From contig CALKCK010000004.1 in NCBI GenBank assembly GCA_938083195.1, positions 62,001 through 126,000 on the forward strand: a stretch of 64,000 nucleotides of DNA, given 5' to 3'. The notes below the pieces were generated by a model, which was not told the origin of the DNA, ran no database searches, and saw only the letters and a list, made by a program, of their open reading frames with translations. The stretch is from an uncultured Pirellulaceae bacterium. Lineage in GTDB: Bacteria; Planctomycetota; Planctomycetia; Pirellulales; Pirellulaceae. This document shows positions 1 through 64,000 of the stretch, piece after piece (positions within the stretch are counted from its first letter, which is position 1; each line of letters opens with the position of its first letter). Both the position numbers and the translations under genes were made by a program.

Positions 1-167
1 AACAGTTGCCAATCCCGATCCGATTTAAGCATCGATTCTCGTGAGCGTCCGAAAGCTTTAGAGCCAGCAAGATTAATATGTAGGAGTTGAAGGCCGTCGA
101 GTGAAATCGACCAAATCGGATCGCAAGCGACGTCGAGAAGGCTGGAGAAATGCTCTCGACCAGGCAT
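1..167 (-). CDS. PAS-domain protein, N-terminal fragment (probably sensor kinase or other signalling protein)
   Basis: The minus strand from the ATG at 167 is open to the left edge (55 codons), so the gene runs off the window. An in-frame TAG lies a short way upstream, and an AGGAG stands about 11 nt before the ATG, which supports this start. The peptide includes LLDVACDPIWSISLDG, then HINLAGSKAFGRSRESML and a tryptophan. This is the usual pattern of the start of a PAS sensor domain, with a hydrophobic strand, a DG turn, an N-A pair and FGRSREE-like residues. PAS domains at an extreme N-terminus often precede histidine kinase, GGDEF or sigma-54 output domains, but the output domain lies outside the window and cannot be named. 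Confidence 0.6.
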   Translation of the reverse strand, partial: MPGREHFSSLLDVACDPIWSISLDGLQLLHINLAGSKAFGRSRESMLKSDRDWQL

Positions 168-359
168 GGCGGTGCTCAGCTCCTGTAAAAACTAACCGGT
201 CAAAATTCGAAAATTGAAACCGGAGTGTAGTGGGCCGATATACGACGCAAAATCAATTTTCGAAAAGCAATGCTTAGGTTTGTTATAACCGATCTCATGA
301 CAGCAACGCAAATTGAGTGGCGGTGCTCTTTCGGACGAGTGTTTTTGTAGGATTAAAAC

Positions 360-395
360 CAAAGCAGGAGCGGTAGTTATTGGAGCCGCCCCTGC
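360..395 (-). terminator. Intrinsic terminator after tpx
   Basis: Positions 364-373 (GCAGGAGCGG) and 386-395 (CCGCCCCTGC) form a 10-bp stem with one G-T pair around a 12-nt loop. On the minus strand the stem is followed by a T-rich run. It begins about 20 nt beyond the tpx stop codon, where a terminator for that gene is expected. Confidence 0.75.
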
Positions 396-416
396 CCATG
401 ATTTAATTTGGGGAAG

Positions 417-917
417 TTAACCAATCGACGCGAGTGCAGCGTCGTAATTGGGTTCATCAACAATTTCACTGACTAATTCGGTGTGAACGACATTGCCGGC
501 CTGATTGATGACGACCACAGCGCGAGTCAGCAGTCCTTTGAGTGGACCGTCAACGAGTCCTACTCCATAATTACTGTCGAACTCGGTGCACCGAAAGGCG
601 GAGAGATTTGTGACGTGCTCAACGCCCTCGGCGTCGCAGAAACGTTTTTGAGCGAAAGGTAAGTCTTTTGAAATGTTCACGACGACAGTGTCTTCGAGTT
701 GTCCAGCTTTGCTGTTGAATGTTTTCACTGAGAGGGCACATGTACCTGTGTCAAAGCTTGGCACAATGTTGAGAATAACATTCTTGTTTTCAAAGTCGGC
801 CATGGTTTTTTCGCTAAGATCTCCCGCAACTAAAGTAAATCCAGGAGCGACTGCGTTTGCTGCAGGTAGGTCGCCGGTTGTGTTACAGGGATTGCCTTTT
901 AAAGTAATTTCCGCCAT
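417..917 (-). CDS. tpx: Thiol peroxidase (atypical 2-Cys peroxiredoxin)
   Basis: At 166 residues this is the normal length for Tpx. These enzymes reduce hydrogen and alkyl peroxides using thioredoxin. The peroxidatic cysteine is C60 in SFDTGTCALSV (family consensus DTPTCALSV) and the resolving cysteine is C94 in KRFCDAEG. The 34-residue spacing is the same as between the two cysteines of E. coli Tpx. FRCTEFDSNYGV carries the late conserved region of the family. There is no signal peptide, so the enzyme is cytoplasmic. AAGGA lies about 8 nt before the ATG. The gene stands alone, with a strong hairpin terminator behind it. Confidence 0.95.
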   Translation of the reverse strand: MAEITLKGNPCNTTGDLPAANAVAPGFTLVAGDLSEKTMADFENKNVILNIVPSFDTGTCALSVKTFNSKAGQLEDTVVVNISKDLPFAQKRFCDAEGVEHVTNLSAFRCTEFDSNYGVGLVDGPLKGLLTRAVVVINQAGNVVHTELVSEIVDEPNYDAALASIG

Positions 918-1123
918 CTCAAGATTCCTTTGGTATGTCTAATTGTGTGCAGTTAGATCGTTTGTTTTGTCGACGGGAGGAATGCCGAGTTTTCCACCCA
1001 ACTCATGTGCTTTAGATTTTATTCTCGATTCGATTTAAAATGCAGGGGGGACAATTCGGAGGATTAAAAAATCCCAGAATTTGGGTGCCGCTAAGTAAAA
1101 AACGAGGTTCCAGCCGCCAAATG

Positions 1124-2101
1124 TTAGAGTTTTACGCTTTCTTTCTCTTTCGCTATGGCCATGCCAGCCTGAATTATTTTTCTTGTTGCAGGATTTGCCG
1201 GTTGAAGTACGGGATTTGTGTGGTTGAAATGAATAAATCGAATTTTCTTTCGCTCCGTCTCTGCAAGTGGAGAGAATCGGCGGATCGATTCACTGACAAA
1301 CGGGTGAGGAATTAATGCCATATCCCGACCAGGAATCTCTCCATTTTCAAAAAACGTCCCATCCAAGTACGCGACGTCCACCGATTCGATCATCTTTTCG
1401 ATTGACTGATCCCAGCGTGACCATTTGTCAATATCTGGAAGGAAGAGAGCGGATTTTTTTGGGCCTTGAATCTTAAATCCGACGGTTTCAGAAAACTCAT
1501 CCCGATGAGGTACAAGAAACGGAATGACCTGAACCCTGTCATTTAGTTTAGTAGGTTTGCCGGCGGCCAACTCGATGGTCTTGATGTTCTCTAATTTTAC
1601 CAGTTGGCTCCAGGGGCCATTTCGAGATAGGAAATCTTGCATTCGCGGCATGCAATACGTTTTGATTTGGCGAGCCCCCATGACTTCTCGCCCTAGATGA
1701 ATTAACCCGGAGTAGTGGCCGATGTGCCCGTGAGTTAAAAAAATTCCGTCGAGTAAGGGGGCCTCGGTTTCTTCATTTCCGTTTGGTGATTGTTCAAGTA
1801 AGACCTGCAGTTGTTGAGGGAAGTCGGGAGTGCAGTCAAATAGCCATTTTTGTCCCGTGGCATGATCGATTAGCCCAAGGGAAGCGACGTGGCGGCGTCT
1901 ACTTGGGTTTTTCCACGCTAACTCGCAACAGGGCTTTTGGCAGGCTGCCTGAGGGAATCCGGCGTCCTGAGCGATACCAAGGACGATCAATTCTACAGAT
2001 CCCTCTGTCTGCGGATTTTGTGCGAAAGCTGAGTAGTTTAGGCACACTCCAATTGTAACGGAAAGGAGCCAAATGGTTGATTGGCTAGTTGGCTGTCGCA
2101 T
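1124..2101 (-). CDS. Exported PqqB-like metallo-beta-lactamase-fold hydrolase
   Basis: This 325-residue protein has a signal peptide (about residues 1-27, ending SAFA). It resembles PqqB: LGIAQDAGFPQAACQKPCC near residues 41-59 matches the PqqB N-terminal block with structural zinc-binding cysteines. FLTHGHIGHYSG (H124, H126, H129) stands at the metal site. The usual HxHxDH aspartate is glycine here, so metal binding may differ from a standard metallo-beta-lactamase. Further possible ligands are HRDE and the terminal FIHFNHTNP. No other pqq genes are nearby and the protein is exported, so a role in PQQ synthesis is doubtful. It is best described as a PqqB-like hydrolase of unknown substrate. 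Confidence 0.75.
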   Translation of the reverse strand: MRQPTSQSTIWLLSVTIGVCLNYSAFAQNPQTEGSVELIVLGIAQDAGFPQAACQKPCCELAWKNPSRRRHVASLGLIDHATGQKWLFDCTPDFPQQLQVLLEQSPNGNEETEAPLLDGIFLTHGHIGHYSGLIHLGREVMGARQIKTYCMPRMQDFLSRNGPWSQLVKLENIKTIELAAGKPTKLNDRVQVIPFLVPHRDEFSETVGFKIQGPKKSALFLPDIDKWSRWDQSIEKMIESVDVAYLDGTFFENGEIPGRDMALIPHPFVSESIRRFSPLAETERKKIRFIHFNHTNPVLQPANPATRKIIQAGMAIAKEKESVKL

Positions 2102-2320
2102 GCGGGGTTCTTTGGGCTAAGTGCTGCATTTTGAGTGGATTAAAATTATAACAACTCAATAGTTGCGATTCACACTGATTCTTGAGGCTGATTGGTTTTG
2201 GCGGCCGTCCTTGACACCGAATGGGTGTATTGATACTTTATTCGCTCACGAGAAACGAATTAAAGCTTTCTCGGTAGGCAAATTCGCACGGAATATCTAG
2301 TTTTACGTGCGACTATCTCA

Positions 2321-2393
2321 GGGCCCGTAGCTCAGCTGGGAGAGCGCTACACTGGCAGTGTAGAGGTCGTCGGTTCGATCCCGATCGGGTCCA
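2321..2393 (+). tRNA. tRNA-Ala (anticodon GGC)
   Basis: The full cloverleaf can be drawn. The acceptor arms GGGCCCG and CGGGTCC pair over 7 bp and include the G3:U70 wobble that marks alanine tRNAs. The D arm is GCTC/GAGC. The anticodon stem CTACA/TGTAG encloses the loop CTGGCAG, giving anticodon GGC. The T arm is GTCGG-TTCGATC-CCGAT. The discriminator base is A at 2393. The next bases are CCT, so the terminal CCA is not fully encoded. Confidence 0.97.
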
Positions 2394-2716
2394 CCTTTTA
2401 TCAGTCGAGAAAACACGCTGTTTTCAGCCGTTTGACGTGCAACGGTTTAATGTTCAACTGTGTTTTACAATCAGCAAGATAAAGCGGAACGTTTTGCCTG
2501 TATACTCGCACGCTTTTAATCACGCTGGAAAAAGCACTCCCCAATGCTCTGCCTAAATTCAGGCCAAGAGGTTGAGTGGTTGTGGGTTAAGATTTTCATC
2601 AGTCTGCAAGTGATGCAAGGCATCTGTGGCTGAAGTAACGTTCCCGTTTTTTGATTCTAGGTTTTGTAGGTTGTTAATTCGATATTGGCAATAACCAAAA
2701 CTGCTCAGGATTCCTT
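2394..2716. other. Intergenic region, no gene seen
   Basis: This 323-bp stretch lies between the tRNA and the TylF-like gene. No convincing open frame or RNA fold was found. A TATACT hexamer at 2501-2506 could be a -10 element, but no good -35 box stands 16-18 nt before it. Confidence 0.5.
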
Positions 2717-3487
2717 ATGACATTTGATTCAACAGCCACCGGGCAGGATTCGAACCCAGAGTCCGGCGATCCAGAGTCCAGCGACGCAAAGCTGCCCGAT
2801 CGCTATGGAGCAATGTGCCTAACGCAGGATCAGTCCTTTATGGAAATCTTTCAGGCTGGTCTGCAGGCTACGGAAATGAACAACCACCCGTGGCTGCGCC
2901 CCCGTTTTTTCCACATGGTTCAAATGTTGAAGCTGACCAGTGGTTTGAACGGAGCAACTGTTGATGCTGGATGCTTTCGAGGCCTTTCTTCTTATCTGAT
3001 TTGCAAGTATCTAAATCTGGAGAAAACTGCAATCGGAGAGTCAAGCTATTTAGGTCGGGAGCACTTCATGATCGACTCCTACGAGGGTTTGAGTGAACCC
3101 GTATCGCAAGACGGTCAAGAATCAAAACAGCGATGGGGGGAAAAGGCATTTACAGATACGTCAGTAGAGCGAGTTTTACAGACGATGAAAGACTTTCCGG
3201 ACATCAAGATCGTTCAGGGGTGGATTCCTGACGTCTTGACCGAAGTTCCGGAACAGCAGTATCGTTTTGTTCATATCGACGTCGATCTCTACCAACCAAC
3301 CCTTGATTGTTTGAGGTATTTTTATCCACGGCTTGTACATGGCGGTATCATCGTGATCGACGATTTTGGACCTTGGCGCAATAAGAAGTGGCCCGGTTGC
3401 CAACAAGCCGTTCGATTGTTTTCGAAACAATCCTCGATACCGTTTGCCGCACTGGACACTGGCAATGCAGTCTTTTTTAAAAGATAG
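2717..3487 (+). CDS. TylF/MycF-family SAM-dependent O-methyltransferase
   Basis: The protein has 256 residues, the usual size for the TylF (macrocin O-methyltransferase) family. VDAGCFRGLSSYLI (about residues 81-94) is the SAM-binding glycine loop. IDSYEGLSEP follows. FVHIDVDLYQPTLDCLRYFY and GGIIVIDDFG supply the acidic metal-binding residues typical of TylF/MycF enzymes. Members methylate sugar hydroxyls in antibiotics and also occur in polysaccharide loci. No sugar-biosynthesis genes lie beside it, so the substrate is unknown. The first 30 residues are polar and low in complexity, so the true start could lie slightly downstream. Confidence 0.85.
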   Translation: MTFDSTATGQDSNPESGDPESSDAKLPDRYGAMCLTQDQSFMEIFQAGLQATEMNNHPWLRPRFFHMVQMLKLTSGLNGATVDAGCFRGLSSYLICKYLNLEKTAIGESSYLGREHFMIDSYEGLSEPVSQDGQESKQRWGEKAFTDTSVERVLQTMKDFPDIKIVQGWIPDVLTEVPEQQYRFVHIDVDLYQPTLDCLRYFYPRLVHGGIIVIDDFGPWRNKKWPGCQQAVRLFSKQSSIPFAALDTGNAVFFKR

Positions 3488-3540
3488 CGGCAGAGTGAAC
3501 CAATCGGTAGTTTACCTTTAAACAGAGTGTGGACCGACAT

Positions 3541-3578
3541 GAAAAAAACCACGATGACGTTGCCATCGTGGTTTCATG
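3541..3578. terminator. Intrinsic terminator between convergent genes
   Basis: AAACCACGATG (3546-3556) pairs perfectly with CATCGTGGTTT (3564-3574) around a 7-nt loop. On the minus strand the stem runs into a stretch of T residues, making a textbook terminator for the cyclophilin gene ending at 3602. On the plus strand the following bases are only moderately T-rich, so it may also stop the TylF-like gene. Confidence 0.85.
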
Positions 3579-3601
3579 ATTTAATTTAGTACTAGTCTAA
3601 A

Positions 3602-4240
3602 CTACTTTTTAATCATATCGGCGCCTTTTAGCTCTCCGCAGTCCACGATCGTGACCGTTTCGCTCGTACGACCGGATCGACTGCCAACCGCTTCTACCGC
3701 TGTAACGGTGTCCATGCCGTCAATGACTTTTCCAAAGACAACGTGTTTGCCATCGAGCCAGCCTGTTTTAATCGTGGTAACGAAAAACTGAGAGCCATTT
3801 GTGTTGGGGCCTGCGTTTGCCATGCTGAGTAAGCCTGGCTTGGTGTGTCTCAATTTGAAATTTTCGTCTGCAAATTTCTCACCGTAGATGCTTTCGCCAC
3901 CGGTGCCATTGCCGTTGGTGAAGTCACCACCTTGGAGCATGAATTGCGGGATGACGCGGTGGAATACACTTCCCTTGTAGTGAAGTGGCTTTCCGGATTT
4001 TCCTTCTCCCTTTTCGCCTGTGCAAAGAGCACGGAAGTTGTCTGCCGTTTTTGGCACTGTGTCACCAAATAGACCCATGACAATTCGCTTGGGTTTTTCA
4101 TCGCCAATTTGCACATCAAAGAAAACCTGATGAGTAACTTTGGCATCGTCTGGATCTTGAGCAACGGTTGGTTGATTACAGCCCATGATTGAAACTGCAA
4201 TAAGCATTCCCGGTAGCATCCACTTAATTTTATTAAGCAT
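3602..4240 (-). CDS. Cyclophilin-type peptidyl-prolyl cis-trans isomerase, lipoprotein
   Basis: The enzyme isomerises Xaa-Pro bonds and assists protein folding outside the cytoplasm. The ATG at 4240 was chosen because GAGAGG precedes it and because the protein then opens with a lipoprotein signal ([21 protein letters not shown], lipobox IMGC). A longer frame from 4306 would bury this signal. The cyclophilin domain is complete: [28 protein letters not shown] with the catalytic arginine, GSQFFVTT, and [12 protein letters not shown]. It is probably anchored to a membrane and faces the periplasm. It is transcribed alone and has its own terminator. Confidence 0.93.
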
Positions 4241-4399
4241 TATTTTTCCTCTCACTGTTGTATTAAATAATTCATTTGAACGTCTGATGTTTCCTTGCTC
4301 AGCCAAGTATTTTTAGTGACTGAGCACTAATAAGTACAGTAGAAACAAGCAAAGCTCAGTTGGCAACCGGCGACACAAATTCAAGAAGTGTTTTTAAGC

Positions 4400-5464
4400 T
4401 TAAGTAATAGAGCCCTGGCAACCAGAACCTGCCCCGGCAGTGCAACCGAAACAATGTTGAGCGATTTGGATTGGCCGATTGATTAGTTGGTCGTGGCTGA
4501 AATTGTGAATTGTGCTTGGGGCAGGAGATTTTAGTTTCAGTTCTAGCATTTGATTAAAATCACAATCGTATAATTGTCCGTCCCAGCCAATGGAAAGAGT
4601 ATTAAGACACATCAATCCGGAAACAGCAGCGGGGTTGAATGCATTGATTAATTTTTCCATGTAAGTCGCGTAGTCGCCACTGCGTATTAGGAAATCGAGA
4701 TAGCGACTGACTGGCATATTGGTAATTGTAAACAATCGGTTGAATTCAATTCCAAAGCGTGTTTGCAGTTCGCGACGGTAGGCTGACTCAAGTTCTTCTT
4801 GATCCGGTGGAAGGTTGGGGCCGACGGGGTTGTATACCAGTGTGAGGGTGAGGCCAGTTCCGGTTTTACCGTAACCGAGGGAGTTCAGTTTTAGTAAGGC
4901 CTCGATTGACTTTGAGTAGGCTCCGTCTCCGCGTTGGGAATCGGTATTCTCTTCGAGGTAGCAGGGAAGGGAGGCAACAATTTCGACTGAATTGGCTGCC
5001 AGAAATTCCGGTAAATGTTCGTATCCCTTGGCGAGAAGGATCGTCAAATTACACCGATCGATAACATGGCAGCCTAATTCTCTTGCCGAGGTGACCAGGT
5101 CGCAGAAGTGAGGGTTCATTTCCGGAGCGCCGCCGGTCAAATCAAGTGTTTTGATTTCGGGATTATTTTCCAACGTTTGAAGGCACGCATCAATTTCACT
5201 TCGTTGCATGATTTCGCGGCGGTCAGGGCCAGCGTCCACGTGACAATGGTCGCAGGTCATATTGCATAGTTTACCAAGATTAACTTGGAGAATCTCAATT
5301 CGATTGGCCGTCAGTTGGGATATACCGGCCTTAGTTAATGATGCTTGAAATTGCTGAGATTCTGTTTGGGGCGCGAGCACGACTAATTGTTCCGTCGCGT
5401 CGGCGAATCGCTCACCGCGGTGGTGAAGAGATGTTTTGGGCTTCATCCGAAAATCCTCAATCAA
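4400..5464 (-). CDS. arsS: Arsenosugar biosynthesis radical SAM protein ArsS
   Basis: This 354-residue protein carries the radical-SAM cluster motif CNMTCDHC (C67, C71, C74), preceded by EILQVNLGKL, and then the SAM-contacting TLDLTGGAPEMNP. The C-terminal Cys-rich tail HCFGCTAGAGSGCQGSIT is the hallmark of the ArsS/TIGR04167 group. ArsS acts after ArsM methylates arsenic and joins the adenosyl moiety to dimethylarsenic in arsenosugar synthesis. Some relatives carry selenocysteine in the tail, but here the position is an ordinary cysteine codon and the gene ends in TAA. It lies 48 bp downstream of arsM on the same strand, almost certainly in one operon. Confidence 0.92.
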   Translation of the reverse strand: MIEDFRMKPKTSLHHRGERFADATEQLVVLAPQTESQQFQASLTKAGISQLTANRIEILQVNLGKLCNMTCDHCHVDAGPDRREIMQRSEIDACLQTLENNPEIKTLDLTGGAPEMNPHFCDLVTSARELGCHVIDRCNLTILLAKGYEHLPEFLAANSVEIVASLPCYLEENTDSQRGDGAYSKSIEALLKLNSLGYGKTGTGLTLTLVYNPVGPNLPPDQEELESAYRRELQTRFGIEFNRLFTITNMPVSRYLDFLIRSGDYATYMEKLINAFNPAAVSGLMCLNTLSIGWDGQLYDCDFNQMLELKLKSPAPSTIHNFSHDQLINRPIQIAQHCFGCTAGAGSGCQGSIT

Positions 5465-5512
5465 CCAATGTAAGGATGGTGTTCCCTAATCAGCTGTTCG
5501 TTAATTAGGTTA

Positions 5513-6670
5513 TCAACAGCACGTAGTTCCACCGCAGCAATCGTCTTCCGGTGCTTGGTTTAATTGGTACAACTCGCCTTTCGTCTCGCGGGCGGGGCGA
5601 ATGCGTTCTTCGCAATCGGAAAGCTTGGCTTCGTGCAAAGGAATTTCCTGGTATGGTTCAACGAAGAAAAACGAATCGGAGAGGGAGCCTGTTTGCAGCA
5701 TCCTAAACGTCCGGTCACAAACGGCCATGCGTTGACCTCGGTAGTAGGTATGTCCGTCGTCATCTAAAACTTGATTAAAAGGCCCTCGATAGATGACCGC
5801 TTGGTTGCGCTCGAGGCAGGGGCAATCGTCGGGTTTGTAGGCGACTACGGTGACAGATCTAAATTCGATGCCTTCTACGGTTTGCCATGGCTCAGATTCC
5901 CGTTTGGCCAGATGCATTCCCTCGAATCCCGCGCGTTCAAATTCAGCAAGGAATTCATCCTCGCGCCATGCACCTGAAATGCACCCCGACCAGAGGGTTG
6001 GGTCATTTTGCATGCTCTGGGGAATATCTTCATCGGCCACAATATCGCTAATCGCGGCACGTCCACCCACTTTAAGAACTCGGAAAACCTCTTTGAAGAG
6101 CTGTTTTCGATCTTCAGGTTGCACGAGGTTTAGAACGCAGTTGGAAACAACACAGTCAACGCTGCTGCTTTCGATGAGGGTTTGCTCGCGGGAAAGCCGT
6201 TGGCCTAAATTTCGGTCTTCTACGACACCAGCGAGTCCTGATTCGGGGTCATGATCGCGCTGCGATGCAAATAGCTCGAGATCAAGTTTTAAATCCTGAA
6301 TCATTCCAGCGCGAAAGGAGATGTTGCTGTAACCAATTTTCGCGGCAACTGCTGTTTGGTATTTTCTTGCCAATTGGAGCATGGTGGGGTTGCAGTCCAC
6401 GCCAATGACTGAGCCTTGTTCTCCGACCAGTTGAGATGCGATGTAACAGAGTTTGCCGCCACCTGAACCGAGGTCGAGAACCGTATCACCAGCCTTGACA
6501 TAGGGGGAGGGGTCACCGCATCCATAATCACGGTCAATGATCTCTTGGGGAATTACATCAAGTAATTCTTGGCGATAGACAACAGGACAGCAGAGTGAGA
6601 TTTCGCGTTCCTCGGCTGCCTTGGCGTACCGTTCGCCCACAGCATTTTCATATTCGAGAGGGGGGGCCAT
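5513..6670 (-). CDS. arsM: Arsenosugar-pathway arsenite methyltransferase ArsM
   Basis: The protein has 385 residues with a class I methyltransferase core: VLDLGSGGGKLCYIAS binds SAM, followed by VIGVDCNPTML and the ArsM-type block SNCVLNLVQPEDRKQLFKEV. Conserved cysteines for As(III) occur in SLCCPV, YGCGD, SNCVLN and WSGCISGAW. The long C-terminal region ends in a cysteine cluster (DDCCGGTTCC) typical of the arsenosugar-associated branch rather than short detoxifying ArsM proteins. It methylates arsenite to dimethylarsenic species, the substrate passed to ArsS encoded just downstream. GGAGA stands about 11 nt before the start. Confidence 0.92.
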   Translation of the reverse strand: MAPPLEYENAVGERYAKAAEEREISLCCPVVYRQELLDVIPQEIIDRDYGCGDPSPYVKAGDTVLDLGSGGGKLCYIASQLVGEQGSVIGVDCNPTMLQLARKYQTAVAAKIGYSNISFRAGMIQDLKLDLELFASQRDHDPESGLAGVVEDRNLGQRLSREQTLIESSSVDCVVSNCVLNLVQPEDRKQLFKEVFRVLKVGGRAAISDIVADEDIPQSMQNDPTLWSGCISGAWREDEFLAEFERAGFEGMHLAKRESEPWQTVEGIEFRSVTVVAYKPDDCPCLERNQAVIYRGPFNQVLDDDGHTYYRGQRMAVCDRTFRMLQTGSLSDSFFFVEPYQEIPLHEAKLSDCEERIRPARETKGELYQLNQAPEDDCCGGTTCC

Positions 6671-6789
6671 CGTTCTGATTTCTCCATGATAAACTTTGCA
6701 ACGTCCTAAATTTTACCGGCATGCAAGTGTTCTTACGACAGGACGTATTGAATTGCGTGGGGTTCGATACTGATTTAGATAGCTAGGTA

Positions 6790-6828
6790 AAAAAAGCACC
6801 CTCCCAAACGATGGGAGAGTGCTTTTTT
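6790..6828. terminator. Intrinsic terminator, probably bidirectional
   Basis: GCACCCTCCCA (6796-6806) and TGGGAGAGTGC (6812-6822) form an 11-bp stem with one mismatch, flanked by six A and six T residues. It lies 53 nt beyond the stop of the MFS gene on the minus strand. It would keep that transcript from entering arsM. Confidence 0.88.
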
Positions 6829-6880
6829 GGAATAGTTTGGGATCTATTTTTTCAATTCACGATTGAAATTCAATTTATCC

Positions 6881-8188
6881 TCAGGTGATTTCCTGTTTGT
6901 TCTCATCCGCTGTTCGATCCCAGAACGTCAAGGCGAAGAATACCATGACAGCGGCCGCGAAAATGGCGGGGACGTACCAGAATTTACTAAAGTCAATGAC
7001 TTCATTGGTTGTGCACCATCCGGTCCACGTGCCAAATGCTTGGGCTCCGATTCCAAGTCCCAGCCCTTGGGTCAGCATTACGATTAACGACTGAGCTTGC
7101 CCTCGGACTTCCGGCGGCGCTTTTTTGTCGGTGTAAATCATTCCAGTGACAAAGAAGAAGTCATAACAGATTCCGTGAAGCAGGATGCCAATGAATACCG
7201 GAGCAGTCAGAAGGATTCCTTCTTGGCCAAACGCAAATCCCCATAGCCCGTATCGAACGACCCACGCGAGCATTCCGATGACGAGCATCTTCTTTACGCC
7301 CAGTCGGGCGAAGCAAAGCGGCATGATCAACATAAAGAAAATTTCGCTCATTTGACCGGTGCTCATCGCTCCGGTTGTCGAGCCAAATAGGGTGATGCCC
7401 ATCTCATCAACAAATCCGGCACCTTTTGCGTAATATCCAGCCAGTGGAATGCAGATTAAAAATGAGGCAAATGCGAAGACGAAAAATGATTTGTCTTTTA
7501 GCATTGCCCAAGCATCGACTCCAACTACTTTCCCCAGCGAAACGGGTTCACCTTTGGCTGGTGGTTCGGTTTTGGGGAGGGTTAGGCAATAGACTCCAAG
7601 AATAAACGATGCGATTGCTGCGGCGGTAAACATATGTTCCGAATTGTCACTGAAAGCTTCCGTATTTCCAGTGATAGTTCGGCAACCGAGCATCACCCAG
7701 TTTCCGGCAATCCAACCAATCGTTCCGAGTACTCGAACCAATGGAAATTCTTTTTCACCGTCTTTCAGGTGCTTGAAGGAAAGGCTTGCTGTCAAAGCCA
7801 GCGTCGGCATGAAACAAATCATGTAGGCGAGAAGGCAGAGAACCATAGGGTGCATGAATTGCGAAATGTAGCTGTCTGGCGCACCAGGGGCGGCGAGCGA
7901 AGGTGCGTACCAAAGCAGGCCCGCTCCGACAATGTTCAAGATCGCCAGCACTCTCTCTGTGTTTATAAAACGGTCGGCAACAAGCCCAAGTGAGAGTGGT
8001 GCGAGAATCGCAGCAATTGGGGCAACGGTGTATGCCGCAGCATCGAACGAACCGCCAGCGCCTAATTCGGTCATCCCGTTTTCTTTGAGGAATCCAAACA
8101 ATGAAACATACCATGCTCCCCAAACAAAAAATTGGAGGAACATCATGATTGCTAAACGGACGATTAGTACGGGGGAGGAACCAGGCAT
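6881..8188 (-). CDS. MFS permease of the nucleoside:H+ symporter (NupG-like) family
   Basis: The 435-residue protein has about twelve hydrophobic segments. The N-terminal block LAIMMFLQFFVWGAWYVSLFGFL is typical of Nuc_H_symport proteins such as NupG and XapB. Other family features are the first cytoplasmic loop LGLVADRFINTERVL and a C-terminal helix pair near ILLHGICYDFFFVTG. Relatives carry nucleosides into the cell with protons. Planctomycete members are often found near sugar catabolism genes, so another small solute is possible. It lies directly downstream of the phytanoyl-CoA dioxygenase-like gene on the same strand, about 100 bp apart, and is followed by a strong terminator. Confidence 0.85.
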   Translation of the reverse strand: MPGSSPVLIVRLAIMMFLQFFVWGAWYVSLFGFLKENGMTELGAGGSFDAAAYTVAPIAAILAPLSLGLVADRFINTERVLAILNIVGAGLLWYAPSLAAPGAPDSYISQFMHPMVLCLLAYMICFMPTLALTASLSFKHLKDGEKEFPLVRVLGTIGWIAGNWVMLGCRTITGNTEAFSDNSEHMFTAAAIASFILGVYCLTLPKTEPPAKGEPVSLGKVVGVDAWAMLKDKSFFVFAFASFLICIPLAGYYAKGAGFVDEMGITLFGSTTGAMSTGQMSEIFFMLIMPLCFARLGVKKMLVIGMLAWVVRYGLWGFAFGQEGILLTAPVFIGILLHGICYDFFFVTGMIYTDKKAPPEVRGQAQSLIVMLTQGLGLGIGAQAFGTWTGWCTTNEVIDFSKFWYVPAIFAAAVMVFFALTFWDRTADENKQEIT

Positions 8189-8286
8189 TTGTTTTTGATC
8201 CAGAAGTGTCCAGAGTTAGTGAAACCGACTGCAATATTAAACTTGGTTGAAGGGCCTTTGCCAAGTCAATGGGATAAAAGAACCCT

Positions 8287-9066
8287 CTAAATTCTTTGCT
8301 TTGCGTTCATTTCGGCTAGTAATTGACTCTTATAGGCAGCTCGTGCCTTCAGATCTTCTTTTGCATCTTCTCTGTAGTAGATCAGGCCGATTGCTTTTCT
8401 TGTCCGGTTGGGGCTGTGGTTTGCTGTGGCTCGGTGGATCGTAAGCGCGTGGTGAGCCAGTAAATCGCCTGACTGGGCGGGGTAGGCAACTTCATTCGCG
8501 GTGTCTTCAGCGTTAGGGAAATCTGTAATTCCCTGACTGAAACCAAGGGTCCCCGTCGACCCATGGGGACGCATTGATTTGAGATGAGACTTGGGGATAT
8601 ATCTGACGCACCCGTTTTCATGGTCGACGAGTTCAAGTGCGAGCCACATTGTTACCGCCGCGCACGGTGAGATCTTGAAGTAATACCCATCCTGATGCGC
8701 CGGCGTTGCTAAACCGGTTTTTGGTGGCTTGTTAAAATACTGCATGTTTTTACAAACGACTTTTGCACCGAGCAAAGTTTCGGCAAGTTCTCGAAACGGA
8801 CTGTCATTCATCAATTGATTAAAATAATCGTCATGCAGATGAAGGTTTTGTAGTTGTTTAAGCGAACTACTCTCTTGTTTGTCTTCATAAAAAACATGCT
8901 CTGGCGGCATCGTGGGGACGACAATACGAATCACTCGATCCAGATTGTTTTGAATATCAGCGATCTCAAGCTGTGACTGAAAGGAGGGAATAAAGGCTAG
9001 TCCGTCTGAATCGAATTGGTTTTTGAAATGCTCAGTGTTTAATTGGGCCATCATAAATTTCATCAC
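8287..9066 (-). CDS. Phytanoyl-CoA dioxygenase (PhyH) family protein
   Basis: The protein has 259 residues with the double-stranded beta-helix fold of Fe(II)/2-oxoglutarate oxygenases. The iron ligands are seen as the HQD of TPAHQDGYYF and a distal histidine in HHALTIHRATANHS. The arginine in NRTRKAIGLIYY likely binds 2-oxoglutarate. Members hydroxylate very varied substrates, so the reaction here cannot be assigned. The first residues (MMKFMMAQL) offer three starts, and the ATG of MAQLNTEHF is as likely as the first. The neighbouring permease on the same strand may import its substrate or dispose of its product. The gene is divergent from the sialidase cluster. Confidence 0.82.
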   Translation of the reverse strand: MMKFMMAQLNTEHFKNQFDSDGLAFIPSFQSQLEIADIQNNLDRVIRIVVPTMPPEHVFYEDKQESSSLKQLQNLHLHDDYFNQLMNDSPFRELAETLLGAKVVCKNMQYFNKPPKTGLATPAHQDGYYFKISPCAAVTMWLALELVDHENGCVRYIPKSHLKSMRPHGSTGTLGFSQGITDFPNAEDTANEVAYPAQSGDLLAHHALTIHRATANHSPNRTRKAIGLIYYREDAKEDLKARAAYKSQLLAEMNAKQRI

Positions 9067-9126
9067 TCACAAAAATGGATGCCAGAGTTTCTAGCTTCTG
9101 TTCTGCCTTTTGACGATGTCGGGAAT

Positions 9127-9155
9127 TTGACATGGGTCTTGGGATATAGCAAGAT
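9127..9155 (+). promoter_or_regulatory. Possible sigma-70-like promoter upstream of the sialic-acid cluster
   Basis: A perfect TTGACA lies at 9127-9132, followed after 17 nt by the weak -10 CAAGAT at 9150-9155. It sits in the 270-bp gap between the divergent PhyH-like and sialidase genes, about 180 nt before the sialidase ATG. The -10 matches only three of six consensus bases. Confidence 0.25.
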
Positions 9156-9336
9156 CATACCCTCCCGATGAGTGGGGTTCTACCATGTAAGTCTTGCCCG
9201 CAGTTTCAGGTTGCGAAGATGATGTACCTGAACCCAGCCCGCTGTGTTTGCGTCTGCCTGAATGAATCAAGCACGCTTGAGACCGAGGTCAGTTTTTTGA
9301 GAAATACACAGTTTTAGTAATGATGGAGAAGAGCGA

Positions 9337-12300
9337 ATGAGTTTCGGTCGGTTGCGTGTTTGGCTCCTAGTGTTTGTCATTGGCGTTATGCTAATCCACA
9401 AATCGGTGGCGGAAAATAGATCACCGCCGAATGTATTATTAATTGCGATTGATGACTTGCGGCCAGATTTAAACTGTTATGGCAATTCTGAAATGATCAC
9501 ACCGCGAATGGATCAGTTCGCGAAATCTGCATTGATTTTCGAAAAAGCATACTGTCAGCAGGCGGTCTGTAATCCATCTCGAACAAGCATGTTAACGGGG
9601 TTGCGTCCTGAGACCATTGGAGTTGTTGGTAACCATATTCACTTTCGATCTAACCAACCCGATGTCGTAACGTTGCCTCAGTATTTTAAGCAGCAAGGTT
9701 ACCAAACTCAGGCGATCGGCAAGATCTTTCATGGCGTCTTTCCCGAGGGAGCGAGTAAAACTAAGTGGGATACGATGGGAGACCCTGCAAGTTGGTCTTC
9801 GCCCGCGATTAGGTTTGGCCCACGTTACTATTTTACCGAAGAAGGGGTCGCTTCTGCGAAAAAAGCTTTTGAGAAATCCTATCCTCGGCTGGGACAACAG
9901 GGTGTTGATTGGACCGAGCGGTTGGTTTTTGGCTTGGCCACAGAAGCACCTGACGTTCCGGATGAGCGGTTTTACGATGGGAAGGTTGCCGTCACAGCGG
10001 TAGCGACATTGCAGAAACTAAAGGGTTCGTCTAGGCCATTTTTCCTGGCAGTGGGTTTCATTAAGCCTCATTCTCCTTTTGTTGCTCCCAAAAAATACTT
10101 TGATCTCTACGACGACATGACCGTTGCAAGTAGCAGTGAGTTTCCGCAAGGAGCGCCACGCATGGCCGGTCACTCGTCAGGCGAAATACGACGCTATACA
10201 GATCAACCTAACAAAGGTGAATTTAGTCCAACAAACGAAGTGCGATTAAGGCATGCTTATGCTGCCTGTGTAAGTTTTATTGATGCCCAAGTCGGCATTG
10301 TATTGGACGAATTAGATCGATTGGGTCTCGCTGATAATACCATCGTCTGCGTATTGGGTGACCACGGGTATCATCTCGGTGAACAAGGGCTCTGGGGAAA
10401 GACGACGAATTTTGAGTTGGACACACGTGTTCCGCTGATCGTGCGAACGCCGGGCATGAAAGCCCAAGATAAGAAGTCGCAGTCCTTAGTCGAGTTGGTC
10501 GACGTTTACCCAACCTTAATTGACGCGGCGGGGCTTCCTGCGAATCCCAAACTTGAGGGCGAGAGTTTTCTGTCGTTACTCGATGATGCAAGTCTCGATA
10601 CGAAGGGGTTCGCATTAAGCCAGTATCCACGTGGAAATGTGATGGGATATTCTTTGAGAACGAATTCTCAAAGATTAACACAATGGCGGAAATCAGACGG
10701 AAGCGTGGTCGCAACCGAGCTTTATGATTACGACGAGAGTCCGATTGAGCGACAAAATGTTGCGGAATACAAACGGAACCGGAAGGATCTCAAATCGCTA
10801 AACGACCAGTTGGTGTCAGCGTTTGGCTTAGACGTGTCGCCGACCGCTGATGAGTTACCACGTCCTTTTTTTCAGACTAGTTTTGATTCTCTGAAAACTG
10901 GTCAATTTTCCAAACTTAAAATGGGGGAATCGACTTGGAGTGTGGTCGAGGGGGTCGCCGAGATCGACGATCAACATGCGAAAACCGGTGGACAATGTCT
11001 TCATTTGTTTGGAGGTGAAGAGACGATTGTCGAAATATCATTCTCTTCGAATGTCGCGAGTGACAGTCTGCTTTCGTTTTGGGCCGAACGGTGGACGCAA
11101 CGAGCTCCATTCCAGTTTAAGATTGACAAATGGAAAGATGGGAAGTGGTCTGAGATTTTCAATGGTGAGAGGACGGTGAAGGTGGGCCGAGCGTTTTTGT
11201 CAAAGGTCCAAGTGAATGTAAAGACAGGAGGGTTTTCCAAGATCCGGATGAAGGTGTCGAGCCCGGAGGGAACGGGGGTCTTGATCGACGATTTTCAGAT
11301 CGCTGCACCGGTGCCTCAGCGGATTACAGGAATGAGTGTCGTGCCCATTGCAATTCCAGCCTTAATTGGCCGAGATGCGAGTCCACTGGTGAAATTAAAA
11401 GTCGATGTCGAGGGGACGATTGATCCGATTTCTTTGAAGCAAGTGGGAGGTTTTGTTTTGTCGAAGCCCGGAGCACTTAAGTCATTGCAAGTTTATTATT
11501 CGGGTCCGCGTAGCCAGTTTTTACCAGTGAATCAATTTGGTCAACCGTTAGCAATCGAGGCTGCTAAGGTTCCTCAAGGTGTTGGTTCTGGTTTGAAAAC
11601 CGACGCGCGTGTTGAGTCTCGTAAGCTAAGGGATGGAATGGTCGAGGCAGAGTTTGAGTTTCGGGGAAATCAAGTATTGTCGGAGGGTGAGAACTATTTT
11701 TGGCTGGCGGCAACCCTATCGCCCCAAGCCAAATTAGGCTCTCAAGTTGGAGCAAGATTGAATCCAGAAAAGACTCGGTTCAGCGATGCGACGCGCGAAG
11801 AGCATAGTGATAAGAATCAATTTCAATCGGTCGGTGTTGCCGTCCGTAAGTCGGGAGATGACGGGGTTCATACTTATCGCATCCCCGGTCTGGCAACCAC
11901 CAATGAGGGAACCTTGCTCGCCGTCTATGACGTGAGGCGCTCAGGTGGTGGAGATCTCCCGGGGGATGTGGATGTTGGTTTGTCGCGATCCGTAGATCGA
12001 GGGCAAACGTGGCAGCCAATGAAAATAATTATGGATATGGGAGATGACCCAAAATGGAGTCGCGATGGGATTGGTGATCCATCTATTCTTGTTGATCGGC
12101 AGACCGGTACGATTTGGGTCTCTGCCACCTGGTCCCATGGAAACCGATCTTGGCGAGGGTCTGGTCCAGGTTTATCACCAGAAGAGACCGGTCAATGGAT
12201 CATGGTTAAGAGCGACGATGATGGGGTGTCTTGGTCCAAGCCGATTAACATTACGGAGCAAGTAAAGAAACCCGAGTGGTGTTTTTTGCTTCAAGGTCCC

Positions 12301-14484
12301 GGAAAAGGAATTTCGATGGCCGATGGGACATTGGTATTTCCTGCTCAATATCAGGATCCGCCAGATCAATCGGATCGCACGGCGCATCGGCTTCCTCATT
12401 CCAGCCTCATCTACAGTCGAGATCATGGAAAAACATGGTCAATGGGGACCGGAGCTGCAGATGACACGACTGAATCCCAGGTGATTGAATTAGACAATGG
12501 GCAATTGATGCTTAACTGTCGTTACAACCGAGATCGTACCCGTGTTGTAGTGACGTCCGACGACATGGGAACAACTTGGAAAGAGCATAGTACGTCGCGC
12601 CGGAACTTGATTGAACCCGGCGCCTGTATGGCAAGCTTAATTAACGTTAATCGTGAGTTGGCTTGGCGGGGGCTTGTTCCGAAGAATGATCAATCGATTT
12701 TACTGTTCTCAAATCCAAATTCGCTCAATGGGCGAAACCATATCACAATCAAGGCCTCGCTGGATAATGGCGAGACGTGGCCGCATCAAACTCAATTGTT
12801 ATTGGACGAAGAGCCGGGTCGGGGCTATTCCTGTATGTCGATGATTGATGCCGAAACGGTTGGAATTCTTTACGAGGGTAGTCAAGCTGATATGACATTT
12901 CAGTCAGTAAAGCTAAAAGATATTTTATCTCCGCCGCTCCTGAAGAAAACTGCGAATCCAAAACTCTCGCTTTCGCCTTTACCGAGCGAGCAGGTGAATT
13001 TGAAACAAGCCACTTCGCTTGCTGTAGCAAGTGTGTTTCAAAGCAGCATGGTCCTCCAGGCCGATCAGGAAATTCGCATTTGGGGCGTTGCGTCAGCGAG
13101 GCAAGAGGTCAATGTAGAATTTGCAGATCACTCAGTTCGTGTCACCGCTGACGACGATGGAAAGTGGAGTGCGATTGTGCCTCCCTGTGTAAGTAGTTTT
13201 CAAGAGCGCCAATTGCGGGTTCGATCTGGAAGCGAAACTGTTGAACTGAATCGTATCTTGGTTGGTGAGGTTTGGTTGTGTGCAGGTCAATCGAATATGC
13301 AGTGGCCTGTTCATCGGTCTTCGAACGGTCGCAGCGCAATGGATTCGTCCAATGACGAAGGGTTGAGGTTGTTGAATTTTCAGGGGAGGGTTGGCGGAGG
13401 TGCTGGAGTTTACCGGCAAGAAGATTTAGACGATTTGCGGCCGGAGGTTTTTGGTCAAGGACTTTGGCAGTCAGCGAATGCGGAATCTGTCAAAGATTTC
13501 TCCGCGGTCGCTTACTATTTTGGAAAAGAAATTAGATCGGTTCTTAATTGCCCGGTCGGGCTGATTAACGTTGCTTCTGGGGGAACCCCCGTCGAATCAT
13601 GGGTGGATGCAGAAATTCTCGCTAGGAAAGCTAAGCTCGAGGCGATGGTGACTGGTAATTGGCTCGATAATCCAATTTTGGATGTTTGGTGTAAAACCCG
13701 GGCCCGCGGGAATTTGAAGGACGGGTTGCTGGGAGTGCTTGAGATGGCTGAAGATGAGCTAGGGCCTAATCATATATTCAAGCCGGGGTTTATGCATGAT
13801 GCGACTATCAGGCCATTTCAGCCGATGGCGATTGCTGGTGTCTTGTGGTACCAGGGCGAGTCCAATGCGGAGTCGCTTGAACGGGTGAAGCAGTACGACC
13901 AAGTTTTTCCCGTTTTAATTGAATCCTGGAGGCAAGGTTTTCAGTTTTCAAAATTGCCCTTTGCATTTGTCCAATTACCGGCGATGGATCGTCAGTTTTG
14001 GCCTGAATTTCGCGAATACCAGAGGCGAAGTCTGGACCTTGTTCCCAATGTCGGTATGGCGATAACCATGGACGTTGGAAATCGTTCCAATGTTCATCCT
14101 GCGAGCAAGCAGCCGGTGGGAAAGCGATTAGCCGCGTGGGCGATGAGCTCAGTCTACTCACGGGATGTTATTGAATCGGGACCCTTGTTCGAATCTTGTA
14201 CCCGAGTTGGTAGCTCAATGGACGTTGTATTTTCATTCGTAGGTAAGGGCTTGAAGAGTGTTGACGGAAAACGGATCGTTCACTTCGAAGTCGCCGGTGA
14301 AGATGGTCGGTTTTATCCCGCCGACGCAGAGATAAAACATAACCGTGTTCGGTTGTCGCACGAGAAGGTCCCGCGTCCCGTTGATGCCCGGTATGCGTGG
14401 CTCCCATTTCCTGATCCACCAGTGAATTTGGTGAATTCGGTCGGATATCCAGCCAGTCCGTTTACGACTCAAAAAGAATTCTAG
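9337..14484 (+). CDS. Secreted trifunctional sulfatase - sialidase - sialate O-acetylesterase
   Basis: This is one uninterrupted 1715-residue frame with a signal peptide (residues 1-25). Residues 31-500 are an iduronate-2-sulfatase-like sulfatase: AIDDLRPDL metal aspartates, C78 of CNPSR (formylglycine site) and GDHGYHLGEQ. Residues 510-815 form beta-rich linkers, the second like the domain preceding bacterial BNR sialidases. Residues 830-1200 are a sialidase propeller: R848 in YRIP, five Asp boxes starting near 885, 959, 1027, 1074 and 1141, R1062, and R1162/Y1164 of GRGYSCM. Residues 1225-1690 are a sialate O-acetylesterase: AGQSNM with S1319, WYQGESN, and H1587 in NVHPASK. Together they would desulfate, de-O-acetylate and release sialic acid outside the cell. 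GGAGAAG precedes the ATG. Two nan genes follow. Confidence 0.93.
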   Translation: MSFGRLRVWLLVFVIGVMLIHKSVAENRSPPNVLLIAIDDLRPDLNCYGNSEMITPRMDQFAKSALIFEKAYCQQAVCNPSRTSMLTGLRPETIGVVGNHIHFRSNQPDVVTLPQYFKQQGYQTQAIGKIFHGVFPEGASKTKWDTMGDPASWSSPAIRFGPRYYFTEEGVASAKKAFEKSYPRLGQQGVDWTERLVFGLATEAPDVPDERFYDGKVAVTAVATLQKLKGSSRPFFLAVGFIKPHSPFVAPKKYFDLYDDMTVASSSEFPQGAPRMAGHSSGEIRRYTDQPNKGEFSPTNEVRLRHAYAACVSFIDAQVGIVLDELDRLGLADNTIVCVLGDHGYHLGEQGLWGKTTNFELDTRVPLIVRTPGMKAQDKKSQSLVELVDVYPTLIDAAGLPANPKLEGESFLSLLDDASLDTKGFALSQYPRGNVMGYSLRTNSQRLTQWRKSDGSVVATELYDYDESPIERQNVAEYKRNRKDLKSLNDQLVSAFGLDVSPTADELPRPFFQTSFDSLKTGQFSKLKMGESTWSVVEGVAEIDDQHAKTGGQCLHLFGGEETIVEISFSSNVASDSLLSFWAERWTQRAPFQFKIDKWKDGKWSEIFNGERTVKVGRAFLSKVQVNVKTGGFSKIRMKVSSPEGTGVLIDDFQIAAPVPQRITGMSVVPIAIPALIGRDASPLVKLKVDVEGTIDPISLKQVGGFVLSKPGALKSLQVYYSGPRSQFLPVNQFGQPLAIEAAKVPQGVGSGLKTDARVESRKLRDGMVEAEFEFRGNQVLSEGENYFWLAATLSPQAKLGSQVGARLNPEKTRFSDATREEHSDKNQFQSVGVAVRKSGDDGVHTYRIPGLATTNEGTLLAVYDVRRSGGGDLPGDVDVGLSRSVDRGQTWQPMKIIMDMGDDPKWSRDGIGDPSILVDRQTGTIWVSATWSHGNRSWRGSGPGLSPEETGQWIMVKSDDDGVSWSKPINITEQVKKPEWCFLLQGPGKGISMADGTLVFPAQYQDPPDQSDRTAHRLPHSSLIYSRDHGKTWSMGTGAADDTTESQVIELDNGQLMLNCRYNRDRTRVVVTSDDMGTTWKEHSTSRRNLIEPGACMASLINVNRELAWRGLVPKNDQSILLFSNPNSLNGRNHITIKASLDNGETWPHQTQLLLDEEPGRGYSCMSMIDAETVGILYEGSQADMTFQSVKLKDILSPPLLKKTANPKLSLSPLPSEQVNLKQATSLAVASVFQSSMVLQADQEIRIWGVASARQEVNVEFADHSVRVTADDDGKWSAIVPPCVSSFQERQLRVRSGSETVELNRILVGEVWLCAGQSNMQWPVHRSSNGRSAMDSSNDEGLRLLNFQGRVGGGAGVYRQEDLDDLRPEVFGQGLWQSANAESVKDFSAVAYYFGKEIRSVLNCPVGLINVASGGTPVESWVDAEILARKAKLEAMVTGNWLDNPILDVWCKTRARGNLKDGLLGVLEMAEDELGPNHIFKPGFMHDATIRPFQPMAIAGVLWYQGESNAESLERVKQYDQVFPVLIESWRQGFQFSKLPFAFVQLPAMDRQFWPEFREYQRRSLDLVPNVGMAITMDVGNRSNVHPASKQPVGKRLAAWAMSSVYSRDVIESGPLFESCTRVGSSMDVVFSFVGKGLKSVDGKRIVHFEVAGEDGRFYPADAEIKHNRVRLSHEKVPRPVDARYAWLPFPDPPVNLVNSVGYPASPFTTQKEF

Positions 14485-14587
14485 TGTTGAGTAGGCAGTG
14501 AAATATTGCAATTCTTGGATGCATGGATTCAATTGGTAATCCAAGTGGCAGGGTTGGTGAATTTGTTTCCCAAAGGGAAGATGTAAA

Positions 14588-14632
14588 AAACAATTTAATT
14601 TAATTGTTTCACTCATTGATTAGCTTTGAGTG
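14588..14632 (+). promoter_or_regulatory. Two adjacent inverted repeats upstream of nanA
   Basis: AAACAATT (14588-14595) and AATTGTTT (14602-14609) form a perfect A/T-rich dyad. CACTCA (14610-14615) and TGAGTG (14627-14632) form a second one directly after it. They lie in the 183-bp gap between the sialidase fusion and nanA. They could be operator sites or a weak attenuator. No U-tract follows, so a classical terminator is unlikely. Confidence 0.4.
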
Positions 14633-14667
14633 AGTTAAGAAAATTTTCAGTTAGGCGGTAGCGAAGA

Positions 14668-15573
14668 ATGCTTCATGAAAAAAGTGTTTCTGAAATGAAG
14701 GGTGCGTTATCAGCAATCTTCACTCCCTTTGATTCCTCGAATGAGATCAATTTTGATGCTTTGTCCTCCATCGCCGAATATCAATTAAGCCATGGGCTTA
14801 AAGGATTTTATGCAACGGGAACGACTGGTGAAGGCTTGCTTTTGTCGTCGGAAGAGCGAACCTCTGTGGTGCGTCACTTGGTGGACCATTTTGGAGATCG
14901 CGCCACGATAGTAGCGCACGTAGGGCACCCGAGCACTGACGTTTCTGTAAGTCTTGCAAAGTCTTCGGCAGAGGCAGGCGCCAATTGGATTTCCTCGGTG
15001 GCTCCCATTTATTACGGAACAACTTACGAGGGGCTGGTGCGTCACTATTCAGCCATTTCGAATGCTACGGAACTCCCCTTCATGGCTTACTCTTTGGGGG
15101 GCGTGATTGATCCTGTGAGGGACGCCGCCTTGTTTGAACTGAAAAATGTATGCGGCTTAAAGTACACGGGCGCTAATTTCTTTTCCGTCCAGCAACTGAG
15201 GCGTCGAATCGAGCGTCCAGTAGCGATAATGAGTGGATTTGATGAACAATTTGTGGCTGGGCAGTCGTTTGGATTCGATGGTGGTATCGGATCGACGTAT
15301 AACTTTGGACCTCAATTTTACTCTGCTATCTATGAGAGTTATCACGCAGGAGAAATCGCCAAAGCGGCGCAGTTGCAGTCGCAAATCAACCTAGTGACCG
15401 ACCTAATGATTCAGTACGAAAACCGTTCCTATTGGAAATCGATTATGCGATATATTGGTTTTGATTGTGGAAGTTTTCGATTGCCCTATGGTCCAATCAG
15501 TGATTCTCAGTACGAATCGTTTGCTGAAAAACTGGACGCGTTAGGAGTCTTGGAGCGCAATGATGGAGAGTGA
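14668..15573 (+). CDS. nanA: N-acetylneuraminate lyase
   Basis: The protein has 301 residues and belongs to the DapA/NanA aldolase family. It splits N-acetylneuraminate into N-acetylmannosamine and pyruvate in the cytoplasm. GTTGEG (51-56) is the carboxylate-binding loop and K165 in GLKYTGANF is the Schiff-base lysine, the same number as in E. coli NanA. Y141 is the probable catalytic tyrosine. GGIGSTYN (205-212) is the NanA-specific segment that separates it from dihydrodipicolinate synthase. An alternative start at 14695 (MKGALSAIFTPF) would match the E. coli N-terminus better. Its position between a sialidase and a mutarotase-transporter supports the assignment. Confidence 0.93.
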   Translation: MLHEKSVSEMKGALSAIFTPFDSSNEINFDALSSIAEYQLSHGLKGFYATGTTGEGLLLSSEERTSVVRHLVDHFGDRATIVAHVGHPSTDVSVSLAKSSAEAGANWISSVAPIYYGTTYEGLVRHYSAISNATELPFMAYSLGGVIDPVRDAALFELKNVCGLKYTGANFFSVQQLRRRIERPVAIMSGFDEQFVAGQSFGFDGGIGSTYNFGPQFYSAIYESYHAGEIAKAAQLQSQINLVTDLMIQYENRSYWKSIMRYIGFDCGSFRLPYGPISDSQYESFAEKLDALGVLERNDGE

Positions 15574-15598
15574 ATGTAGGATCGGTTTGGGGGCAAGA

Positions 15599-18400
15599 AT
15601 GAAGGAGGCTTTGGTTTCTGTCGGGGCACTCATGCGATGCGTCGGCTTTGCTGTTCTTTGTTTGATGGTTCCGTTTGCAAGTCTTGCCGCTCAAGACGAA
15701 AGTCAACGACAGCGACTAGAGTTTGACCCGCTTCCCGCCCTTCCAGATGCGATTGGTGTGGCTGGTCCAATTGTGGGTATTGATCAAGACCGACTAATCG
15801 TGGCCGGCGGTGCAAATTTTGCGAGCCCCGATAACCCAGAGTTGTGGGATCTTCCCAAAATCTATCACAATCGCATTTGGGTTATGGAGGCGGGTCGTGA
15901 TCTTTCATCACCGACTTATACATGGACAGCCCCTGATAAGTCTTTGGTTCTAAGTGAGGAGATTGGCTATGCGTCGGTGGTGAGTACCGAGCGTGGCGTG
16001 TTGGTTTTAGGCGGGGAAAATGCCAACGGCCTGACCGCGCGGGCTTATCTGTTGAACGTGCGAAAAAAGCAATCGGGTGTTGGGTTTGACGTAGTCGAAT
16101 TCGATCAGCAAATTCCTGATTTACCCGCGGCCTGCAAAGGTGGCGGGGCGGCTGTTATTGGAGATTACGTTTATTTGGTTGCTGGGGAGATGCTCGATGC
16201 CGCTGGTGTTGCCAATGGCAGTCGCGTTATTTGGAGACTCAATTTAAAGAAGGTTTCTCTTGATCCAGAATTGGACGTTAACCAACAAACTGAGCTCTGG
16301 GAACCGCTTCCAGGATGGCCGACCGAAGGACCACCGCGAATGTTCCCATTAGTGTCATCCCAGCATGATGGATTTACAGACCGACTGTTAGTTTTCAGTG
16401 GGCGTTATTTTCCTGAAGGTAAAGATCATGCCGATGCGAATAATTTGAAGTTTTTAACGGATGCTTGGTCGTTTGATCCTGCTCGGTTTTCGGGCAAGGG
16501 TGACGACGGTGACAACTCCGGTTCATGGAAAAAAATTGCTGATTGCCCCGTCCCCATGACGGCTGGGACTGCGGTGGCGTATGGCCCGGCTCATGTTGTC
16601 GTGCCGGGCTATGCAACGGGTGAGATTCTAGCAACGCAGCTGAAATCCGGGATTCCGATGAGAGATTTCGATCATCCCGGTTTTCCTAAAATCGCTTACG
16701 CCTATCACACGATTACGGATAGCTGGACAGAGTTTGGAGCGATGCCAGCTAACCAGGTGACAACGCCAGCGGTTCGTTGGGGGAAAGATTTGTTTTTAGT
16801 AAGTGGTGAAGTTCGACCGCGTGTGAGGACACGTCAGGTTTGGCGGATTAAGGTACTGGAAAACAAAAAGGAATTCGGGTTGCTCAACATGACTGTCGTT
16901 GTGCTCTATCTAATTGCGATGGTCGGAGTGGGAGTGTTTTTTTCTTTCAGGAATTCTTCGACCGAAGATTATTTCCGAGGTGGGAAATCGATTCCATGGT
17001 GGGCAGCCGGTTGCAGTATTTTCGCGACGATGCTGAGTTCGATCACCTATATGGCAGTGCCTGCCAAGGCCTTCGCACAGGATTGGGTTTACGCGTTGGG
17101 AAGCTCTCTAATTCTTTGCGTCGTGCCGATCGCAGTTTATGTTGCACTTCCATTTTTTCGGCGAATCGACGCAACCAGTGCTTATGAGTACCTTGAATTG
17201 AGGTTCAATCGGGCGGCGCGTTTGGTTGGTTCGGGTAGCTTCAGTTTGTTTCATATTTTTCGAATGGGCGTGGTCTTAGCATTAGCGGCACTTGCTTTGG
17301 CGAGTGTGACACCGCTGAACCCTGCTCAGTGTGTTTTAGTGATGGGTGGTTTATCAATTGTTTATTGCACGCTGGGCGGAATAGAAGCTGTCATTTGGAC
17401 GGATACGATTCAGACGTTTGTACTCATTGGCGGGGCGCTTGCCTGCATCTTTTTTGCGTTGAATGGCGCTGATTCAGGCAGTTTTGCCGAAGCGACCGAA
17501 GCTGGTAAATTTCATTTAGTAAACTTTGAGTTCGGTACCGACTCTTTTGCGATTATGGCGGTTTGGGTAGTGGTCCTAGGTGGTTTTGGTCAAAATCTTG
17601 CGAGCTATACGGCTGACCAAGCAGTGGTTCAGCGTTATATGACTACCCCCGATCAACACCTTGCCGCGCGTTCCATTTGGCTCAATGGACTCATGGCAAT
17701 CCCTGCGGCAGCTATCTTCTTTGGAATGGGCACTGCGTTTTGGATGTTCTATCGCTCTCACCCTGAGAATTTAGATCCAACCATTGCCGCGGATCGGATC
17801 ATGCCGCATTTTATCAGTCAAGAGCTGCCCATTGGCATTGCTGGTTTAGTGGTTGCCGGGATTTTCGCAGCCGCCCAATCCACAGTTTCAACCAGCATGA
17901 ATTCTGGTGCAACTACCATCGTGACAGATTTTCTAAAGCCCGCATTCAGGTTGTCTAATGAGCGTCAAGCTTTATGGCTCGCGCGGGTGGTTACGTTGGC
18001 CATGGGATTGTTAGGAACAGCGGCGGGATTGATTTTTATCGATCCGGGAATCAAGAGTTTATTTGATGAGTTTATTGGAATCCTCGGGATGTTTTTGGGT
18101 GTGCTCGCTGGTTTGTTCGCGCTGGGGGCAACGACTCGACGCGCCAACGGCGTTGGGAGTTTGATCGGTGCACTGTCGGCGATACTGTTTATGATCGCTT
18201 TATTTTTTGCTGCTAAGGATAACCCAGTGGGAATCTTCTTCCGTGGCTGGTTTGATTTCTTTGGTTTAGAAATTTACCGAGTCAATGGTTATCTTTATGC
18301 TTTCATCGGAATCACGGTTTGCTATTTAATTGGTTACATCGCGAGTCTGCTTTTTGGAAGACAGACGAAAGATATTACCGGGCTGACTTTATGGAAATAG
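15599..18400 (+). CDS. Periplasmic Kelch-type mutarotase (NanM-like) fused to a sodium/solute symporter
   Basis: The ATG at 15599 was chosen because it gives a clean signal peptide (MKEALVSVGALM...SLAAQ) and has a G-rich stretch just upstream. An ATG at 15560 overlaps nanA by 14 bp and adds 13 residues. The first ~420 residues are a Kelch propeller like N-acetylneuraminate epimerase NanM (VAGGANF, VLGGENANG, VFSGRYFPEG, LFLVSGEVRP). The remaining ~510 residues are a sodium:solute symporter with about 13 membrane helices, starting at FGLLNMTVVVLY and including STEDYFRGGKSIPWW and YTADQAVVQRYM. The propeller lies outside the membrane and feeds the transporter. The protein would equilibrate sialic-acid anomers and import them with Na+ for NanA. 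Confidence 0.9.
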   Translation: MKEALVSVGALMRCVGFAVLCLMVPFASLAAQDESQRQRLEFDPLPALPDAIGVAGPIVGIDQDRLIVAGGANFASPDNPELWDLPKIYHNRIWVMEAGRDLSSPTYTWTAPDKSLVLSEEIGYASVVSTERGVLVLGGENANGLTARAYLLNVRKKQSGVGFDVVEFDQQIPDLPAACKGGGAAVIGDYVYLVAGEMLDAAGVANGSRVIWRLNLKKVSLDPELDVNQQTELWEPLPGWPTEGPPRMFPLVSSQHDGFTDRLLVFSGRYFPEGKDHADANNLKFLTDAWSFDPARFSGKGDDGDNSGSWKKIADCPVPMTAGTAVAYGPAHVVVPGYATGEILATQLKSGIPMRDFDHPGFPKIAYAYHTITDSWTEFGAMPANQVTTPAVRWGKDLFLVSGEVRPRVRTRQVWRIKVLENKKEFGLLNMTVVVLYLIAMVGVGVFFSFRNSSTEDYFRGGKSIPWWAAGCSIFATMLSSITYMAVPAKAFAQDWVYALGSSLILCVVPIAVYVALPFFRRIDATSAYEYLELRFNRAARLVGSGSFSLFHIFRMGVVLALAALALASVTPLNPAQCVLVMGGLSIVYCTLGGIEAVIWTDTIQTFVLIGGALACIFFALNGADSGSFAEATEAGKFHLVNFEFGTDSFAIMAVWVVVLGGFGQNLASYTADQAVVQRYMTTPDQHLAARSIWLNGLMAIPAAAIFFGMGTAFWMFYRSHPENLDPTIAADRIMPHFISQELPIGIAGLVVAGIFAAAQSTVSTSMNSGATTIVTDFLKPAFRLSNERQALWLARVVTLAMGLLGTAAGLIFIDPGIKSLFDEFIGILGMFLGVLAGLFALGATTRRANGVGSLIGALSAILFMIALFFAAKDNPVGIFFRGWFDFFGLEIYRVNGYLYAFIGITVCYLIGYIASLLFGRQTKDITGLTLWK

Positions 18401-18451
18401 TCAAGTGATTGGTGAGGCGATCGGAGTGCCGTCAATCGGCAAGAGACTTGT

Positions 18452-18727
18452 TTAGTTAGCGGGCTTCTTTTTTTTCTCTAGCGTTTTCAGAAGCAATCGT
18501 AAGGCAAAGCAGAAGGGGATAATAGAAGTTACGACGACCAGTACGATCGTAATCAGCCAATTTTGGTCACTGGTATCCCGATTGGAGTAGGCAAGAACAT
18601 TAAGCCAGAAATTAAAAACACTCCACATTAAAATACTACAGCAGACAAGCAACGCCGCTAAGTAACCAATCACTGCCTGGAGGTTTTTCGCGGTCATTGG
18701 TTTGGGTTTAATTTCTTGTGCAGTCAT
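18452..18727 (-). CDS. Small two-helix membrane protein, unknown function
   Basis: This is a 91-residue protein with two hydrophobic helices, at about residues 18-48 and 58-80. A short polar loop (SNRDTSDQNW) lies between them, and the C-terminus is lysine-rich (TLEKKKKPAN). I do not recognise a family. It lies about 60 bp downstream of the zinc-ribbon membrane protein on the same strand and is likely cotranscribed with it. It is convergent with the symporter fusion. Confidence 0.65.
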   Translation of the reverse strand: MTAQEIKPKPMTAKNLQAVIGYLAALLVCCSILMWSVFNFWLNVLAYSNRDTSDQNWLITIVLVVVTSIIPFCFALRLLLKTLEKKKKPAN

Positions 18728-18787
18728 TGGTCTTGAATCGATTTTTTACGAGGAAATGGTCATTTGTTGGGCTAAGCATTTGAATGT

Positions 18788-20533
18788 TTAGTCATCCAGC
18801 GGTTCGATAGTTACGCGGCCACAATGCCAACCGCAGGTGGCCGCAAAAAGTGCTGTGATCATCCCGTTTAGGAAAACGCCTGGAATCGTCAAAGCAAGAT
18901 TTAAGGGATGAGGCATGAATTCAAACTGACGAATTAGCAAAAACAGTCCGCTAAATAATGCTGCGATAACAAAGATGGCGATCAACTGGTAAAACGATTT
19001 CCATAATTGAATGGTTTCAGCGTTGGTTTGAAACGCATCGATGTTGACAATGTTGAACGGGCTTCGACTATACCAGACACTGGTCAAGAACAACGGTGCT
19101 ATGAGCAATTGCATTGGTAGCTGAAGGACAGGAAGGAACAGCATGATGATTCCGGCGGCGATGAAGCTAAATCCGAAAACTAGCAATGTCGAGGTGAGCT
19201 CATTAAAGCCGTTGTTTTTCCATGAGTTGACGGTTTTGTATCCCAAGGCTGTGTCGCGAAAAATGTACGCGGACGTGTACAAAAGGACTAGCCAGCCGAT
19301 CAGGTATGGCCCGACTCCAAAAAGGAACCAAGTTGCAAAAGTGAAAAATTGTTCAACGGCTTTCGCGTCTGATTCGCTCTCTGGTGAGACGTTTGATGGG
19401 GAAATAGACTCCATCAGTACCGCGCCGGTGCACATTAGCAACATCGCAATTGCAAATCGCCAGATTGTATTCCTTGCTAAAAGCGCGCGTATGGCGGATT
19501 TGATTTGAGTTCCCAAATCAGTGGAGGGGAAGTCTTTGGAATCCGTATCTTCAGAACTTCCTCGGTGGCTAAAGACGGTGCCTTGCTCAGCCGTTCTTTG
19601 TTTTTGTTGCGCTTTTTCAAGTCGTTCACGACGAGACTTGGGTGATAACTCTCTTCCCTTTTTAATTGGCGGAAGCTCGGTCTTGCCTTTTCGTGTTGCG
19701 GCTGGCGCTGGCTGGGCCGCCGGAGGATGACTAGGCGCGACCGCTTGTGGGTCCGCTTCGTCAGAATCGTCTTCTGGTTCTAGGATTAATTCGTCGCTGG
19801 GTTGTTCGGCCGCCGGTGGCTTCTTGGGAGCCAATAGATCCTCGGAAGGGCCGTCGAGTCCGTAGGTTGGATCGATATCTATTTTGGGTTTTTCTATCGG
19901 TTCACTAAGTTTCAATTCGTCGTTATCCGTATTCCCTTTAGAGCTGTCGTTGGTTTTTGGAGACGTGGGTTGTTGCCAAATTGGTTTCTGGGCTTTGCGC
20001 TTTGCCGGTGGATCAATGGGAATCTTTGTAAAGCACTCGGGGCACTCAATCGTGGTGCCAATTTTGTCTGCTTCGATGTGGATCAGCGAATCGCAAACTC
20101 GACAAGTAATGCTATGTGCGGAATATTCTCCGTAGAGGCCTTCGAGCCCTTCGATCTTAAGGGGGGCATTGGGGTCGGTTTCCTCTTCCTCTTCCACCGG
20201 CAACGCGTCGTCTACCACATTTTGGAGACTTTCCTCGTCGGCGAGTTCTAGTCCGTTGCTGTCCTTGTCGTGAATCTCTATGGGGGTGGCGTCGAGAGCA
20301 GGTTCTGGACTTGAATTATTGAAATCTTCGGCTTCGATGGGGCTCAATTTCAATTCTGAAGTTTCCTCATCAAAGATATTTTCAAAGAGGTTCGCGACAA
20401 CGGAGTCCTCAGGGACGACGACAGTCCGCACGCATTCCGGGCAAATCACACGCTGGCCGGATTTGTTCGAGCTAACCGAAATCTTAGCGTTGCATTCTTG
20501 GCATTCAAATTCAATATTATTAGCGTCGGCCAA
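18788..20533 (-). CDS. Zinc-ribbon multi-pass membrane protein, unknown function
   Basis: The 581-residue protein starts with two zinc ribbons: CQEC with CPEC in the first 35 residues, and CRVC with CPEC about 110 residues later. A long acidic, proline-rich, low-complexity linker follows (for example EPEDDSDEADPQAV). The C-terminal ~230 residues contain about six hydrophobic segments, starting near FAIAMLLMCTGAVLM. Proteins of this layout, with an N-terminal cytoplasmic zinc ribbon and a C-terminal membrane domain, are common in planctomycetes and uncharacterised. The ribbons could bind nucleic acid or protein, but nothing here decides. Confidence 0.75.
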   Translation of the reverse strand: MADANNIEFECQECNAKISVSSNKSGQRVICPECVRTVVVPEDSVVANLFENIFDEETSELKLSPIEAEDFNNSSPEPALDATPIEIHDKDSNGLELADEESLQNVVDDALPVEEEEETDPNAPLKIEGLEGLYGEYSAHSITCRVCDSLIHIEADKIGTTIECPECFTKIPIDPPAKRKAQKPIWQQPTSPKTNDSSKGNTDNDELKLSEPIEKPKIDIDPTYGLDGPSEDLLAPKKPPAAEQPSDELILEPEDDSDEADPQAVAPSHPPAAQPAPAATRKGKTELPPIKKGRELSPKSRRERLEKAQQKQRTAEQGTVFSHRGSSEDTDSKDFPSTDLGTQIKSAIRALLARNTIWRFAIAMLLMCTGAVLMESISPSNVSPESESDAKAVEQFFTFATWFLFGVGPYLIGWLVLLYTSAYIFRDTALGYKTVNSWKNNGFNELTSTLLVFGFSFIAAGIIMLFLPVLQLPMQLLIAPLFLTSVWYSRSPFNIVNIDAFQTNAETIQLWKSFYQLIAIFVIAALFSGLFLLIRQFEFMPHPLNLALTIPGVFLNGMITALFAATCGWHCGRVTIEPLDD

Positions 20534-21007
20534 TTTTCAACCTCGAATCTTTCAGCTACTTAGATAAGTTCCGCCGCATTGTGAAGCATATTGTACGTTC
20601 ACTCAATGCGATAATGGCATTTTCGATCGAGCGACCCCAATTTTATCGTGAAATTATCCTTTGTTTTTACGGCTTGAGTTTTACCTGATTCTTGATTTTT
20701 AGCTGACGGCCAGATCTGTTTTGTCAGTTTATACAGGGTTTTTCTAAAGTTTGATTCCGAGCTGGAGTTTGAGTTCGAGATTTTGATTCTGTCGAAAGTG
20801 CGGCCGATAGAGGTTGGCTGACTAGGAAATACACGGTTCAGAAAGAGGCAATTGCCAGTTGCCGGTTTATCTACGAAAATGGGGTGTCACTCTGGACGAT
20901 GTGCGAGCGGGCGGGGCTTGTGTCTCCAACTCGTTTTACGGTGGTAGAGTTTCACAGTTGGTTTACCCAAACCGTTTTTTCTGAAATGCTTCGGAGTCTG
21001 CTCAAGA
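20534..21007. other. Intergenic region between divergent genes, no gene seen
   Basis: This 474-bp stretch separates the zinc-ribbon protein from NAD+ synthetase. An open frame at 20884-21165 overlaps nadE, has no recognisable content and was not called. No clear promoter pair, hairpin or RNA gene was found. Promoters for both flanking genes must lie here. Confidence 0.5.
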
Positions 21008-23008
21008 ATGAGATTGTTAAAAATTGCCGCCGGTGTCCTAAATCAAACGCCGCTCGATTGGTTAGGGAATCGAGAAAATATTCTCGCCGCGATTGCATCA
21101 GCGCAATCGGAGCAGGTAGGGGTTCTCTGCTTACCGGAATTGTGCATTACGGGATACGGCTGTGAGGACGCGTTTCACTCCTCCGGGGTTCATGCGACGG
21201 CGCTTGAGATGTTGCAATCGATTGTCCCGGAAACCAAGGGGATTGCTGTTTCGGTGGGGCTCCCCGTGACGTACGCGGGTGGCGTTTTTAATGTTGCGGC
21301 GCTTTTAGTCGACGGTCGGATTGCCGGGTTTGTTGGGAAACAACATTTGGCCGGTGACGGTATTCATTACGAGCCTCGTTGGTTCAAAGCGTGGCCTGCG
21401 GGAGTTCGAGGCGAAATTGAGATCAATGGATTTCAATATCCGATTGGCGATGTACTCTTTGATGTTGGTGGTATTCGAATTGGGTTTGAAATCTGTGAAG
21501 ATGCTTGGGTTGGGAATCGCCCAGGTGGAAACCTTGCCAGTAAGGGTACGGATATTATTTTGAATCCTAGTGCCAGCCATTTTGCGTTTGGCAAACATGC
21601 GGTTCGGCAACGTTTTGTGTTGGAGGGGAGTCGCGCCTTTAACGTCACCTATGTCTATGCCAATCTTGTCGGTAATGAATCGGGCAGAGCCATTTTTGAC
21701 GGTGATGCGATGATTGCATCAGGCGGGCAGATGCAGGCAGTCGGGAAGCGATTCTCTTATCGTTCAACGGTACTGACGACAGCCATTGTTAATATCGACG
21801 TAACTCGAATGGCGAGGGCTAGAAGCGGCTCTTTCGAGCCTGAAATCGACGGTGACGAATCGGATGTGATTCAGATGCCGATTGATTTTCCTACGGTCGG
21901 TCCAGCAGTCGAAAAGCCCGAACGAGAATCGTGGATGGCTGGAGTAACGGTGAAGGAGGAAGAGTTCACGCGAGCTGTTTGTCTAGGGTTGTTCGATTAT
22001 ATGAGGAAAAGTCACTCGCGTGGATTTGTCGTTTCGTTAAGTGGCGGTTGCGACTCGGCGAGTGTCGTTGCCTTGATTGCCACTATGTTCAAGCTGGCGA
22101 ACACGGAGTTGGGGTTTGAGGACTTATTGGATCGGATTGGTTTGTTTGCGAGTGATGTGAACAAGCCATCGGAGGTCAGGGAGTTGGTGCAGCGTTTACT
22201 GACAACCGTTTATCAATCGACAAAAAATAGCGGACCCGTAACACGGTCTGCCGCGATGGAGGTTGCCACGGCAGTAAATGCAACCCATTATGAATTTGAT
22301 GTCGATGGCATTGTCGATGCGTACCGAAAGATTGTGAGTTCGGCGATTGGTGAGAAGCTGACTTGGGAAAAGCATGATATTACATTGCAAAACATTCAGG
22401 CGAGAGTGCGGTCTCCGGGAGTATGGATGCTTGCGAACCTAAACAACGCATTGTTGATTTCGACAAGCAACCGGAGCGAGGCGGCCGTTGGTTACGCGAC
22501 GATGGACGGAGATACATCTGGTGGCCTGAGTCCGATTGCTGGGATCGACAAGGCGTTTCTTCGGAAATGGCTGATTTGGATGGAGCAGCAGGGGCCGAAT
22601 GAAATTGGAGCGATTCCAGCGTTAAATTCAGTAAACCAACAACAGCCAACTGCTGAGCTTCGGCCACTCGAAGACAATCAGACCGACGAAGATGATTTGA
22701 TGCCATATGATGTGTTGGATCTGATTGAGAGACTGGCCATTCGGGACAAGATGATGCCGATTGAAGTTTTTGATCAGATTGTTACCGAATTTCCAAACTA
22801 CGAGAGGGGCCAGTTGGGGAAATGGGTGATTCGATTTTTCCGTCTCTGGTGTCGGAACCAATGGAAGCGTGAGCGATACGCTCCTTCATTCCATCTCGAT
22901 GATGAAAACCTCGATCCAAAAACTTGGTGCCGTTTCCCAATCCTTTCTGGCGGCTACGATTTTGAAATCGAACAGCTCAAAACTTACCTTCAAGAAGGTG
23001 GATTCTAG
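21008..23008 (+). CDS. nadE: Glutamine-dependent NAD+ synthetase
   Basis: The protein has 666 residues, the two-domain form that uses glutamine. Residues 1-290 are a nitrilase-type glutaminase with glutamate in LCLPELCITGYG, lysine in FVGKQHLAGDG and cysteine in GFEICEDAW. Residues ~310-666 are the synthetase, with the PP-loop SGGCDS at 345-350 and STSNRSEAAVGYATMDGDTSGG, which binds NaAD and ATP. It amidates nicotinic acid adenine dinucleotide to NAD+, the last step of NAD synthesis, using ammonia channelled from glutamine. It is followed after 92 bp by a phosphate acyltransferase on the same strand. Confidence 0.95.
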   Translation: MRLLKIAAGVLNQTPLDWLGNRENILAAIASAQSEQVGVLCLPELCITGYGCEDAFHSSGVHATALEMLQSIVPETKGIAVSVGLPVTYAGGVFNVAALLVDGRIAGFVGKQHLAGDGIHYEPRWFKAWPAGVRGEIEINGFQYPIGDVLFDVGGIRIGFEICEDAWVGNRPGGNLASKGTDIILNPSASHFAFGKHAVRQRFVLEGSRAFNVTYVYANLVGNESGRAIFDGDAMIASGGQMQAVGKRFSYRSTVLTTAIVNIDVTRMARARSGSFEPEIDGDESDVIQMPIDFPTVGPAVEKPERESWMAGVTVKEEEFTRAVCLGLFDYMRKSHSRGFVVSLSGGCDSASVVALIATMFKLANTELGFEDLLDRIGLFASDVNKPSEVRELVQRLLTTVYQSTKNSGPVTRSAAMEVATAVNATHYEFDVDGIVDAYRKIVSSAIGEKLTWEKHDITLQNIQARVRSPGVWMLANLNNALLISTSNRSEAAVGYATMDGDTSGGLSPIAGIDKAFLRKWLIWMEQQGPNEIGAIPALNSVNQQQPTAELRPLEDNQTDEDDLMPYDVLDLIERLAIRDKMMPIEVFDQIVTEFPNYERGQLGKWVIRFFRLWCRNQWKRERYAPSFHLDDENLDPKTWCRFPILSGGYDFEIEQLKTYLQEGGF

Positions 23009-23100
23009 CGAGCAAGCAGAGTATCTTTGCTGGGTAAATAATTCGTCGTATTTTTGACATGATATTTTTTGTGTGAAAGTCGTGAGGGAAAAATAATTTC

Positions 23101-24060
23101 ATGTCTAGTGTGATTGAAGAACTTCGCGCTCGGGCGTCCGAACGACCCCGTCGAATTTTGCTCCCGGAGACTCAGGATTCACGAATTCTGGAGGCGGCAA
23201 ATCTCATTCAAGAGCAGAAACTGGCAATACCGGTGGTTTTGGATCGTCAAGATTGTCCTGCGCGGGACGCATTGAACCGGTTTGAAGTCATTAGAAGTGA
23301 TGATGTGCAACTAGTGGAGGCTTGTGCCCATCAGTTGTTCGAAAATCGCGAACACAAAGGGATGTCTCGTGAGGCGGCGACGACAGCAGTTAGAGACCCT
23401 TTGTTGTATGCCGCATTGTTGGTGAAAATAGGTGCTGTGGATGGGGCGGTTGCTGGTAGTGTGGCAAGTACATCGAGCGTAATCCGAGCAGCGCTTCACG
23501 GCGTCGGAATGTCTAAAGATTGTAGGACGGTTTCCAGTTTCTTTTTGATGCAGTTTCCCGACCAGGCTGTGACCTTTTCAGATTGTGGAGTGGTCCCCAA
23601 TCCAGATGCTCGGCAGTTAGCGGAGATTGCCATCTCTGCAGCGCGAAGTCATCGAGTTTTAACGGGGCAAACACCTCGGGTTGCGATGTTGTCTTTTTCC
23701 ACTTTGGGGAGTGCCGAACACGAAGAGCTCGACAAGGTTCGCTTAGCCTTGGAATTTGTGAAACAACGGCAGCCAGAAATCATCATCGACGGTGAGATGC
23801 AATTCGATACGGCATGGGTCCCCGAAGTCGCCGCCCGGAAAGCACCTGGTTCACCCGTGGCGGGACAGGCCAATGTTTTTGTATTTCCAGATCTGAATTC
23901 GGGGAACATTGCCTACAAAATTGCCGAACGACTAGGAGGGGCGCAGGCACTTGGACCTTTAATCCAAGGTGTGCCGCGACCATTCATGGATTTGTCGCGA
24001 GGTTGCCAAATTCAGGATGTCGTTGATGTCGCCGTGATTGCTTCGATTCTAGCGGTGTGA
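23101..24060 (+). CDS. Phosphate acetyl/butyryl-transferase family protein
   Basis: This 319-residue protein covers the catalytic phosphotransacetylase domain alone (PTA_PTB family), without the regulatory P-loop domain of long E. coli-type Pta. Family blocks include RILLPETQDSRILEAA near the N-terminus, VDGAVAGSVASTSSVIRAAL, VVPNPDARQLAEIAISAA, DGEMQFDTAWVPEVA and VFVFPDLNSGNIAYKIAERLGGAQALGP. It interconverts acetyl-CoA and acetyl phosphate. No acetate kinase gene is next to it, so whether it forms acetyl phosphate for energy or works on another acyl-CoA is open. Confidence 0.9.
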   Translation: MSSVIEELRARASERPRRILLPETQDSRILEAANLIQEQKLAIPVVLDRQDCPARDALNRFEVIRSDDVQLVEACAHQLFENREHKGMSREAATTAVRDPLLYAALLVKIGAVDGAVAGSVASTSSVIRAALHGVGMSKDCRTVSSFFLMQFPDQAVTFSDCGVVPNPDARQLAEIAISAARSHRVLTGQTPRVAMLSFSTLGSAEHEELDKVRLALEFVKQRQPEIIIDGEMQFDTAWVPEVAARKAPGSPVAGQANVFVFPDLNSGNIAYKIAERLGGAQALGPLIQGVPRPFMDLSRGCQIQDVVDVAVIASILAV

Positions 24061-24198
24061 ATCTAACCAGTTTCACCAGACTCGTCCGGCGTTTCAGGTC
24101 TTGTCGCAAACGGTCGTGGTGTCCTGCTTGCTTCGTTCACCTGATGCCTAATCGGGTTCAGGAAAGGCCTCGGGTAAGAAAAATTGGGGCCATGAATG

Positions 24199-25800
24199 TC
24201 ACACCTGTAAAACACCCGTTCTGAAGGGCTCATCGTCTGCGTGTCGCGTAACTGTCTTGAGGGATTGGATCAGAGTTTTTCGTGTTTCTGAAGGGTTGAT
24301 GATTCCATCGACCCAGAGTCTGCCGGCGGCATAACGGATATCTGTCGAAGTGTCATAAGCCGATTGGACTTTATCTCGTAAAGCCTCCATTTCCTTGGCA
24401 TCAGGTTCTTGCCCGGCCCGTTTAAGCGCGGCGATGTTGATGTCAAGAATAACCTTCGCTGCCTGTTTTCCTCCCATAACGGCATAGCGAGCGTTGGGCC
24501 ATGCGTAGATAAAACGTGGATCAAACGCCTTTCCACACATTGCATAATTTCCCGCGCCGTAACTACCACCTGTAATGATCGTAATTTTAGGTACGCGGCT
24601 ATTGGAGATAACGTTGACTACTTTCGCACCAGCTCGAATGATACCTGCTTGTTCACTATCTCTTCCAACCATGAACCCCATCACGTCTTGTAGGAAAATG
24701 AGGGGCGTCCAGGTCTGATTGCAGTCCATGATGAATCGTGCTTCTTTGTCGGCACTGTCGTGATAAATCACGCCTCCGTACTGCATGCCTTCCTTTTCAG
24801 ATTTCACAACGGTCCGTTGGTTTGCCACGATTCCGACGTGGTGCCCTCCAATTTTTGCATAGCCGCAAACAATTGTTTGTCCGTATTCGGCTTTGTATTC
24901 TTGGAAGGAACTGCCGTCCACGAGGAACTGAATCAGGTCTCGCACGTCATAGCGAGATTGCGGATCCATGGGGATTTTGTCGTAGATTTTTTCGGAGTCC
25001 TCGGAGGGCTCGACCGACGTGTCGCAACGGAATTCACGAGCCGTAGGATCCTCAGGCAGCATGTCAACCAGGGATCGTAATCGAGCGATGGCAGCGTCGT
25101 CATCCGGCTCTTTAAAGTCGATCGTACCGCTGATTGCAGCGTGCATCGCGGCGCCGCCGAGTTCTTCAGATGAAACTTCCTGGCCAATTGCTGATTTAAC
25201 GAGTGCTGGCCCGGCGAGATAGAGTCCGCTTCCTTCGGTCATGACGAGTTTGTCACAGAGCACCGGCAAATATCCCCCGCCAGCAACGCAATTCCCCATG
25301 ATTGCTGCGAGTTGTGGAACTCCCATCGCTGAAATGACAGCGTTGTTCCGAAAGATCCGACCAAAATCATCTTCGTCTGGAAAAATTTCATCTTGGAGTG
25401 GTAGGAAAACACCTGCGGAATCAACCAAGTAGACCAGCGGGACTCGGCACTTCATGGCGATACGTTGTGCCCTAAGAACCTTCTTGCAGGTCATTGGAAA
25501 AAACGCGCCCGCCTTAATCGTAGCGTCATTGGCGATAATCATTACGGTCCGTCCGGAGACCGAACCCAGGCCACAGATCACGCCGGCGGATTTCGCCCCG
25601 CCCCAGTCGGAGTACATTTCCCAGCCGGCCCAGAGCCCAATTTCTTGCCAACTGGAAGGATCGTCCAAGAGTTTGGAGATCCGTTCTCTAGCGGTGAGTC
25701 GCTCTTTTTTATGTTGACGCTCAATCGCACGCAGGCCTCCGCCTAATTCAATGTCAGCCTGTTCGGAATCGAATCCATCAATTAATTCTTGCCAGTTCAT
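24199..25800 (-). CDS. Acyl-CoA carboxylase beta subunit (carboxyltransferase; methylcrotonyl-CoA or propionyl-CoA type)
   Basis: The protein has 533 residues with the two crotonase-fold halves of a biotin-dependent carboxyltransferase. The N-terminal ERQHKKERLTARERISKLLD, the oxyanion region GGYLPVLCDKLVMTEGSG, and C-terminal MGFMVGRDSEQAGIIRAGAK and GSYGAGNYAMCGKAFDPRF match methylcrotonyl-CoA carboxylase beta subunits more closely than propionyl-CoA ones. It transfers CO2 from carboxybiotin to an acyl-CoA. The partner subunit with biotin carboxylase and biotin carrier is not in the window. It lies about 70 bp downstream of the acyl-CoA dehydrogenase on the same strand, consistent with leucine or branched acyl-CoA breakdown. 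Confidence 0.88.
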   Translation of the reverse strand: MNWQELIDGFDSEQADIELGGGLRAIERQHKKERLTARERISKLLDDPSSWQEIGLWAGWEMYSDWGGAKSAGVICGLGSVSGRTVMIIANDATIKAGAFFPMTCKKVLRAQRIAMKCRVPLVYLVDSAGVFLPLQDEIFPDEDDFGRIFRNNAVISAMGVPQLAAIMGNCVAGGGYLPVLCDKLVMTEGSGLYLAGPALVKSAIGQEVSSEELGGAAMHAAISGTIDFKEPDDDAAIARLRSLVDMLPEDPTAREFRCDTSVEPSEDSEKIYDKIPMDPQSRYDVRDLIQFLVDGSSFQEYKAEYGQTIVCGYAKIGGHHVGIVANQRTVVKSEKEGMQYGGVIYHDSADKEARFIMDCNQTWTPLIFLQDVMGFMVGRDSEQAGIIRAGAKVVNVISNSRVPKITIITGGSYGAGNYAMCGKAFDPRFIYAWPNARYAVMGGKQAAKVILDINIAALKRAGQEPDAKEMEALRDKVQSAYDTSTDIRYAAGRLWVDGIINPSETRKTLIQSLKTVTRHADDEPFRTGVLQV

Positions 25801-25868
25801 TACGCTATCGGGATTTCAGGGAAAGGATCGGTGTGATTTGTTAATTAAATTTTAGCGGGGAGCAATGG

Positions 25869-27698
25869 TTATTGCTCCATAGAATCATCTTTAGGTTTGA
25901 GGACCCAGTTGGAATCGAAGTCTTTCTTCAACCACTCTTGGGCGACTTGTGATTTCCCTTCATCCGCATTCAATTTTAATTCGTGTAGTCGTTGTTCATT
26001 CCGTTGATGAGCGAGTGAGAGGTAGAGCCGACCGGTATTAAATTCGCTGGTTTGTTCGGTCTCGGGGATGGTGCCGTTGACCAGAACTGCCGTCAGTCGC
26101 GAGTAGACACAGCTTGCCATGAATAGTTCTGTGGCGATGTCTGCCAGTCTGGCCTGAACAAATTGCTTATTAAGAATCCCTTCTTGGTGTTTCGCTAAAG
26201 CCAGTTTCATTTGCCTTCCAAACTGGGCAATTTGTTTGCTTAACCTTCGGCTGTAATATCTAAGGTGTTCGTGTTTTACTGGAACTTTTGGATTGACTAG
26301 TGATTCTCCCATAACGGAAGCTCGGTTAAGCCAAACGCTCATTAACTGATTGGCGTTTCCTTTCGACTCCTTTTCCGCTTTGATGCGATCCCCTTTGAGT
26401 TCGGTACCGACGTGGCGGAATCCTACGCTTGCGATGAAGCATCTCAGCACATCGTTTGCTCCTTCACCAATTAAGTTCAATCTCGCATCTCGCATCATTC
26501 TTTCAAAAGGCTGATCAGTAAAGAATCCTTTACCTCCCCAAATCTGCATGCAATCGTTGGTAATTCGCCAAAGTTGGTCACTCGCGAATACTTTGATCAT
26601 TGCGGTTTCAACCATGTAGTCATCTGCACCGCTATCGATCAATGCGGCCGTGTAATAGGTCGCGCTCTCCATTGCGTACATGTCTGCTGCGGCTTCGGCA
26701 ATTTTACCTTGTACCAATTCGAATTCACCGAGCGTCTGGCCAAATTGTTGACGTGAGTTTGCGCGGGTGACCATGCGTTCGATGCAAAATTTCGCTGCCC
26801 CTGTGCAGCATGCACCAAAAGTAGTTCTGCCAAAATCCAGTACTGTCAGTGCTAGTTTGAGTCCGCGGCCGACTTCGCCAAGAATGTTCTCTTTGGGAAC
26901 GACCATGTCATTGAAGCGAATGCGACCCGTTGCGGTTCCGCGGATTCCAACTTTCTCCATCCGCTCTTCGATGACTTCAAATCCTGCCATATCTGGAGTG
27001 ACCAGAAATGCAGTGATTTTTCCCTCAGGTACTGAAGGATCGGATGTTCTCGCCATCACGGTGAGGACATCTGCAATGCCTCCATTTGTAATCCAGCGTT
27101 TTTCTCCATTGAGTACATAGCCAGTGCCGTCTGCGGTTGGTTCTGCGCTTGTTCGCACGTTGGCTGCATCGGAACCTGCTAATGGTTCGGTGAGCGCGAA
27201 TGCTGCTAGTTTGTCACCGGCTGCCAGCGGCGGCATCCATTGTGTTTTTTGATCATCCGTGCCAAATAGTTCCAGTGCTCTTAGACCGATTGAGTGATGG
27301 GCATTAACAAAGACAGCAGTGGAACCACAGTGACCACCGATGATTTCCATGACGCGGCAATAATTGAAATGTGACATCCCTGCGCCACCGTATTCTTTGT
27401 CGATGGTCATTCCCAAGACGCCGATATTGCCAAGTCCTTTGATGACACCGTCTCGAATCTTTGCTTCCCGATCAATTTGAGCTGGGTCGATGTATTGCTC
27501 GCAAAAACTTTTTGTTTTCGCAACCATTGAATCGCCGGCAGCCTGAGCGTTGGCTGGGAGTTCCGGGTAGGGCATCATGGATTCGGTTCGGAAGCGACCG
27601 AAATATAGATCTTTTGCGAAACCTTCTTTTTCAGGGCCTTCAAAAAAGAGCGAATTGGCTTGATCGATTTGTTTTTTTTGTAAATCCGATAGAGACAT
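25869..27698 (-). CDS. Acyl-CoA dehydrogenase (long-chain ACADVL/ACAD9-like)
   Basis: The FAD enzyme of about 609 residues oxidises acyl-CoA to 2-enoyl-CoA and passes electrons to ETF. The start at 27698 (MSLSDLQKKQ) is preferred to the ATG at 27713, which has no ribosome site. FALTEPLAGSDAANVRTSA and RWITNGGIADV form the flavin-binding middle domain, ANSRQQFGQTLGEFELVQGK follows, and IGEGANDVLRCF carries the family's catalytic-base glutamate. A further ~170 residues after this region match the long VLCAD/ACAD9 layout rather than short ~380-residue enzymes. It heads a likely operon with the carboxylase beta subunit and is divergent from the thiolase. Confidence 0.9.
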   Translation of the reverse strand: MSLSDLQKKQIDQANSLFFEGPEKEGFAKDLYFGRFRTESMMPYPELPANAQAAGDSMVAKTKSFCEQYIDPAQIDREAKIRDGVIKGLGNIGVLGMTIDKEYGGAGMSHFNYCRVMEIIGGHCGSTAVFVNAHHSIGLRALELFGTDDQKTQWMPPLAAGDKLAAFALTEPLAGSDAANVRTSAEPTADGTGYVLNGEKRWITNGGIADVLTVMARTSDPSVPEGKITAFLVTPDMAGFEVIEERMEKVGIRGTATGRIRFNDMVVPKENILGEVGRGLKLALTVLDFGRTTFGACCTGAAKFCIERMVTRANSRQQFGQTLGEFELVQGKIAEAAADMYAMESATYYTAALIDSGADDYMVETAMIKVFASDQLWRITNDCMQIWGGKGFFTDQPFERMMRDARLNLIGEGANDVLRCFIASVGFRHVGTELKGDRIKAEKESKGNANQLMSVWLNRASVMGESLVNPKVPVKHEHLRYYSRRLSKQIAQFGRQMKLALAKHQEGILNKQFVQARLADIATELFMASCVYSRLTAVLVNGTIPETEQTSEFNTGRLYLSLAHQRNEQRLHELKLNADEGKSQVAQEWLKKDFDSNWVLKPKDDSMEQ

Positions 27699-28212
27699 CA
27701 ATATGACTTTCATCCGAGAGAAACTAAGCCAACTCGCCTGATTAAAACGGGCTTGAAGAGTGACTTCGATTATCGGGATTAAAGTCTGAAAAGCAACGTG
27801 TTAGTTCCCGATTCTAAGGTCGTCCTCCGCGGCCATTGTTAATTTTTAAGGGTTAACCGAATTTCTTGGCATTCGTTATGCAAGGTATGGCTCGTTTACA
27901 AACCAAGACGTTCAGTAGAGTTTCATTTGAAATGAGGATCTGTAAATTCGAGAATTGTCCTATTTGGCCTCTTTGATGTGATTGAAAATCCACGTTCTGG
28001 ACAGCTTGGATAGGTGGGCGGCACTGAAAGGTGAACGTTGGCATTTTATTTCGCAACGTTCTCTGGGAAATCGAACCGATTGACGAAATTTGCCACTGGT
28101 CATCGTCTTCCTCGTCAACGCATTGTGAGAAAGATTTCGTTTGGGCAATTGGTATGAACGTTGATTTTCCTTACCATGGTCGCTATCGACAGTTCTAAAA
28201 GGAAAAATATCT
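27699..28212. other. Intergenic region between divergent acyl-CoA genes
   Basis: About 500 bp separate the acyl-CoA dehydrogenase from the thiolase. Two short minus-strand open frames here have no recognisable content and were not called. The promoters of both units and any regulator site should lie here, but no clear operator dyad was found. AAAAGGAAAAAT ahead of 28213 serves the thiolase as ribosome site. Confidence 0.5.
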
Positions 28213-29385
28213 ATGTCTAACGCTTACCTCATTTCCGGAGTTCGCACTCCAATCGGTTCCTTTCTTGGTGGGTTCTCCAGTCTCTCTGCGACTGATCTTG
28301 GTGGCGTCGCCATTGAAAATGCGATTCTTCAATCGGGGTTGTCTAATGGACAAATCGACGAAGTAATTATGGGGAATGTTATCGGAGCGGGTGTTGGGCA
28401 GGCACCAGCTCGTCAGGCGGCGCTCAAAGCAGGGCTTCCGGCGACTATTGCGGCAGTAACCGTTAACAAGGTTTGCGGCTCGGGGCTTAAGTCAGTGATG
28501 ATTGCGAGTCAGGCGATTCGCTGTGGTGATGCTTCGGCGATCGTCGCTGGTGGGATGGAAAATATGTCGGCGGCGCCCCACTTGGCCAAAGGGTTAAGGG
28601 GTGGTGTTAAACTTGGCGATACAACGCTCGTGGATGCGATGGTAGCAGACGGTCTAACTTGTTCGTTTGAATCATGTCACATGGGAATGCATGCTGAGCA
28701 TATTGCAAAAAAATACGGAGCGAGTCGTTCAGATCAGGATCAATTTGCATTGCTTAGTCAACAGCGAGCCGGTCGGGCAATGGAAGAAGGCGTATTCAAA
28801 GATGAAATTGTTCCAGTGACTGTAAAAAATCGGAGAGGTGATGTCACGGTAGAAGTGGATGAAGGTCCGCGGCCAGATACCAGTTTAGAAAAGTTGGCTG
28901 GTCTGAGAACAGTTTTTGATCGCGAAGGCACCGTCACAGCTGGGAACGCGTCCACGCTTTCTGATGGAGCGGCTGCCGTTGTGGTGGTGGATGAAGCGAC
29001 TGCGGAAACGGCGGATTGGAAATTTAAAATTCTCAGTAGTTTTACATCCGGAACCGAGCCCAAAGATCTGTTCATTGCTCCTGTCGAAGCGATTCGAGGG
29101 GCATTGGCCAAAGCGAACTTGACTTTGGAAGAAGTTGACTTGTTTGAGATCAATGAAGCATTTGCAAGTCAAATGGTTGCCTGCCTTAAGGAACTTGGCC
29201 TCGATAATGAGCGAGTCAATATTTATGGCGGTGGAATTTCACTGGGGCATCCTATCGGAGCCAGTGGAACGCGTGTACTTGTAACTTTGATGCACGCACT
29301 TAAAAGAACCGGTAAAAAACGAGGTGTGGCCAGTCTCTGTCTGGGAGGTGGGAACGCAGTAGCGATGGTGATTGAAGCCTGTTAG
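28213..29385 (+). CDS. Acetyl-CoA C-acetyltransferase (thiolase)
   Basis: The 390-residue protein is a standard biosynthetic/degradative thiolase. The nucleophile is C88 in [10 protein letters not shown], the histidine lies in [13 protein letters not shown], and the second catalytic cysteine is in [24 protein letters not shown] supplies the conserved asparagine. It either condenses two acetyl-CoA to acetoacetyl-CoA or cleaves acetoacetyl-CoA. It opens a plus-strand unit with the MmgE/PrpD gene, divergent from the acyl-CoA dehydrogenase, which fits ketogenic amino-acid or fatty-acid breakdown. Confidence 0.95.
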
Positions 29386-29413
29386 TTGGATTGTGTCTGT
29401 TGCCCAATAGGCT

Positions 29414-29436
29414 CGCGGTAATTTTGTTTTACCGCG
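29414..29436 (+). other. Stem-loop between thiolase and MmgE/PrpD genes
   Basis: CGCGGTAA (29414-29421) pairs perfectly with TTACCGCG (29429-29436) around a 7-nt T-rich loop. A short T-run occurs only some 16 nt later, so this is a poor terminator. It could stabilise the mRNA end or act as an operator between the two genes. Confidence 0.45.
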
Positions 29437-29467
29437 TGCTGCGATCGATTATTTTTGTTTACGAAAG

Positions 29468-30901
29468 ATGACTATGGATTCGCTGTTTACCGACATTGCC
29501 ACCTATGTTCACGAAGGCGAAATAGAAAGCGACCTTGCCTACGAGACAGCTCGCTACTGTTTGATGGATAGCCTCGGTTGTGGTTTTCTGGCACTGGCTT
29601 ATCCAGAGTGCCGGAAGATGCTCGGGCCGGTCGTGCCAGGTGCGAGCCTGCAGGGGGGATGCCGAGTCCCGGGAACCCCGCTCGAACTTGATCCAGTCAA
29701 AGCCGCCTTTGATATTGGAACCATTGTTCGTTGGCTTGACTTTAATGACACGTGGTTGGCCGCTGAGTGGGGGCACCCTTCGGATAATCTCGGTGCGATT
29801 CTCGCGGTCGCCGATTATCAAAGTCGGGTAAAAGGAGAATCGTTGTGTGTTAAGGATGTGTTAACTGCGATGGTAAAGGCACATGAGATTCAAGGGATTT
29901 TAGCGCTCGACAATTCCTTTAATCGAGTCGGCTTGGACCACGTTCTTTTGGTGCGTGTCGCGAGCACCGCGGTCGCCAGTAAAATGCTGGGGGCGAGCTA
30001 TGATCAGACTGTGAATGCAATTTCGCACGCATGGATTGACGGCGGAGCCCTACGAACCTATCGGCATGCACCTAACACAGGTTCCCGAAAGAGCTGGGCG
30101 GCGGGAGACGCGACTAGCCGGGCGGTCAGACTTGCACTGATCTCGCTGACTGGCGAAATGGGCTATGCCACCGCACTTACAGCTCCAAAGTGGGGATTTC
30201 AAGACGTTCTTTTTGGTGGCAAACCGGTAACGTTGGCGAAGTCGCTGGAATCTTATGTGATGGATAACATTCTGTTTAAGATTTCTTTCCCAGCAGAGTT
30301 TCATGCTCAAACTGCGGTGGAGTGTGCAATCACGCTGCATCCTGAGGTGAGTGGTCGCCTCGATGAGATTGATCGAATTGAAATGGAAACCCAAGAACCG
30401 GGTGTGCGGATTATTGACAAAACTGGCCCGCTAAACAATTTTGCAGACCGCGACCACTGTTTGCAGTACATGGCTGCGATCGGGTTGATTTTTGGTGAAT
30501 TGAATGCCAACCATTATTCCGATGATGTTTCCAGTGATTCACGGATTGATGCATTGCGAGACAAAATGGTGGTTCGGGAAAATGAGTCTTTCACAAAAGA
30601 CTATTACGATTTGGATAAGCGAGCCATTGGCAATAGCATTCAGGTGTTTTTCAACGACGGGACATCGACTGAACGAATTGAAGTTCAGTATCCCATTGGG
30701 CATCGTAATCGACGAGCCGAGGGCATTCCGGTTTTGAAAACGAAATTTGCCAACAGTTTGAAGGGCGTCTTTGGAGAAGATCAACAGACCGCAATTCTTG
30801 GAAGTTTCGAAAACTCTGATCGGCTTGAGTCGATTGAAGTGAAAGATTTTCTGGATTTGTTTGTGAAGAACACGGAAGGTTTGAATGCTTCCCTAGCATA
30901 G
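29468..30901 (+). CDS. MmgE/PrpD family protein (2-methylcitrate dehydratase-like)
   Basis: The 477-residue protein matches PrpD along its length: [77 protein letters not shown], and [17 protein letters not shown]. PrpD converts 2-methylcitrate to 2-methyl-cis-aconitate in propionate breakdown. The paralogue MmgE and some homologues have other substrates. No prpB or prpC gene lies here, so the exact dehydration is inferred. It starts 82 bp after the thiolase. Confidence 0.88.
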
Positions 30902-31021
30902 GGTGTGGGTGAGTATTGATGCCGTCGGTTGCTGGCTCGCCATCGTCGGTCGGCTAATGACAATTATGAATTTTTTGCATATAATTGCAGCTTCACTCGG
31001 CTTGTTATATGCGATAAATTT

Positions 31022-32290
31022 ATGACTCTATCTACGAACTTTTCGACAACGCGTTCTGAAATCTCTGGCCATTGCGTGACTCAGTTGGCCGAACAATTTG
31101 GGACACCTTGTTATTTTTATGATGCGCAGACGATTCGTGATCGGATCGAACAGTTACGACAATTTGATGTTATTCGTTTTGCCCAAAAGGCAAACTCGAA
31201 TCTAGCTGTTCTAGATCTAATGCGTAGACACGGCGTCGTCGTGGATGCCGTCAGTTCTGGTGAGGTCTTTCGCGCGAAAAAAGCTGGTTTTGACTATTCG
31301 GGGTCTCCCAGTCCGATCGTCTATACCGCTGATATTTTTGACCGTGAAGCGCTCGATTTAGTCGTCGAAAACAAACTGCATGTGAACGTTGGTTCGCCTG
31401 ACATGATTGAGCAATATGGCCAACGGGTTCCTGGAGGAGAGATTACTCTTAGAATTAATCCGGGGTTTGGCCATGGGCATAGCGCAAAGACGAATACGGG
31501 TGGAGATTCCTCCAAGCATGGCATTTGGCACGAGGAGCTTGATGCGTGTCTTCAACTGGCTGCTAAACATCAGGTGACGGTGACCGGTTTGCACATGCAC
31601 ATTGGTTCGGGAACCGATTTTGAACACCTTTCGCAAGTTTGCGAGGCGATGAAAACTACAGCCCTGCAAGTTGGATCGACAATCAAAGTAATTAGCGCAG
31701 GAGGTGGGTTGCCGACTCCTTATCGTGATTCAGATGTCGGACTCGACGTGGAGCGATACTATCAGTTATGGGACAAGACTCGAAAAGACTTGGAATCAGA
31801 ATTTGGCCATGCGATCAGCTTGGAAATTGAGCCGGGTAGATTCTTGGTTGCTGAAAGTGGTTTCTTGTTGACGGAGATAAGAGCAGTTAAAAAAATGGGA
31901 AAGAACTTGTTCTACTTGGTTGATGCTGGATTTAACAACCTTGCGAGACCTATTCTTTATGGCGCCTATCATCCAATGTCGATTGCATTCGCTGGTGACA
32001 GCAATGAGGCGTCTCAACCGGTAATCGTCGGTGGGCCATTATGTGAATCTGGTGATATTTTTACGCAAGAAGAAGGCGGTTTTGTTTGCTCTCGTGATTT
32101 ACCCGTTGCTTCGGTGGGCGATTATCTGGTCATTGAATGTGCCGGAGCCTACGGTTACGTGATGAGTTCCAACTACAACAGCAAACCGTTTGCTGCTGAG
32201 GTATTGTTGGATGGGGATGCCGTTCACTTGATTCGTCGTCGGCAAACGCCAGAGGATCTCGTGCTTGGTGAGTCAATTCCGAACAGTTAA
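31022..32290 (+). CDS. Diaminopimelate decarboxylase-type PLP enzyme
   Basis: The start at 31022 (MTLSTNFSTT) gives 422 residues, the usual LysA length. A frame from 30929 would add an unlikely cysteine- and arginine-rich leader. The protein is a fold-type III PLP decarboxylase. The lysine that binds PLP is K56 in RFAQKANSN, GLHMHIGSGTDF and VISAGGGLPTPY bind the phosphate, and GGPLCESGD carries the catalytic cysteine. LEIEPGRFLVAESG is a further family block. Diaminopimelate to lysine is the best guess, but relatives use other D-amino-acid substrates and no other lysine gene lies nearby. Confidence 0.85.
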   Translation: MTLSTNFSTTRSEISGHCVTQLAEQFGTPCYFYDAQTIRDRIEQLRQFDVIRFAQKANSNLAVLDLMRRHGVVVDAVSSGEVFRAKKAGFDYSGSPSPIVYTADIFDREALDLVVENKLHVNVGSPDMIEQYGQRVPGGEITLRINPGFGHGHSAKTNTGGDSSKHGIWHEELDACLQLAAKHQVTVTGLHMHIGSGTDFEHLSQVCEAMKTTALQVGSTIKVISAGGGLPTPYRDSDVGLDVERYYQLWDKTRKDLESEFGHAISLEIEPGRFLVAESGFLLTEIRAVKKMGKNLFYLVDAGFNNLARPILYGAYHPMSIAFAGDSNEASQPVIVGGPLCESGDIFTQEEGGFVCSRDLPVASVGDYLVIECAGAYGYVMSSNYNSKPFAAEVLLDGDAVHLIRRRQTPEDLVLGESIPNS

Positions 32291-32374
32291 ACAATGGGGA
32301 ATCAAGTGAGGCGAGGTTGATTGAGTTTGGAAAGATCAAACAAGGCAGTTTTGACCTCGCTGCGGATTGCTAAT

Positions 32375-33259
32375 TCACTCTGTTTCGGTCTCGACTCGTC
32401 GGATGGCGGTTAAGAATTTCTTACAACTGTCCATTCGCTTATTTACATCGGGCTCAATGCACTTGTGAATGGCTTTGGCTAGTTTCTGATTTAGGTCGGG
32501 GCGATGTTCGAGGATGGGCGTAGCGGTGGTCGTGTCGTGTGCCAGGGCAGCTTGACCAGTGGTGTCAGTGGAACGCCAGGGGTGTTCGAATGTCAAAAAT
32601 CGATAGACAGTGACACCAAATGAAAACACGTCTAGTTTCTGATTTGTTTCACGCCGGCGGACGATTTCAGGGGCCATGTACTGAGGTGTGCCCGTGCGGT
32701 TGCCTGGCATCTTGTAGGGGCGTTCGTTAGGAACCGTGAGTCCAAAATCAATGAGTTTGAGCCAAGTGAAGTCGTTGTAGCAGATAAAGTTTCTGGGGCA
32801 GACGTCGCGGTGGATGAATCCCTGATCATGAACCGCTTGGATAGAATCAGCCATTTCACGAATTAGTTTCATCCGATCGGGGAACAGGCTCGCATCTCGT
32901 TTCCGGATCGAAACATCCAGGCCGGGGCCGTTGATGTACTCCATTAGGATGTACTGCTCACCCTTGGTGGTCATGCCGTATTCGTAGGTTTCAACGATCT
33001 GGGGATGGTGGATTTGGAGTGCGATTTCGCCTTCGTTGGGCTTGTTTAGCCCTTTGAAACGCGAATTAAAATAGGCAGTTTTCTCGTCGTCTAAAAATTT
33101 GATTCCAAACAGTTTGTTGGTACCAATTTCCTGAGCGACGTGAAATTTTGACATCGTGCCAGTGAAGGCATGCCGATCAAGCCGGAATCGTGCAGAAACA
33201 TCCAGCCGTTCTTTGTTGGCTTTCCCCTTACCGCCCAATAGTTTGTCGAAAATGCCCAT
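32375..33259 (-). CDS. Atypical serine/threonine protein kinase
   Basis: The 294-residue protein contains a complete kinase fold and little else. The ATP lysine is K54 in FGIKFL, and the glycine loop is degenerate (TGTMSKFHVA). The catalytic loop is HRDVCPRN (150-157), in which the usual lysine of HRDLKPEN is cysteine. DFG is at 171-173 and YMAPE near 194-198. The aspartates remain, so activity is possible but the missing lysine makes it uncertain. There is no membrane segment, so it is cytoplasmic. It lies about 70 bp downstream of accD on the same strand. Confidence 0.85.
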   Translation of the reverse strand: MGIFDKLLGGKGKANKERLDVSARFRLDRHAFTGTMSKFHVAQEIGTNKLFGIKFLDDEKTAYFNSRFKGLNKPNEGEIALQIHHPQIVETYEYGMTTKGEQYILMEYINGPGLDVSIRKRDASLFPDRMKLIREMADSIQAVHDQGFIHRDVCPRNFICYNDFTWLKLIDFGLTVPNERPYKMPGNRTGTPQYMAPEIVRRRETNQKLDVFSFGVTVYRFLTFEHPWRSTDTTGQAALAHDTTTATPILEHRPDLNQKLAKAIHKCIEPDVNKRMDSCKKFLTAIRRVETETE

Positions 33260-33329
33260 AAGCTGCGGTCAGGATTGTTGTTTGAGGTTGCTGGTGATAA
33301 TGCTGAATCGTCAAATCAAGTGGTTCAAG

Positions 33330-34163
33330 CTACTTTCCACAGTAGTCGATTGTTCGGGCGATTTCAGTTTTCAATTTTGCACGGTTTACAATCCGATCCA
33401 CAAATCCGTGCTCGAGAAGGAATTCGCTAGTTTGGAATCCTTCGGGCAACTCGATGCGAATGGTCGCTTTGATTGTGCGTGGTCCCGCGAAGCCAATCAA
33501 GGCTTTCGGTTCTGCAAAGACAACATCGCCAAGCGATGCGAACGACGCAGCGACGCCCCCCATGGTAGGGTTGGTCAAAACGGAGATAAACAGACCGCCT
33601 TGTTGATCATAACGAGCTAGTGCGGCAGAGACTTTTGCCATTTGCATCAACGAGAGAATTCCCTCGTGCATTCTCGCTCCGCCGCCAGATCCGCTGATAA
33701 TGATCAGGGGTAAATTCTGTTCAGTTGCTCTCTCGACGAGCCGGGTAAGACGTTCGCCGACGACCGACCCCATGCTCCCCATAATGAATTGTGAATCGGT
33801 AATCCCAATTGCAACGCGTCGCGCCCGAATCATCCCGCAGCCGGTAATCGCGGCATCTGAGAGTCCCGTCTTTTTTCGTTCTGCAACGAGGCGGTCCGTA
33901 TAGGCTCGGGAGTCTTTGAATTCCAATGGATCGCCGGCAAGTAGATTACCGTCCCATTCTTCAAAGGTTCCATCGTCAAGAACTTGAGCGATTCGCTGAT
34001 GTGCCGACACATACATGTGGTGGTCACAAGAGGGGCAGACACGCAGTCGTTTCTCTGCCTCTTTGTTAAATATCGGAGATTTGCATCCGGGGCACTGAAT
34101 CCAAGTACCCTCGGGAATGTTTCGTTTTTTTCGTCCAGTCACAATGGTCTTCGTTTGAGACAT
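33330..34163 (-). CDS. accD: Acetyl-CoA carboxylase carboxyltransferase beta subunit
   Basis: The ATG at 34163 ([10 protein letters not shown]) gives 277 residues, the normal AccD size. A frame from 34253 adds 30 residues not expected in this family. The N-terminal zinc ribbon has C24, C27, C43 and C46 (CPGC and CPSC). The crotonase-fold core includes [38 protein letters not shown] and [12 protein letters not shown]. With AccA it forms the carboxyltransferase of acetyl-CoA carboxylase and makes malonyl-CoA for fatty acids. AccA, AccB and AccC are not in the window. The kinase gene directly downstream may be cotranscribed. Confidence 0.95.
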
Positions 34164-34455
34164 CGTCGTATCCGTTATTGCAGCGGCTTTAAAGTAGGCC
34201 GGTGTAAACCTGTTAGTCTCCCCATTGTCGCATAAATGCGGGTTTATGTTCAACAGCTTATTTCATGATTCTTTGAGGCTGCCGAGTGGATTCCTTTGTA
34301 ATTAACGGTTAATCGGAGGTTTTGCCGTTGAAATCGAGTCCTGCGGAGTAACTTTTAATAAATTAACGCGCGGCTTTTACGATATTCGAATCCCCTTTAA
34401 AACTATTGGCATCGAGAAATTGGGCCATTGAGTAATTGTTGCGAATCAACCGACT

Positions 34456-35901
34456 ATGAAATTTCCAGAAGAAGTTTATTCATCCAAGCGTTTTCGAGAG
34501 CAAGGCGCTGCAGTTATTGAACTCATCGCAAGCTGTATGGAGGATTCGATATCAGGAAAACAAGACAAGGTGGTTGAATTGACTGATCCCGTAACGGCGA
34601 TGCGGGAGGTACAGCAGTGGTTCGATCGAAGTAAGTTGGATGAATCCAAAGACGTAGCCCGATTGTTTTCTGACATCTATCAGCGGGCAATACGTCTTCA
34701 TCATCCAGGCTATCTTGGGCACCAAATTAGTCCACCGTTACCCGAAGCTGCCTTGGCCTCTTTGTTCAGTGATTTTTTAAATAACGGCATGGGCGTTTTT
34801 GAGATGGGGGTTGCCGGAACAGCAATTGAGCGTTTTGTGGTTAAATCGTTGGCCCAAAAGATGGGCTTTCCAGATTCAGCAGATGGGTTTTTAACTTCGG
34901 GTGGAACCCTTGGTAACCTGACGGCGTTATTGGCGGCGCGTCGTGCGAAAGCGACGGATGATATTTGGGAATCGGGGGTTCACCAAAAGACCGCTCTCTT
35001 AGTCTCGTCACAGGCTCATTACTGTGTTGACAGATCCGCTCGAATTATGGGATGGGGAGCGGAGGGGGTGGTTAAGGTCCCTGTGAAGCAAGATTTCACA
35101 ATGGATGTTTTGCAGTTGGAATCGAGGCTTCAAGCGGCGAGAGCGAGTGGACTGGAAGTGATCGCGGTGGTTGGAAGTGCGTGTTCGACTGCGACCGGAA
35201 CCTTTGATGACTTAGAGGAAATTGCAGCGTTCTGTCGACGACATGATCTCTGGTTTCACGTCGATGGCTCCCACGGGGCGGCGAGTGTTTATTCAAAAGA
35301 ATATGCCAGTCGAGTCAAAGGACTGCATCTGGCGGACAGTGTCGTTATGGATTTCCATAAGCTGCTGATGACACCTGCGTTGGCAACGGCCGTGATTTTC
35401 AAAGAGGGAAGGTGGGCCGCGGCAAATTTCGCACAAAAAGCTGAGTACCTCTGGGATGATGCAAATCATGTGGACGAATGGCATGATTTAGCAAAGCGTA
35501 CATTTGAGTGCACGAAATCAATGATTGCTTTAAAAGTATTCACTATTCTTGCGGTTCACGGTGAACAAGTCTTTGACGATAATGTCACGGCACTTTATCG
35601 ATCCGCCCGTGATTTTGGAGACCTTCTTAAAGCGGCTGAAGATTTCGAGTTAGCGACGTTTCCGCAGTCCAATATTGTCTGTTTTCGATTTACGCCGAAG
35701 GGAGATCATGACCTAGATTTGTTGAATCGGAAGGTTCGGGAGGAAATATTGTCAACGGGCGAATTCTATATCGTTCAAACCATCCTTGAGGACCGGGTTT
35801 GGCTCCGAACGACTGTCGCCAACCCATTCACTGGGAATTCCCATTTCGAAAATTTAATAAACGAAATTCGTAGAATTGGTAATGCCAATTTACGGGACTG
35901 A
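34456..35901 (+). CDS. Pyridoxal-dependent amino-acid decarboxylase (group II)
   Basis: The 481-residue protein belongs to the aromatic-L-amino-acid / glutamate / diaminobutyrate decarboxylase family. SGGTLGNLTALLAAR binds the cofactor phosphate, FHVDGSHGAAS supplies the aspartate that pairs with the PLP ring, and K302 in DFHKLLMTP is the Schiff-base lysine. HHPGYLGHQISPP near residue 80 is a usual active-site block. Substrate cannot be told from sequence. Candidates are L-2,4-diaminobutyrate, tyrosine, tryptophan or cysteine sulfinate. It stands alone, with its stop facing the M16 peptidase pair. Confidence 0.88.
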   Translation: MKFPEEVYSSKRFREQGAAVIELIASCMEDSISGKQDKVVELTDPVTAMREVQQWFDRSKLDESKDVARLFSDIYQRAIRLHHPGYLGHQISPPLPEAALASLFSDFLNNGMGVFEMGVAGTAIERFVVKSLAQKMGFPDSADGFLTSGGTLGNLTALLAARRAKATDDIWESGVHQKTALLVSSQAHYCVDRSARIMGWGAEGVVKVPVKQDFTMDVLQLESRLQAARASGLEVIAVVGSACSTATGTFDDLEEIAAFCRRHDLWFHVDGSHGAASVYSKEYASRVKGLHLADSVVMDFHKLLMTPALATAVIFKEGRWAAANFAQKAEYLWDDANHVDEWHDLAKRTFECTKSMIALKVFTILAVHGEQVFDDNVTALYRSARDFGDLLKAAEDFELATFPQSNIVCFRFTPKGDHDLDLLNRKVREEILSTGEFYIVQTILEDRVWLRTTVANPFTGNSHFENLINEIRRIGNANLRD

Positions 35902-35938
35902 CTCAGACGCGATGCTCGGCCAGTTGAATGCCCGGTCG

Positions 35939-37186
35939 CTAATTCGGAGCGGCTAAATTTTCGCATGGGCCAACTGTGACCGTCATGTTTTGGTCAAGTG
36001 GAAAGGCTTCGAGGGCTTCATGAATTTGATCAAGTGTGACCGATTCATAGATTGCAGCAATTTCAGCTACGGTTTTGAAACTCTCTTCGCTCAGCCATTG
36101 AGCGCCGATTGAGAACATTCGGCTGTTGGTTCGTTCACTCGCCAGAACAATATGCGAGGCAATTTTCCGTTTGGCTAGATTTAATTCTTTTTGGGTAATG
36201 CCCTCTTTTCGAATCTTCTGTTGGAGCTTGGCTAAGCGTCCAAGGTTTTCCTGCGCCTGTTCTGGACTACAGCAAATGAAGCTCATGATGGCTCCGCTTC
36301 CCTGGTAGTCATAGCCACCCATGCCGGCTGATTCGGCGAGTCCCGAGTCGAGAAATTCCCAGTAAAGTCGACTGCCGCTATCGTCCCCGATGATGCTGCT
36401 CATGACGGCTGTTGCAAATCGAATTTCCTGTTCCGACGAAGGGCCTGCTGCCATTTGCAAAATGTATTGTTGGTGCGAATTTGGCTTGTGCATTGACACG
36501 AAACCCGTTCGGTAGTCGGCCGGCTTGGTTGATCGCTCGGGAGAGAACGGCGTCCAAGCCCCGCAATGTTGATCTAAATCCTCAACGAGTTTATCGAAAT
36601 CAATTTTACCGGCGCCAGCGAAACAGATGTTGGAGGGACTGTATCTCTCCTTGAAATAGCTCATCATACTTTCGGGGGTCAGTCCGGAGACAGAGTCGAC
36701 CGTCCCGAGAACCGATTGTCCGAGTGGATGGTTGCCAAAGAATTCCGACATCATTCGTTCGTAACCGCCGTAGGGAGGCTGGTCATCGTACATTTTAATT
36801 TCTTCGATAATGACTTGTTTTTCAGTCTCGAAGTCGTCGATGCGCAGCGATGGCCGCATTATGTCGCTGAGCAATTCTACGACCTGTCCTTGGAATTCTG
36901 GAAGGACTGCCGCGTGATAAATGGTGCTTTCCTCGCCGGTGCGGGCGTTGCTAGACGAACCCATTTCATCAAGTTCTAAATTAACTTGAGCCGCCGAACG
37001 ATTAGGCGTACCTTTGAAAACCATGTGCTCTAAAAAGTGGCTAACGCCGCTGATTTCCGAGGTCTCATCCCGCGCACCGGTTCTTACAAAAAAACCGAAC
37101 GCTGAGGTGTATGCCTGAGGATTGCATTCGGCGAGTATGTTCAGGCCATTCTTAAGCCTGTGTTGCCGATATTCCATTTGCTTCAA
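35939..37186 (-). CDS. M16 zinc peptidase, catalytic subunit
   Basis: The 415-residue protein carries the inverted zinc motif HFLEH (H50, E53, H54) within GVSHFLEHMVFKGT, and a second glutamate further on near the ENEE-like region. This identifies an active M16 peptidase of the mitochondrial-processing-peptidase / PqqF type. There is no signal peptide. It overlaps the 3' end of the next upstream gene by 35 bp, which is itself an M16 protein without the motif. The two proteins would form a heterodimer in which only this chain cleaves, most likely short peptides. Confidence 0.92.
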   Translation of the reverse strand: MKQMEYRQHRLKNGLNILAECNPQAYTSAFGFFVRTGARDETSEISGVSHFLEHMVFKGTPNRSAAQVNLELDEMGSSSNARTGEESTIYHAAVLPEFQGQVVELLSDIMRPSLRIDDFETEKQVIIEEIKMYDDQPPYGGYERMMSEFFGNHPLGQSVLGTVDSVSGLTPESMMSYFKERYSPSNICFAGAGKIDFDKLVEDLDQHCGAWTPFSPERSTKPADYRTGFVSMHKPNSHQQYILQMAAGPSSEQEIRFATAVMSSIIGDDSGSRLYWEFLDSGLAESAGMGGYDYQGSGAIMSFICCSPEQAQENLGRLAKLQQKIRKEGITQKELNLAKRKIASHIVLASERTNSRMFSIGAQWLSEESFKTVAEIAAIYESVTLDQIHEALEAFPLDQNMTVTVGPCENLAAPN

Positions 37187-38420
37187 ACTCCAGAGGTTGT
37201 GGTCCCAAAGTGACGATGTCGAAACTTTGCGGGGGATTGGCGGCGAGATATTCGTTGATTGATTCCACCGTTAATTCATTGATTTTTTGATTCACTTCAT
37301 CGAGCGTACGGACGCGACCGAGATGGAACCAATCGCCGGCGATTGATCCAGCCCGCCCCCGGCATGATTCCTGCTGCATTACCATGCCGCTTCTGATTTG
37401 AACTTTAAGACGCCGTAATTCGTCTTCTTTAATTCCAAGAGCCATTTTTTGGAGTTCCTCGATGATGACATCAAGTGTTTCCTGAGCCCTTTCGTTGGTG
37501 GTTCCGCTGTAACACAGGACTGCACCTTTGTCTTTAAGCGTATGGCAGGACGCGAATACCGTGTAGCACAGCCCGCGTTTCTCACGCACCTCGGTGAACA
37601 GGCGGGAGCTCATGCCGCCGGAGAGCACGCCGATTGCACCACGATTGAGATAGTAGTTCTCATGCGAATAGGGGACGCCGGGGTAGGCGATGGCGATATG
37701 AGTTTGTTCACTTTCGTGCACAATGTGTTCAACGCCATGCGTTGCCGGTTCGGTTGTCACTGTTGGATCAGGTTTGGGATGCCAGTTTTGAAACAGTTCA
37801 CCGACGTGTGCCTTGAGCGAATCAAATTCAAGTTTTCCTGCGCAGGCAATGATCAAACCATTGGGACGATAGTGGCGATCATAAAAGTTCCTAATGTCGT
37901 CAAGGGTTATACTTTGAACAGTCTCAAGTGTACCTTCGCAGTTTCTTCCATCAATTGAGCCATAGAAATTAGTTCTTAGTTTTTGTAAGGCCCGCTGGGC
38001 GAGATCGTCACCGAGCGAGGCTATTTCTTGAAAGCAAACTAATCTGCCGTCTTCAAGTTGGTCTTCGGGAAAGGCAGGTCGTTGGAGAACGTCTGCGTAG
38101 ATCCTTAATGCATCGTGGAGTTGGGCAGCTTGCATCGCGCCGCCAAAATTTGTGTTATACAGAGACGCTGAAGAAGAGTAGTCGACTCCGAGCGATTCAA
38201 GAGCCTCGATGAATTCGCGACTATTAAGGTCGCCACAACCCCGTTGGACCATTTCGCATACGAAGTTGGCAATTCCCCGTTGGGATAGTGCATCGTAGCG
38301 GCATCCAGCGGGAACAGCTATGGAAAATGCAGCCGATTCGAGCCAAGGCATTGGCTGTGCTACAAGGGTGATACCGTTCTCGTAGGTATGGTGGAAAATC
38401 TGTTGTTCCATAAGTCTCAA
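37152..38420 (-). CDS. M16 peptidase-like protein, probably inactive partner subunit
   Basis: This 422-residue protein shares the M16 fold with the downstream gene (FDRHYRPNGLIIACAGKL, GGMSSRLFTEVREKRGLCYTV). The position of HxxEH reads NFVCEMVQRG, so both zinc histidines are missing. In M16 pairs such as MPP-alpha/beta and Sphingomonas Sph2681/Sph2682, one chain without the motif helps form the chamber and binds substrate. The RGLCYTV region, which contacts substrate, is preserved. Its end overlaps the start of the active subunit gene, indicating translational coupling. Confidence 0.9.
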   Translation of the reverse strand: MRLMEQQIFHHTYENGITLVAQPMPWLESAAFSIAVPAGCRYDALSQRGIANFVCEMVQRGCGDLNSREFIEALESLGVDYSSSASLYNTNFGGAMQAAQLHDALRIYADVLQRPAFPEDQLEDGRLVCFQEIASLGDDLAQRALQKLRTNFYGSIDGRNCEGTLETVQSITLDDIRNFYDRHYRPNGLIIACAGKLEFDSLKAHVGELFQNWHPKPDPTVTTEPATHGVEHIVHESEQTHIAIAYPGVPYSHENYYLNRGAIGVLSGGMSSRLFTEVREKRGLCYTVFASCHTLKDKGAVLCYSGTTNERAQETLDVIIEELQKMALGIKEDELRRLKVQIRSGMVMQQESCRGRAGSIAGDWFHLGRVRTLDEVNQKINELTVESINEYLAANPPQSFDIVTLGPQPLEFEANGISATQA

Positions 38421-38495
38421 CGCCGTTGGTATTTTTCTGAAAACGGTATTCTAAACTGAATTTTATCTACGCGAAGAGGGCATAGGAGGACTTGT

Positions 38496-41474
38496 TCAGT
38501 TTGCTCGCGAGATTGGCGGGGCGGGGCGTTTTAGCCGAGCATGAAGGATTTCGATCGGATGTTGCGCTAATCGACCTGTTCCGTCAAGAATTTGGTGCCG
38601 GCAGCTTGTCCCCGGTGCTGCAATAATGGAGTCCAATTTCTCAGCTCGGATGTTGGGAAACAGTACAAGTTCCCCAATTTTCATTGAAAGATCGAAGTGC
38701 TCTGGAGTGTATCCAAAGGAACCAGCCATGCCACAGCATCCCGAGGGGATTAGTCGGACGCGATGACCTTGGGGGAGTTGGAGCATCCGAACGGTCGGTT
38801 TGAGTGAGGCGAGTGCTTTTTGGTGGCAGTGCCCGTGCAATCGAATGATTTGTTGCTTGGGCTCGAATTGATCTGAATGAATTTTACCATGGTCGATTTG
38901 TGTTGCGATAAACTCATCAAACATCAGTGCGTGTTTCGCTAGTTCGTGTGCTGAATTCCGAAGCGATGCGTCTACCAGGGCAGGGTATTCATCCCGAAAT
39001 GAAAGGATGGCTGATGGTTCGATTCCGACGAGAGGCGTGTCTGGCCCTACCAATTCTCGAAATTGCTGGACGTTTTTATTGGCGTGTATTTTTGCAGTTC
39101 GAAGTAAGCCTTGTGAAATCGCAGAGCGGCCACTCTCGTTATGAATAGGCATCCTCACTTCAAACCCAAGTTCCTCTAGAAGTTCTACCGCCGCAATGCC
39201 AAGGTGAGGTTCGAGGTGATTGGTGAACTCATCGCATAACAGAAAAACAGTTCCTTGGCTGGCTGGCTTCGTATTGAGTCGACGTTGTGAGAACCAGTGT
39301 CGAAAAGTGATTTTGGGAAGGGGCGGCAAAGAGCGTTCGGGAGCAATGCCGAGAAATTTTTTCAATCTCGGTCCAAGCCAAGGATTCCTGGCTAAGTAGT
39401 TGAGTGGTCGACTCAGTCTATGGATGCGTCTCAAATTCGTGGCGAAATTCGCAATGCGTCGGACATCTTTTGGAATGCCATGAGTGTCGTAGTAGGCTTG
39501 CAGGAATTCCGACTTGAGCTTGCTTACATCCACGTTAGACGGGCATTCACGCTTACAGCCTTTGCAGGAAAGGCATAAATCCATGACCTTCTTTAAATCG
39601 TCATTGGCCAGCGGAGTTGCTGGGTTTTCTGGATTAGTAAGTGTCTCTCGAAGAATGTTGGCTCGAGCGCGAGTCGAGTCGAGTTCGTTGCGGGTAACCA
39701 TATAGCTGGGGCACATTGTCCCACCGGTTAATTCAGTCTTTCGGCAATCACCAGAACCGCTGCACAATTCTGCGGCACGTAGGATTCCTTGTTCCGGTTC
39801 AAAGTTATAAACCGTGCTTAGTTCTGTAGTTGTTTGGTCTGGCTGGAATCTCAAGTGAGTATTCATTGGAGGGGAATGGATGATCTTCCCCGGGTTGAAA
39901 ATGTTATTTGGGTCCCATAGTTCTTTTATTTGTTTCACGACTTCAAAATTTTTGCTGCCAATCATGAATTCTAAGAATTCACCTCGCAGTCGACCGTCCC
40001 CGTGCTCTCCACTTAATGAACCGCGATAAGTTTTGACGAGCCCAGCGACATCTTTGGCAAGCTGGCGAAAAACACGCTGATCAATTTTTGATTTTAGATT
40101 GAGAATTGGGCGCAGATGGATTTCGCCCGCCCCCGCGTGCGCATAATGCACGCAATCTAAGCCGTATTTTTCATCAAGAATGTTGTTTAAATCGTGGATG
40201 AACTGAGGCAGATCTGCCAAAGTTACAGCGGTATCCTCGATCACTGCCACAGGTTTATTATCCCCTGGGATATTTGAGATGACTCCTAGTCCCGATTTTC
40301 GCAACTCCCAAACTTTTCGTGTTTCTTCACCAAGCAAAGTCGGGAATGCAGTTCCGAGGCTTGATTTTGAGAATTCAGCCTCAAGCTCCCCAAGCTTGAG
40401 GTTGACTTCCGCTTCTGTTTCTCCCCGCAATTCTGTAAGCAGAACTGCTTTGGGGGAACCAATAATAAATGACATGTTTTCTGTTTGTTGGAGATTGCGT
40501 GAGGCGCCATCAAGAATGTGATGGTCGATCAACTCGACAGCATAAGGTTGGTGTCGAACTGCAATTTGTGTCGCTTGAAGTGCTTCATTTACTGAAGGAA
40601 AGTGTGCGCACTGAATGCCAACTGCTGAAGGAGGAATGGGTACACAATTAAGTTTAATCTCGGTTGTGAAAAAGAGTGTTCCCTCAGAGCCAGCCAGAAG
40701 ATTACAGAAATCAAATGACTGATCGCTGGTGGAGTCGAGCACATCCGCGTCCATTAAAAGGTCGATGGCATATCCCGTGTTTCGACGTTTGATTTCCGGT
40801 TTGGGGAATTGGCCCAGAATCTCCGATTTGATATCGGGGTCATCCAGTAGCTTGCGAACGCCACAATAGAGTTTGGTTTCTAAGAGTTCCGGATTGGAGT
40901 CGCATTTTTGTTCAAATTCTTGGGCCGTTAATTTTTTAAATACTGCGCGAGTGCCGTCGGAAAGAAAGCCAGTGACTTCGAGCGTATGATCGCGTGTGCT
41001 TCCAAACTTAATGGAGTTTGAGCCGCATGAATTGTTGCCTAGCATGCCGCCGAGCATTGCTCGATTGGAGGTTGATGTTTCTGGTCCGAACATTAAGCCA
41101 AAGGATTTTAATGCTAGATTCAGCTCATCGCGAATTACCCCAGGTTGCACGCGAACCCATCGTTGGCGTGCATTGACTTCCAGGATGCGGTTAAAATGTC
41201 GCGAGATATCCACGATGATCCCGTTTCCTACCACCTGTCCTGCCAGTGAGGTGCCGGCGGCGCGAGGTACGAGGCTTAACTGGTGCTCGCTGGCGAATTT
41301 GATGAGCCTTTGGATATCGTCATCTGTACGTGGAATTGCAACGGCTAACGGTATTTCGCGATAAACAGAAGCATCGGTCGAGTAAGCGTTCCGCATCAAG
41401 CTGGAAACGTGCATTTCCCCATCGAGTCGAGAGCCGATTCGTTCAAGTTGACTTTGAAGGCCTGGTTCGATCAT
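38496..41474 (-). CDS. FAD-linked oxidase fused to iron-sulfur subunit (glycolate/D-lactate dehydrogenase-like)
   Basis: The 992-residue protein joins a GlcD-like and a GlcF-like part. The N-terminal FAD-binding domain (about 40-270) shows VPRAAGTSLAGQVVGNG and GMLGNNSCGSNSIKFGSTRDH. The FAD-oxidase C-terminal domain ends near SLSGEHGDGRLRGEF. Two 4Fe-4S clusters follow: one around residues 570-595 (CSGSGDCRK...MCPSY) and one around 630-645 (CLSCKGCKRECPS). The last third is a CCG domain with SGCCGMAGSFGY. Relatives oxidise D-lactate, glycolate or D-2-hydroxyglutarate and feed electrons to the respiratory chain. Substrate cannot be fixed here. Confidence 0.9.
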   Translation of the reverse strand: MIEPGLQSQLERIGSRLDGEMHVSSLMRNAYSTDASVYREIPLAVAIPRTDDDIQRLIKFASEHQLSLVPRAAGTSLAGQVVGNGIIVDISRHFNRILEVNARQRWVRVQPGVIRDELNLALKSFGLMFGPETSTSNRAMLGGMLGNNSCGSNSIKFGSTRDHTLEVTGFLSDGTRAVFKKLTAQEFEQKCDSNPELLETKLYCGVRKLLDDPDIKSEILGQFPKPEIKRRNTGYAIDLLMDADVLDSTSDQSFDFCNLLAGSEGTLFFTTEIKLNCVPIPPSAVGIQCAHFPSVNEALQATQIAVRHQPYAVELIDHHILDGASRNLQQTENMSFIIGSPKAVLLTELRGETEAEVNLKLGELEAEFSKSSLGTAFPTLLGEETRKVWELRKSGLGVISNIPGDNKPVAVIEDTAVTLADLPQFIHDLNNILDEKYGLDCVHYAHAGAGEIHLRPILNLKSKIDQRVFRQLAKDVAGLVKTYRGSLSGEHGDGRLRGEFLEFMIGSKNFEVVKQIKELWDPNNIFNPGKIIHSPPMNTHLRFQPDQTTTELSTVYNFEPEQGILRAAELCSGSGDCRKTELTGGTMCPSYMVTRNELDSTRARANILRETLTNPENPATPLANDDLKKVMDLCLSCKGCKRECPSNVDVSKLKSEFLQAYYDTHGIPKDVRRIANFATNLRRIHRLSRPLNYLARNPWLGPRLKKFLGIAPERSLPPLPKITFRHWFSQRRLNTKPASQGTVFLLCDEFTNHLEPHLGIAAVELLEELGFEVRMPIHNESGRSAISQGLLRTAKIHANKNVQQFRELVGPDTPLVGIEPSAILSFRDEYPALVDASLRNSAHELAKHALMFDEFIATQIDHGKIHSDQFEPKQQIIRLHGHCHQKALASLKPTVRMLQLPQGHRVRLIPSGCCGMAGSFGYTPEHFDLSMKIGELVLFPNIRAEKLDSIIAAPGTSCRHQILDGTGRLAQHPIEILHARLKRPAPPISRAN

Positions 41475-41711
41475 AAGCGGAATAAATACGTAGAAAGTAA
41501 AATGGGGCTTAAACCAAAGGAATCGGAGTGATCAGTTTTTTTTTTACTAATTTCGCCGAATAAATGATTGGTTTGATGTTTGTTGTCAATGATACCGTAT
41601 CGAATTAGTGTCAAATCTATTTTGACGGATTTTAAAAAGCACTTTAGACTAGGTTCCGACAAGAATTCCAGATCATCGTAAATTTGTAGCAATCATCATA
41701 TTGAATCGCCA

Positions 41712-44700
41712 ATGACCAAGATAATAATTTTTCCGCTGACGGTCGCGGTACTGGGGTTAATGTTTTCTCCCACGCAATTCCTCAGTGCGCAGGATTCGGC
41801 AGAGGATAAGCCGGCAGCGTTTACATCGGAGCAAATTGAGTTTTTTGAAAATAAAGTTCGGCCGCTGCTAGTCGAAAAGTGTTTTAGCTGTCACGGCCCC
41901 GAATCCAAACCACTCGAGGGTGGTTTGAATTTATCATCGCGGAAGGGATTATTATTTGGCGGGGATACTGGCCCCGCGCTTGTGGTAGGTGCCCCCGAGG
42001 AGAGTTTGCTGATAGATGTAATCAATTATGGCGACGTTTATGAGATGCCTCCGGATACCAAGATGTCAGCGGAGGAAATTGGCGTTTTGACGAAATGGGT
42101 AAAGGACGGCGCGGCTTGGCCTACAACGGGAGAAGTCGAGGCCGTAGGGCGCGAGGCGTTCGATCTTCAGGCCCGAAAGGATTCTCATTGGGCTTGGAAG
42201 CCAATCCAGAAACGCCAAGTGCCTTCCGTTAAAAATGCAGACTGGCCAAAGGATCCTGTCGATAATTTCGTTTTGGAAAAATTGGAATCGGCCGGCTTGA
42301 CCCCCGCGGCAGATGCAGAACGTAGAGTTTTGATTCGGAGAGCCTATTTTGATCTTACCGGTTTGCCACCCTCACCTGAAAAGGTGGAGGATTTTGTTAG
42401 CGATACAGCTCCTGATGCATTTGAGAAAGTAATCGATGAACTGTTGGGGTCTGATCGGTTTGGCGAGCGTTGGGCGCGTCACTGGATGGATTTGACGCGA
42501 TATGCAGAATCGGCTGGCCATGAGTTTGATTATGAAATTCGAAATGCCTTTCGTTATCGAGATTATTTGATTCGTGCATTCAATAATGACGTTTCGTATA
42601 AGCAACTTTTACATGAGCACATCGCCGGTGACCTTTTGCCTCGACCGCGACGGCATTCCACAGAGGATTATAACGAGTCGGTTTTAGGAACTGGATTCTG
42701 GTTTTTAGGTGAGGCGAAGCACGCACCGGTCGATGCGAAAGCAGAGGAAGCAAGAACTATTGACAACCAGATCGATGTCATGTCCAAGACTTTTCTGGGG
42801 ATGACGGTAGCCTGTGCACGTTGTCACGATCATAAATTTGATGCGATTTCAACGGAGGACTATTACGCATTGTCTGGGTTTTTGCAAAGCTCGCGTCGTC
42901 AATTGGCAATGTTGGATCCTGGCCGGAAGATTGAGTCTCGGTTTAAGGACGCATCGAAATTGGTCGAGCAGGGTAATGCGTTAGCGCTTCAACTGCTTGA
43001 TCGGTTTTCCAAATCCGACAAAGTGAATTTTAACAAATACCTTGTTGCGTCCCTAGAAATCCTGAGATCGGATCCCCAGTGGAATCAAGCCGCTCCGAAA
43101 ATCATTGAGGGTGAGAATTTAAAACAGATCAGTGTTTCAACTGGGGAGGTGAAGCATCAGGCGATTGCCAAGCAAGGGGGCCATGTCTGGGGTGGTAACA
43201 AGCAAGCTTGGTGGCGAGGTGGAGAAGTTGGGAGTCAGTGGGTGCTAGAGTTTTCGCACGACGGACCAGCTTCAACGGTCTTGTTGAGTGGCGAATTCAC
43301 TCAGGCCATTGATTACGGAGTCGCGAAGGTGATGCTCAATGGAGCGGTTATTTCCGAGAGTCTCGATCTCTTCGCTCCCAAGATTGGAAAAAAACGCGTT
43401 GATTTTGGGAAAGTCGCGTTACTTGCGGGCCCCAATCAAATCGCATTTGTACTGGCTGAATCCAACGCTGCAGCGAAGCCTGAGCGAATGGTTGGCATTG
43501 ATTTCTTGGAGTTGCAGTCGATTCCCGAAGGCGAGAACGAAACGTCCATCACAGTAGCAGGGGCTGCTAAGAGAGATCAGTTGGATTCGGAATTACTGCA
43601 AAGATTGGTCGACGCAATTAAAGAACCGGCTGCCGCTGCCAATTCCAATCCCTTTAATTTGCTTCAGCGGGTTTCTAAAAAGCAAGTCCAAGTCAATGGT
43701 GCCTATTCTGAAAAACTGAATCGTCAGTCGGCGGCGCGTTTAGCGAAAATAGAGAAGTGGAATGAAGATACGACTTTGTTTGCGGATTTTTCAAAGGGTT
43801 TGCCAGAGGGATGGTATCGCACGGGGTTTGCTTTTGAAAAAGCTGGGCAGCCCCCCGTCTTTTCTGCGGTAGGTTCACTCTTGGATGTGAATGCCTCCGT
43901 TAACAGTGGGCGGTATGGTGCTCAGTTCTGCGGTGTGATTCGTTCGCCGACGTTTGAATTGAACCAGACACACATTCATTATCTCTGTCGGGGGCGGAAC
44001 GCGACGGTGAGGTTGGTGATTGATGGTTTCACGATGGATGAATTTAATGCTTTACTATTTCGTGGATGTAAATTCAACATTCGAGATTCGGCAGAATTTC
44101 ATTGGGAAACACAAGCTGGCGATCTAAGGAATCAACTCGGGCGCCGCGCCCACATTGAAATCATTGATCATGGCCATGGGTTTGTTGAACTGGAGCAAAT
44201 TCGTTTCTCGAACGGTGCTGGTCCAGTTGACCCTATCTCTGAATTATTTTCTAACCGCTCATTCGATTCACTTTCGGGATTTGTCGAGGGCTGGGTAGAT
44301 GGGGTCGTTGCGAGAATTGGGGAATCGCCAGTCACAAATACGTCAACGTTAATTGACTATCTGATTGAACGAGATTTGGTCGAGCTGTTTTTGCCGTCAA
44401 CCAAATCTGTCTCAGGCGTACCCAACGGCAGTTCTGAAAATTATGTTTCGCTGGATTCACCAACCTACAGAACCTCCTCAAACCTGTGGGGCGAACAGGT
44501 AACGCAATTGAAGGCCATTCGTAAAAAGTTAATGGCAATTGACGTGACTGTGCCGGAGCCTGTGTTCGCAATTGCGTTAACGGATGGTACGGGGGAGGAC
44601 GAGAAAATATTTATCCGAGGAAACCATAAAACACTGGGTGCAGTTGCGCCGCGACACTTTTTGTCAGCAATTTCCAGTCGTGCTTTAAACCCCAAAGAGG

Positions 44701-45584
44701 GGAGTGGGCGTTTGCAATTAGCCCAGAAAATGACCGCGCCAAATAATCCGTTGACTACACGCGTGGCAGTCAATCGAATTTGGCATCATTTATTTGGCCG
44801 GGGGATTGTTGGCTCTGTCGATAATTTTGGAGTGCTTGGTGAATTACCTACCCACCCAGAATTATTGGATTACTTAGCGAGAGAATTTGCTTCTGACGGT
44901 CAGTCAATTAAGCGATTGATTAAACGGTTGGTGCTCACCAGAACCTATCAGATGGCTAGTAAGTCTTCGGTTGAGGGAGACGCTGTGGATCCAGAAAATC
45001 TGTTGCTGCACCGCGCGAGAATTCGTCGACTTCAGGGTGAGGCGATTCGAGATTCATTGTTGTCGGTGGCGGGGAATCTTGATTTAAAAATGTACGGACC
45101 GCCAATTCCAGTTCACCTAACATCGTTTATGTCGGGTCGAGGTCGACCTCGTACAAGTGGCCCTGTCGATGGTGCTGGGCGGCGGAGTGTTTATATTTCT
45201 GTTCGGCGAAATTTTCTCTCGCCAATGATGCTCGCATTTGATACGCCAATTCCATTTAACGCGATTGGTGCAAGGAATAAGTCGAACGTGCCAGCGCAGG
45301 CATTAATTCTCTTAAATGATCCGTTTGTAATTGGGCAGGCAAAAATCTGGGCCGAAAAACTGATTAAACAGAACAAAAACGAGCAATCACGGATTAATGA
45401 TGTGTATCTGACAGCGGTGGGTCGTCTACCCACCGAGACAGAGATGCAAAATGCAATTGATTTCATGCGTCTTCAGGCGGAGTCACTCGGAGTTGCTGCG
45501 GATGATGCGGCTAACAACCTAGAAGTATGGCAGGATTTTTGTCACGTCGTCGTTAACCTGAAAGAATTTATTTACATTCGTTGA
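41712..45584 (+). CDS. Planctomycete cytochrome-like DUF1549/DUF1553 protein
   Basis: The 1290-residue protein has a signal peptide (to about residue 26). The N-terminal PSCyt1 domain has the heme motif CFSCH (57-61). DUF1549 (about 170-400) contains GERWARHWMDLTRYAESAGH and a second CARCH at about residue 368. DUF1553 fills the C-terminus (about 1000-1280: NPLTTRVAVNRIWHHLFGRGIV and RRSVYISVRRNFLSPMM). A long insert between them (about 430-950) is beta-rich and may bind ligand. Proteins like this are abundant in planctomycetes, almost always beside a DUF1501 gene as here, and are thought to act in degrading polysaccharides. Their reaction is unknown. Confidence 0.92.
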   Translation: MTKIIIFPLTVAVLGLMFSPTQFLSAQDSAEDKPAAFTSEQIEFFENKVRPLLVEKCFSCHGPESKPLEGGLNLSSRKGLLFGGDTGPALVVGAPEESLLIDVINYGDVYEMPPDTKMSAEEIGVLTKWVKDGAAWPTTGEVEAVGREAFDLQARKDSHWAWKPIQKRQVPSVKNADWPKDPVDNFVLEKLESAGLTPAADAERRVLIRRAYFDLTGLPPSPEKVEDFVSDTAPDAFEKVIDELLGSDRFGERWARHWMDLTRYAESAGHEFDYEIRNAFRYRDYLIRAFNNDVSYKQLLHEHIAGDLLPRPRRHSTEDYNESVLGTGFWFLGEAKHAPVDAKAEEARTIDNQIDVMSKTFLGMTVACARCHDHKFDAISTEDYYALSGFLQSSRRQLAMLDPGRKIESRFKDASKLVEQGNALALQLLDRFSKSDKVNFNKYLVASLEILRSDPQWNQAAPKIIEGENLKQISVSTGEVKHQAIAKQGGHVWGGNKQAWWRGGEVGSQWVLEFSHDGPASTVLLSGEFTQAIDYGVAKVMLNGAVISESLDLFAPKIGKKRVDFGKVALLAGPNQIAFVLAESNAAAKPERMVGIDFLELQSIPEGENETSITVAGAAKRDQLDSELLQRLVDAIKEPAAAANSNPFNLLQRVSKKQVQVNGAYSEKLNRQSAARLAKIEKWNEDTTLFADFSKGLPEGWYRTGFAFEKAGQPPVFSAVGSLLDVNASVNSGRYGAQFCGVIRSPTFELNQTHIHYLCRGRNATVRLVIDGFTMDEFNALLFRGCKFNIRDSAEFHWETQAGDLRNQLGRRAHIEIIDHGHGFVELEQIRFSNGAGPVDPISELFSNRSFDSLSGFVEGWVDGVVARIGESPVTNTSTLIDYLIERDLVELFLPSTKSVSGVPNGSSENYVSLDSPTYRTSSNLWGEQVTQLKAIRKKLMAIDVTVPEPVFAIALTDGTGEDEKIFIRGNHKTLGAVAPRHFLSAISSRALNPKEGSGRLQLAQKMTAPNNPLTTRVAVNRIWHHLFGRGIVGSVDNFGVLGELPTHPELLDYLAREFASDGQSIKRLIKRLVLTRTYQMASKSSVEGDAVDPENLLLHRARIRRLQGEAIRDSLLSVAGNLDLKMYGPPIPVHLTSFMSGRGRPRTSGPVDGAGRRSVYISVRRNFLSPMMLAFDTPIPFNAIGARNKSNVPAQALILLNDPFVIGQAKIWAEKLIKQNKNEQSRINDVYLTAVGRLPTETEMQNAIDFMRLQAESLGVAADDAANNLEVWQDFCHVVVNLKEFIYIR

Positions 45585-45708
45585 GTTCTCAGAGGGTAAC
45601 AAATTCTATTTTCCACGGTCATGAGGGCAGTTGGCAGAGGTGGAGTAGTTATTTAGTGAGTAAGCAGATTTTAGATCGTTTAAATAAGAGAATTGAGATG
45701 GTGAACGC

Positions 45709-47145
45709 GTGAAGAAAAAAAAATCTCATTGTGGAAACTATCGTCCAAGAGGTCTGTCTCGGCGAGCGATGCTGCAGCAATCGGCTTGCGGTTTTGGAGC
45801 CGTTGCGCTCTCTGCAATGATGGCTGATGGTGAGTTTTCCGGGCTGTTGGCGGACGAAACGAATTCGCTTGGTATGCACCATCCCGCAAAGGTGAAGCGA
45901 GTTGTATATCTTTACATGGACGGTGGTCCATCGCAGGTGGATACATTTGATCCCAAGCCAAGGCTTGAGAAAGAAAATGGAAAAGCGTTTTCGATGAAAA
46001 TTGAGCCCACTCAATTTAACAATATTGGCAAGACGTTGATGAGCCCCTGGAAGTTTAAGAACTATGGAGAGTCGGGGACTCCAGTCAGCGATCTGTTCCC
46101 TCATGTCGCAAAGCATGTCGATGATCTAGCTGTGATTCGCTCAATGACGAGTGATTTTTCTGAGCATACCAATGCAAATTATTTCCTTCATACGGGGAAT
46201 GGTTTTCAAGGTCGGCCCAGTATGGGAGCTTGGCTAGGCTATGGATTGGGGAGTGAGTGTAAAGATTTACCTGGGTTTATCGTTCTTAACGGTGGACTGA
46301 CTCCGCCGGGCGGACTGGATTGTTTTAATAGTGGGTTTCTGCCGGCGTCGTTTCAGGGGTCCGTCTTCAACGCAGGTGAGGCTCCGATTGCAAATATTCG
46401 CCCTCATGAACGTAAGCCCTTGCTCCAGCGAAATAAACTTGATTTGTTAAATCGTCTGGATGCTGAGAATCTAAAACGGATTGGTAAAGATGACCAGCTT
46501 GAGTCAGCGATCGCGAATTATGAGCTCGCGTTCAAAATGCAGTCTGTCGTTCCGGATTTGGCCAGTTTGGCTGGCGAAACAGAAACGACTAAAGAAGCTT
46601 ATGGCTTAAATTCCAAAAATTCGAAAACGGTGATTTATGGTCGCCAGTGTCTTTTGGCGAGAAGGCTGCTTGAGCGGGGGGTGCGGTTTATTGAATTGAC
46701 CTGCCCAAATGTGGGACATGACCGCTGGGATCAGCATAATAATCTGAAAAAAGGGCATGAGGACAATGCTGTTGCCGTGGATCAACCGATAGGAGCGTTA
46801 TTGAACGATTTGAAGCAACGAGGTTTGTTTGAGGATACCTTGGTGGTTTGGTCGGGCGAATTTGGCAGGACTCCCTTTGCCCAGGGAGCGAACGGTCGTG
46901 ATCACAATCCATTCGGGTTTAGTTTGTGGATGGCAGGTGGCGGTGTCCGAGGGGGGACCGTAGTGGGGGCGACCGACGAATTTGGCTACAAAGCGATTCA
47001 GGATAAATTGCGAATTCATGATCTGCATGCAACCATGTTGCATCTGTTGGGTGTTGATCATAAGAAATTGACTTATCGCTGGTCAGGTCGGGATATGAGA
47101 TTGACCGACGTTCATGGAAAATTAATTTCGGGTGTGCTGTCCTAG
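45709..47145 (+). CDS. DUF1501 (sulfatase-like fold) protein with Tat-type leader
   Basis: The 478-residue protein starts at GTG (GTGAAGAAAAAA). Its leader SRRAMLQQSACGFGAVALS has a twin-arginine signature. The DUF1501 core shows VVYLYMDGGPSQVDTFDPK, HTNANYFLHTGNGFQGRPSMGAWLGYGLG, WSGEFGRTPFAQGANGRDHNPFGFS and GDVHG-like HGKL at the end. The fold is related to alkaline phosphatase/sulfatase enzymes. The D/H residues in MDGGPSQVD and GRDHNP are candidate metal ligands. It is 124 bp downstream of the DUF1549/1553 gene, the usual paired arrangement, and is exported folded. Confidence 0.92.
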   Translation: MKKKKSHCGNYRPRGLSRRAMLQQSACGFGAVALSAMMADGEFSGLLADETNSLGMHHPAKVKRVVYLYMDGGPSQVDTFDPKPRLEKENGKAFSMKIEPTQFNNIGKTLMSPWKFKNYGESGTPVSDLFPHVAKHVDDLAVIRSMTSDFSEHTNANYFLHTGNGFQGRPSMGAWLGYGLGSECKDLPGFIVLNGGLTPPGGLDCFNSGFLPASFQGSVFNAGEAPIANIRPHERKPLLQRNKLDLLNRLDAENLKRIGKDDQLESAIANYELAFKMQSVVPDLASLAGETETTKEAYGLNSKNSKTVIYGRQCLLARRLLERGVRFIELTCPNVGHDRWDQHNNLKKGHEDNAVAVDQPIGALLNDLKQRGLFEDTLVVWSGEFGRTPFAQGANGRDHNPFGFSLWMAGGGVRGGTVVGATDEFGYKAIQDKLRIHDLHATMLHLLGVDHKKLTYRWSGRDMRLTDVHGKLISGVLS

Positions 47146-47191
47146 GAGTTGCACAACTACCGAATTGAAGACTGATTAACGAAAACTACCT

Positions 47192-48367
47192 ATGTCTCGA
47201 ATTTATCTTGATAACGCTGCCACTAGTTGGCCCAAGCCGGACGGCGTTTATGCTGCAATTGATCACGCTCAACGGGTGTTGGGGGCACCGGCAGGCCGAG
47301 GTGCGTATTACGAGGCGAATGACGCAAGTAGAGTCGTAGACCACGCAAGAAATGCAGTTGCGAAATTTATCAACGCTCCGAAGAGCCGGAATATTGCGTT
47401 CACTTTTAATGGAACCGACTCGCTGTCGACAGCCATTTTAGGTTTATTAAAAAAGGGCGATCATGTTGTGACAACGGTCGTTGAGCACAATTCAGTTTTG
47501 CGGCCGCTGAACCATCTTGAAGCGAGTGGCTTGATTAAAGTGACTTGCGTCGGATGTAACGACGAAGGGTTTGTAGACGTCGATGAACTCATTGCGGCGA
47601 TTACGCCCAAGACAAGGTTGTTAGCGGTCAATCATGTAAGTAACGTCACCGGTTCCATCCAACCGGTGGATACACTGAAAAAACGTTTGGCTCAGCTAGA
47701 AAACCAGAGGCTCGTTTATCTACTCGATGCGGCGCAATCGCTGGGGCACATACCGGTTGATATTCAGGAACTCGGTTGCGATATCCTAGCTTCCTCCGGG
47801 CACAAGGGACTTCTTGGGCCATTGGGAACCGGACTTATCTATTTGTCGGACCGCGTAGTCAATTCGGTCGATCCCTTACGTTTTGGTGGAACGGGAACCG
47901 AAGGCAGCATCGAGTTTCAACCAGACCAAATGCCAGATCGGTTTGAGTCCGGTAATTTGAATGTCCCTGGAATTGCGGGGGTGCACGCGGGAATTCGATT
48001 TCTGAATTCCACCGAAGGTCTTGAGTTGCGTGCTCGTCGCTATGTCAACGCGACTCGTCTTTTGCAGGGAATTTTAAAAATACCTGGAGTGGAAATTCAC
48101 GGTGCCAAGGAAATGGATCACCGTATTGGCGTTTTTAGCTTTAATATTAGCGGTTGGGATTGCCATGAGGTTGCATCTATTCTCGATGCGAACTGGGCCA
48201 TACAAACGCGAGCGGGGCGGCATTGTGCCCCATTGATTCACCGGGCTTTAGGGACTGAGTCCGAGCACGGCACCGTGCGGTTGAGTGTCGGACTGTTTAC
48301 CACGCTTGCTCAGGCAGAGATGGTGTTGGAATCGATCGCGAAACTAGCCGACCAAAGCACGCCTTAA
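47192..48367 (+). CDS. Cysteine desulfurase-like aminotransferase class V protein
   Basis: The 391-residue protein resembles the EF2568 subgroup of NifS/SufS-like enzymes. YLDNAATSWPKPDGVYAAI opens the protein, TFNGTDSLSTAI binds PLP phosphate, LDAAQSLGHIPVDI has the ring aspartate, and SSGHKGLLGPLGTG contains the PLP lysine K205. C345 in RAGRHCAPLIH could carry the persulfide. It probably removes sulfur from cysteine, but no scaffold or Suf gene is near. It follows the DUF1501 gene by only 46 bp and may ride on the same transcript, an unusual companion for that pair. Confidence 0.85.
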   Translation: MSRIYLDNAATSWPKPDGVYAAIDHAQRVLGAPAGRGAYYEANDASRVVDHARNAVAKFINAPKSRNIAFTFNGTDSLSTAILGLLKKGDHVVTTVVEHNSVLRPLNHLEASGLIKVTCVGCNDEGFVDVDELIAAITPKTRLLAVNHVSNVTGSIQPVDTLKKRLAQLENQRLVYLLDAAQSLGHIPVDIQELGCDILASSGHKGLLGPLGTGLIYLSDRVVNSVDPLRFGGTGTEGSIEFQPDQMPDRFESGNLNVPGIAGVHAGIRFLNSTEGLELRARRYVNATRLLQGILKIPGVEIHGAKEMDHRIGVFSFNISGWDCHEVASILDANWAIQTRAGRHCAPLIHRALGTESEHGTVRLSVGLFTTLAQAEMVLESIAKLADQSTP

Positions 48368-48424
48368 ACCTTCGTGTTGTCGAAAGTAAACATTCGGTGA
48401 CGCCCAGTGGGGTAGTGTCACGGT

Positions 48425-49639
48425 TCACGTTGATTGCTTGTCTGATTGCTTGTCTGATTGCTTGTCTGATTGCTTGTCTGATTGCTTGTCTGATTGCTTG
48501 TCTGATTGCGTCGGTTTCTTTGGTTTAACATGTTTCTTGCCAAGCCTCAGGACGAATTTGTCTTTCACTGCAACTAGGCATATCTCGCGCCGATTAAAAG
48601 CGAGTTGTCGAGCTTTGACCACTTGAAAACCAAGTGCCTTGACTGCTTTCATCAGATCAGAAATCGAGGTTGCATTCTTCCATTCAGAAAATTTGAGCGT
48701 CAGAATAATTCCCTTGACATCAACGAGGGGGTGATTAACGATGTCGGCTACGGTTTCGATCGAGAATTTTGGGTCGGCATTTAAATCGGAAAGCAGCCAT
48801 TTTGTGTTTCGAAATTCTTTGCGTTTAACATCCGAACCACGTTTTCTTATGTGAACAAAATTCTTATGTTCGAGGATGCCGGTTTCCATTTCTGCCGGAT
48901 CGATACCGATCACGTTTGCACCTTTTTCGAGTAGCAGTTGGCAAGCGCCTCCGGGAGCGCTACCGATTTCTGCACAGATATCACCGGGTTGGATCGTGAT
49001 TCCCGACCACAGCAAAGCTTCACTCAATTTTAAATAGGCACGGCTATAGGTTTCAACAGTGGTGTCGATCGCTGGAGTTCCGCCGGGCCACCTGCCAGCA
49101 ACGGTTGAAGCGAAATGATAGCCGTACCACCATTCGTTGGGTTCGACCATCACCACGTCGAAAATAAGATCGTCTGGCTTAGATTCTTTGTTGACGACCA
49201 GCTTGGTGCTTGCTTCATCTGCAGTCGCCTTAAATAGGTTGCCGACTTCGTTGGCGAGAGCAGAGATTCCTGGTTCGAATCCATTTTTTCCAGGAGTAAA
49301 CGGATCGCGTTGCCAAACATGCAGGTGATTTGATTTTTTGAATTCAGCAAGAGTTGAGATTTCTGCAACCATCGAGCTTGCGTCTTGAGACGTACATTTG
49401 CCAAGCGACCAACCATAAGTTCTCGCGAGAGCGGATTTAAGTGTGAACCGCTGGGGAAGTGGGGTTTCTGAACTGACCTTGAACGTGATGAATCCCGGTC
49501 GCGAGAATGCGAGGTTTAGATTGGGATGGTTGTTCATGATTTCTAATTTGGTCGCACTTTCAGCGCCGTTTTGGCAAATCACAAAAATAAAGGGTGCCGG
49601 GGCAGGGGGAGTCGGCGAGTCAGATACGGTATCGGCCAT
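48425..49639 (-). CDS. RlmM/FtsJ-like SAM-dependent RNA methyltransferase
   Basis: This 404-residue protein has a C-terminal FtsJ-type methyltransferase domain. EIGSAPGGACQLLLEKG binds SAM, followed by VIGIDPAEMETGI, and LSDLNADP and LTLKFSEWKN supply catalytic-tetrad-like residues. The N-terminal half resembles the THUMP-containing region of RlmM (23S rRNA C2498 2'-O-methyltransferase). The tail (KPKKPTQSDKQ...) is a run of six QSDK units, encoded by a perfect 12-bp repeat and unlikely to be part of the fold. 23S rRNA methylation is the best guess; the exact nucleotide is not certain. Confidence 0.8.
   Translation of the reverse strand: MADTVSDSPTPPAPAPFIFVICQNGAESATKLEIMNNHPNLNLAFSRPGFITFKVSSETPLPQRFTLKSALARTYGWSLGKCTSQDASSMVAEISTLAEFKKSNHLHVWQRDPFTPGKNGFEPGISALANEVGNLFKATADEASTKLVVNKESKPDDLIFDVVMVEPNEWWYGYHFASTVAGRWPGGTPAIDTTVETYSRAYLKLSEALLWSGITIQPGDICAEIGSAPGGACQLLLEKGANVIGIDPAEMETGILEHKNFVHIRKRGSDVKRKEFRNTKWLLSDLNADPKFSIETVADIVNHPLVDVKGIILTLKFSEWKNATSISDLMKAVKALGFQVVKARQLAFNRREICLVAVKDKFVLRLGKKHVKPKKPTQSDKQSDKQSDKQSDKQSDKQSDKQST
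48432..48509 (-). repeat. 12-bp tandem repeat (6.5 copies) coding for QSDK units
   Basis: GATTGCTTGTCT is repeated six times without a mismatch from 48432 to 48503, followed by a half copy to 48509. On the minus strand each unit codes for Ser-Asp-Lys-Gln in the extreme C-terminus of the RlmM-like protein. The unit length is a multiple of three, so copy-number change would lengthen or shorten the tail without shifting the frame. Confidence 0.95.
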
Positions 49640-49967
49640 AGTTCATTTCGAAAAAAGTTTGGTTGCAATACATGGATTGCCGGTTGCTGATGCTATCACT
49701 TTTTCGAGGTTTGCGAACGTGGGCATCCTGAAAATCCTCGAATTGCATCAAGAATAGGCCCAGATACTGGCCCTAGCGCGATGTCGGGGCTTGGGCCAAT
49801 TATTGGGCAGATTGATTGATATAGGTAACCAATATCGGTTGGGATAAACTGACGGGGACCACAAATATGGTGGTCCCTCCAACTATTTATGGCGGGTCAG
49901 AGAGTTCCGCGTTGACCCTGGGGGACTGAGTTAGTTTCAAGTAGCAGATGCCAGGAAGGCCGCTGTC
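49640..49967. other. Intergenic region with one strong stem-loop
   Basis: This 328-bp gap separates the RlmM-like gene from the SbcD-like gene, which are divergent. GGGACCAC (49855-49862) and GTGGTCCC (49870-49877) form a perfect 8-bp stem with a 7-nt loop about 90 nt before the SbcD-like start. No T-run follows. It may be an operator dyad or a leader hairpin. No gene was found in the rest. Confidence 0.5.
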
Positions 49968-51197
49968 ATGACAGAAAAAATCAAGTTTATCCATTCATCA
50001 GATTTCCATCTGGATGAGCCGATTCGCGGCTTGCAGCAACTGCCCCAACCGCTTTTGGAGACACTCGCTGAAGCCCCTTACGTCGCGGCAGAGAGTGTTT
50101 TTGATACGGCGATCACTGAAAAAGTTGATTTCGTTTTACTTTCGGGAGGGCTTTGTAATCTCGAGCAATTAAGTGCGCGGGCAGTCGCATTTTTGGTGAA
50201 ACAATTTCAGCGATTGGAACAAAAAGATATTTTCGTTTATTGGGCTGGAGCGAAAGAAGACTCCGCTGATCAATGGCCGGGCGCTATCAAGCTGCCACGT
50301 AACGTAATTCAGTTTCATCCTCGTTCTGTAGAGCACGTGGACTTTCTAAAAGAAAATGCCGCATTAGTAAGAGTCATTGGGGTGGGGTGTGATTCCAAGC
50401 CCGTGGCGAGCGACCTGTTGGGGTGTGTTGAGGACGATGTCTTTAACATTGTTTTGGCTCACGCTGACGCTGACGTCACTGCCTTCGACAGCGATGCGAT
50501 TGATTACTGGGCGTTCGGTGGGCGAGCGGAATCCTTGACGGAAGAATACGAAAATTCGGTTATGGTTTTTCCAGGGACTCCGCAGTCCCGAGAGTTTCAC
50601 TCGGGAGCACCCAGTGGATTTAAATTGGTGAAACTGAATCGGACTAGGAAGACCAACGTCCGCACGATTAGATCAGATCGCGTCCACTGGTGTTCACCAT
50701 TCGCCGACATACAGCATCCGATGGATCTGGATGACGCGAGGAACCAATTGGGTGAGCTTGCGTTGCAGCTTGCAGGTGAACATTCTGAGCAAACCATTCT
50801 TTGCCAGTGGCAGCTTGCGATGAGTGGAGAGGGGTCGGTTAACCGCGATTGCGGTATTGAGTGGCGAGCAGCGATGTTGAAATGGTTGCGAGCTGAATTT
50901 GGAATGTCCGGTAATGGCCTGTGGTCGATTTGCATTGACGAGCGGCCTTCAGACGATCACCCCAGTAAAGGATATGACGAAGAAACCTTGCTTGGGGAGT
51001 ACCTCAGAGCTGTTGGGCGTTACCAGAGTGACAGTGAGTTGCGATTGAATTTACGAAATTATTTAAAAGATGATGTGCCACGTTGGGAAACTGATGGATT
51101 GGCAATAGTCAATGAACAACAGCGAGCTGAAATTTTGTCAAAGGCGTCTTTGTTAGGCGTGGATTGTCTAGGAGGCCAAGACGGCCCGGCGGTGTGA
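49968..51197 (+). CDS. Degenerate SbcD/YhaO-like metallophosphatase-fold protein
   Basis: The 409-residue protein starts like SbcD/Mre11/YhaO (IKFIHSSDFHLDEP, D12 and H14). The later metal motifs are broken: the GDxxD motif reads LLSGGLCN (57-64), GNHD reads WAGAKED (92-98), and the distal GHxH reads YWAFGGRAE (180-188). One histidine survives in VLAHADAD (H165). A working two-metal nuclease site is therefore unlikely, and the protein may serve as a structural partner. It lies 76 bp before a YhaN/SbcC-like ATPase on the same strand, the normal partnership for this family, so a DNA-repair-type complex is the natural setting. Confidence 0.78.
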   Translation: MTEKIKFIHSSDFHLDEPIRGLQQLPQPLLETLAEAPYVAAESVFDTAITEKVDFVLLSGGLCNLEQLSARAVAFLVKQFQRLEQKDIFVYWAGAKEDSADQWPGAIKLPRNVIQFHPRSVEHVDFLKENAALVRVIGVGCDSKPVASDLLGCVEDDVFNIVLAHADADVTAFDSDAIDYWAFGGRAESLTEEYENSVMVFPGTPQSREFHSGAPSGFKLVKLNRTRKTNVRTIRSDRVHWCSPFADIQHPMDLDDARNQLGELALQLAGEHSEQTILCQWQLAMSGEGSVNRDCGIEWRAAMLKWLRAEFGMSGNGLWSICIDERPSDDHPSKGYDEETLLGEYLRAVGRYQSDSELRLNLRNYLKDDVPRWETDGLAIVNEQQRAEILSKASLLGVDCLGGQDGPAV

Positions 51198-51273
51198 TTG
51201 GTGTTGGCGTTTTGACACGTCATTGTTGCAGATGGTGAAGACAAAATTACAACTGCGTTAAAGGAGTTCCGCG

Positions 51274-54200
51274 GTGAAAATAAACGATCTTGAAGTGGAT
51301 GGGTTTGGCGTCTGGAAAGGGCTTGAAGTCGAGCAAGTTTCCGATGAGCTAACGGTATTCTGCGGTTATAACGAAGCGGGCAAAACAACGCTGATGCAGT
51401 TCGTGCGTTCGATGATGTTTGGTTTTTCTTCGCCACGGCTGGAAAAATACTCCCCACCTGTTTACGGAGGATTAGCGGGTGGATCCATTGGTTTGTCTAC
51501 CTCTGTAGGCAGTTTTGAGGTGCAACGCCACGTCGATCCAAGTCATTGCCAGGATCCTGTGGGAGACCTCGTGGTGATCGATAGCCATGACGGAGCGGTA
51601 CACGGTCGAAATAAACTCCAGTCACTGTTGGGAGACATCGACGAATCAATCTTCACAAATGTGTTTGCGATTGGTCTCCAAGAGATTCAAGAACTAGGGG
51701 CACTCAATAGCACTGCTGCCGCTGACCAGTTATATAAATTGGCCAGCGGTTTGGATCGCGTTTCTTTGGTTGACGTAATGCGTAATCTTACCCAACGTAG
51801 AGATGCCATTTGGTCTGGGCCAAATGGGGTTCGGTCAAGGCTTGCGATTCTCGGTGAAGAAAGGCAGCTGCTTTTAAAAGAGGTGGAAGCGTTAAAGCAG
51901 AGATCCAAGACTTATTCATTGATGGCAAATAAGGTTATCGAAGTCGGATATCGTTTGGAGGAGCTTGCGGATTCGTTGAAAGAAAATGATCGGCAATCTC
52001 GTGTTTTGGAAGTGGCGATTCAAATTTCGGAACGTTGGCAACATCGAGTTTCAATCGCGCAGCAGATCCAAGAATTTGGAACGCTGCCAGAACGAGACAA
52101 TGTTTCGATCACAGAACTTGACAGGATCAACGAAGAAATCGCCCATCAGCGAGAGCGGATCGAGAATTTTCGCGATCAACGGCTGGAAATCAAAAAGGAT
52201 GGAATGGCATTGCCAATCAAGCCGCTCCTTTGGTCTCAAAAGGCTCGCGTCGAGGCTCTCGCGGAGCATACACCCTGGATTGAATCGTTACAGCGACAGT
52301 CTCTGCGCTTAGATGCAGAAATAGATCAAATTGAAAACAGCCTCGTTGGTGAGGTCGATGGTCTTGGAGAGCAGTTGAAGATTAAGGCAAGTGATATTCG
52401 CGGCCTTGGGAATCGGGGACTTGCCTCGCTGGAACTAACTGGTCGGAAACTACAGGATCAGGAAGATGTAATCATTCAGTTAGAGCACGATTTTGAAAAG
52501 ACTGAATTTGATTTAGGGCAGCACGAGGAACGCTTGGGGACGAGCATAGCTCGCCAAAGCACATCTGAGTCGCTCGAAGAGACTGGCAAACAGGTGAACC
52601 GGTTGCGACGCCGAATTGAGTTGGAACAAAAAATCGACAAGCTTAACCGTGGAAGAATGGAGTTGGAGCGGGATGTTGATTCAGTAGTGACAGAACAGGT
52701 TCTCCCACTTGAAAAGTTATCCATCGTCGGGGTTACCTTTATTATTGGTGTGGTACTGCTGGGTTTCGGTTTGATTGATGCCGTCTCGGGGGGAAGTTGG
52801 ATCAGCCAAACATCGACGAACATGGGGATCGTTTTCGTCTTTTTAGGAACGATCGCAGGCGTTGTCGCGATGGGACTAAAGTACCACTGGGAAGGTCAGG
52901 CGAAAGAAGATTTAGAGGATTTCCGACACCAAATTGAAATTGTTCGGCAGCAGCTTAAGCGAGCCAAGGTGGAGCGTACTGAGCTCGACCGTCAACTTCC
53001 TGAGAACGTTAAGGGGCAGTGGGAGTTGGCACTTTCAGATACAGAAAGTCGCTTGGAGAGACTCGAGGAGTTGGTTCCACTGGAAGGGCGAGTTTTAACC
53101 GCCAGAGCGAATCAAGATGAGTTGAGGCGACGTATTGCCACGCAGGAACTCGAAGTTGAGAAAACGAGTAAACAGTGGAAGGCAAGTTTGAGAGCTGCTG
53201 GATTGCCTGACGTTTTGCAACCTTATCAACTTCGTGAGATTGTACAGCGGGCTGATCGAATTTCGGGAATCAGTGACCGTTTAGATCATTTAAAGGCAGA
53301 GCAAATTGAGCGAAGGCGTGAACTGGAGAGTTTGAATTTGAGAATCGATCAAACGCTTCAGGAATCGGGGGTTCAATATGATGGAACGGAACTGATCGAC
53401 CGGATTAATCATTTAGGCCGTTGCATTAATGAGCAGCGTGGATTGGTGCAACGCCGCCGCGAATTCACTCAGCGGTATCGGACACTGAAAGCTAAATTTG
53501 AAAAAGCGAAGCGTGAATTAGACCGACTGCTCGGCCAAAAACAGAGATTACTTTCGCTTGTGGGAGCGGAAACCGAAGCAGAGTATCGTGAGTTTGACTC
53601 AGAGTTGGTGCGTCGTGATGCATTGATTGAGAATCGAGAACACTTAAGCCAACAAATTGATGCCGCCTTGGGGCGAAATCATACTGAATCACAAATCGAA
53701 CAGCTATACGAGGAATTCGGATCTGCTGGATTGGAAAACGCTTGGGAATCCGTTCAGTCTCAGATGGATAGTGCTCGCGAGCGACAAACTCAATTCCAGC
53801 AAGAATCTGCAGGTCTTCACCAGGAAATCAAAGTGATGGGCGAAGATAAAGGGATGGCACTAGCGAGATTGAAACTGGAAGCAGCCGAAACCGAAATTGC
53901 GGCACTTAAAAAGGAGTGGCAGGTGCTTGCTGCCAGTTCAACCATGTTGGAAGTGATTCGAGAAAGTTATGAATCAAAACGTCAGCCGGAAACGCTTAAA
54001 GAGGCATCTGGTTTTCTGGCTAAGCTGACAGAAGGTACCTATGTACGCATCTGGACCAAGTTAATTGGAGAGGAGTTGTTGGTTGATTCCAAGGATGGCG
54101 AGACGATTTCGGTAGATAAATTAAGTCGGGGTACAAGAGAAGCGGTCTATTTGAGTTTGAGATTGGCTTTGGTAGGAGCCTATGCGAGACGCGGATCCGT

Positions 54201-54747
54201 GGTGCCTATGGTTCTCGATGATGTGCTAGTAAATTTTGATGGCCGCCGAATCCAGGCGGCGGCAGAAGTGCTGTGCGAGTTCTCTAAGCAAGGTCACCAA
54301 ATACTTATGTTCACCTGCCATGACCATATTCGTGAAGTATTCCATAGCCTTGCGGCGGACGTGAGAATACTTCCAGATCATCGAGAGGTAGTGGAATCAA
54401 AAGCAATTCCAGTTCGGTACGAAAATTTTGAAAAAACTGAGCAACAGCCTGAGTTCGAAAAATTTAAACCCAAATTAATGCCCGAAAGTGATTTGGTGAG
54501 TACGGATGTTATGGAACCAAATGGGATTCCAGTCGAATACGTTGAGTATGCATCGACGAACGTTCGAATTAATCCCGAGCAATATGACTCTGAGCTAGAG
54601 TTTGAACTTGCCGTGGTGGCATCGGATCAAAAGCGAGAGCAGAATTATTTAGGTGATCCTGCTTTTGAAGGCGACCATTCGATTTTACCAATGGAAATCT
54701 CAGCTGACGAAGATTTTTGGACAAAGCCTGCATCGTCATTAGACTAA
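51274..54747 (+). CDS. YhaN/SbcC-like AAA ATPase with coiled coils and central membrane hairpin
   Basis: The 1157-residue protein begins with an SMC/SbcC-type head: Walker A GYNEAGKTT (31-39). Long coiled coils follow, interrupted near residues 480-545 by two hydrophobic helices (VTFIIGVVLLGFGLI and IVFVFLGTIAGVVAMGL). The second half-head has the ABC signature LSRGTREAV (about 948) and Walker B VPMVLDDVLVNFD (about 977). The layout matches Bacillus YhaN, a partner of the nuclease YhaO. The last ~120 residues (after RILPDHREVV) form an acidic tail not expected in YhaN. The start GTG at 51274 follows AAGGAG. The mate encoded upstream lacks most metal ligands, so the complex may bind rather than cut DNA. 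Confidence 0.83.
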   Translation: MKINDLEVDGFGVWKGLEVEQVSDELTVFCGYNEAGKTTLMQFVRSMMFGFSSPRLEKYSPPVYGGLAGGSIGLSTSVGSFEVQRHVDPSHCQDPVGDLVVIDSHDGAVHGRNKLQSLLGDIDESIFTNVFAIGLQEIQELGALNSTAAADQLYKLASGLDRVSLVDVMRNLTQRRDAIWSGPNGVRSRLAILGEERQLLLKEVEALKQRSKTYSLMANKVIEVGYRLEELADSLKENDRQSRVLEVAIQISERWQHRVSIAQQIQEFGTLPERDNVSITELDRINEEIAHQRERIENFRDQRLEIKKDGMALPIKPLLWSQKARVEALAEHTPWIESLQRQSLRLDAEIDQIENSLVGEVDGLGEQLKIKASDIRGLGNRGLASLELTGRKLQDQEDVIIQLEHDFEKTEFDLGQHEERLGTSIARQSTSESLEETGKQVNRLRRRIELEQKIDKLNRGRMELERDVDSVVTEQVLPLEKLSIVGVTFIIGVVLLGFGLIDAVSGGSWISQTSTNMGIVFVFLGTIAGVVAMGLKYHWEGQAKEDLEDFRHQIEIVRQQLKRAKVERTELDRQLPENVKGQWELALSDTESRLERLEELVPLEGRVLTARANQDELRRRIATQELEVEKTSKQWKASLRAAGLPDVLQPYQLREIVQRADRISGISDRLDHLKAEQIERRRELESLNLRIDQTLQESGVQYDGTELIDRINHLGRCINEQRGLVQRRREFTQRYRTLKAKFEKAKRELDRLLGQKQRLLSLVGAETEAEYREFDSELVRRDALIENREHLSQQIDAALGRNHTESQIEQLYEEFGSAGLENAWESVQSQMDSARERQTQFQQESAGLHQEIKVMGEDKGMALARLKLEAAETEIAALKKEWQVLAASSTMLEVIRESYESKRQPETLKEASGFLAKLTEGTYVRIWTKLIGEELLVDSKDGETISVDKLSRGTREAVYLSLRLALVGAYARRGSVVPMVLDDVLVNFDGRRIQAAAEVLCEFSKQGHQILMFTCHDHIREVFHSLAADVRILPDHREVVESKAIPVRYENFEKTEQQPEFEKFKPKLMPESDLVSTDVMEPNGIPVEYVEYASTNVRINPEQYDSELEFELAVVASDQKREQNYLGDPAFEGDHSILPMEISADEDFWTKPASSLD

Positions 54748-54813
54748 ATAATCAGTCGTTCGGCAGATGGTTCTAGCAGTCAGGTGGCTGCTGTTCAAAA
54801 TAGGTTTCGGCAT

Positions 54814-55794
54814 TTAGCCGGCGTCGATTGTTTGCTGAAGTTCGGATAGTTTTTTTTCTGCTTCTTTGCGTACAGGCTCGATTTCGGTTTGATCGATCAG
54901 CTCGGTGAGCGTTTGGATTGCTCGTGTCTTTTTGCTTTTAGTGTTCGCTTGATTTGCGTTCTCGATGATTTTTGCTTCGCGTGCAAGCTGTTTGTTCTCC
55001 TTGAGCGTATGTTTCTTTTGAAACGCGGCGAGGTCAGATTTGACCAACTTGAGGGCGCCAAAATCCTGGCGAAGTGCCAAGTAACCAAGCATTGCTGTGA
55101 GCTTGGCATCTGCCTGGTCGGATTCTATTTGGCTTGCAAAGTCTTTCAATTGGTTTCGGACTTCGTCAGCAGTTTCGATGACTAGGCGGTTCACTCTCAA
55201 GGCTGGTTCAGAATAGCTTGGGATCTGCCCGGGTTCACCAATTTTACGAACGCGACTGATTGCTTTGATCGCAGATTCGAAATTTCCTTTTTCTTTTTCC
55301 TGGGTGAATTTGTTGGCTGCGTCAGTTAATGATTGTGCTTCTCGGGCAGACAAAATGCGTCCGGAATTCTGTAAAGCCGCAAGGAGCATGTTGGGTAGGT
55401 CCGGGCCGCGCAGAGAGCCAGATCGACCGTAGAGTGTTTCACCATCTGCCCGCACAATAAAGAGTTGTGGAATGCCATTGCCGTCGGGAGTGTGGTCGCG
55501 TCGCCATTGAGCGTACTCAGGAGAGCTGACATCAAGCTTGATAGGCACGAACTGTGCCACGAGGGGTGCAATTGACTGATCGGTGTTGAGGCGTTTCAGC
55601 AGTGCTGCACACGGCGGTCAGGTGCTTTGCCCAGCGATGGCAAAGATAGGACGGCCACTCGCTGCCGAGATCTGTTTGGCTTTGGTAAGGCTATCCGCAG
55701 CTACGTTGGTTTTCGTTTGAGCCGTGAGTGGCAGAGTGATGCCTGTGAAGATGGCAAGCATCGTTCCTAGTAAAAGGCGGTGACTTTTAAGCAT
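54814..55794 (-). CDS. Exported thioredoxin-like protein with in-frame UGA (probable selenoprotein)
   Basis: Read straight through, the frame codes for 326 residues. Residues 1-26 form a signal peptide (MLKSHRLLLGTMLAIF...PLTAQ). A thioredoxin-like domain follows. Its redox motif should read CPPC as in many DsbD/thioredoxin_7 proteins (SWCPPCKAL), but reads T-UGA-PPCAAL: the first cysteine codon is TGA at 55618-55620. Frame and homology continue on both sides (GRPIFAIAGQST before, AQFVPIKLDVSS and IPQLFIVRADGETLYG after). A helical region fills residues 120-326. The ATG at 55794 has GGA about 8 nt upstream. The likeliest reading is selenocysteine at residue 59 (UPPC); a nonsense mutation is the alternative. 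Confidence 0.75.
55618..55620 (-). other. In-frame UGA at the CxxC position (candidate Sec codon)
   Basis: TGA interrupts the thioredoxin-like gene exactly at the first cysteine of the motif. The next codons read CCG CCG TGT (Pro Pro Cys). A small hairpin, CAGC-ACT-GCTG, begins 11 nt after the UGA on the minus strand. This is close to where bacterial SECIS elements lie, but its match to a bacterial SECIS cannot be confirmed by eye. Confidence 0.6.
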
Positions 55795-55916
55795 TGTTTG
55801 TTCCAAGGAGAAAACGCTGACTCTATTTTTTAAAAGCAATTGAAGCACTCATGAATCATTTCCCAATCACATGATGAGTTGCGAAGGTGATCTTGAATGC
55901 TGCTGCGGGTAAGGAG

Positions 55917-57239
55917 TTACCAACCAGTGCGATACGCCGGAGCGAGAAGTGCATTGGCTTCCTTTACTGACTTCGAGTTTCCTGTGAATTTACAGGTGGC
56001 GGCGTCCCAATCGAAGGTTTCTTGTGGCCAGCGGTTAATGACAGTGCCCATCAGAACGGCTTCGGTCAAAGGTCCAGCGTATTCGAACGGCGCGCCCGTT
56101 GATTCAATTTTTCCCTGAGCCGCATCGATCCACTGATGGAAGTGATTTCCACTTTCAACCGTTGGTGGTAATTTGCTCATTGGAGTTCCGTCGACTTGAT
56201 AAACCTGCGGATTGCCGATGTGAGGGAGTATCAGACTACCTTTAGTTCCAATGAAGACAGATCCTTGGCTGGGTAATTTAACGTTAGCTGGAATCCCTTC
56301 CACTTTCGATGGTCGCAAAGACCCGTTGTACCAAGTTAAGTTGAGCTCATCGGTCGTGTAAGGAGTTCCTCGGAATTTATAAACAACGTGGCTTAGGAGA
56401 GCGAAGTTATTTTTGAAGGGGCCGGGGCCGAGCGAGGTGCACTGGGTCGGCTCTTTAAGTTCCAAGGCGTTAAACACAGGGTCAATAATGTGGCAACCCA
56501 TGTCACCTTGCGTACCCGTTCCGAATGCAAGCCATTTTCGCCAGTTGCTGCGATGATACCACCCTTCCACGTAAGGAAGCTTTTCGGACACGCCGCAGTA
56601 TAGATCCCAGTCGAGATGGGCTGGTGGTGGCGTGGGAGACTTTCCCTTCATTTCGCCGCCCCATCCTTTGCCTGACCAGCTGTGGACATCTTTTACGGTT
56701 CCAATCAATCCATTTTGAATCCATGAAACTGCAGTTCGATAAGCCGGATGAGCGTGAATTTGAATTCCCATTTGGGTTTTCAGATTAGGTTTTTTTGCCG
56801 CCTGTTCCGCAAGTAAACGACACTCGGCGATGTCGTGCGCCAAGGGTTTTTGTAAATAGACATGTTTGTCGTGTTCCATGGCCATCAGTGCGATCGGAGC
56901 GTGCATGTGGTCCGGCGTAGCGATGACCACAGCATCAAAATCGTCAGCAGAATCTTCAAACAGTAAGCGATAGTCTTGGAATTTTTTTATGTCTGTGCCC
57001 ATTGGGTCGACAATTTGGTGAAGGGACTGGTCTACATCACAAGCGGCTGTTAGTTCAAAATTTGGATGAGATATCATCCCTTTCAAATCTGCTTTGCCTC
57101 GGCCTCCAAATCCAATTGCGGCGATTCGAAAGTTTTTGGCTGTTTTGCGTTGAGCCCCAAAGACCATGCTTGGCGCGAGTGTCGCAATGGAAGCGGATCC
57201 TGCAGCGGCTTTAATAATTTGACGGCGATTGAGGCTCAT
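55917..57239 (-). CDS. Exported Gfo/Idh/MocA-family oxidoreductase
   Basis: The 440-residue protein opens with a Tat-type leader (NRRQIIKAAAGSASIATL). The Rossmann fold shows IAAIGFGGRGKADLKG for nucleotide binding and VVIATPDHMHAPIALMAM. The catalytic region has VYLQKPLAHDIAECRLLAEQA, where EKP of the family reads QKP, so the usual glutamate is glutamine. Members oxidise or epimerise sugars with NAD(P). Many planctomycete copies are exported as here and of unknown substrate. Next downstream on the strand (about 120 bp) is the thioredoxin-like gene, which may share its transcript. Confidence 0.9.
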   Translation of the reverse strand: MSLNRRQIIKAAAGSASIATLAPSMVFGAQRKTAKNFRIAAIGFGGRGKADLKGMISHPNFELTAACDVDQSLHQIVDPMGTDIKKFQDYRLLFEDSADDFDAVVIATPDHMHAPIALMAMEHDKHVYLQKPLAHDIAECRLLAEQAAKKPNLKTQMGIQIHAHPAYRTAVSWIQNGLIGTVKDVHSWSGKGWGGEMKGKSPTPPPAHLDWDLYCGVSEKLPYVEGWYHRSNWRKWLAFGTGTQGDMGCHIIDPVFNALELKEPTQCTSLGPGPFKNNFALLSHVVYKFRGTPYTTDELNLTWYNGSLRPSKVEGIPANVKLPSQGSVFIGTKGSLILPHIGNPQVYQVDGTPMSKLPPTVESGNHFHQWIDAAQGKIESTGAPFEYAGPLTEAVLMGTVINRWPQETFDWDAATCKFTGNSKSVKEANALLAPAYRTGW

Positions 57240-57421
57240 AAAGATCTCTTGCTAGTTTTTTAAATTGGTTATGAGAGTTCTCTTGATTTTAGAAGTATTT
57301 GATTTGAATTGCCACAATCAAGTTAGAACATCCGGCTGCAATCGGCAAGAAAGTCGCGGGACGGATCACGCTGCCTAGAATGCCTGATTTTCGTTGGTGG
57401 TTTAGAGAGAATCGTTTCGGG

Positions 57422-59116
57422 TTACGCTTTTTTTCGGCAGGAGTCGAGGAGGAACAGCGCGGTCGCGATGATTAGCATAATCATCGGGATAACGTCGCCA
57501 ATGGTTCGGTAGAGGCTCATCTGTTCGATAGGACGTACGAGTGTGCGGATCGCCCCGGGTTGTCGCCGCCCGCCAGTCTGAAGTAAGCGTCCGCACGAGT
57601 CGATTTCAGCTGATAGTCCCGTGTTGGCACAAACTAAATGAGTTTTTCGCATTTCTACTGCACGAAAAACATTGCAGGCCAAATGCAGATCCAAGCAGCT
57701 GGTGCCAAAAAACCAACCATCGTTGGTCATGTTAATTAGGACATCGGGTTCCTTGTTTTGGTTGGCAAGCGTATTGACTTGATTCCTAATAAAGTGGGGA
57801 ACCGTTGATTCAAAACAAATGTTGGGACTTAGATTGATTTCGTTTATTCTTATCGAGGCTGGCTCAGTTCCAGCATCGATCCCTCCACCGATGGGGGAGA
57901 TTTTTTTGATGATTGGAAACCAGTCAGATAGTGGGACGTACTCGCCAAACATGACAAGATGATTCTTATAGTACCTTGAATCTACGAGCCCATTATTGTT
58001 GATCAAAAAAGCAGATGCGAAATGGGTGTTTTGTTTTGGGTCAAGGGTGGAACCTCCAGTGAGAAGTGGCACGGAATTTTCACTAAGGTAGGAGGAGGAC
58101 GTTGCTTTCCTCCAAAATTCAGTTCGGAGTCTCGCGGCCGCTTGGCGAGTCATTTCTGGACTGAAGTCTGACAATAAATCTGTGTATCCGCTGAAAGCGG
58201 ATTCTGGCCAAACAATTAAATCTAAATCAGGCCATTTTTTTATTGCCGCTTGAGTTAAATCGATTTTTCGCTGACGGCCATCCACAAATTCCTCAGCCGT
58301 AATTGGTTGAAAAACAACATCATCGTTGGTTTGAATCAAAGCAATCGCCAACTCAGAATTATTTTTAAATGTTACGTCTTCACCGAGCTTTACGCGGCCG
58401 TACACAAGGGTCGCAATGAGGGTGAGGATCGCAGTGGCAATGGCCCATCTGCTTTGTCTCTTTAAATTTTCTGGAAAGATTGAAGATTGGTTAGGCTGTT
58501 GTTGGCTCTTGGCGATACACAGTTTTAATGCTGCCGTAATGCCAACGGAAACTAAGCTGATGACGAACGTAAGGGTGTAAGCGCCAAATATATCTGCAAC
58601 CTGAATGAGAATCGGAGTGCGATATTGAGTGTGGGATAAACAGACCATTGCCATGCCTGTTGCGAAGTTGCATCGGAACCATTCAATTCCAGTCCAGACG
58701 AGAGGAATCGCGAGCACAGGCGGGATTCGAAAGCGATGAATTAGGGAGCGGGCAATGCCAACCGACAAGGGAGTATAAATCGCCATGTAGGCGGAGACGG
58801 TTAGCCAACCAAGCCAGAGGGCTGGGTGAGGAATTGGAATAAAATAAAACGCAGAAAGCCAAAAGAGAAATCCGGCAAGGAAAAGTTGGCGATAGGGCCT
58901 TCGGCCGATAAGTGTTTTTGATTCTATCAACCAGATCAAAGGACATAGCGCAAGCCAACCTAGCCAGCTTAGCCCAACTGGTGGAAAGGCGAGCCACAGT
59001 AAGGTCATCGAAGACGCGGCAACAATGAAGGTCCTGAATCGCTCTTTAAAATGAGGGCGGGACGCTTCACCGTTAAGGCCGCCATCGGTTTTTGAAGTCG
59101 TCGTATGCTTGCTCAA
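57422..59116 (-). CDS. lnt: Apolipoprotein N-acyltransferase
   Basis: The 564-residue protein has seven or eight N-terminal membrane helices and a C-terminal nitrilase domain in the periplasm, as in Lnt. The catalytic triad is visible: E in LIVWPESAFSGY (about 304), K in YYKNHLVMFGEYVPL (about 382), and C in NICFESTVPHF (about 434). NMTNDGWFFGTSCLDLHLA matches the usual ND-GWF block. It adds the third acyl chain to lipoproteins, so this organism makes triacylated lipoproteins such as the cyclophilin at 3602. The gene lies 86 bp downstream of moeA on the same strand. Confidence 0.93.
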   Translation of the reverse strand: MSKHTTTSKTDGGLNGEASRPHFKERFRTFIVAASSMTLLWLAFPPVGLSWLGWLALCPLIWLIESKTLIGRRPYRQLFLAGFLFWLSAFYFIPIPHPALWLGWLTVSAYMAIYTPLSVGIARSLIHRFRIPPVLAIPLVWTGIEWFRCNFATGMAMVCLSHTQYRTPILIQVADIFGAYTLTFVISLVSVGITAALKLCIAKSQQQPNQSSIFPENLKRQSRWAIATAILTLIATLVYGRVKLGEDVTFKNNSELAIALIQTNDDVVFQPITAEEFVDGRQRKIDLTQAAIKKWPDLDLIVWPESAFSGYTDLLSDFSPEMTRQAAARLRTEFWRKATSSSYLSENSVPLLTGGSTLDPKQNTHFASAFLINNNGLVDSRYYKNHLVMFGEYVPLSDWFPIIKKISPIGGGIDAGTEPASIRINEINLSPNICFESTVPHFIRNQVNTLANQNKEPDVLINMTNDGWFFGTSCLDLHLACNVFRAVEMRKTHLVCANTGLSAEIDSCGRLLQTGGRRQPGAIRTLVRPIEQMSLYRTIGDVIPMIMLIIATALFLLDSCRKKA

Positions 59117-59202
59117 ATTGATCCTTGCTTAAAATTGACAGACCTCAATTTTATCGGGTTCGAACCAATTCAACTACGTCGATTTTTCGTGTCTTGGCGA
59201 AA

Positions 59203-60426
59203 TCAGGCGAATGGGAGAAATTCCACTTTTTCCCCGGCTGCATGGGAGGACGAATTCTCTCGAAATCGAATTAGCCCTTCCGCTTCACCGAGAGCGAAGA
59301 GATCTGAGGAGCCTCGCCAAATCAGCGGTTCAAACCGACGGATCGTCTGATCGTCGATAACTCGTTTCCCCGGCCAGAATGTCGGTCGGTTGCCGCGGGT
59401 CTCGTGCTGAATGTTGAGTTCGCCATATTCGGTAGGTATTTGATCACCTTGAGAGCCGAGCATTTTTTCGATTGCACGTCGCACAAAAAGGTGAAAGCCA
59501 ACAAGACTGCTTACGGGATTACCGGGTAAACCAAAAACATACCGTTTTCTTCCCTCACAATTATGAACGCCAAACCAAATTGGCTTGCCCGGTTTCACTG
59601 CGACTTTGTGAAAGATCTCAACAACTCCAAGGTCTTTCAAAATCCCGGGGACTAAGTCCATGGTGCCCGCTGAGACTCCACCGGAAAGCAGAAGCACATC
59701 GTGTTGTAGACCCGTCTCAATAAGGTTTGCAAGCTGGGTAGGGTCATCGACACTGGAGCCAAGATCGGTAACCTCGAGACCGAAATGTTGGGCAAGCGCA
59801 ACTAACATCGGTCCATTGCTGTTCCGGATTTGGCCCCGCAAAGGCTTGGTTTGGTGATCAACCAGTTCATTACCGGTGGGTAAAACTGCGACGGTCGGTT
59901 TTTCTCTGGTGGGAATGATACCTGCTCCGACCTCGGCCATTAATCCAATATCGGTTGCCCGAACAATATGCCCCTGAGGCAAAACGGTTTGTCCCGTTTT
60001 GAAGTTAACACCTTGGCGAAGTATGTTCTTTTCTGGGGCAATGGAGTCAATTAGTAGCTTGACTCGTTGGCAGCCATCCGTGGATTCAAATTCTGTTTGC
60101 TCCACCATAACAACGGCATCTGCATTTCGAGGCAGGGGAGCGCCGGTCATGATTCGCGAGGCTTGTCCAGGTTCGATAGGGTGCTGAGGCCAATCACCAG
60201 CGATAATGGTCTCGACAACAACCAAGGTTTTTTTGCCGTTGTTAACGTCGTTACTGATGACGGCGAACCCATCCATCATTGACTTGTCATGTGGTGGCGA
60301 ATTTACATCTGCGTGAATCTCACTCGCGAGAACACTGCCTACCGATGAGGCGAGCGGGATGTCTGTCAGTGGCAATGGGGTGACGTTTTCGTCGAGTAAT
60401 TGAAGTGCCTGCTCGAGTGGTATCAT
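59203..60426 (-). CDS. moeA: Molybdopterin molybdenumtransferase
   Basis: The start ATG at 60426 (MIPLEQALQLLDENV) overlaps the stop of the upstream gene as ATGA, which is good evidence for this start. A longer frame to 60573 would overlap the amidotransferase gene by 150 bp. The protein (about 407 residues) carries the MoeA blocks PPHDKSMMDGFAVI, RIMTGAPLPRNADAVVMVEQTE, VAVLPTGNELVD with GQIRNSN, and LSGGVSAGTMDLV. It inserts molybdate into adenylated molybdopterin to make the molybdenum cofactor. No other moa or mob gene is in the window. Confidence 0.93.
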   Translation of the reverse strand: MIPLEQALQLLDENVTPLPLTDIPLASSVGSVLASEIHADVNSPPHDKSMMDGFAVISNDVNNGKKTLVVVETIIAGDWPQHPIEPGQASRIMTGAPLPRNADAVVMVEQTEFESTDGCQRVKLLIDSIAPEKNILRQGVNFKTGQTVLPQGHIVRATDIGLMAEVGAGIIPTREKPTVAVLPTGNELVDHQTKPLRGQIRNSNGPMLVALAQHFGLEVTDLGSSVDDPTQLANLIETGLQHDVLLLSGGVSAGTMDLVPGILKDLGVVEIFHKVAVKPGKPIWFGVHNCEGRKRYVFGLPGNPVSSLVGFHLFVRRAIEKMLGSQGDQIPTEYGELNIQHETRGNRPTFWPGKRVIDDQTIRRFEPLIWRGSSDLFALGEAEGLIRFRENSSSHAAGEKVEFLPFA

Positions 60427-61013
60427 GGCGACGGGATCTCTAAGAAATTGCGAAGTAAGTCGATGCCGAGGTCCGTTAGAAAGCTTTCTGGATGAAATTG
60501 AACCCCGAATGTTGGGAACTGCTCGTGTTGAATCGCCATGATCTCTCGGGATCCGTCGGGCGCTGTTGCCCAAGCGCTAATTTGGAATTCCTTTGAAAGC
60601 GTATTGGGCTGAATGACCAAACTGTGATAACGCGTAGCGATCATTGGACTGGGAATGCCTTGGAAGATTGCTTGCCCATTATGGTGAATTTGATCCGTTT
60701 TACCGTGCATCAATTGTTCTGCCCGGACGATGGTGCCTCCGGTTGCCTGACCAATGGATTGATGGCCTAGGCAAACACCAAGAAGCGGTAACTTGCCATG
60801 GAATCTCTCCACACAGGCCACCGAGATTCCTGCCTCATTTGGTGTACACGGTCCGGGAGAAATGATCAGATGACTAGGCGCGAGGGCCTCGATTTCATCG
60901 ACTGAAATTTTATCATTTCGATGCACTTGAATTTCATGATCGGTTCCAAGTTCACCTAGTCGCTGCACCAAGTTGTAAGTGAAGGAATCGTAATTGTCGA
61001 TAATCAAAATCAT
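60423..61013 (-). CDS. Class I glutamine amidotransferase, TrpG/PabA type
   Basis: The ATG at 61013 (MILIIDNYDSFTYNLVQ) is the family start and gives 196 residues. A longer frame to 61064 adds an unlikely leader. Catalytic cysteine lies in LGVCLGHQSIGQ (about residue 82), and histidine and glutamate in VQFHPESFL (about 173-175). LIISPGPCTPNEAG is the usual anthranilate/4-amino-4-deoxychorismate synthase block. It supplies ammonia from glutamine to TrpE or PabB. Neither partner is adjacent, so trpG and pabA cannot be told apart. The stop overlaps the moeA start by 4 nt (ATGA). Confidence 0.9.
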   Translation of the reverse strand: MILIIDNYDSFTYNLVQRLGELGTDHEIQVHRNDKISVDEIEALAPSHLIISPGPCTPNEAGISVACVERFHGKLPLLGVCLGHQSIGQATGGTIVRAEQLMHGKTDQIHHNGQAIFQGIPSPMIATRYHSLVIQPNTLSKEFQISAWATAPDGSREIMAIQHEQFPTFGVQFHPESFLTDLGIDLLRNFLEIPSP

Positions 61014-61202
61014 GGGTTTGTCCGGTCTGTCAGTGGCAAGAATGGGAGCCTGGCCTGCTAGCAATTATTATCGACGAAAACCGTTTCTAGGTTAAGGGCA
61101 GGTATTCTATTGACCCAATTACAGCATGCATTTACGTTTTAAGGGTACGCATCAACAGCGTTTTTGAATTTTGCCCTCATTTTGCCCCAAGGAAGAGGCT
61201 TT

Positions 61203-62402
61203 ATGACTACCCAAAATCTACGTGTCGAACACGGCATAGAGACTTCGGACGTTTCATCTGCTCCGCTTTTAGACGTTGGACGTGGTAATCGACCACTGAA
61301 AGACGAAATTATGGAAGCGGTCTCAGACATTATCGATTCAGGTTGGTTCATTGGTGGACCTCATGTAAAGCTGTTAGAGGAGACGGTTGCGGAAGTCAGT
61401 CAAACTGAATTTGCAATCGGATGTGCTTCTGGTAGCGATGCTTTATTATTGGCTTTGATGGCGATTGGAATTAAACCGGGCGACGAAGTGATTTGTCCAA
61501 GTTTTACTTTCTTCGCAACGGCCAGTGCAATCCACCGACTTGGTGGAACTCCCGTATTTGTTGATATCGAACCGGATACGTTTAATATCGACGTTGCCAA
61601 AATAGAATCACTAATTTCCTCGAGGACGAAAGCGATTATTCCTGTTCATTTATTTGGGCAGTGTGCTGATATGGATCCGATCAATTCGATTGCTGAAGCT
61701 CACGGGCTTAAAGTAGTGGAAGATTGTGCCCAGGCGATCGGCGCGACCTACTCAGGGAGATCCGCTGGTAGTCTTGGTTCTGTAGGATGCTTTAGTTTTT
61801 ACCCGACGAAAAACCTTGGTGGTTTTGGTGACGGTGGCATGCTAACGACAAACGATCCAGAGATTGCTGATAAATTACGCCTTTTGGCGAACCATGGCAT
61901 GCGACCTCGGTATTATCACTCCGAGGTTGGAATCAATAGTCGGTTGGATGCAATTCAAGCTGCGGCACTAAATGCCAAAATGAAACATATCGGCGACTAC
62001 TCTTCTAAGCGGGCGGTAAACGCAGCACGCTACGAGCAGTTAATGGTCGAAGCAGGGCTTGCTGATCAATTGCTACTGCCGCAAGCCAATACTGACTGCG
62101 GTCATGTGTGGAATCAATTTACGATTCGAATCTCTGGCGGTAACCGAGATCAGGTTCGGCAACAGCTCGCGGACATGAATGTAGGCAGCGAGGTTTACTA
62201 CCCAGTACCACTGCATCAGCAGGAGTGCTTTGCCTCATTGAAAGAAAACAATGTGGATTTGGTTGAGACAGAACGCGCGGCGGAAGAGGTGTTAAGCCTG
62301 CCAATATTTCCTGAATTAACGGCAGCCGAACAGGCTTATGCCGTCAATTGTCTGGCTCAGATTTTGGACGTGGCCGAAATGCCATTGAAGAGGGCGGGCT
62401 AA
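61203..62402 (+). CDS. DegT/DnrJ/EryC1/StrS sugar aminotransferase
   Basis: The start at 61203 (MTTQNLRVEHG) has AAGGAAGAGG just upstream and is preferred to 61164. The protein (399 residues) is a fold-type I PLP enzyme. CASGSDALLLALMAIG binds PLP phosphate, VEDCAQAIGATY has the ring aspartate, and K203 in YPTKNLGGFGDGG is the Schiff-base lysine, all DegT/WecE/ArnB features. It transfers an amino group to a keto sugar nucleotide. WNQFTIRI and EVYYPVPLHQQ are C-terminal family blocks. No nucleotide-sugar genes flank it, so the product is unknown. A strong terminator follows 48 bp later. Confidence 0.9.
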   Translation: MTTQNLRVEHGIETSDVSSAPLLDVGRGNRPLKDEIMEAVSDIIDSGWFIGGPHVKLLEETVAEVSQTEFAIGCASGSDALLLALMAIGIKPGDEVICPSFTFFATASAIHRLGGTPVFVDIEPDTFNIDVAKIESLISSRTKAIIPVHLFGQCADMDPINSIAEAHGLKVVEDCAQAIGATYSGRSAGSLGSVGCFSFYPTKNLGGFGDGGMLTTNDPEIADKLRLLANHGMRPRYYHSEVGINSRLDAIQAAALNAKMKHIGDYSSKRAVNAARYEQLMVEAGLADQLLLPQANTDCGHVWNQFTIRISGGNRDQVRQQLADMNVGSEVYYPVPLHQQECFASLKENNVDLVETERAAEEVLSLPIFPELTAAEQAYAVNCLAQILDVAEMPLKRAG

Positions 62403-62449
62403 CAAGTTGCAATCGATTCGATTGTAAATCGAGAAATCTAGCATACGAG

Positions 62450-62476
62450 AAGCGGGAGTTTGCCTCCCGCTTTTTT
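62450..62476 (+). terminator. Intrinsic terminator after the DegT aminotransferase gene
   Basis: AAGCGGGAG (62450-62458) pairs perfectly with CTCCCGCTT (62464-62472) around a 5-nt loop and runs into six T residues. It also separates this gene from the convergent peptidase gene that ends at 62509. Confidence 0.9.
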
Positions 62477-62508
62477 CGTAGCGTGATTTACCTGAAAACC
62501 CTGGGGAT

Positions 62509-64000
62509 TTACTTTGCCCCTGGCGGCATCTGATTTAAAAAGAAGTTTGTGATTAGATTTTGTAAGTGGACGGTCGTGTTTTCGCCTTCGTTAATTGAAT
62601 GTGATCGATTGGGATACGCCATCATTGAAAACTGGCGATCCTGCTTGACCAATTCATTGATTAGCAATTCGACAGTTTGGTAGTGGCAGTTGTCATCTCC
62701 TGTCCCGTGAATCACAAGCAAATTTCCGGTTAGGTTTTTCGCGAAATGAATGGGAGATCCTTCTCGGTATCCATCGGGATTGTCTGCGGGGACGTCCATG
62801 TAACGTTCTTGGTAAATCGAATCGTAATAGAGCATGTTGGGCACCGGAGCAATTGAGACGCCGGTGTGATAGAGGTCTGGATGTTTGAACATTGCATTGA
62901 GGGTCATAGAGCCACCACCGCTCCATCCCCAGACTCCAATTCGTTGACGGTCAATCCAGGGGTATTTTTCGGTGAGCGCTTTGACTGCTGTGGCTTGGTC
63001 CGCAGGTGGAAGGATACCGACTCGTCGGTAAACCGTTTTTCGGAAATCGCGCCCCCTCGGTACGTTGGTGCCGCGATTGTCAATGCTGCAGACGATGTAG
63101 CCTTGTTCGGCCAGCAATCGATGCCACAGGTACCGATTGCCACCCCATTGGTTGGTAACGGTTGTGCCCCAAGGTTCTCCGTAAACGTAGACAATCATTG
63201 GATATTTTAACGCGGGATCAAAGTCCTGAGGTTTCATGATCCAGACATCTAGCGGCGTGCCATCGTCCGCATTGACTCTTGTGAATTCTGATTCGACAGC
63301 CGGGAGTTTCGAAATTTCGGTTCTTGCTTTTTTGTTGCTTATGATTTCGCGAGCGACTTGGTGAGTCGGAAGTTCAATCAACTGCGTTGTGGGTGGTTGA
63401 CCAAATCGAGAGTGAGTGTGGAAGGCAATTTTTCCGTCCGGTGAAATGTCATAACTGTTCCACCCCGAATGCGCGTCGGGGGTAATTCTTTTCGATTTGC
63501 CACCTGCCAACGGAACGGAATAAAGGTACCGATCGGTCGGGCGGTCGGGAGAAGCTATGAAATAGATAAGTTCATCGGTAATTCGAACCAATTGAAACGC
63601 ATCGAAGGGGTCACTCATAATCGGTGTCATTTGGCCACTCACGCGATTGACCCCGTAAACGTGGCGGAAGCCATCTTTTTCGCTGACCCAAAGGATCTGT
63701 TTTCCGCCGTCAAATTCAACATCGTGATCGCATGTTTCCACCCAAGCTTTGTCTGAATCGGTAAACAGAACTTTCGTTGTCCCCGTTGACGCATCGCCGA
63801 TTAGAACCCGGTTTTGGTTTTGCTTGCGATTGAGATGCTGTAATCTGAGTTCATTGTCGTTAATCCAACGGGCTCTTGCGATATAGTTTTCACGAGGATC
63901 CCCAGGGACGTTAAGCCATTGAGTTTTATTTGTGTTCAGATCGACGATTCCAATTCGGACAGCCGAGTTGGTTTGGCCCGGTTTCGTATGCTTGAATTTT
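62509..64000 (-). CDS. Prolyl oligopeptidase-family (DPP-IV, S9B) peptidase, 3' part
   Basis: The frame is open from 62509 through the right edge, so the gene start is missing and about 497 codons are present. The first part is the end of a beta-propeller (SEKDGFRHVYGVNRVSG). The C-terminal ~270 residues are the alpha/beta-hydrolase domain: Ser nucleophile in GVWGWSGGGSM, Asp in VIHGTGDDNCHYQ, His in PNRSHSINEGE, and YVYGEPWGTTV near the oxyanion tyrosine. It cleaves dipeptides, usually Xaa-Pro, from peptide N-termini. Dipeptidyl peptidase IV is the nearest match. Location cannot be judged without the N-terminus. Confidence 0.92.
   Translation of the reverse strand, partial: KFKHTKPGQTNSAVRIGIVDLNTNKTQWLNVPGDPRENYIARARWINDNELRLQHLNRKQNQNRVLIGDASTGTTKVLFTDSDKAWVETCDHDVEFDGGKQILWVSEKDGFRHVYGVNRVSGQMTPIMSDPFDAFQLVRITDELIYFIASPDRPTDRYLYSVPLAGGKSKRITPDAHSGWNSYDISPDGKIAFHTHSRFGQPPTTQLIELPTHQVAREIISNKKARTEISKLPAVESEFTRVNADDGTPLDVWIMKPQDFDPALKYPMIVYVYGEPWGTTVTNQWGGNRYLWHRLLAEQGYIVCSIDNRGTNVPRGRDFRKTVYRRVGILPPADQATAVKALTEKYPWIDRQRIGVWGWSGGGSMTLNAMFKHPDLYHTGVSIAPVPNMLYYDSIYQERYMDVPADNPDGYREGSPIHFAKNLTGNLLVIHGTGDDNCHYQTVELLINELVKQDRQFSMMAYPNRSHSINEGENTTVHLQNLITNFFLNQMPPGAK

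Follow-up and report, generated by a model that had tools for sequence, protein, structure and literature searches.

The gene described here lies on the minus strand of the window, by which we mean the whole 64,000-nucleotide stretch of DNA that was analysed. The host, a marine planctomycete, is represented by a 4.8-Mb Pirellulaceae MAG of Mariniblastus type, and the closest named orthologues of the gene are found in Mariniblastus MAGs. The reading frame opens with an ATG at 55794, passes through an in-frame TGA at 55620-55618 (codon 59), and closes with a TAA at 54816-54814. When TGA is translated as selenocysteine (Sec, U), 267 sense codons follow it without any other stop up to that TAA, which confirms the intact frame and the T-UGA-Pro-Pro-Cys motif that had been noticed in the original prediction; the motif stands in the context S-T-U-P-P-C, and the product around the active site reads ...GRPIFAIAGQST-U-PPC-AALLKRL.... 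The span given in that prediction, 55540-55794, identified the correct gene but covered only its N-terminal part, as the full gene reaches 54814. A standard ORF caller divides the gene in two (55848-55618 and 55560-54814), just as had been anticipated for its annotation. The features of the gene and its predicted product are as follows.

54814..55794, minus strand: predicted exported thioredoxin-like selenoprotein gene, 326 aa through one UGA, complete.
55717..55794, minus strand: probable signal peptide, approximately residues 1-26, with cleavage near LTA-Q; basic n-region, hydrophobic core, and A-x-A-like site assigned by eye, and residues 1-31 with low pLDDT.
55618..55620, minus strand: putative Sec codon UGA, residue 59, first position of UxxC; TGA is invariant in 32 distinct homologous Sec genes and is TGC/TGT in Cys homologues.
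55609..55611, minus strand: Cys62, the putative resolving cysteine of U59-P-P-C62; invariant column in 26 sequences.
55360..55704, minus strand: thioredoxin domain, residues 31-145; AlphaFold model with pLDDT of ~90 and VIA-align matches.
54820..55347, minus strand: C-terminal all-helical, TPR-like region, residues 150-325; AlphaFold helices with pLDDT mostly >90 and weak BamD/YfiO-like profile matches.

The surrounding genes (window 49968-59116) encode an SbcD-like protein, a YhaN-like AAA ATPase, a Gfo/Idh oxidoreductase, and an apolipoprotein N-acyltransferase. This order is kept in six close relatives, with the SbcD-like gene in five of them, as far as the contigs reach; no such neighbours were seen around the gene in the two distant loci whose flanks are long, and the neighbourhood offers no functional hint. 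Across the window, the sole other in-frame TGA codon with a redox motif was an unsupported 96-codon candidate at 24799 on the minus strand.

The N-terminus of the protein is, judging from its sequence, a probable signal peptide, and the remainder was modelled with AlphaFold from 26 homologues (mean pLDDT of 88). The model places U59 between the strand at residues 50-55 and the helix at residues 60-71, and the 26-sequence alignment has further invariant columns at U/C59, Pro109 (putative cis-Pro), and Gly118. The thioredoxin domain matches PF13899 (Thioredoxin_7) at 34.4 bits, above the gathering cut-off of 27, and all 26 aligned family members match this profile with E-values up to 0.1; the match to PF13098 (thiol:disulfide interchange), at 16.7 bits, falls below its cut-off of 27. 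VIA-align, in which the matches concern the thioredoxin domain alone, returned AGR2 (Z of 13.0), ERp18 (12.6), and a (bacterial) disulphide isomerase (12.1). The best Foldseek E-value (2.2e-4) was to E. coli YbbN (CnoX), with a TM score of only 0.25. CnoX shares the order of a thioredoxin domain followed by helical repeats, but the arrangement probably differs, and the window protein is probably exported and carries a UxxC motif. An SHD1-like domain (PF03983), an odd partner for a thioredoxin, ends several distant homologues, and 5 of the 26 members match it (L033, L035, L036, L041, and L057). The product may be pictured as a putative exported thioredoxin-fold oxidoreductase with a helical TPR-like part, in which Sec59 would act as the attacking nucleophile and Cys62 as the resolving residue. 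From what other UxxC proteins do, it would be expected to act as a reductase or isomerase on exported proteins.

Homologues with UGA at codon 59 were collected as 32 distinct genes from the Pirellulales, and other relatives have Cys at that position. A UGA homologue is present in 23 of the 80 nearest genomes, and an order-wide search of 296 genomes contributed nine further Sec genes along with more Cys homologues; as the family sequences are mutually related, these counts of genes do not represent independent events. TGA occupies the identical alignment column in homologues whose genomes, more than 30 in number, were assembled independently, at amino acid identities from 90% to <30%, and the same column is TGC or TGT in L037, L038, L075, L082, L084, L090, and L092. 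The homologue alignment that had been suggested as a check therefore gives U or Cys at this column with the frame intact. Beyond the UGA, the codons are under purifying selection, with Ka of ~0.05-0.09 against Ks of ~0.8-1.4 for five close orthologues. A tree of Sec and Cys forms requires six changes between them, with several branches weak or long. Both forms occur together in G039.

The search for Sec machinery, also proposed with the original prediction, found all of the components in the host genome: selA (590 bits), selB (366 bits), selD (258 bits), and a tRNA-Sec with a UCA anticodon. These four genes lie on four separate contigs, and selD (L012, G000:C40:5264-6172, minus strand) follows an NADH-dehydrogenase-like domain in a single fused frame of 740 aa. 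Among the 80 nearest genomes, a tRNA-Sec scoring >60 bits is present in 21 of 23 with a UGA homologue versus 28 of 57 others, and the two UGA-bearing genomes without one are MAGs that are 80% and 71% complete. In five UGA-bearing MAGs selA is absent or partial, probably through incompleteness.

For the RNA, positions are numbered with the T of UGA as +1. The consensus bacterial SECIS element (bSECIS) has a loop of 3-9 nt, an upper stem of 4-16 bp, and 16-37 nt from UGA to loop; one of the first two bases of the loop is G, the next base is mostly G or U, and some putative elements are reported to fall outside this consensus (PMC13188914). A canonical SECIS at +16 to +37 was the candidate tried first; single-sequence hairpins are common in this region, and they have no shared loop motif. 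A scan of the 32 family genes for a G-loop hairpin with an unbroken stem of at least 5 bp found none at 16-37 nt in 19 genes, the window gene included, and nothing at that distance common to the family. Some members do have a G-loop hairpin there (for example, L031, L034, and L079), within the hairpin that we call SL1. The same scan placed a hairpin, SL2, at 64-65 nt in 29 of the 32 genes. In keeping with the bSECIS check suggested for 55540-55620, a Sec-specific RNA structure follows the UGA; its best SECIS candidate is displaced from the usual place to 64 nt, behind a second hairpin, which the original prediction could not foresee. The two elements are located as follows.

55568..55608, minus strand: SL1, the intervening hairpin, +13..+53, a proposed looped-out spacer; MFE fold and synonymous-shuffle z.
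55544..55558, minus strand (loop 55549-55553): SL2, GGCAC-AGUUC-GUGCC, +63..+77, the proposed SelB-binding SECIS; covariation, RNAalifold, and conservation in held-out genes.

SL2 pairs +63-67 with +73-77 and is recovered de novo by RNAalifold. Over the 32 Sec genes, 97.5% of cells are paired and 14 carry changes in both partners; covariation scores 0.373, versus 0.123 when shuffled (0/500) and at most 0.084 in slid controls. Compensation is readily seen in the stems, which read GGCAC/GUGCC in the window gene, CGUCACA/UGUGACG in L034, UGACACA/UGUGUCA in L048, and CGGGGCA/UGUCCCG in L030. In the pair that varies most, a second codon base is matched with the third base of a different codon, and this pairing persists despite amino acid change. 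SL2 was defined on 23 discovery genes, and the nine Sec genes found later served as a held-out set; all nine carry it (seven with 5/5 pairs and two with 4/5), versus 0-2 of 5 pairs in the Cys homologues (n=9). One Cys form, L082, encodes the same QFVPLK peptide and lacks the hairpin, and SL2 is therefore not explained by the protein sequence.

The SL2 loop is of 5 nt (or 3 nt), AGUUC in the window gene, with G69 invariant and U or G at position 70 in all 32 genes, and the stem is mostly of 5-10 bp. Its MFE is -8.0 kcal/mol in the window gene and from -7.7 to -15.4 in most members, with L033 (-4.2) and L036 (-6.9) as exceptions. Measured against the bSECIS model, SL2 agrees in loop size, stem, loop G, and MFE (<=-7.5 kcal/mol) and departs from it in spacing, its loop lying a linear 64 nt from the UGA rather than 16-37, with a conserved hairpin between, unlike the E. 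coli fdhF type.

The intervening region was assessed by folding-energy z scores, for which the shuffles redraw synonymous codons and keep the protein. In the SL1 window (+19..+54) the mean z is -1.78 for the discovery genes and -1.95 (SE 0.30) for the held-out Sec genes, versus +0.36 (0.29) for the Cys homologues; in the SL2 window (+58..+93) the corresponding values are -2.40, -2.42 (SE 0.22), and -0.39 (0.28). The lowest z belongs to the joint window +10..+87 (-2.7 discovery and -2.9 held-out), and windows between and past the two hairpins are near 0. The MFE fold of +13..+84 gives SL1 followed by SL2 in 31 of 32 Sec genes, in 0 of 9 Cys genes, and in 11.7% of synonymous shuffles, by criteria for SL1 that were chosen after folds had been seen. 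When SL1 is subtracted from the path, 16-24 nt separate the UGA from the SL2 loop; with the fold begun at +8 instead of +13, both hairpins are formed in 27 of 32 genes and the distance is 10-24 nt. The sequence and register of SL1 vary across genes while the effective distance is kept. Fixed-column covariation was looked for in SL1 and no single register was found, since the register shifts between lineages, and the support for SL1 is consequently thermodynamic, coming from the shuffle z and the fold architecture.

Two other selenoprotein families with ordinary spacing, encoded in the same genomes, provide an internal control for the displaced SL2. A DsbD-like gene (L060, G000:C43:15755-15985, minus strand) has an in-frame UGA in the C-terminal thioredoxin motif DWUPTC, and it and its relatives (L114-L126, L128, and L130) have a SECIS-like hairpin at a spacing of 24 in 15/15 cases, with loop CGUGU or AGUCU. 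A small UGWC thioredoxin, possibly a lipoprotein (L066, G000:C21:86096-86734, plus strand), and its relatives (L097-L104 and L111) have one at a spacing of 22 in 10/10, with loop AGUU or AGGU. With normal spacing and an SL2-type loop in both families, the host appears to use an ordinary SECIS elsewhere.

Taken with the Sec machinery and the U/Cys column in an intact frame, the Sec-specific RNA structure supports the selenoprotein reading of the original prediction, and from the sequence evidence the window gene is almost certainly a genuine selenoprotein gene. The ribosome would decode the UGA at codon 59 as Sec. That 31 of 32 folds contain both hairpins, at an effective distance of 16-24 nt close to that of the control families, leads us to propose that SL2 is the recruiter of SelB and SL1 a spacer. 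The short SL2 hairpin, with its apical loop of A-G-U-U type, would recruit SelB loaded with Sec-tRNA-Sec, and SL1 (~40-48 nt) would fold out, such that the path from UGA to SL2 is shortened to ~16-24 nt, the normal SECIS distance. It is likely on this sequence evidence that the signal is displaced, with SL2 rather than a hairpin at the usual distance recruiting SelB. To the explanation as a whole, a selenoprotein with a displaced SL2 signal and an SL1 spacer, we would assign a probability of roughly 0.78. The evidence also leans, with less assurance, toward the more general statement that a natural bSECIS can function 64 nt from its UGA with a conserved hairpin as a fold-out spacer restoring the normal distance.

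Two readings that deny Sec at this codon can be considered together. UGA is a stop in this code and the gene is called as two fragments, as would be seen with a nonsense mutation, a pseudogene, or a sequencing error of TGA for TGC/TGT. Chance or sequencing error is effectively ruled out by the retention of the TGA column in more than 30 genomes and by the low Ka/Ks after the UGA, and the Sec machinery and Sec-specific RNA structure speak likewise against a nonsense mutation or pseudogene, leaving this account extremely improbable. It is just as improbable that a reassigned code or a suppressor places Trp or some other residue at the UGA, for which no supporting evidence was found: the codon stands in the column of the catalytic Cys, tRNA-Sec(UCA), SelA, and SelB are present, and the RNA structure follows only the UGA-bearing members.

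The roles of the two hairpins might also be assigned differently. SL1 is Sec-specific by shuffle z, its apical loop at ~+31 to +36 lies at the canonical distance, and several members have G in its first loop positions, such that it could be the SECIS in genes like the three named above. It might then be SL1 that binds SelB as an ordinary SECIS, with SL2 auxiliary or serving something else; this seems quite unlikely, as the 19 genes without a G-loop hairpin with a 5-bp stem at 16-37 nt include the window gene and the SL1 loops have no common motif, whereas in the SL2 loop the G never varies and the base after it is U or G, the form of the two canonical families. It is also conceivable, if unlikely, that the two form one composite signal in which each is a binding site (for SelB, the ribosome, or some other factor), or that SL1 is a pausing element and not a spacer. 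Their shared Sec specificity and adjacency, and the z of the joint window being the lowest, would fit a composite signal, but the freedom of SL1 to vary in sequence and register is as expected of a spacer, unlike a protein-binding site.

We regard the gene as an apparently new UxxC thioredoxin-like selenoprotein gene with a probable novel form of bacterial SECIS. The catalogued UxxC thioredoxin-like selenoproteins (Trx PF00085; PF13098; GOS Trx-like 1-3) share the thioredoxin fold with Sec first, but in the present family the domain is Thioredoxin_7, extended by a helical TPR-like part and, in some members, by SHD1. None of the NCBIfam selenoprotein models tested is matched by the family at cut-off. 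One of them, trx7_PDZ_seleno (NF041199, cut-off of 300 bits), likewise combines Thioredoxin_7 with Sec but has a CxxU motif and a PDZ domain; the family falls well short of it, with 15.9 bits in L057, and the window protein does not match. The Thioredoxin_7 entry in the 2026 catalogue of prokaryotic selenoproteins is this Trx7/PDZ family with CxxU (PMC13188914). Planctomycete selenoproteins are mentioned in PMC4807772. The family is apparently uncatalogued; the GOS Trx-like clusters (PMC2398784) could hold marine members, and the candidates of PMC4807772 may include the family. Among open-licence papers, no bacterial SECIS was found that has long spacing or consists of two hairpins.

The family adds a selenoprotein for aquatic planctomycetes, a phylum hardly mentioned in selenoproteome surveys, and it offers a comparative case for what determines how far a bacterial SECIS lies from its UGA, in which a hairpin has seemingly been inserted and the effective distance kept. 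If the proposal is correct, the position of a bSECIS would be set by three-dimensional distance and not by linear spacing, and searches requiring 16-37 nt would overlook selenoproteins with displaced signals. As finders that need a G-loop hairpin at that distance would, judged by the present scan, miss 19/32 genes of this family, similar genes may hide elsewhere.

In G039, the Sec form (L033, UPPC) has SL2 and the Cys form (L090, CQPC) is without it. A diverged UGSC paralogue (L091, G069, C1:243968-244438, minus strand), in the same genome as L041, also has a displaced SL2.
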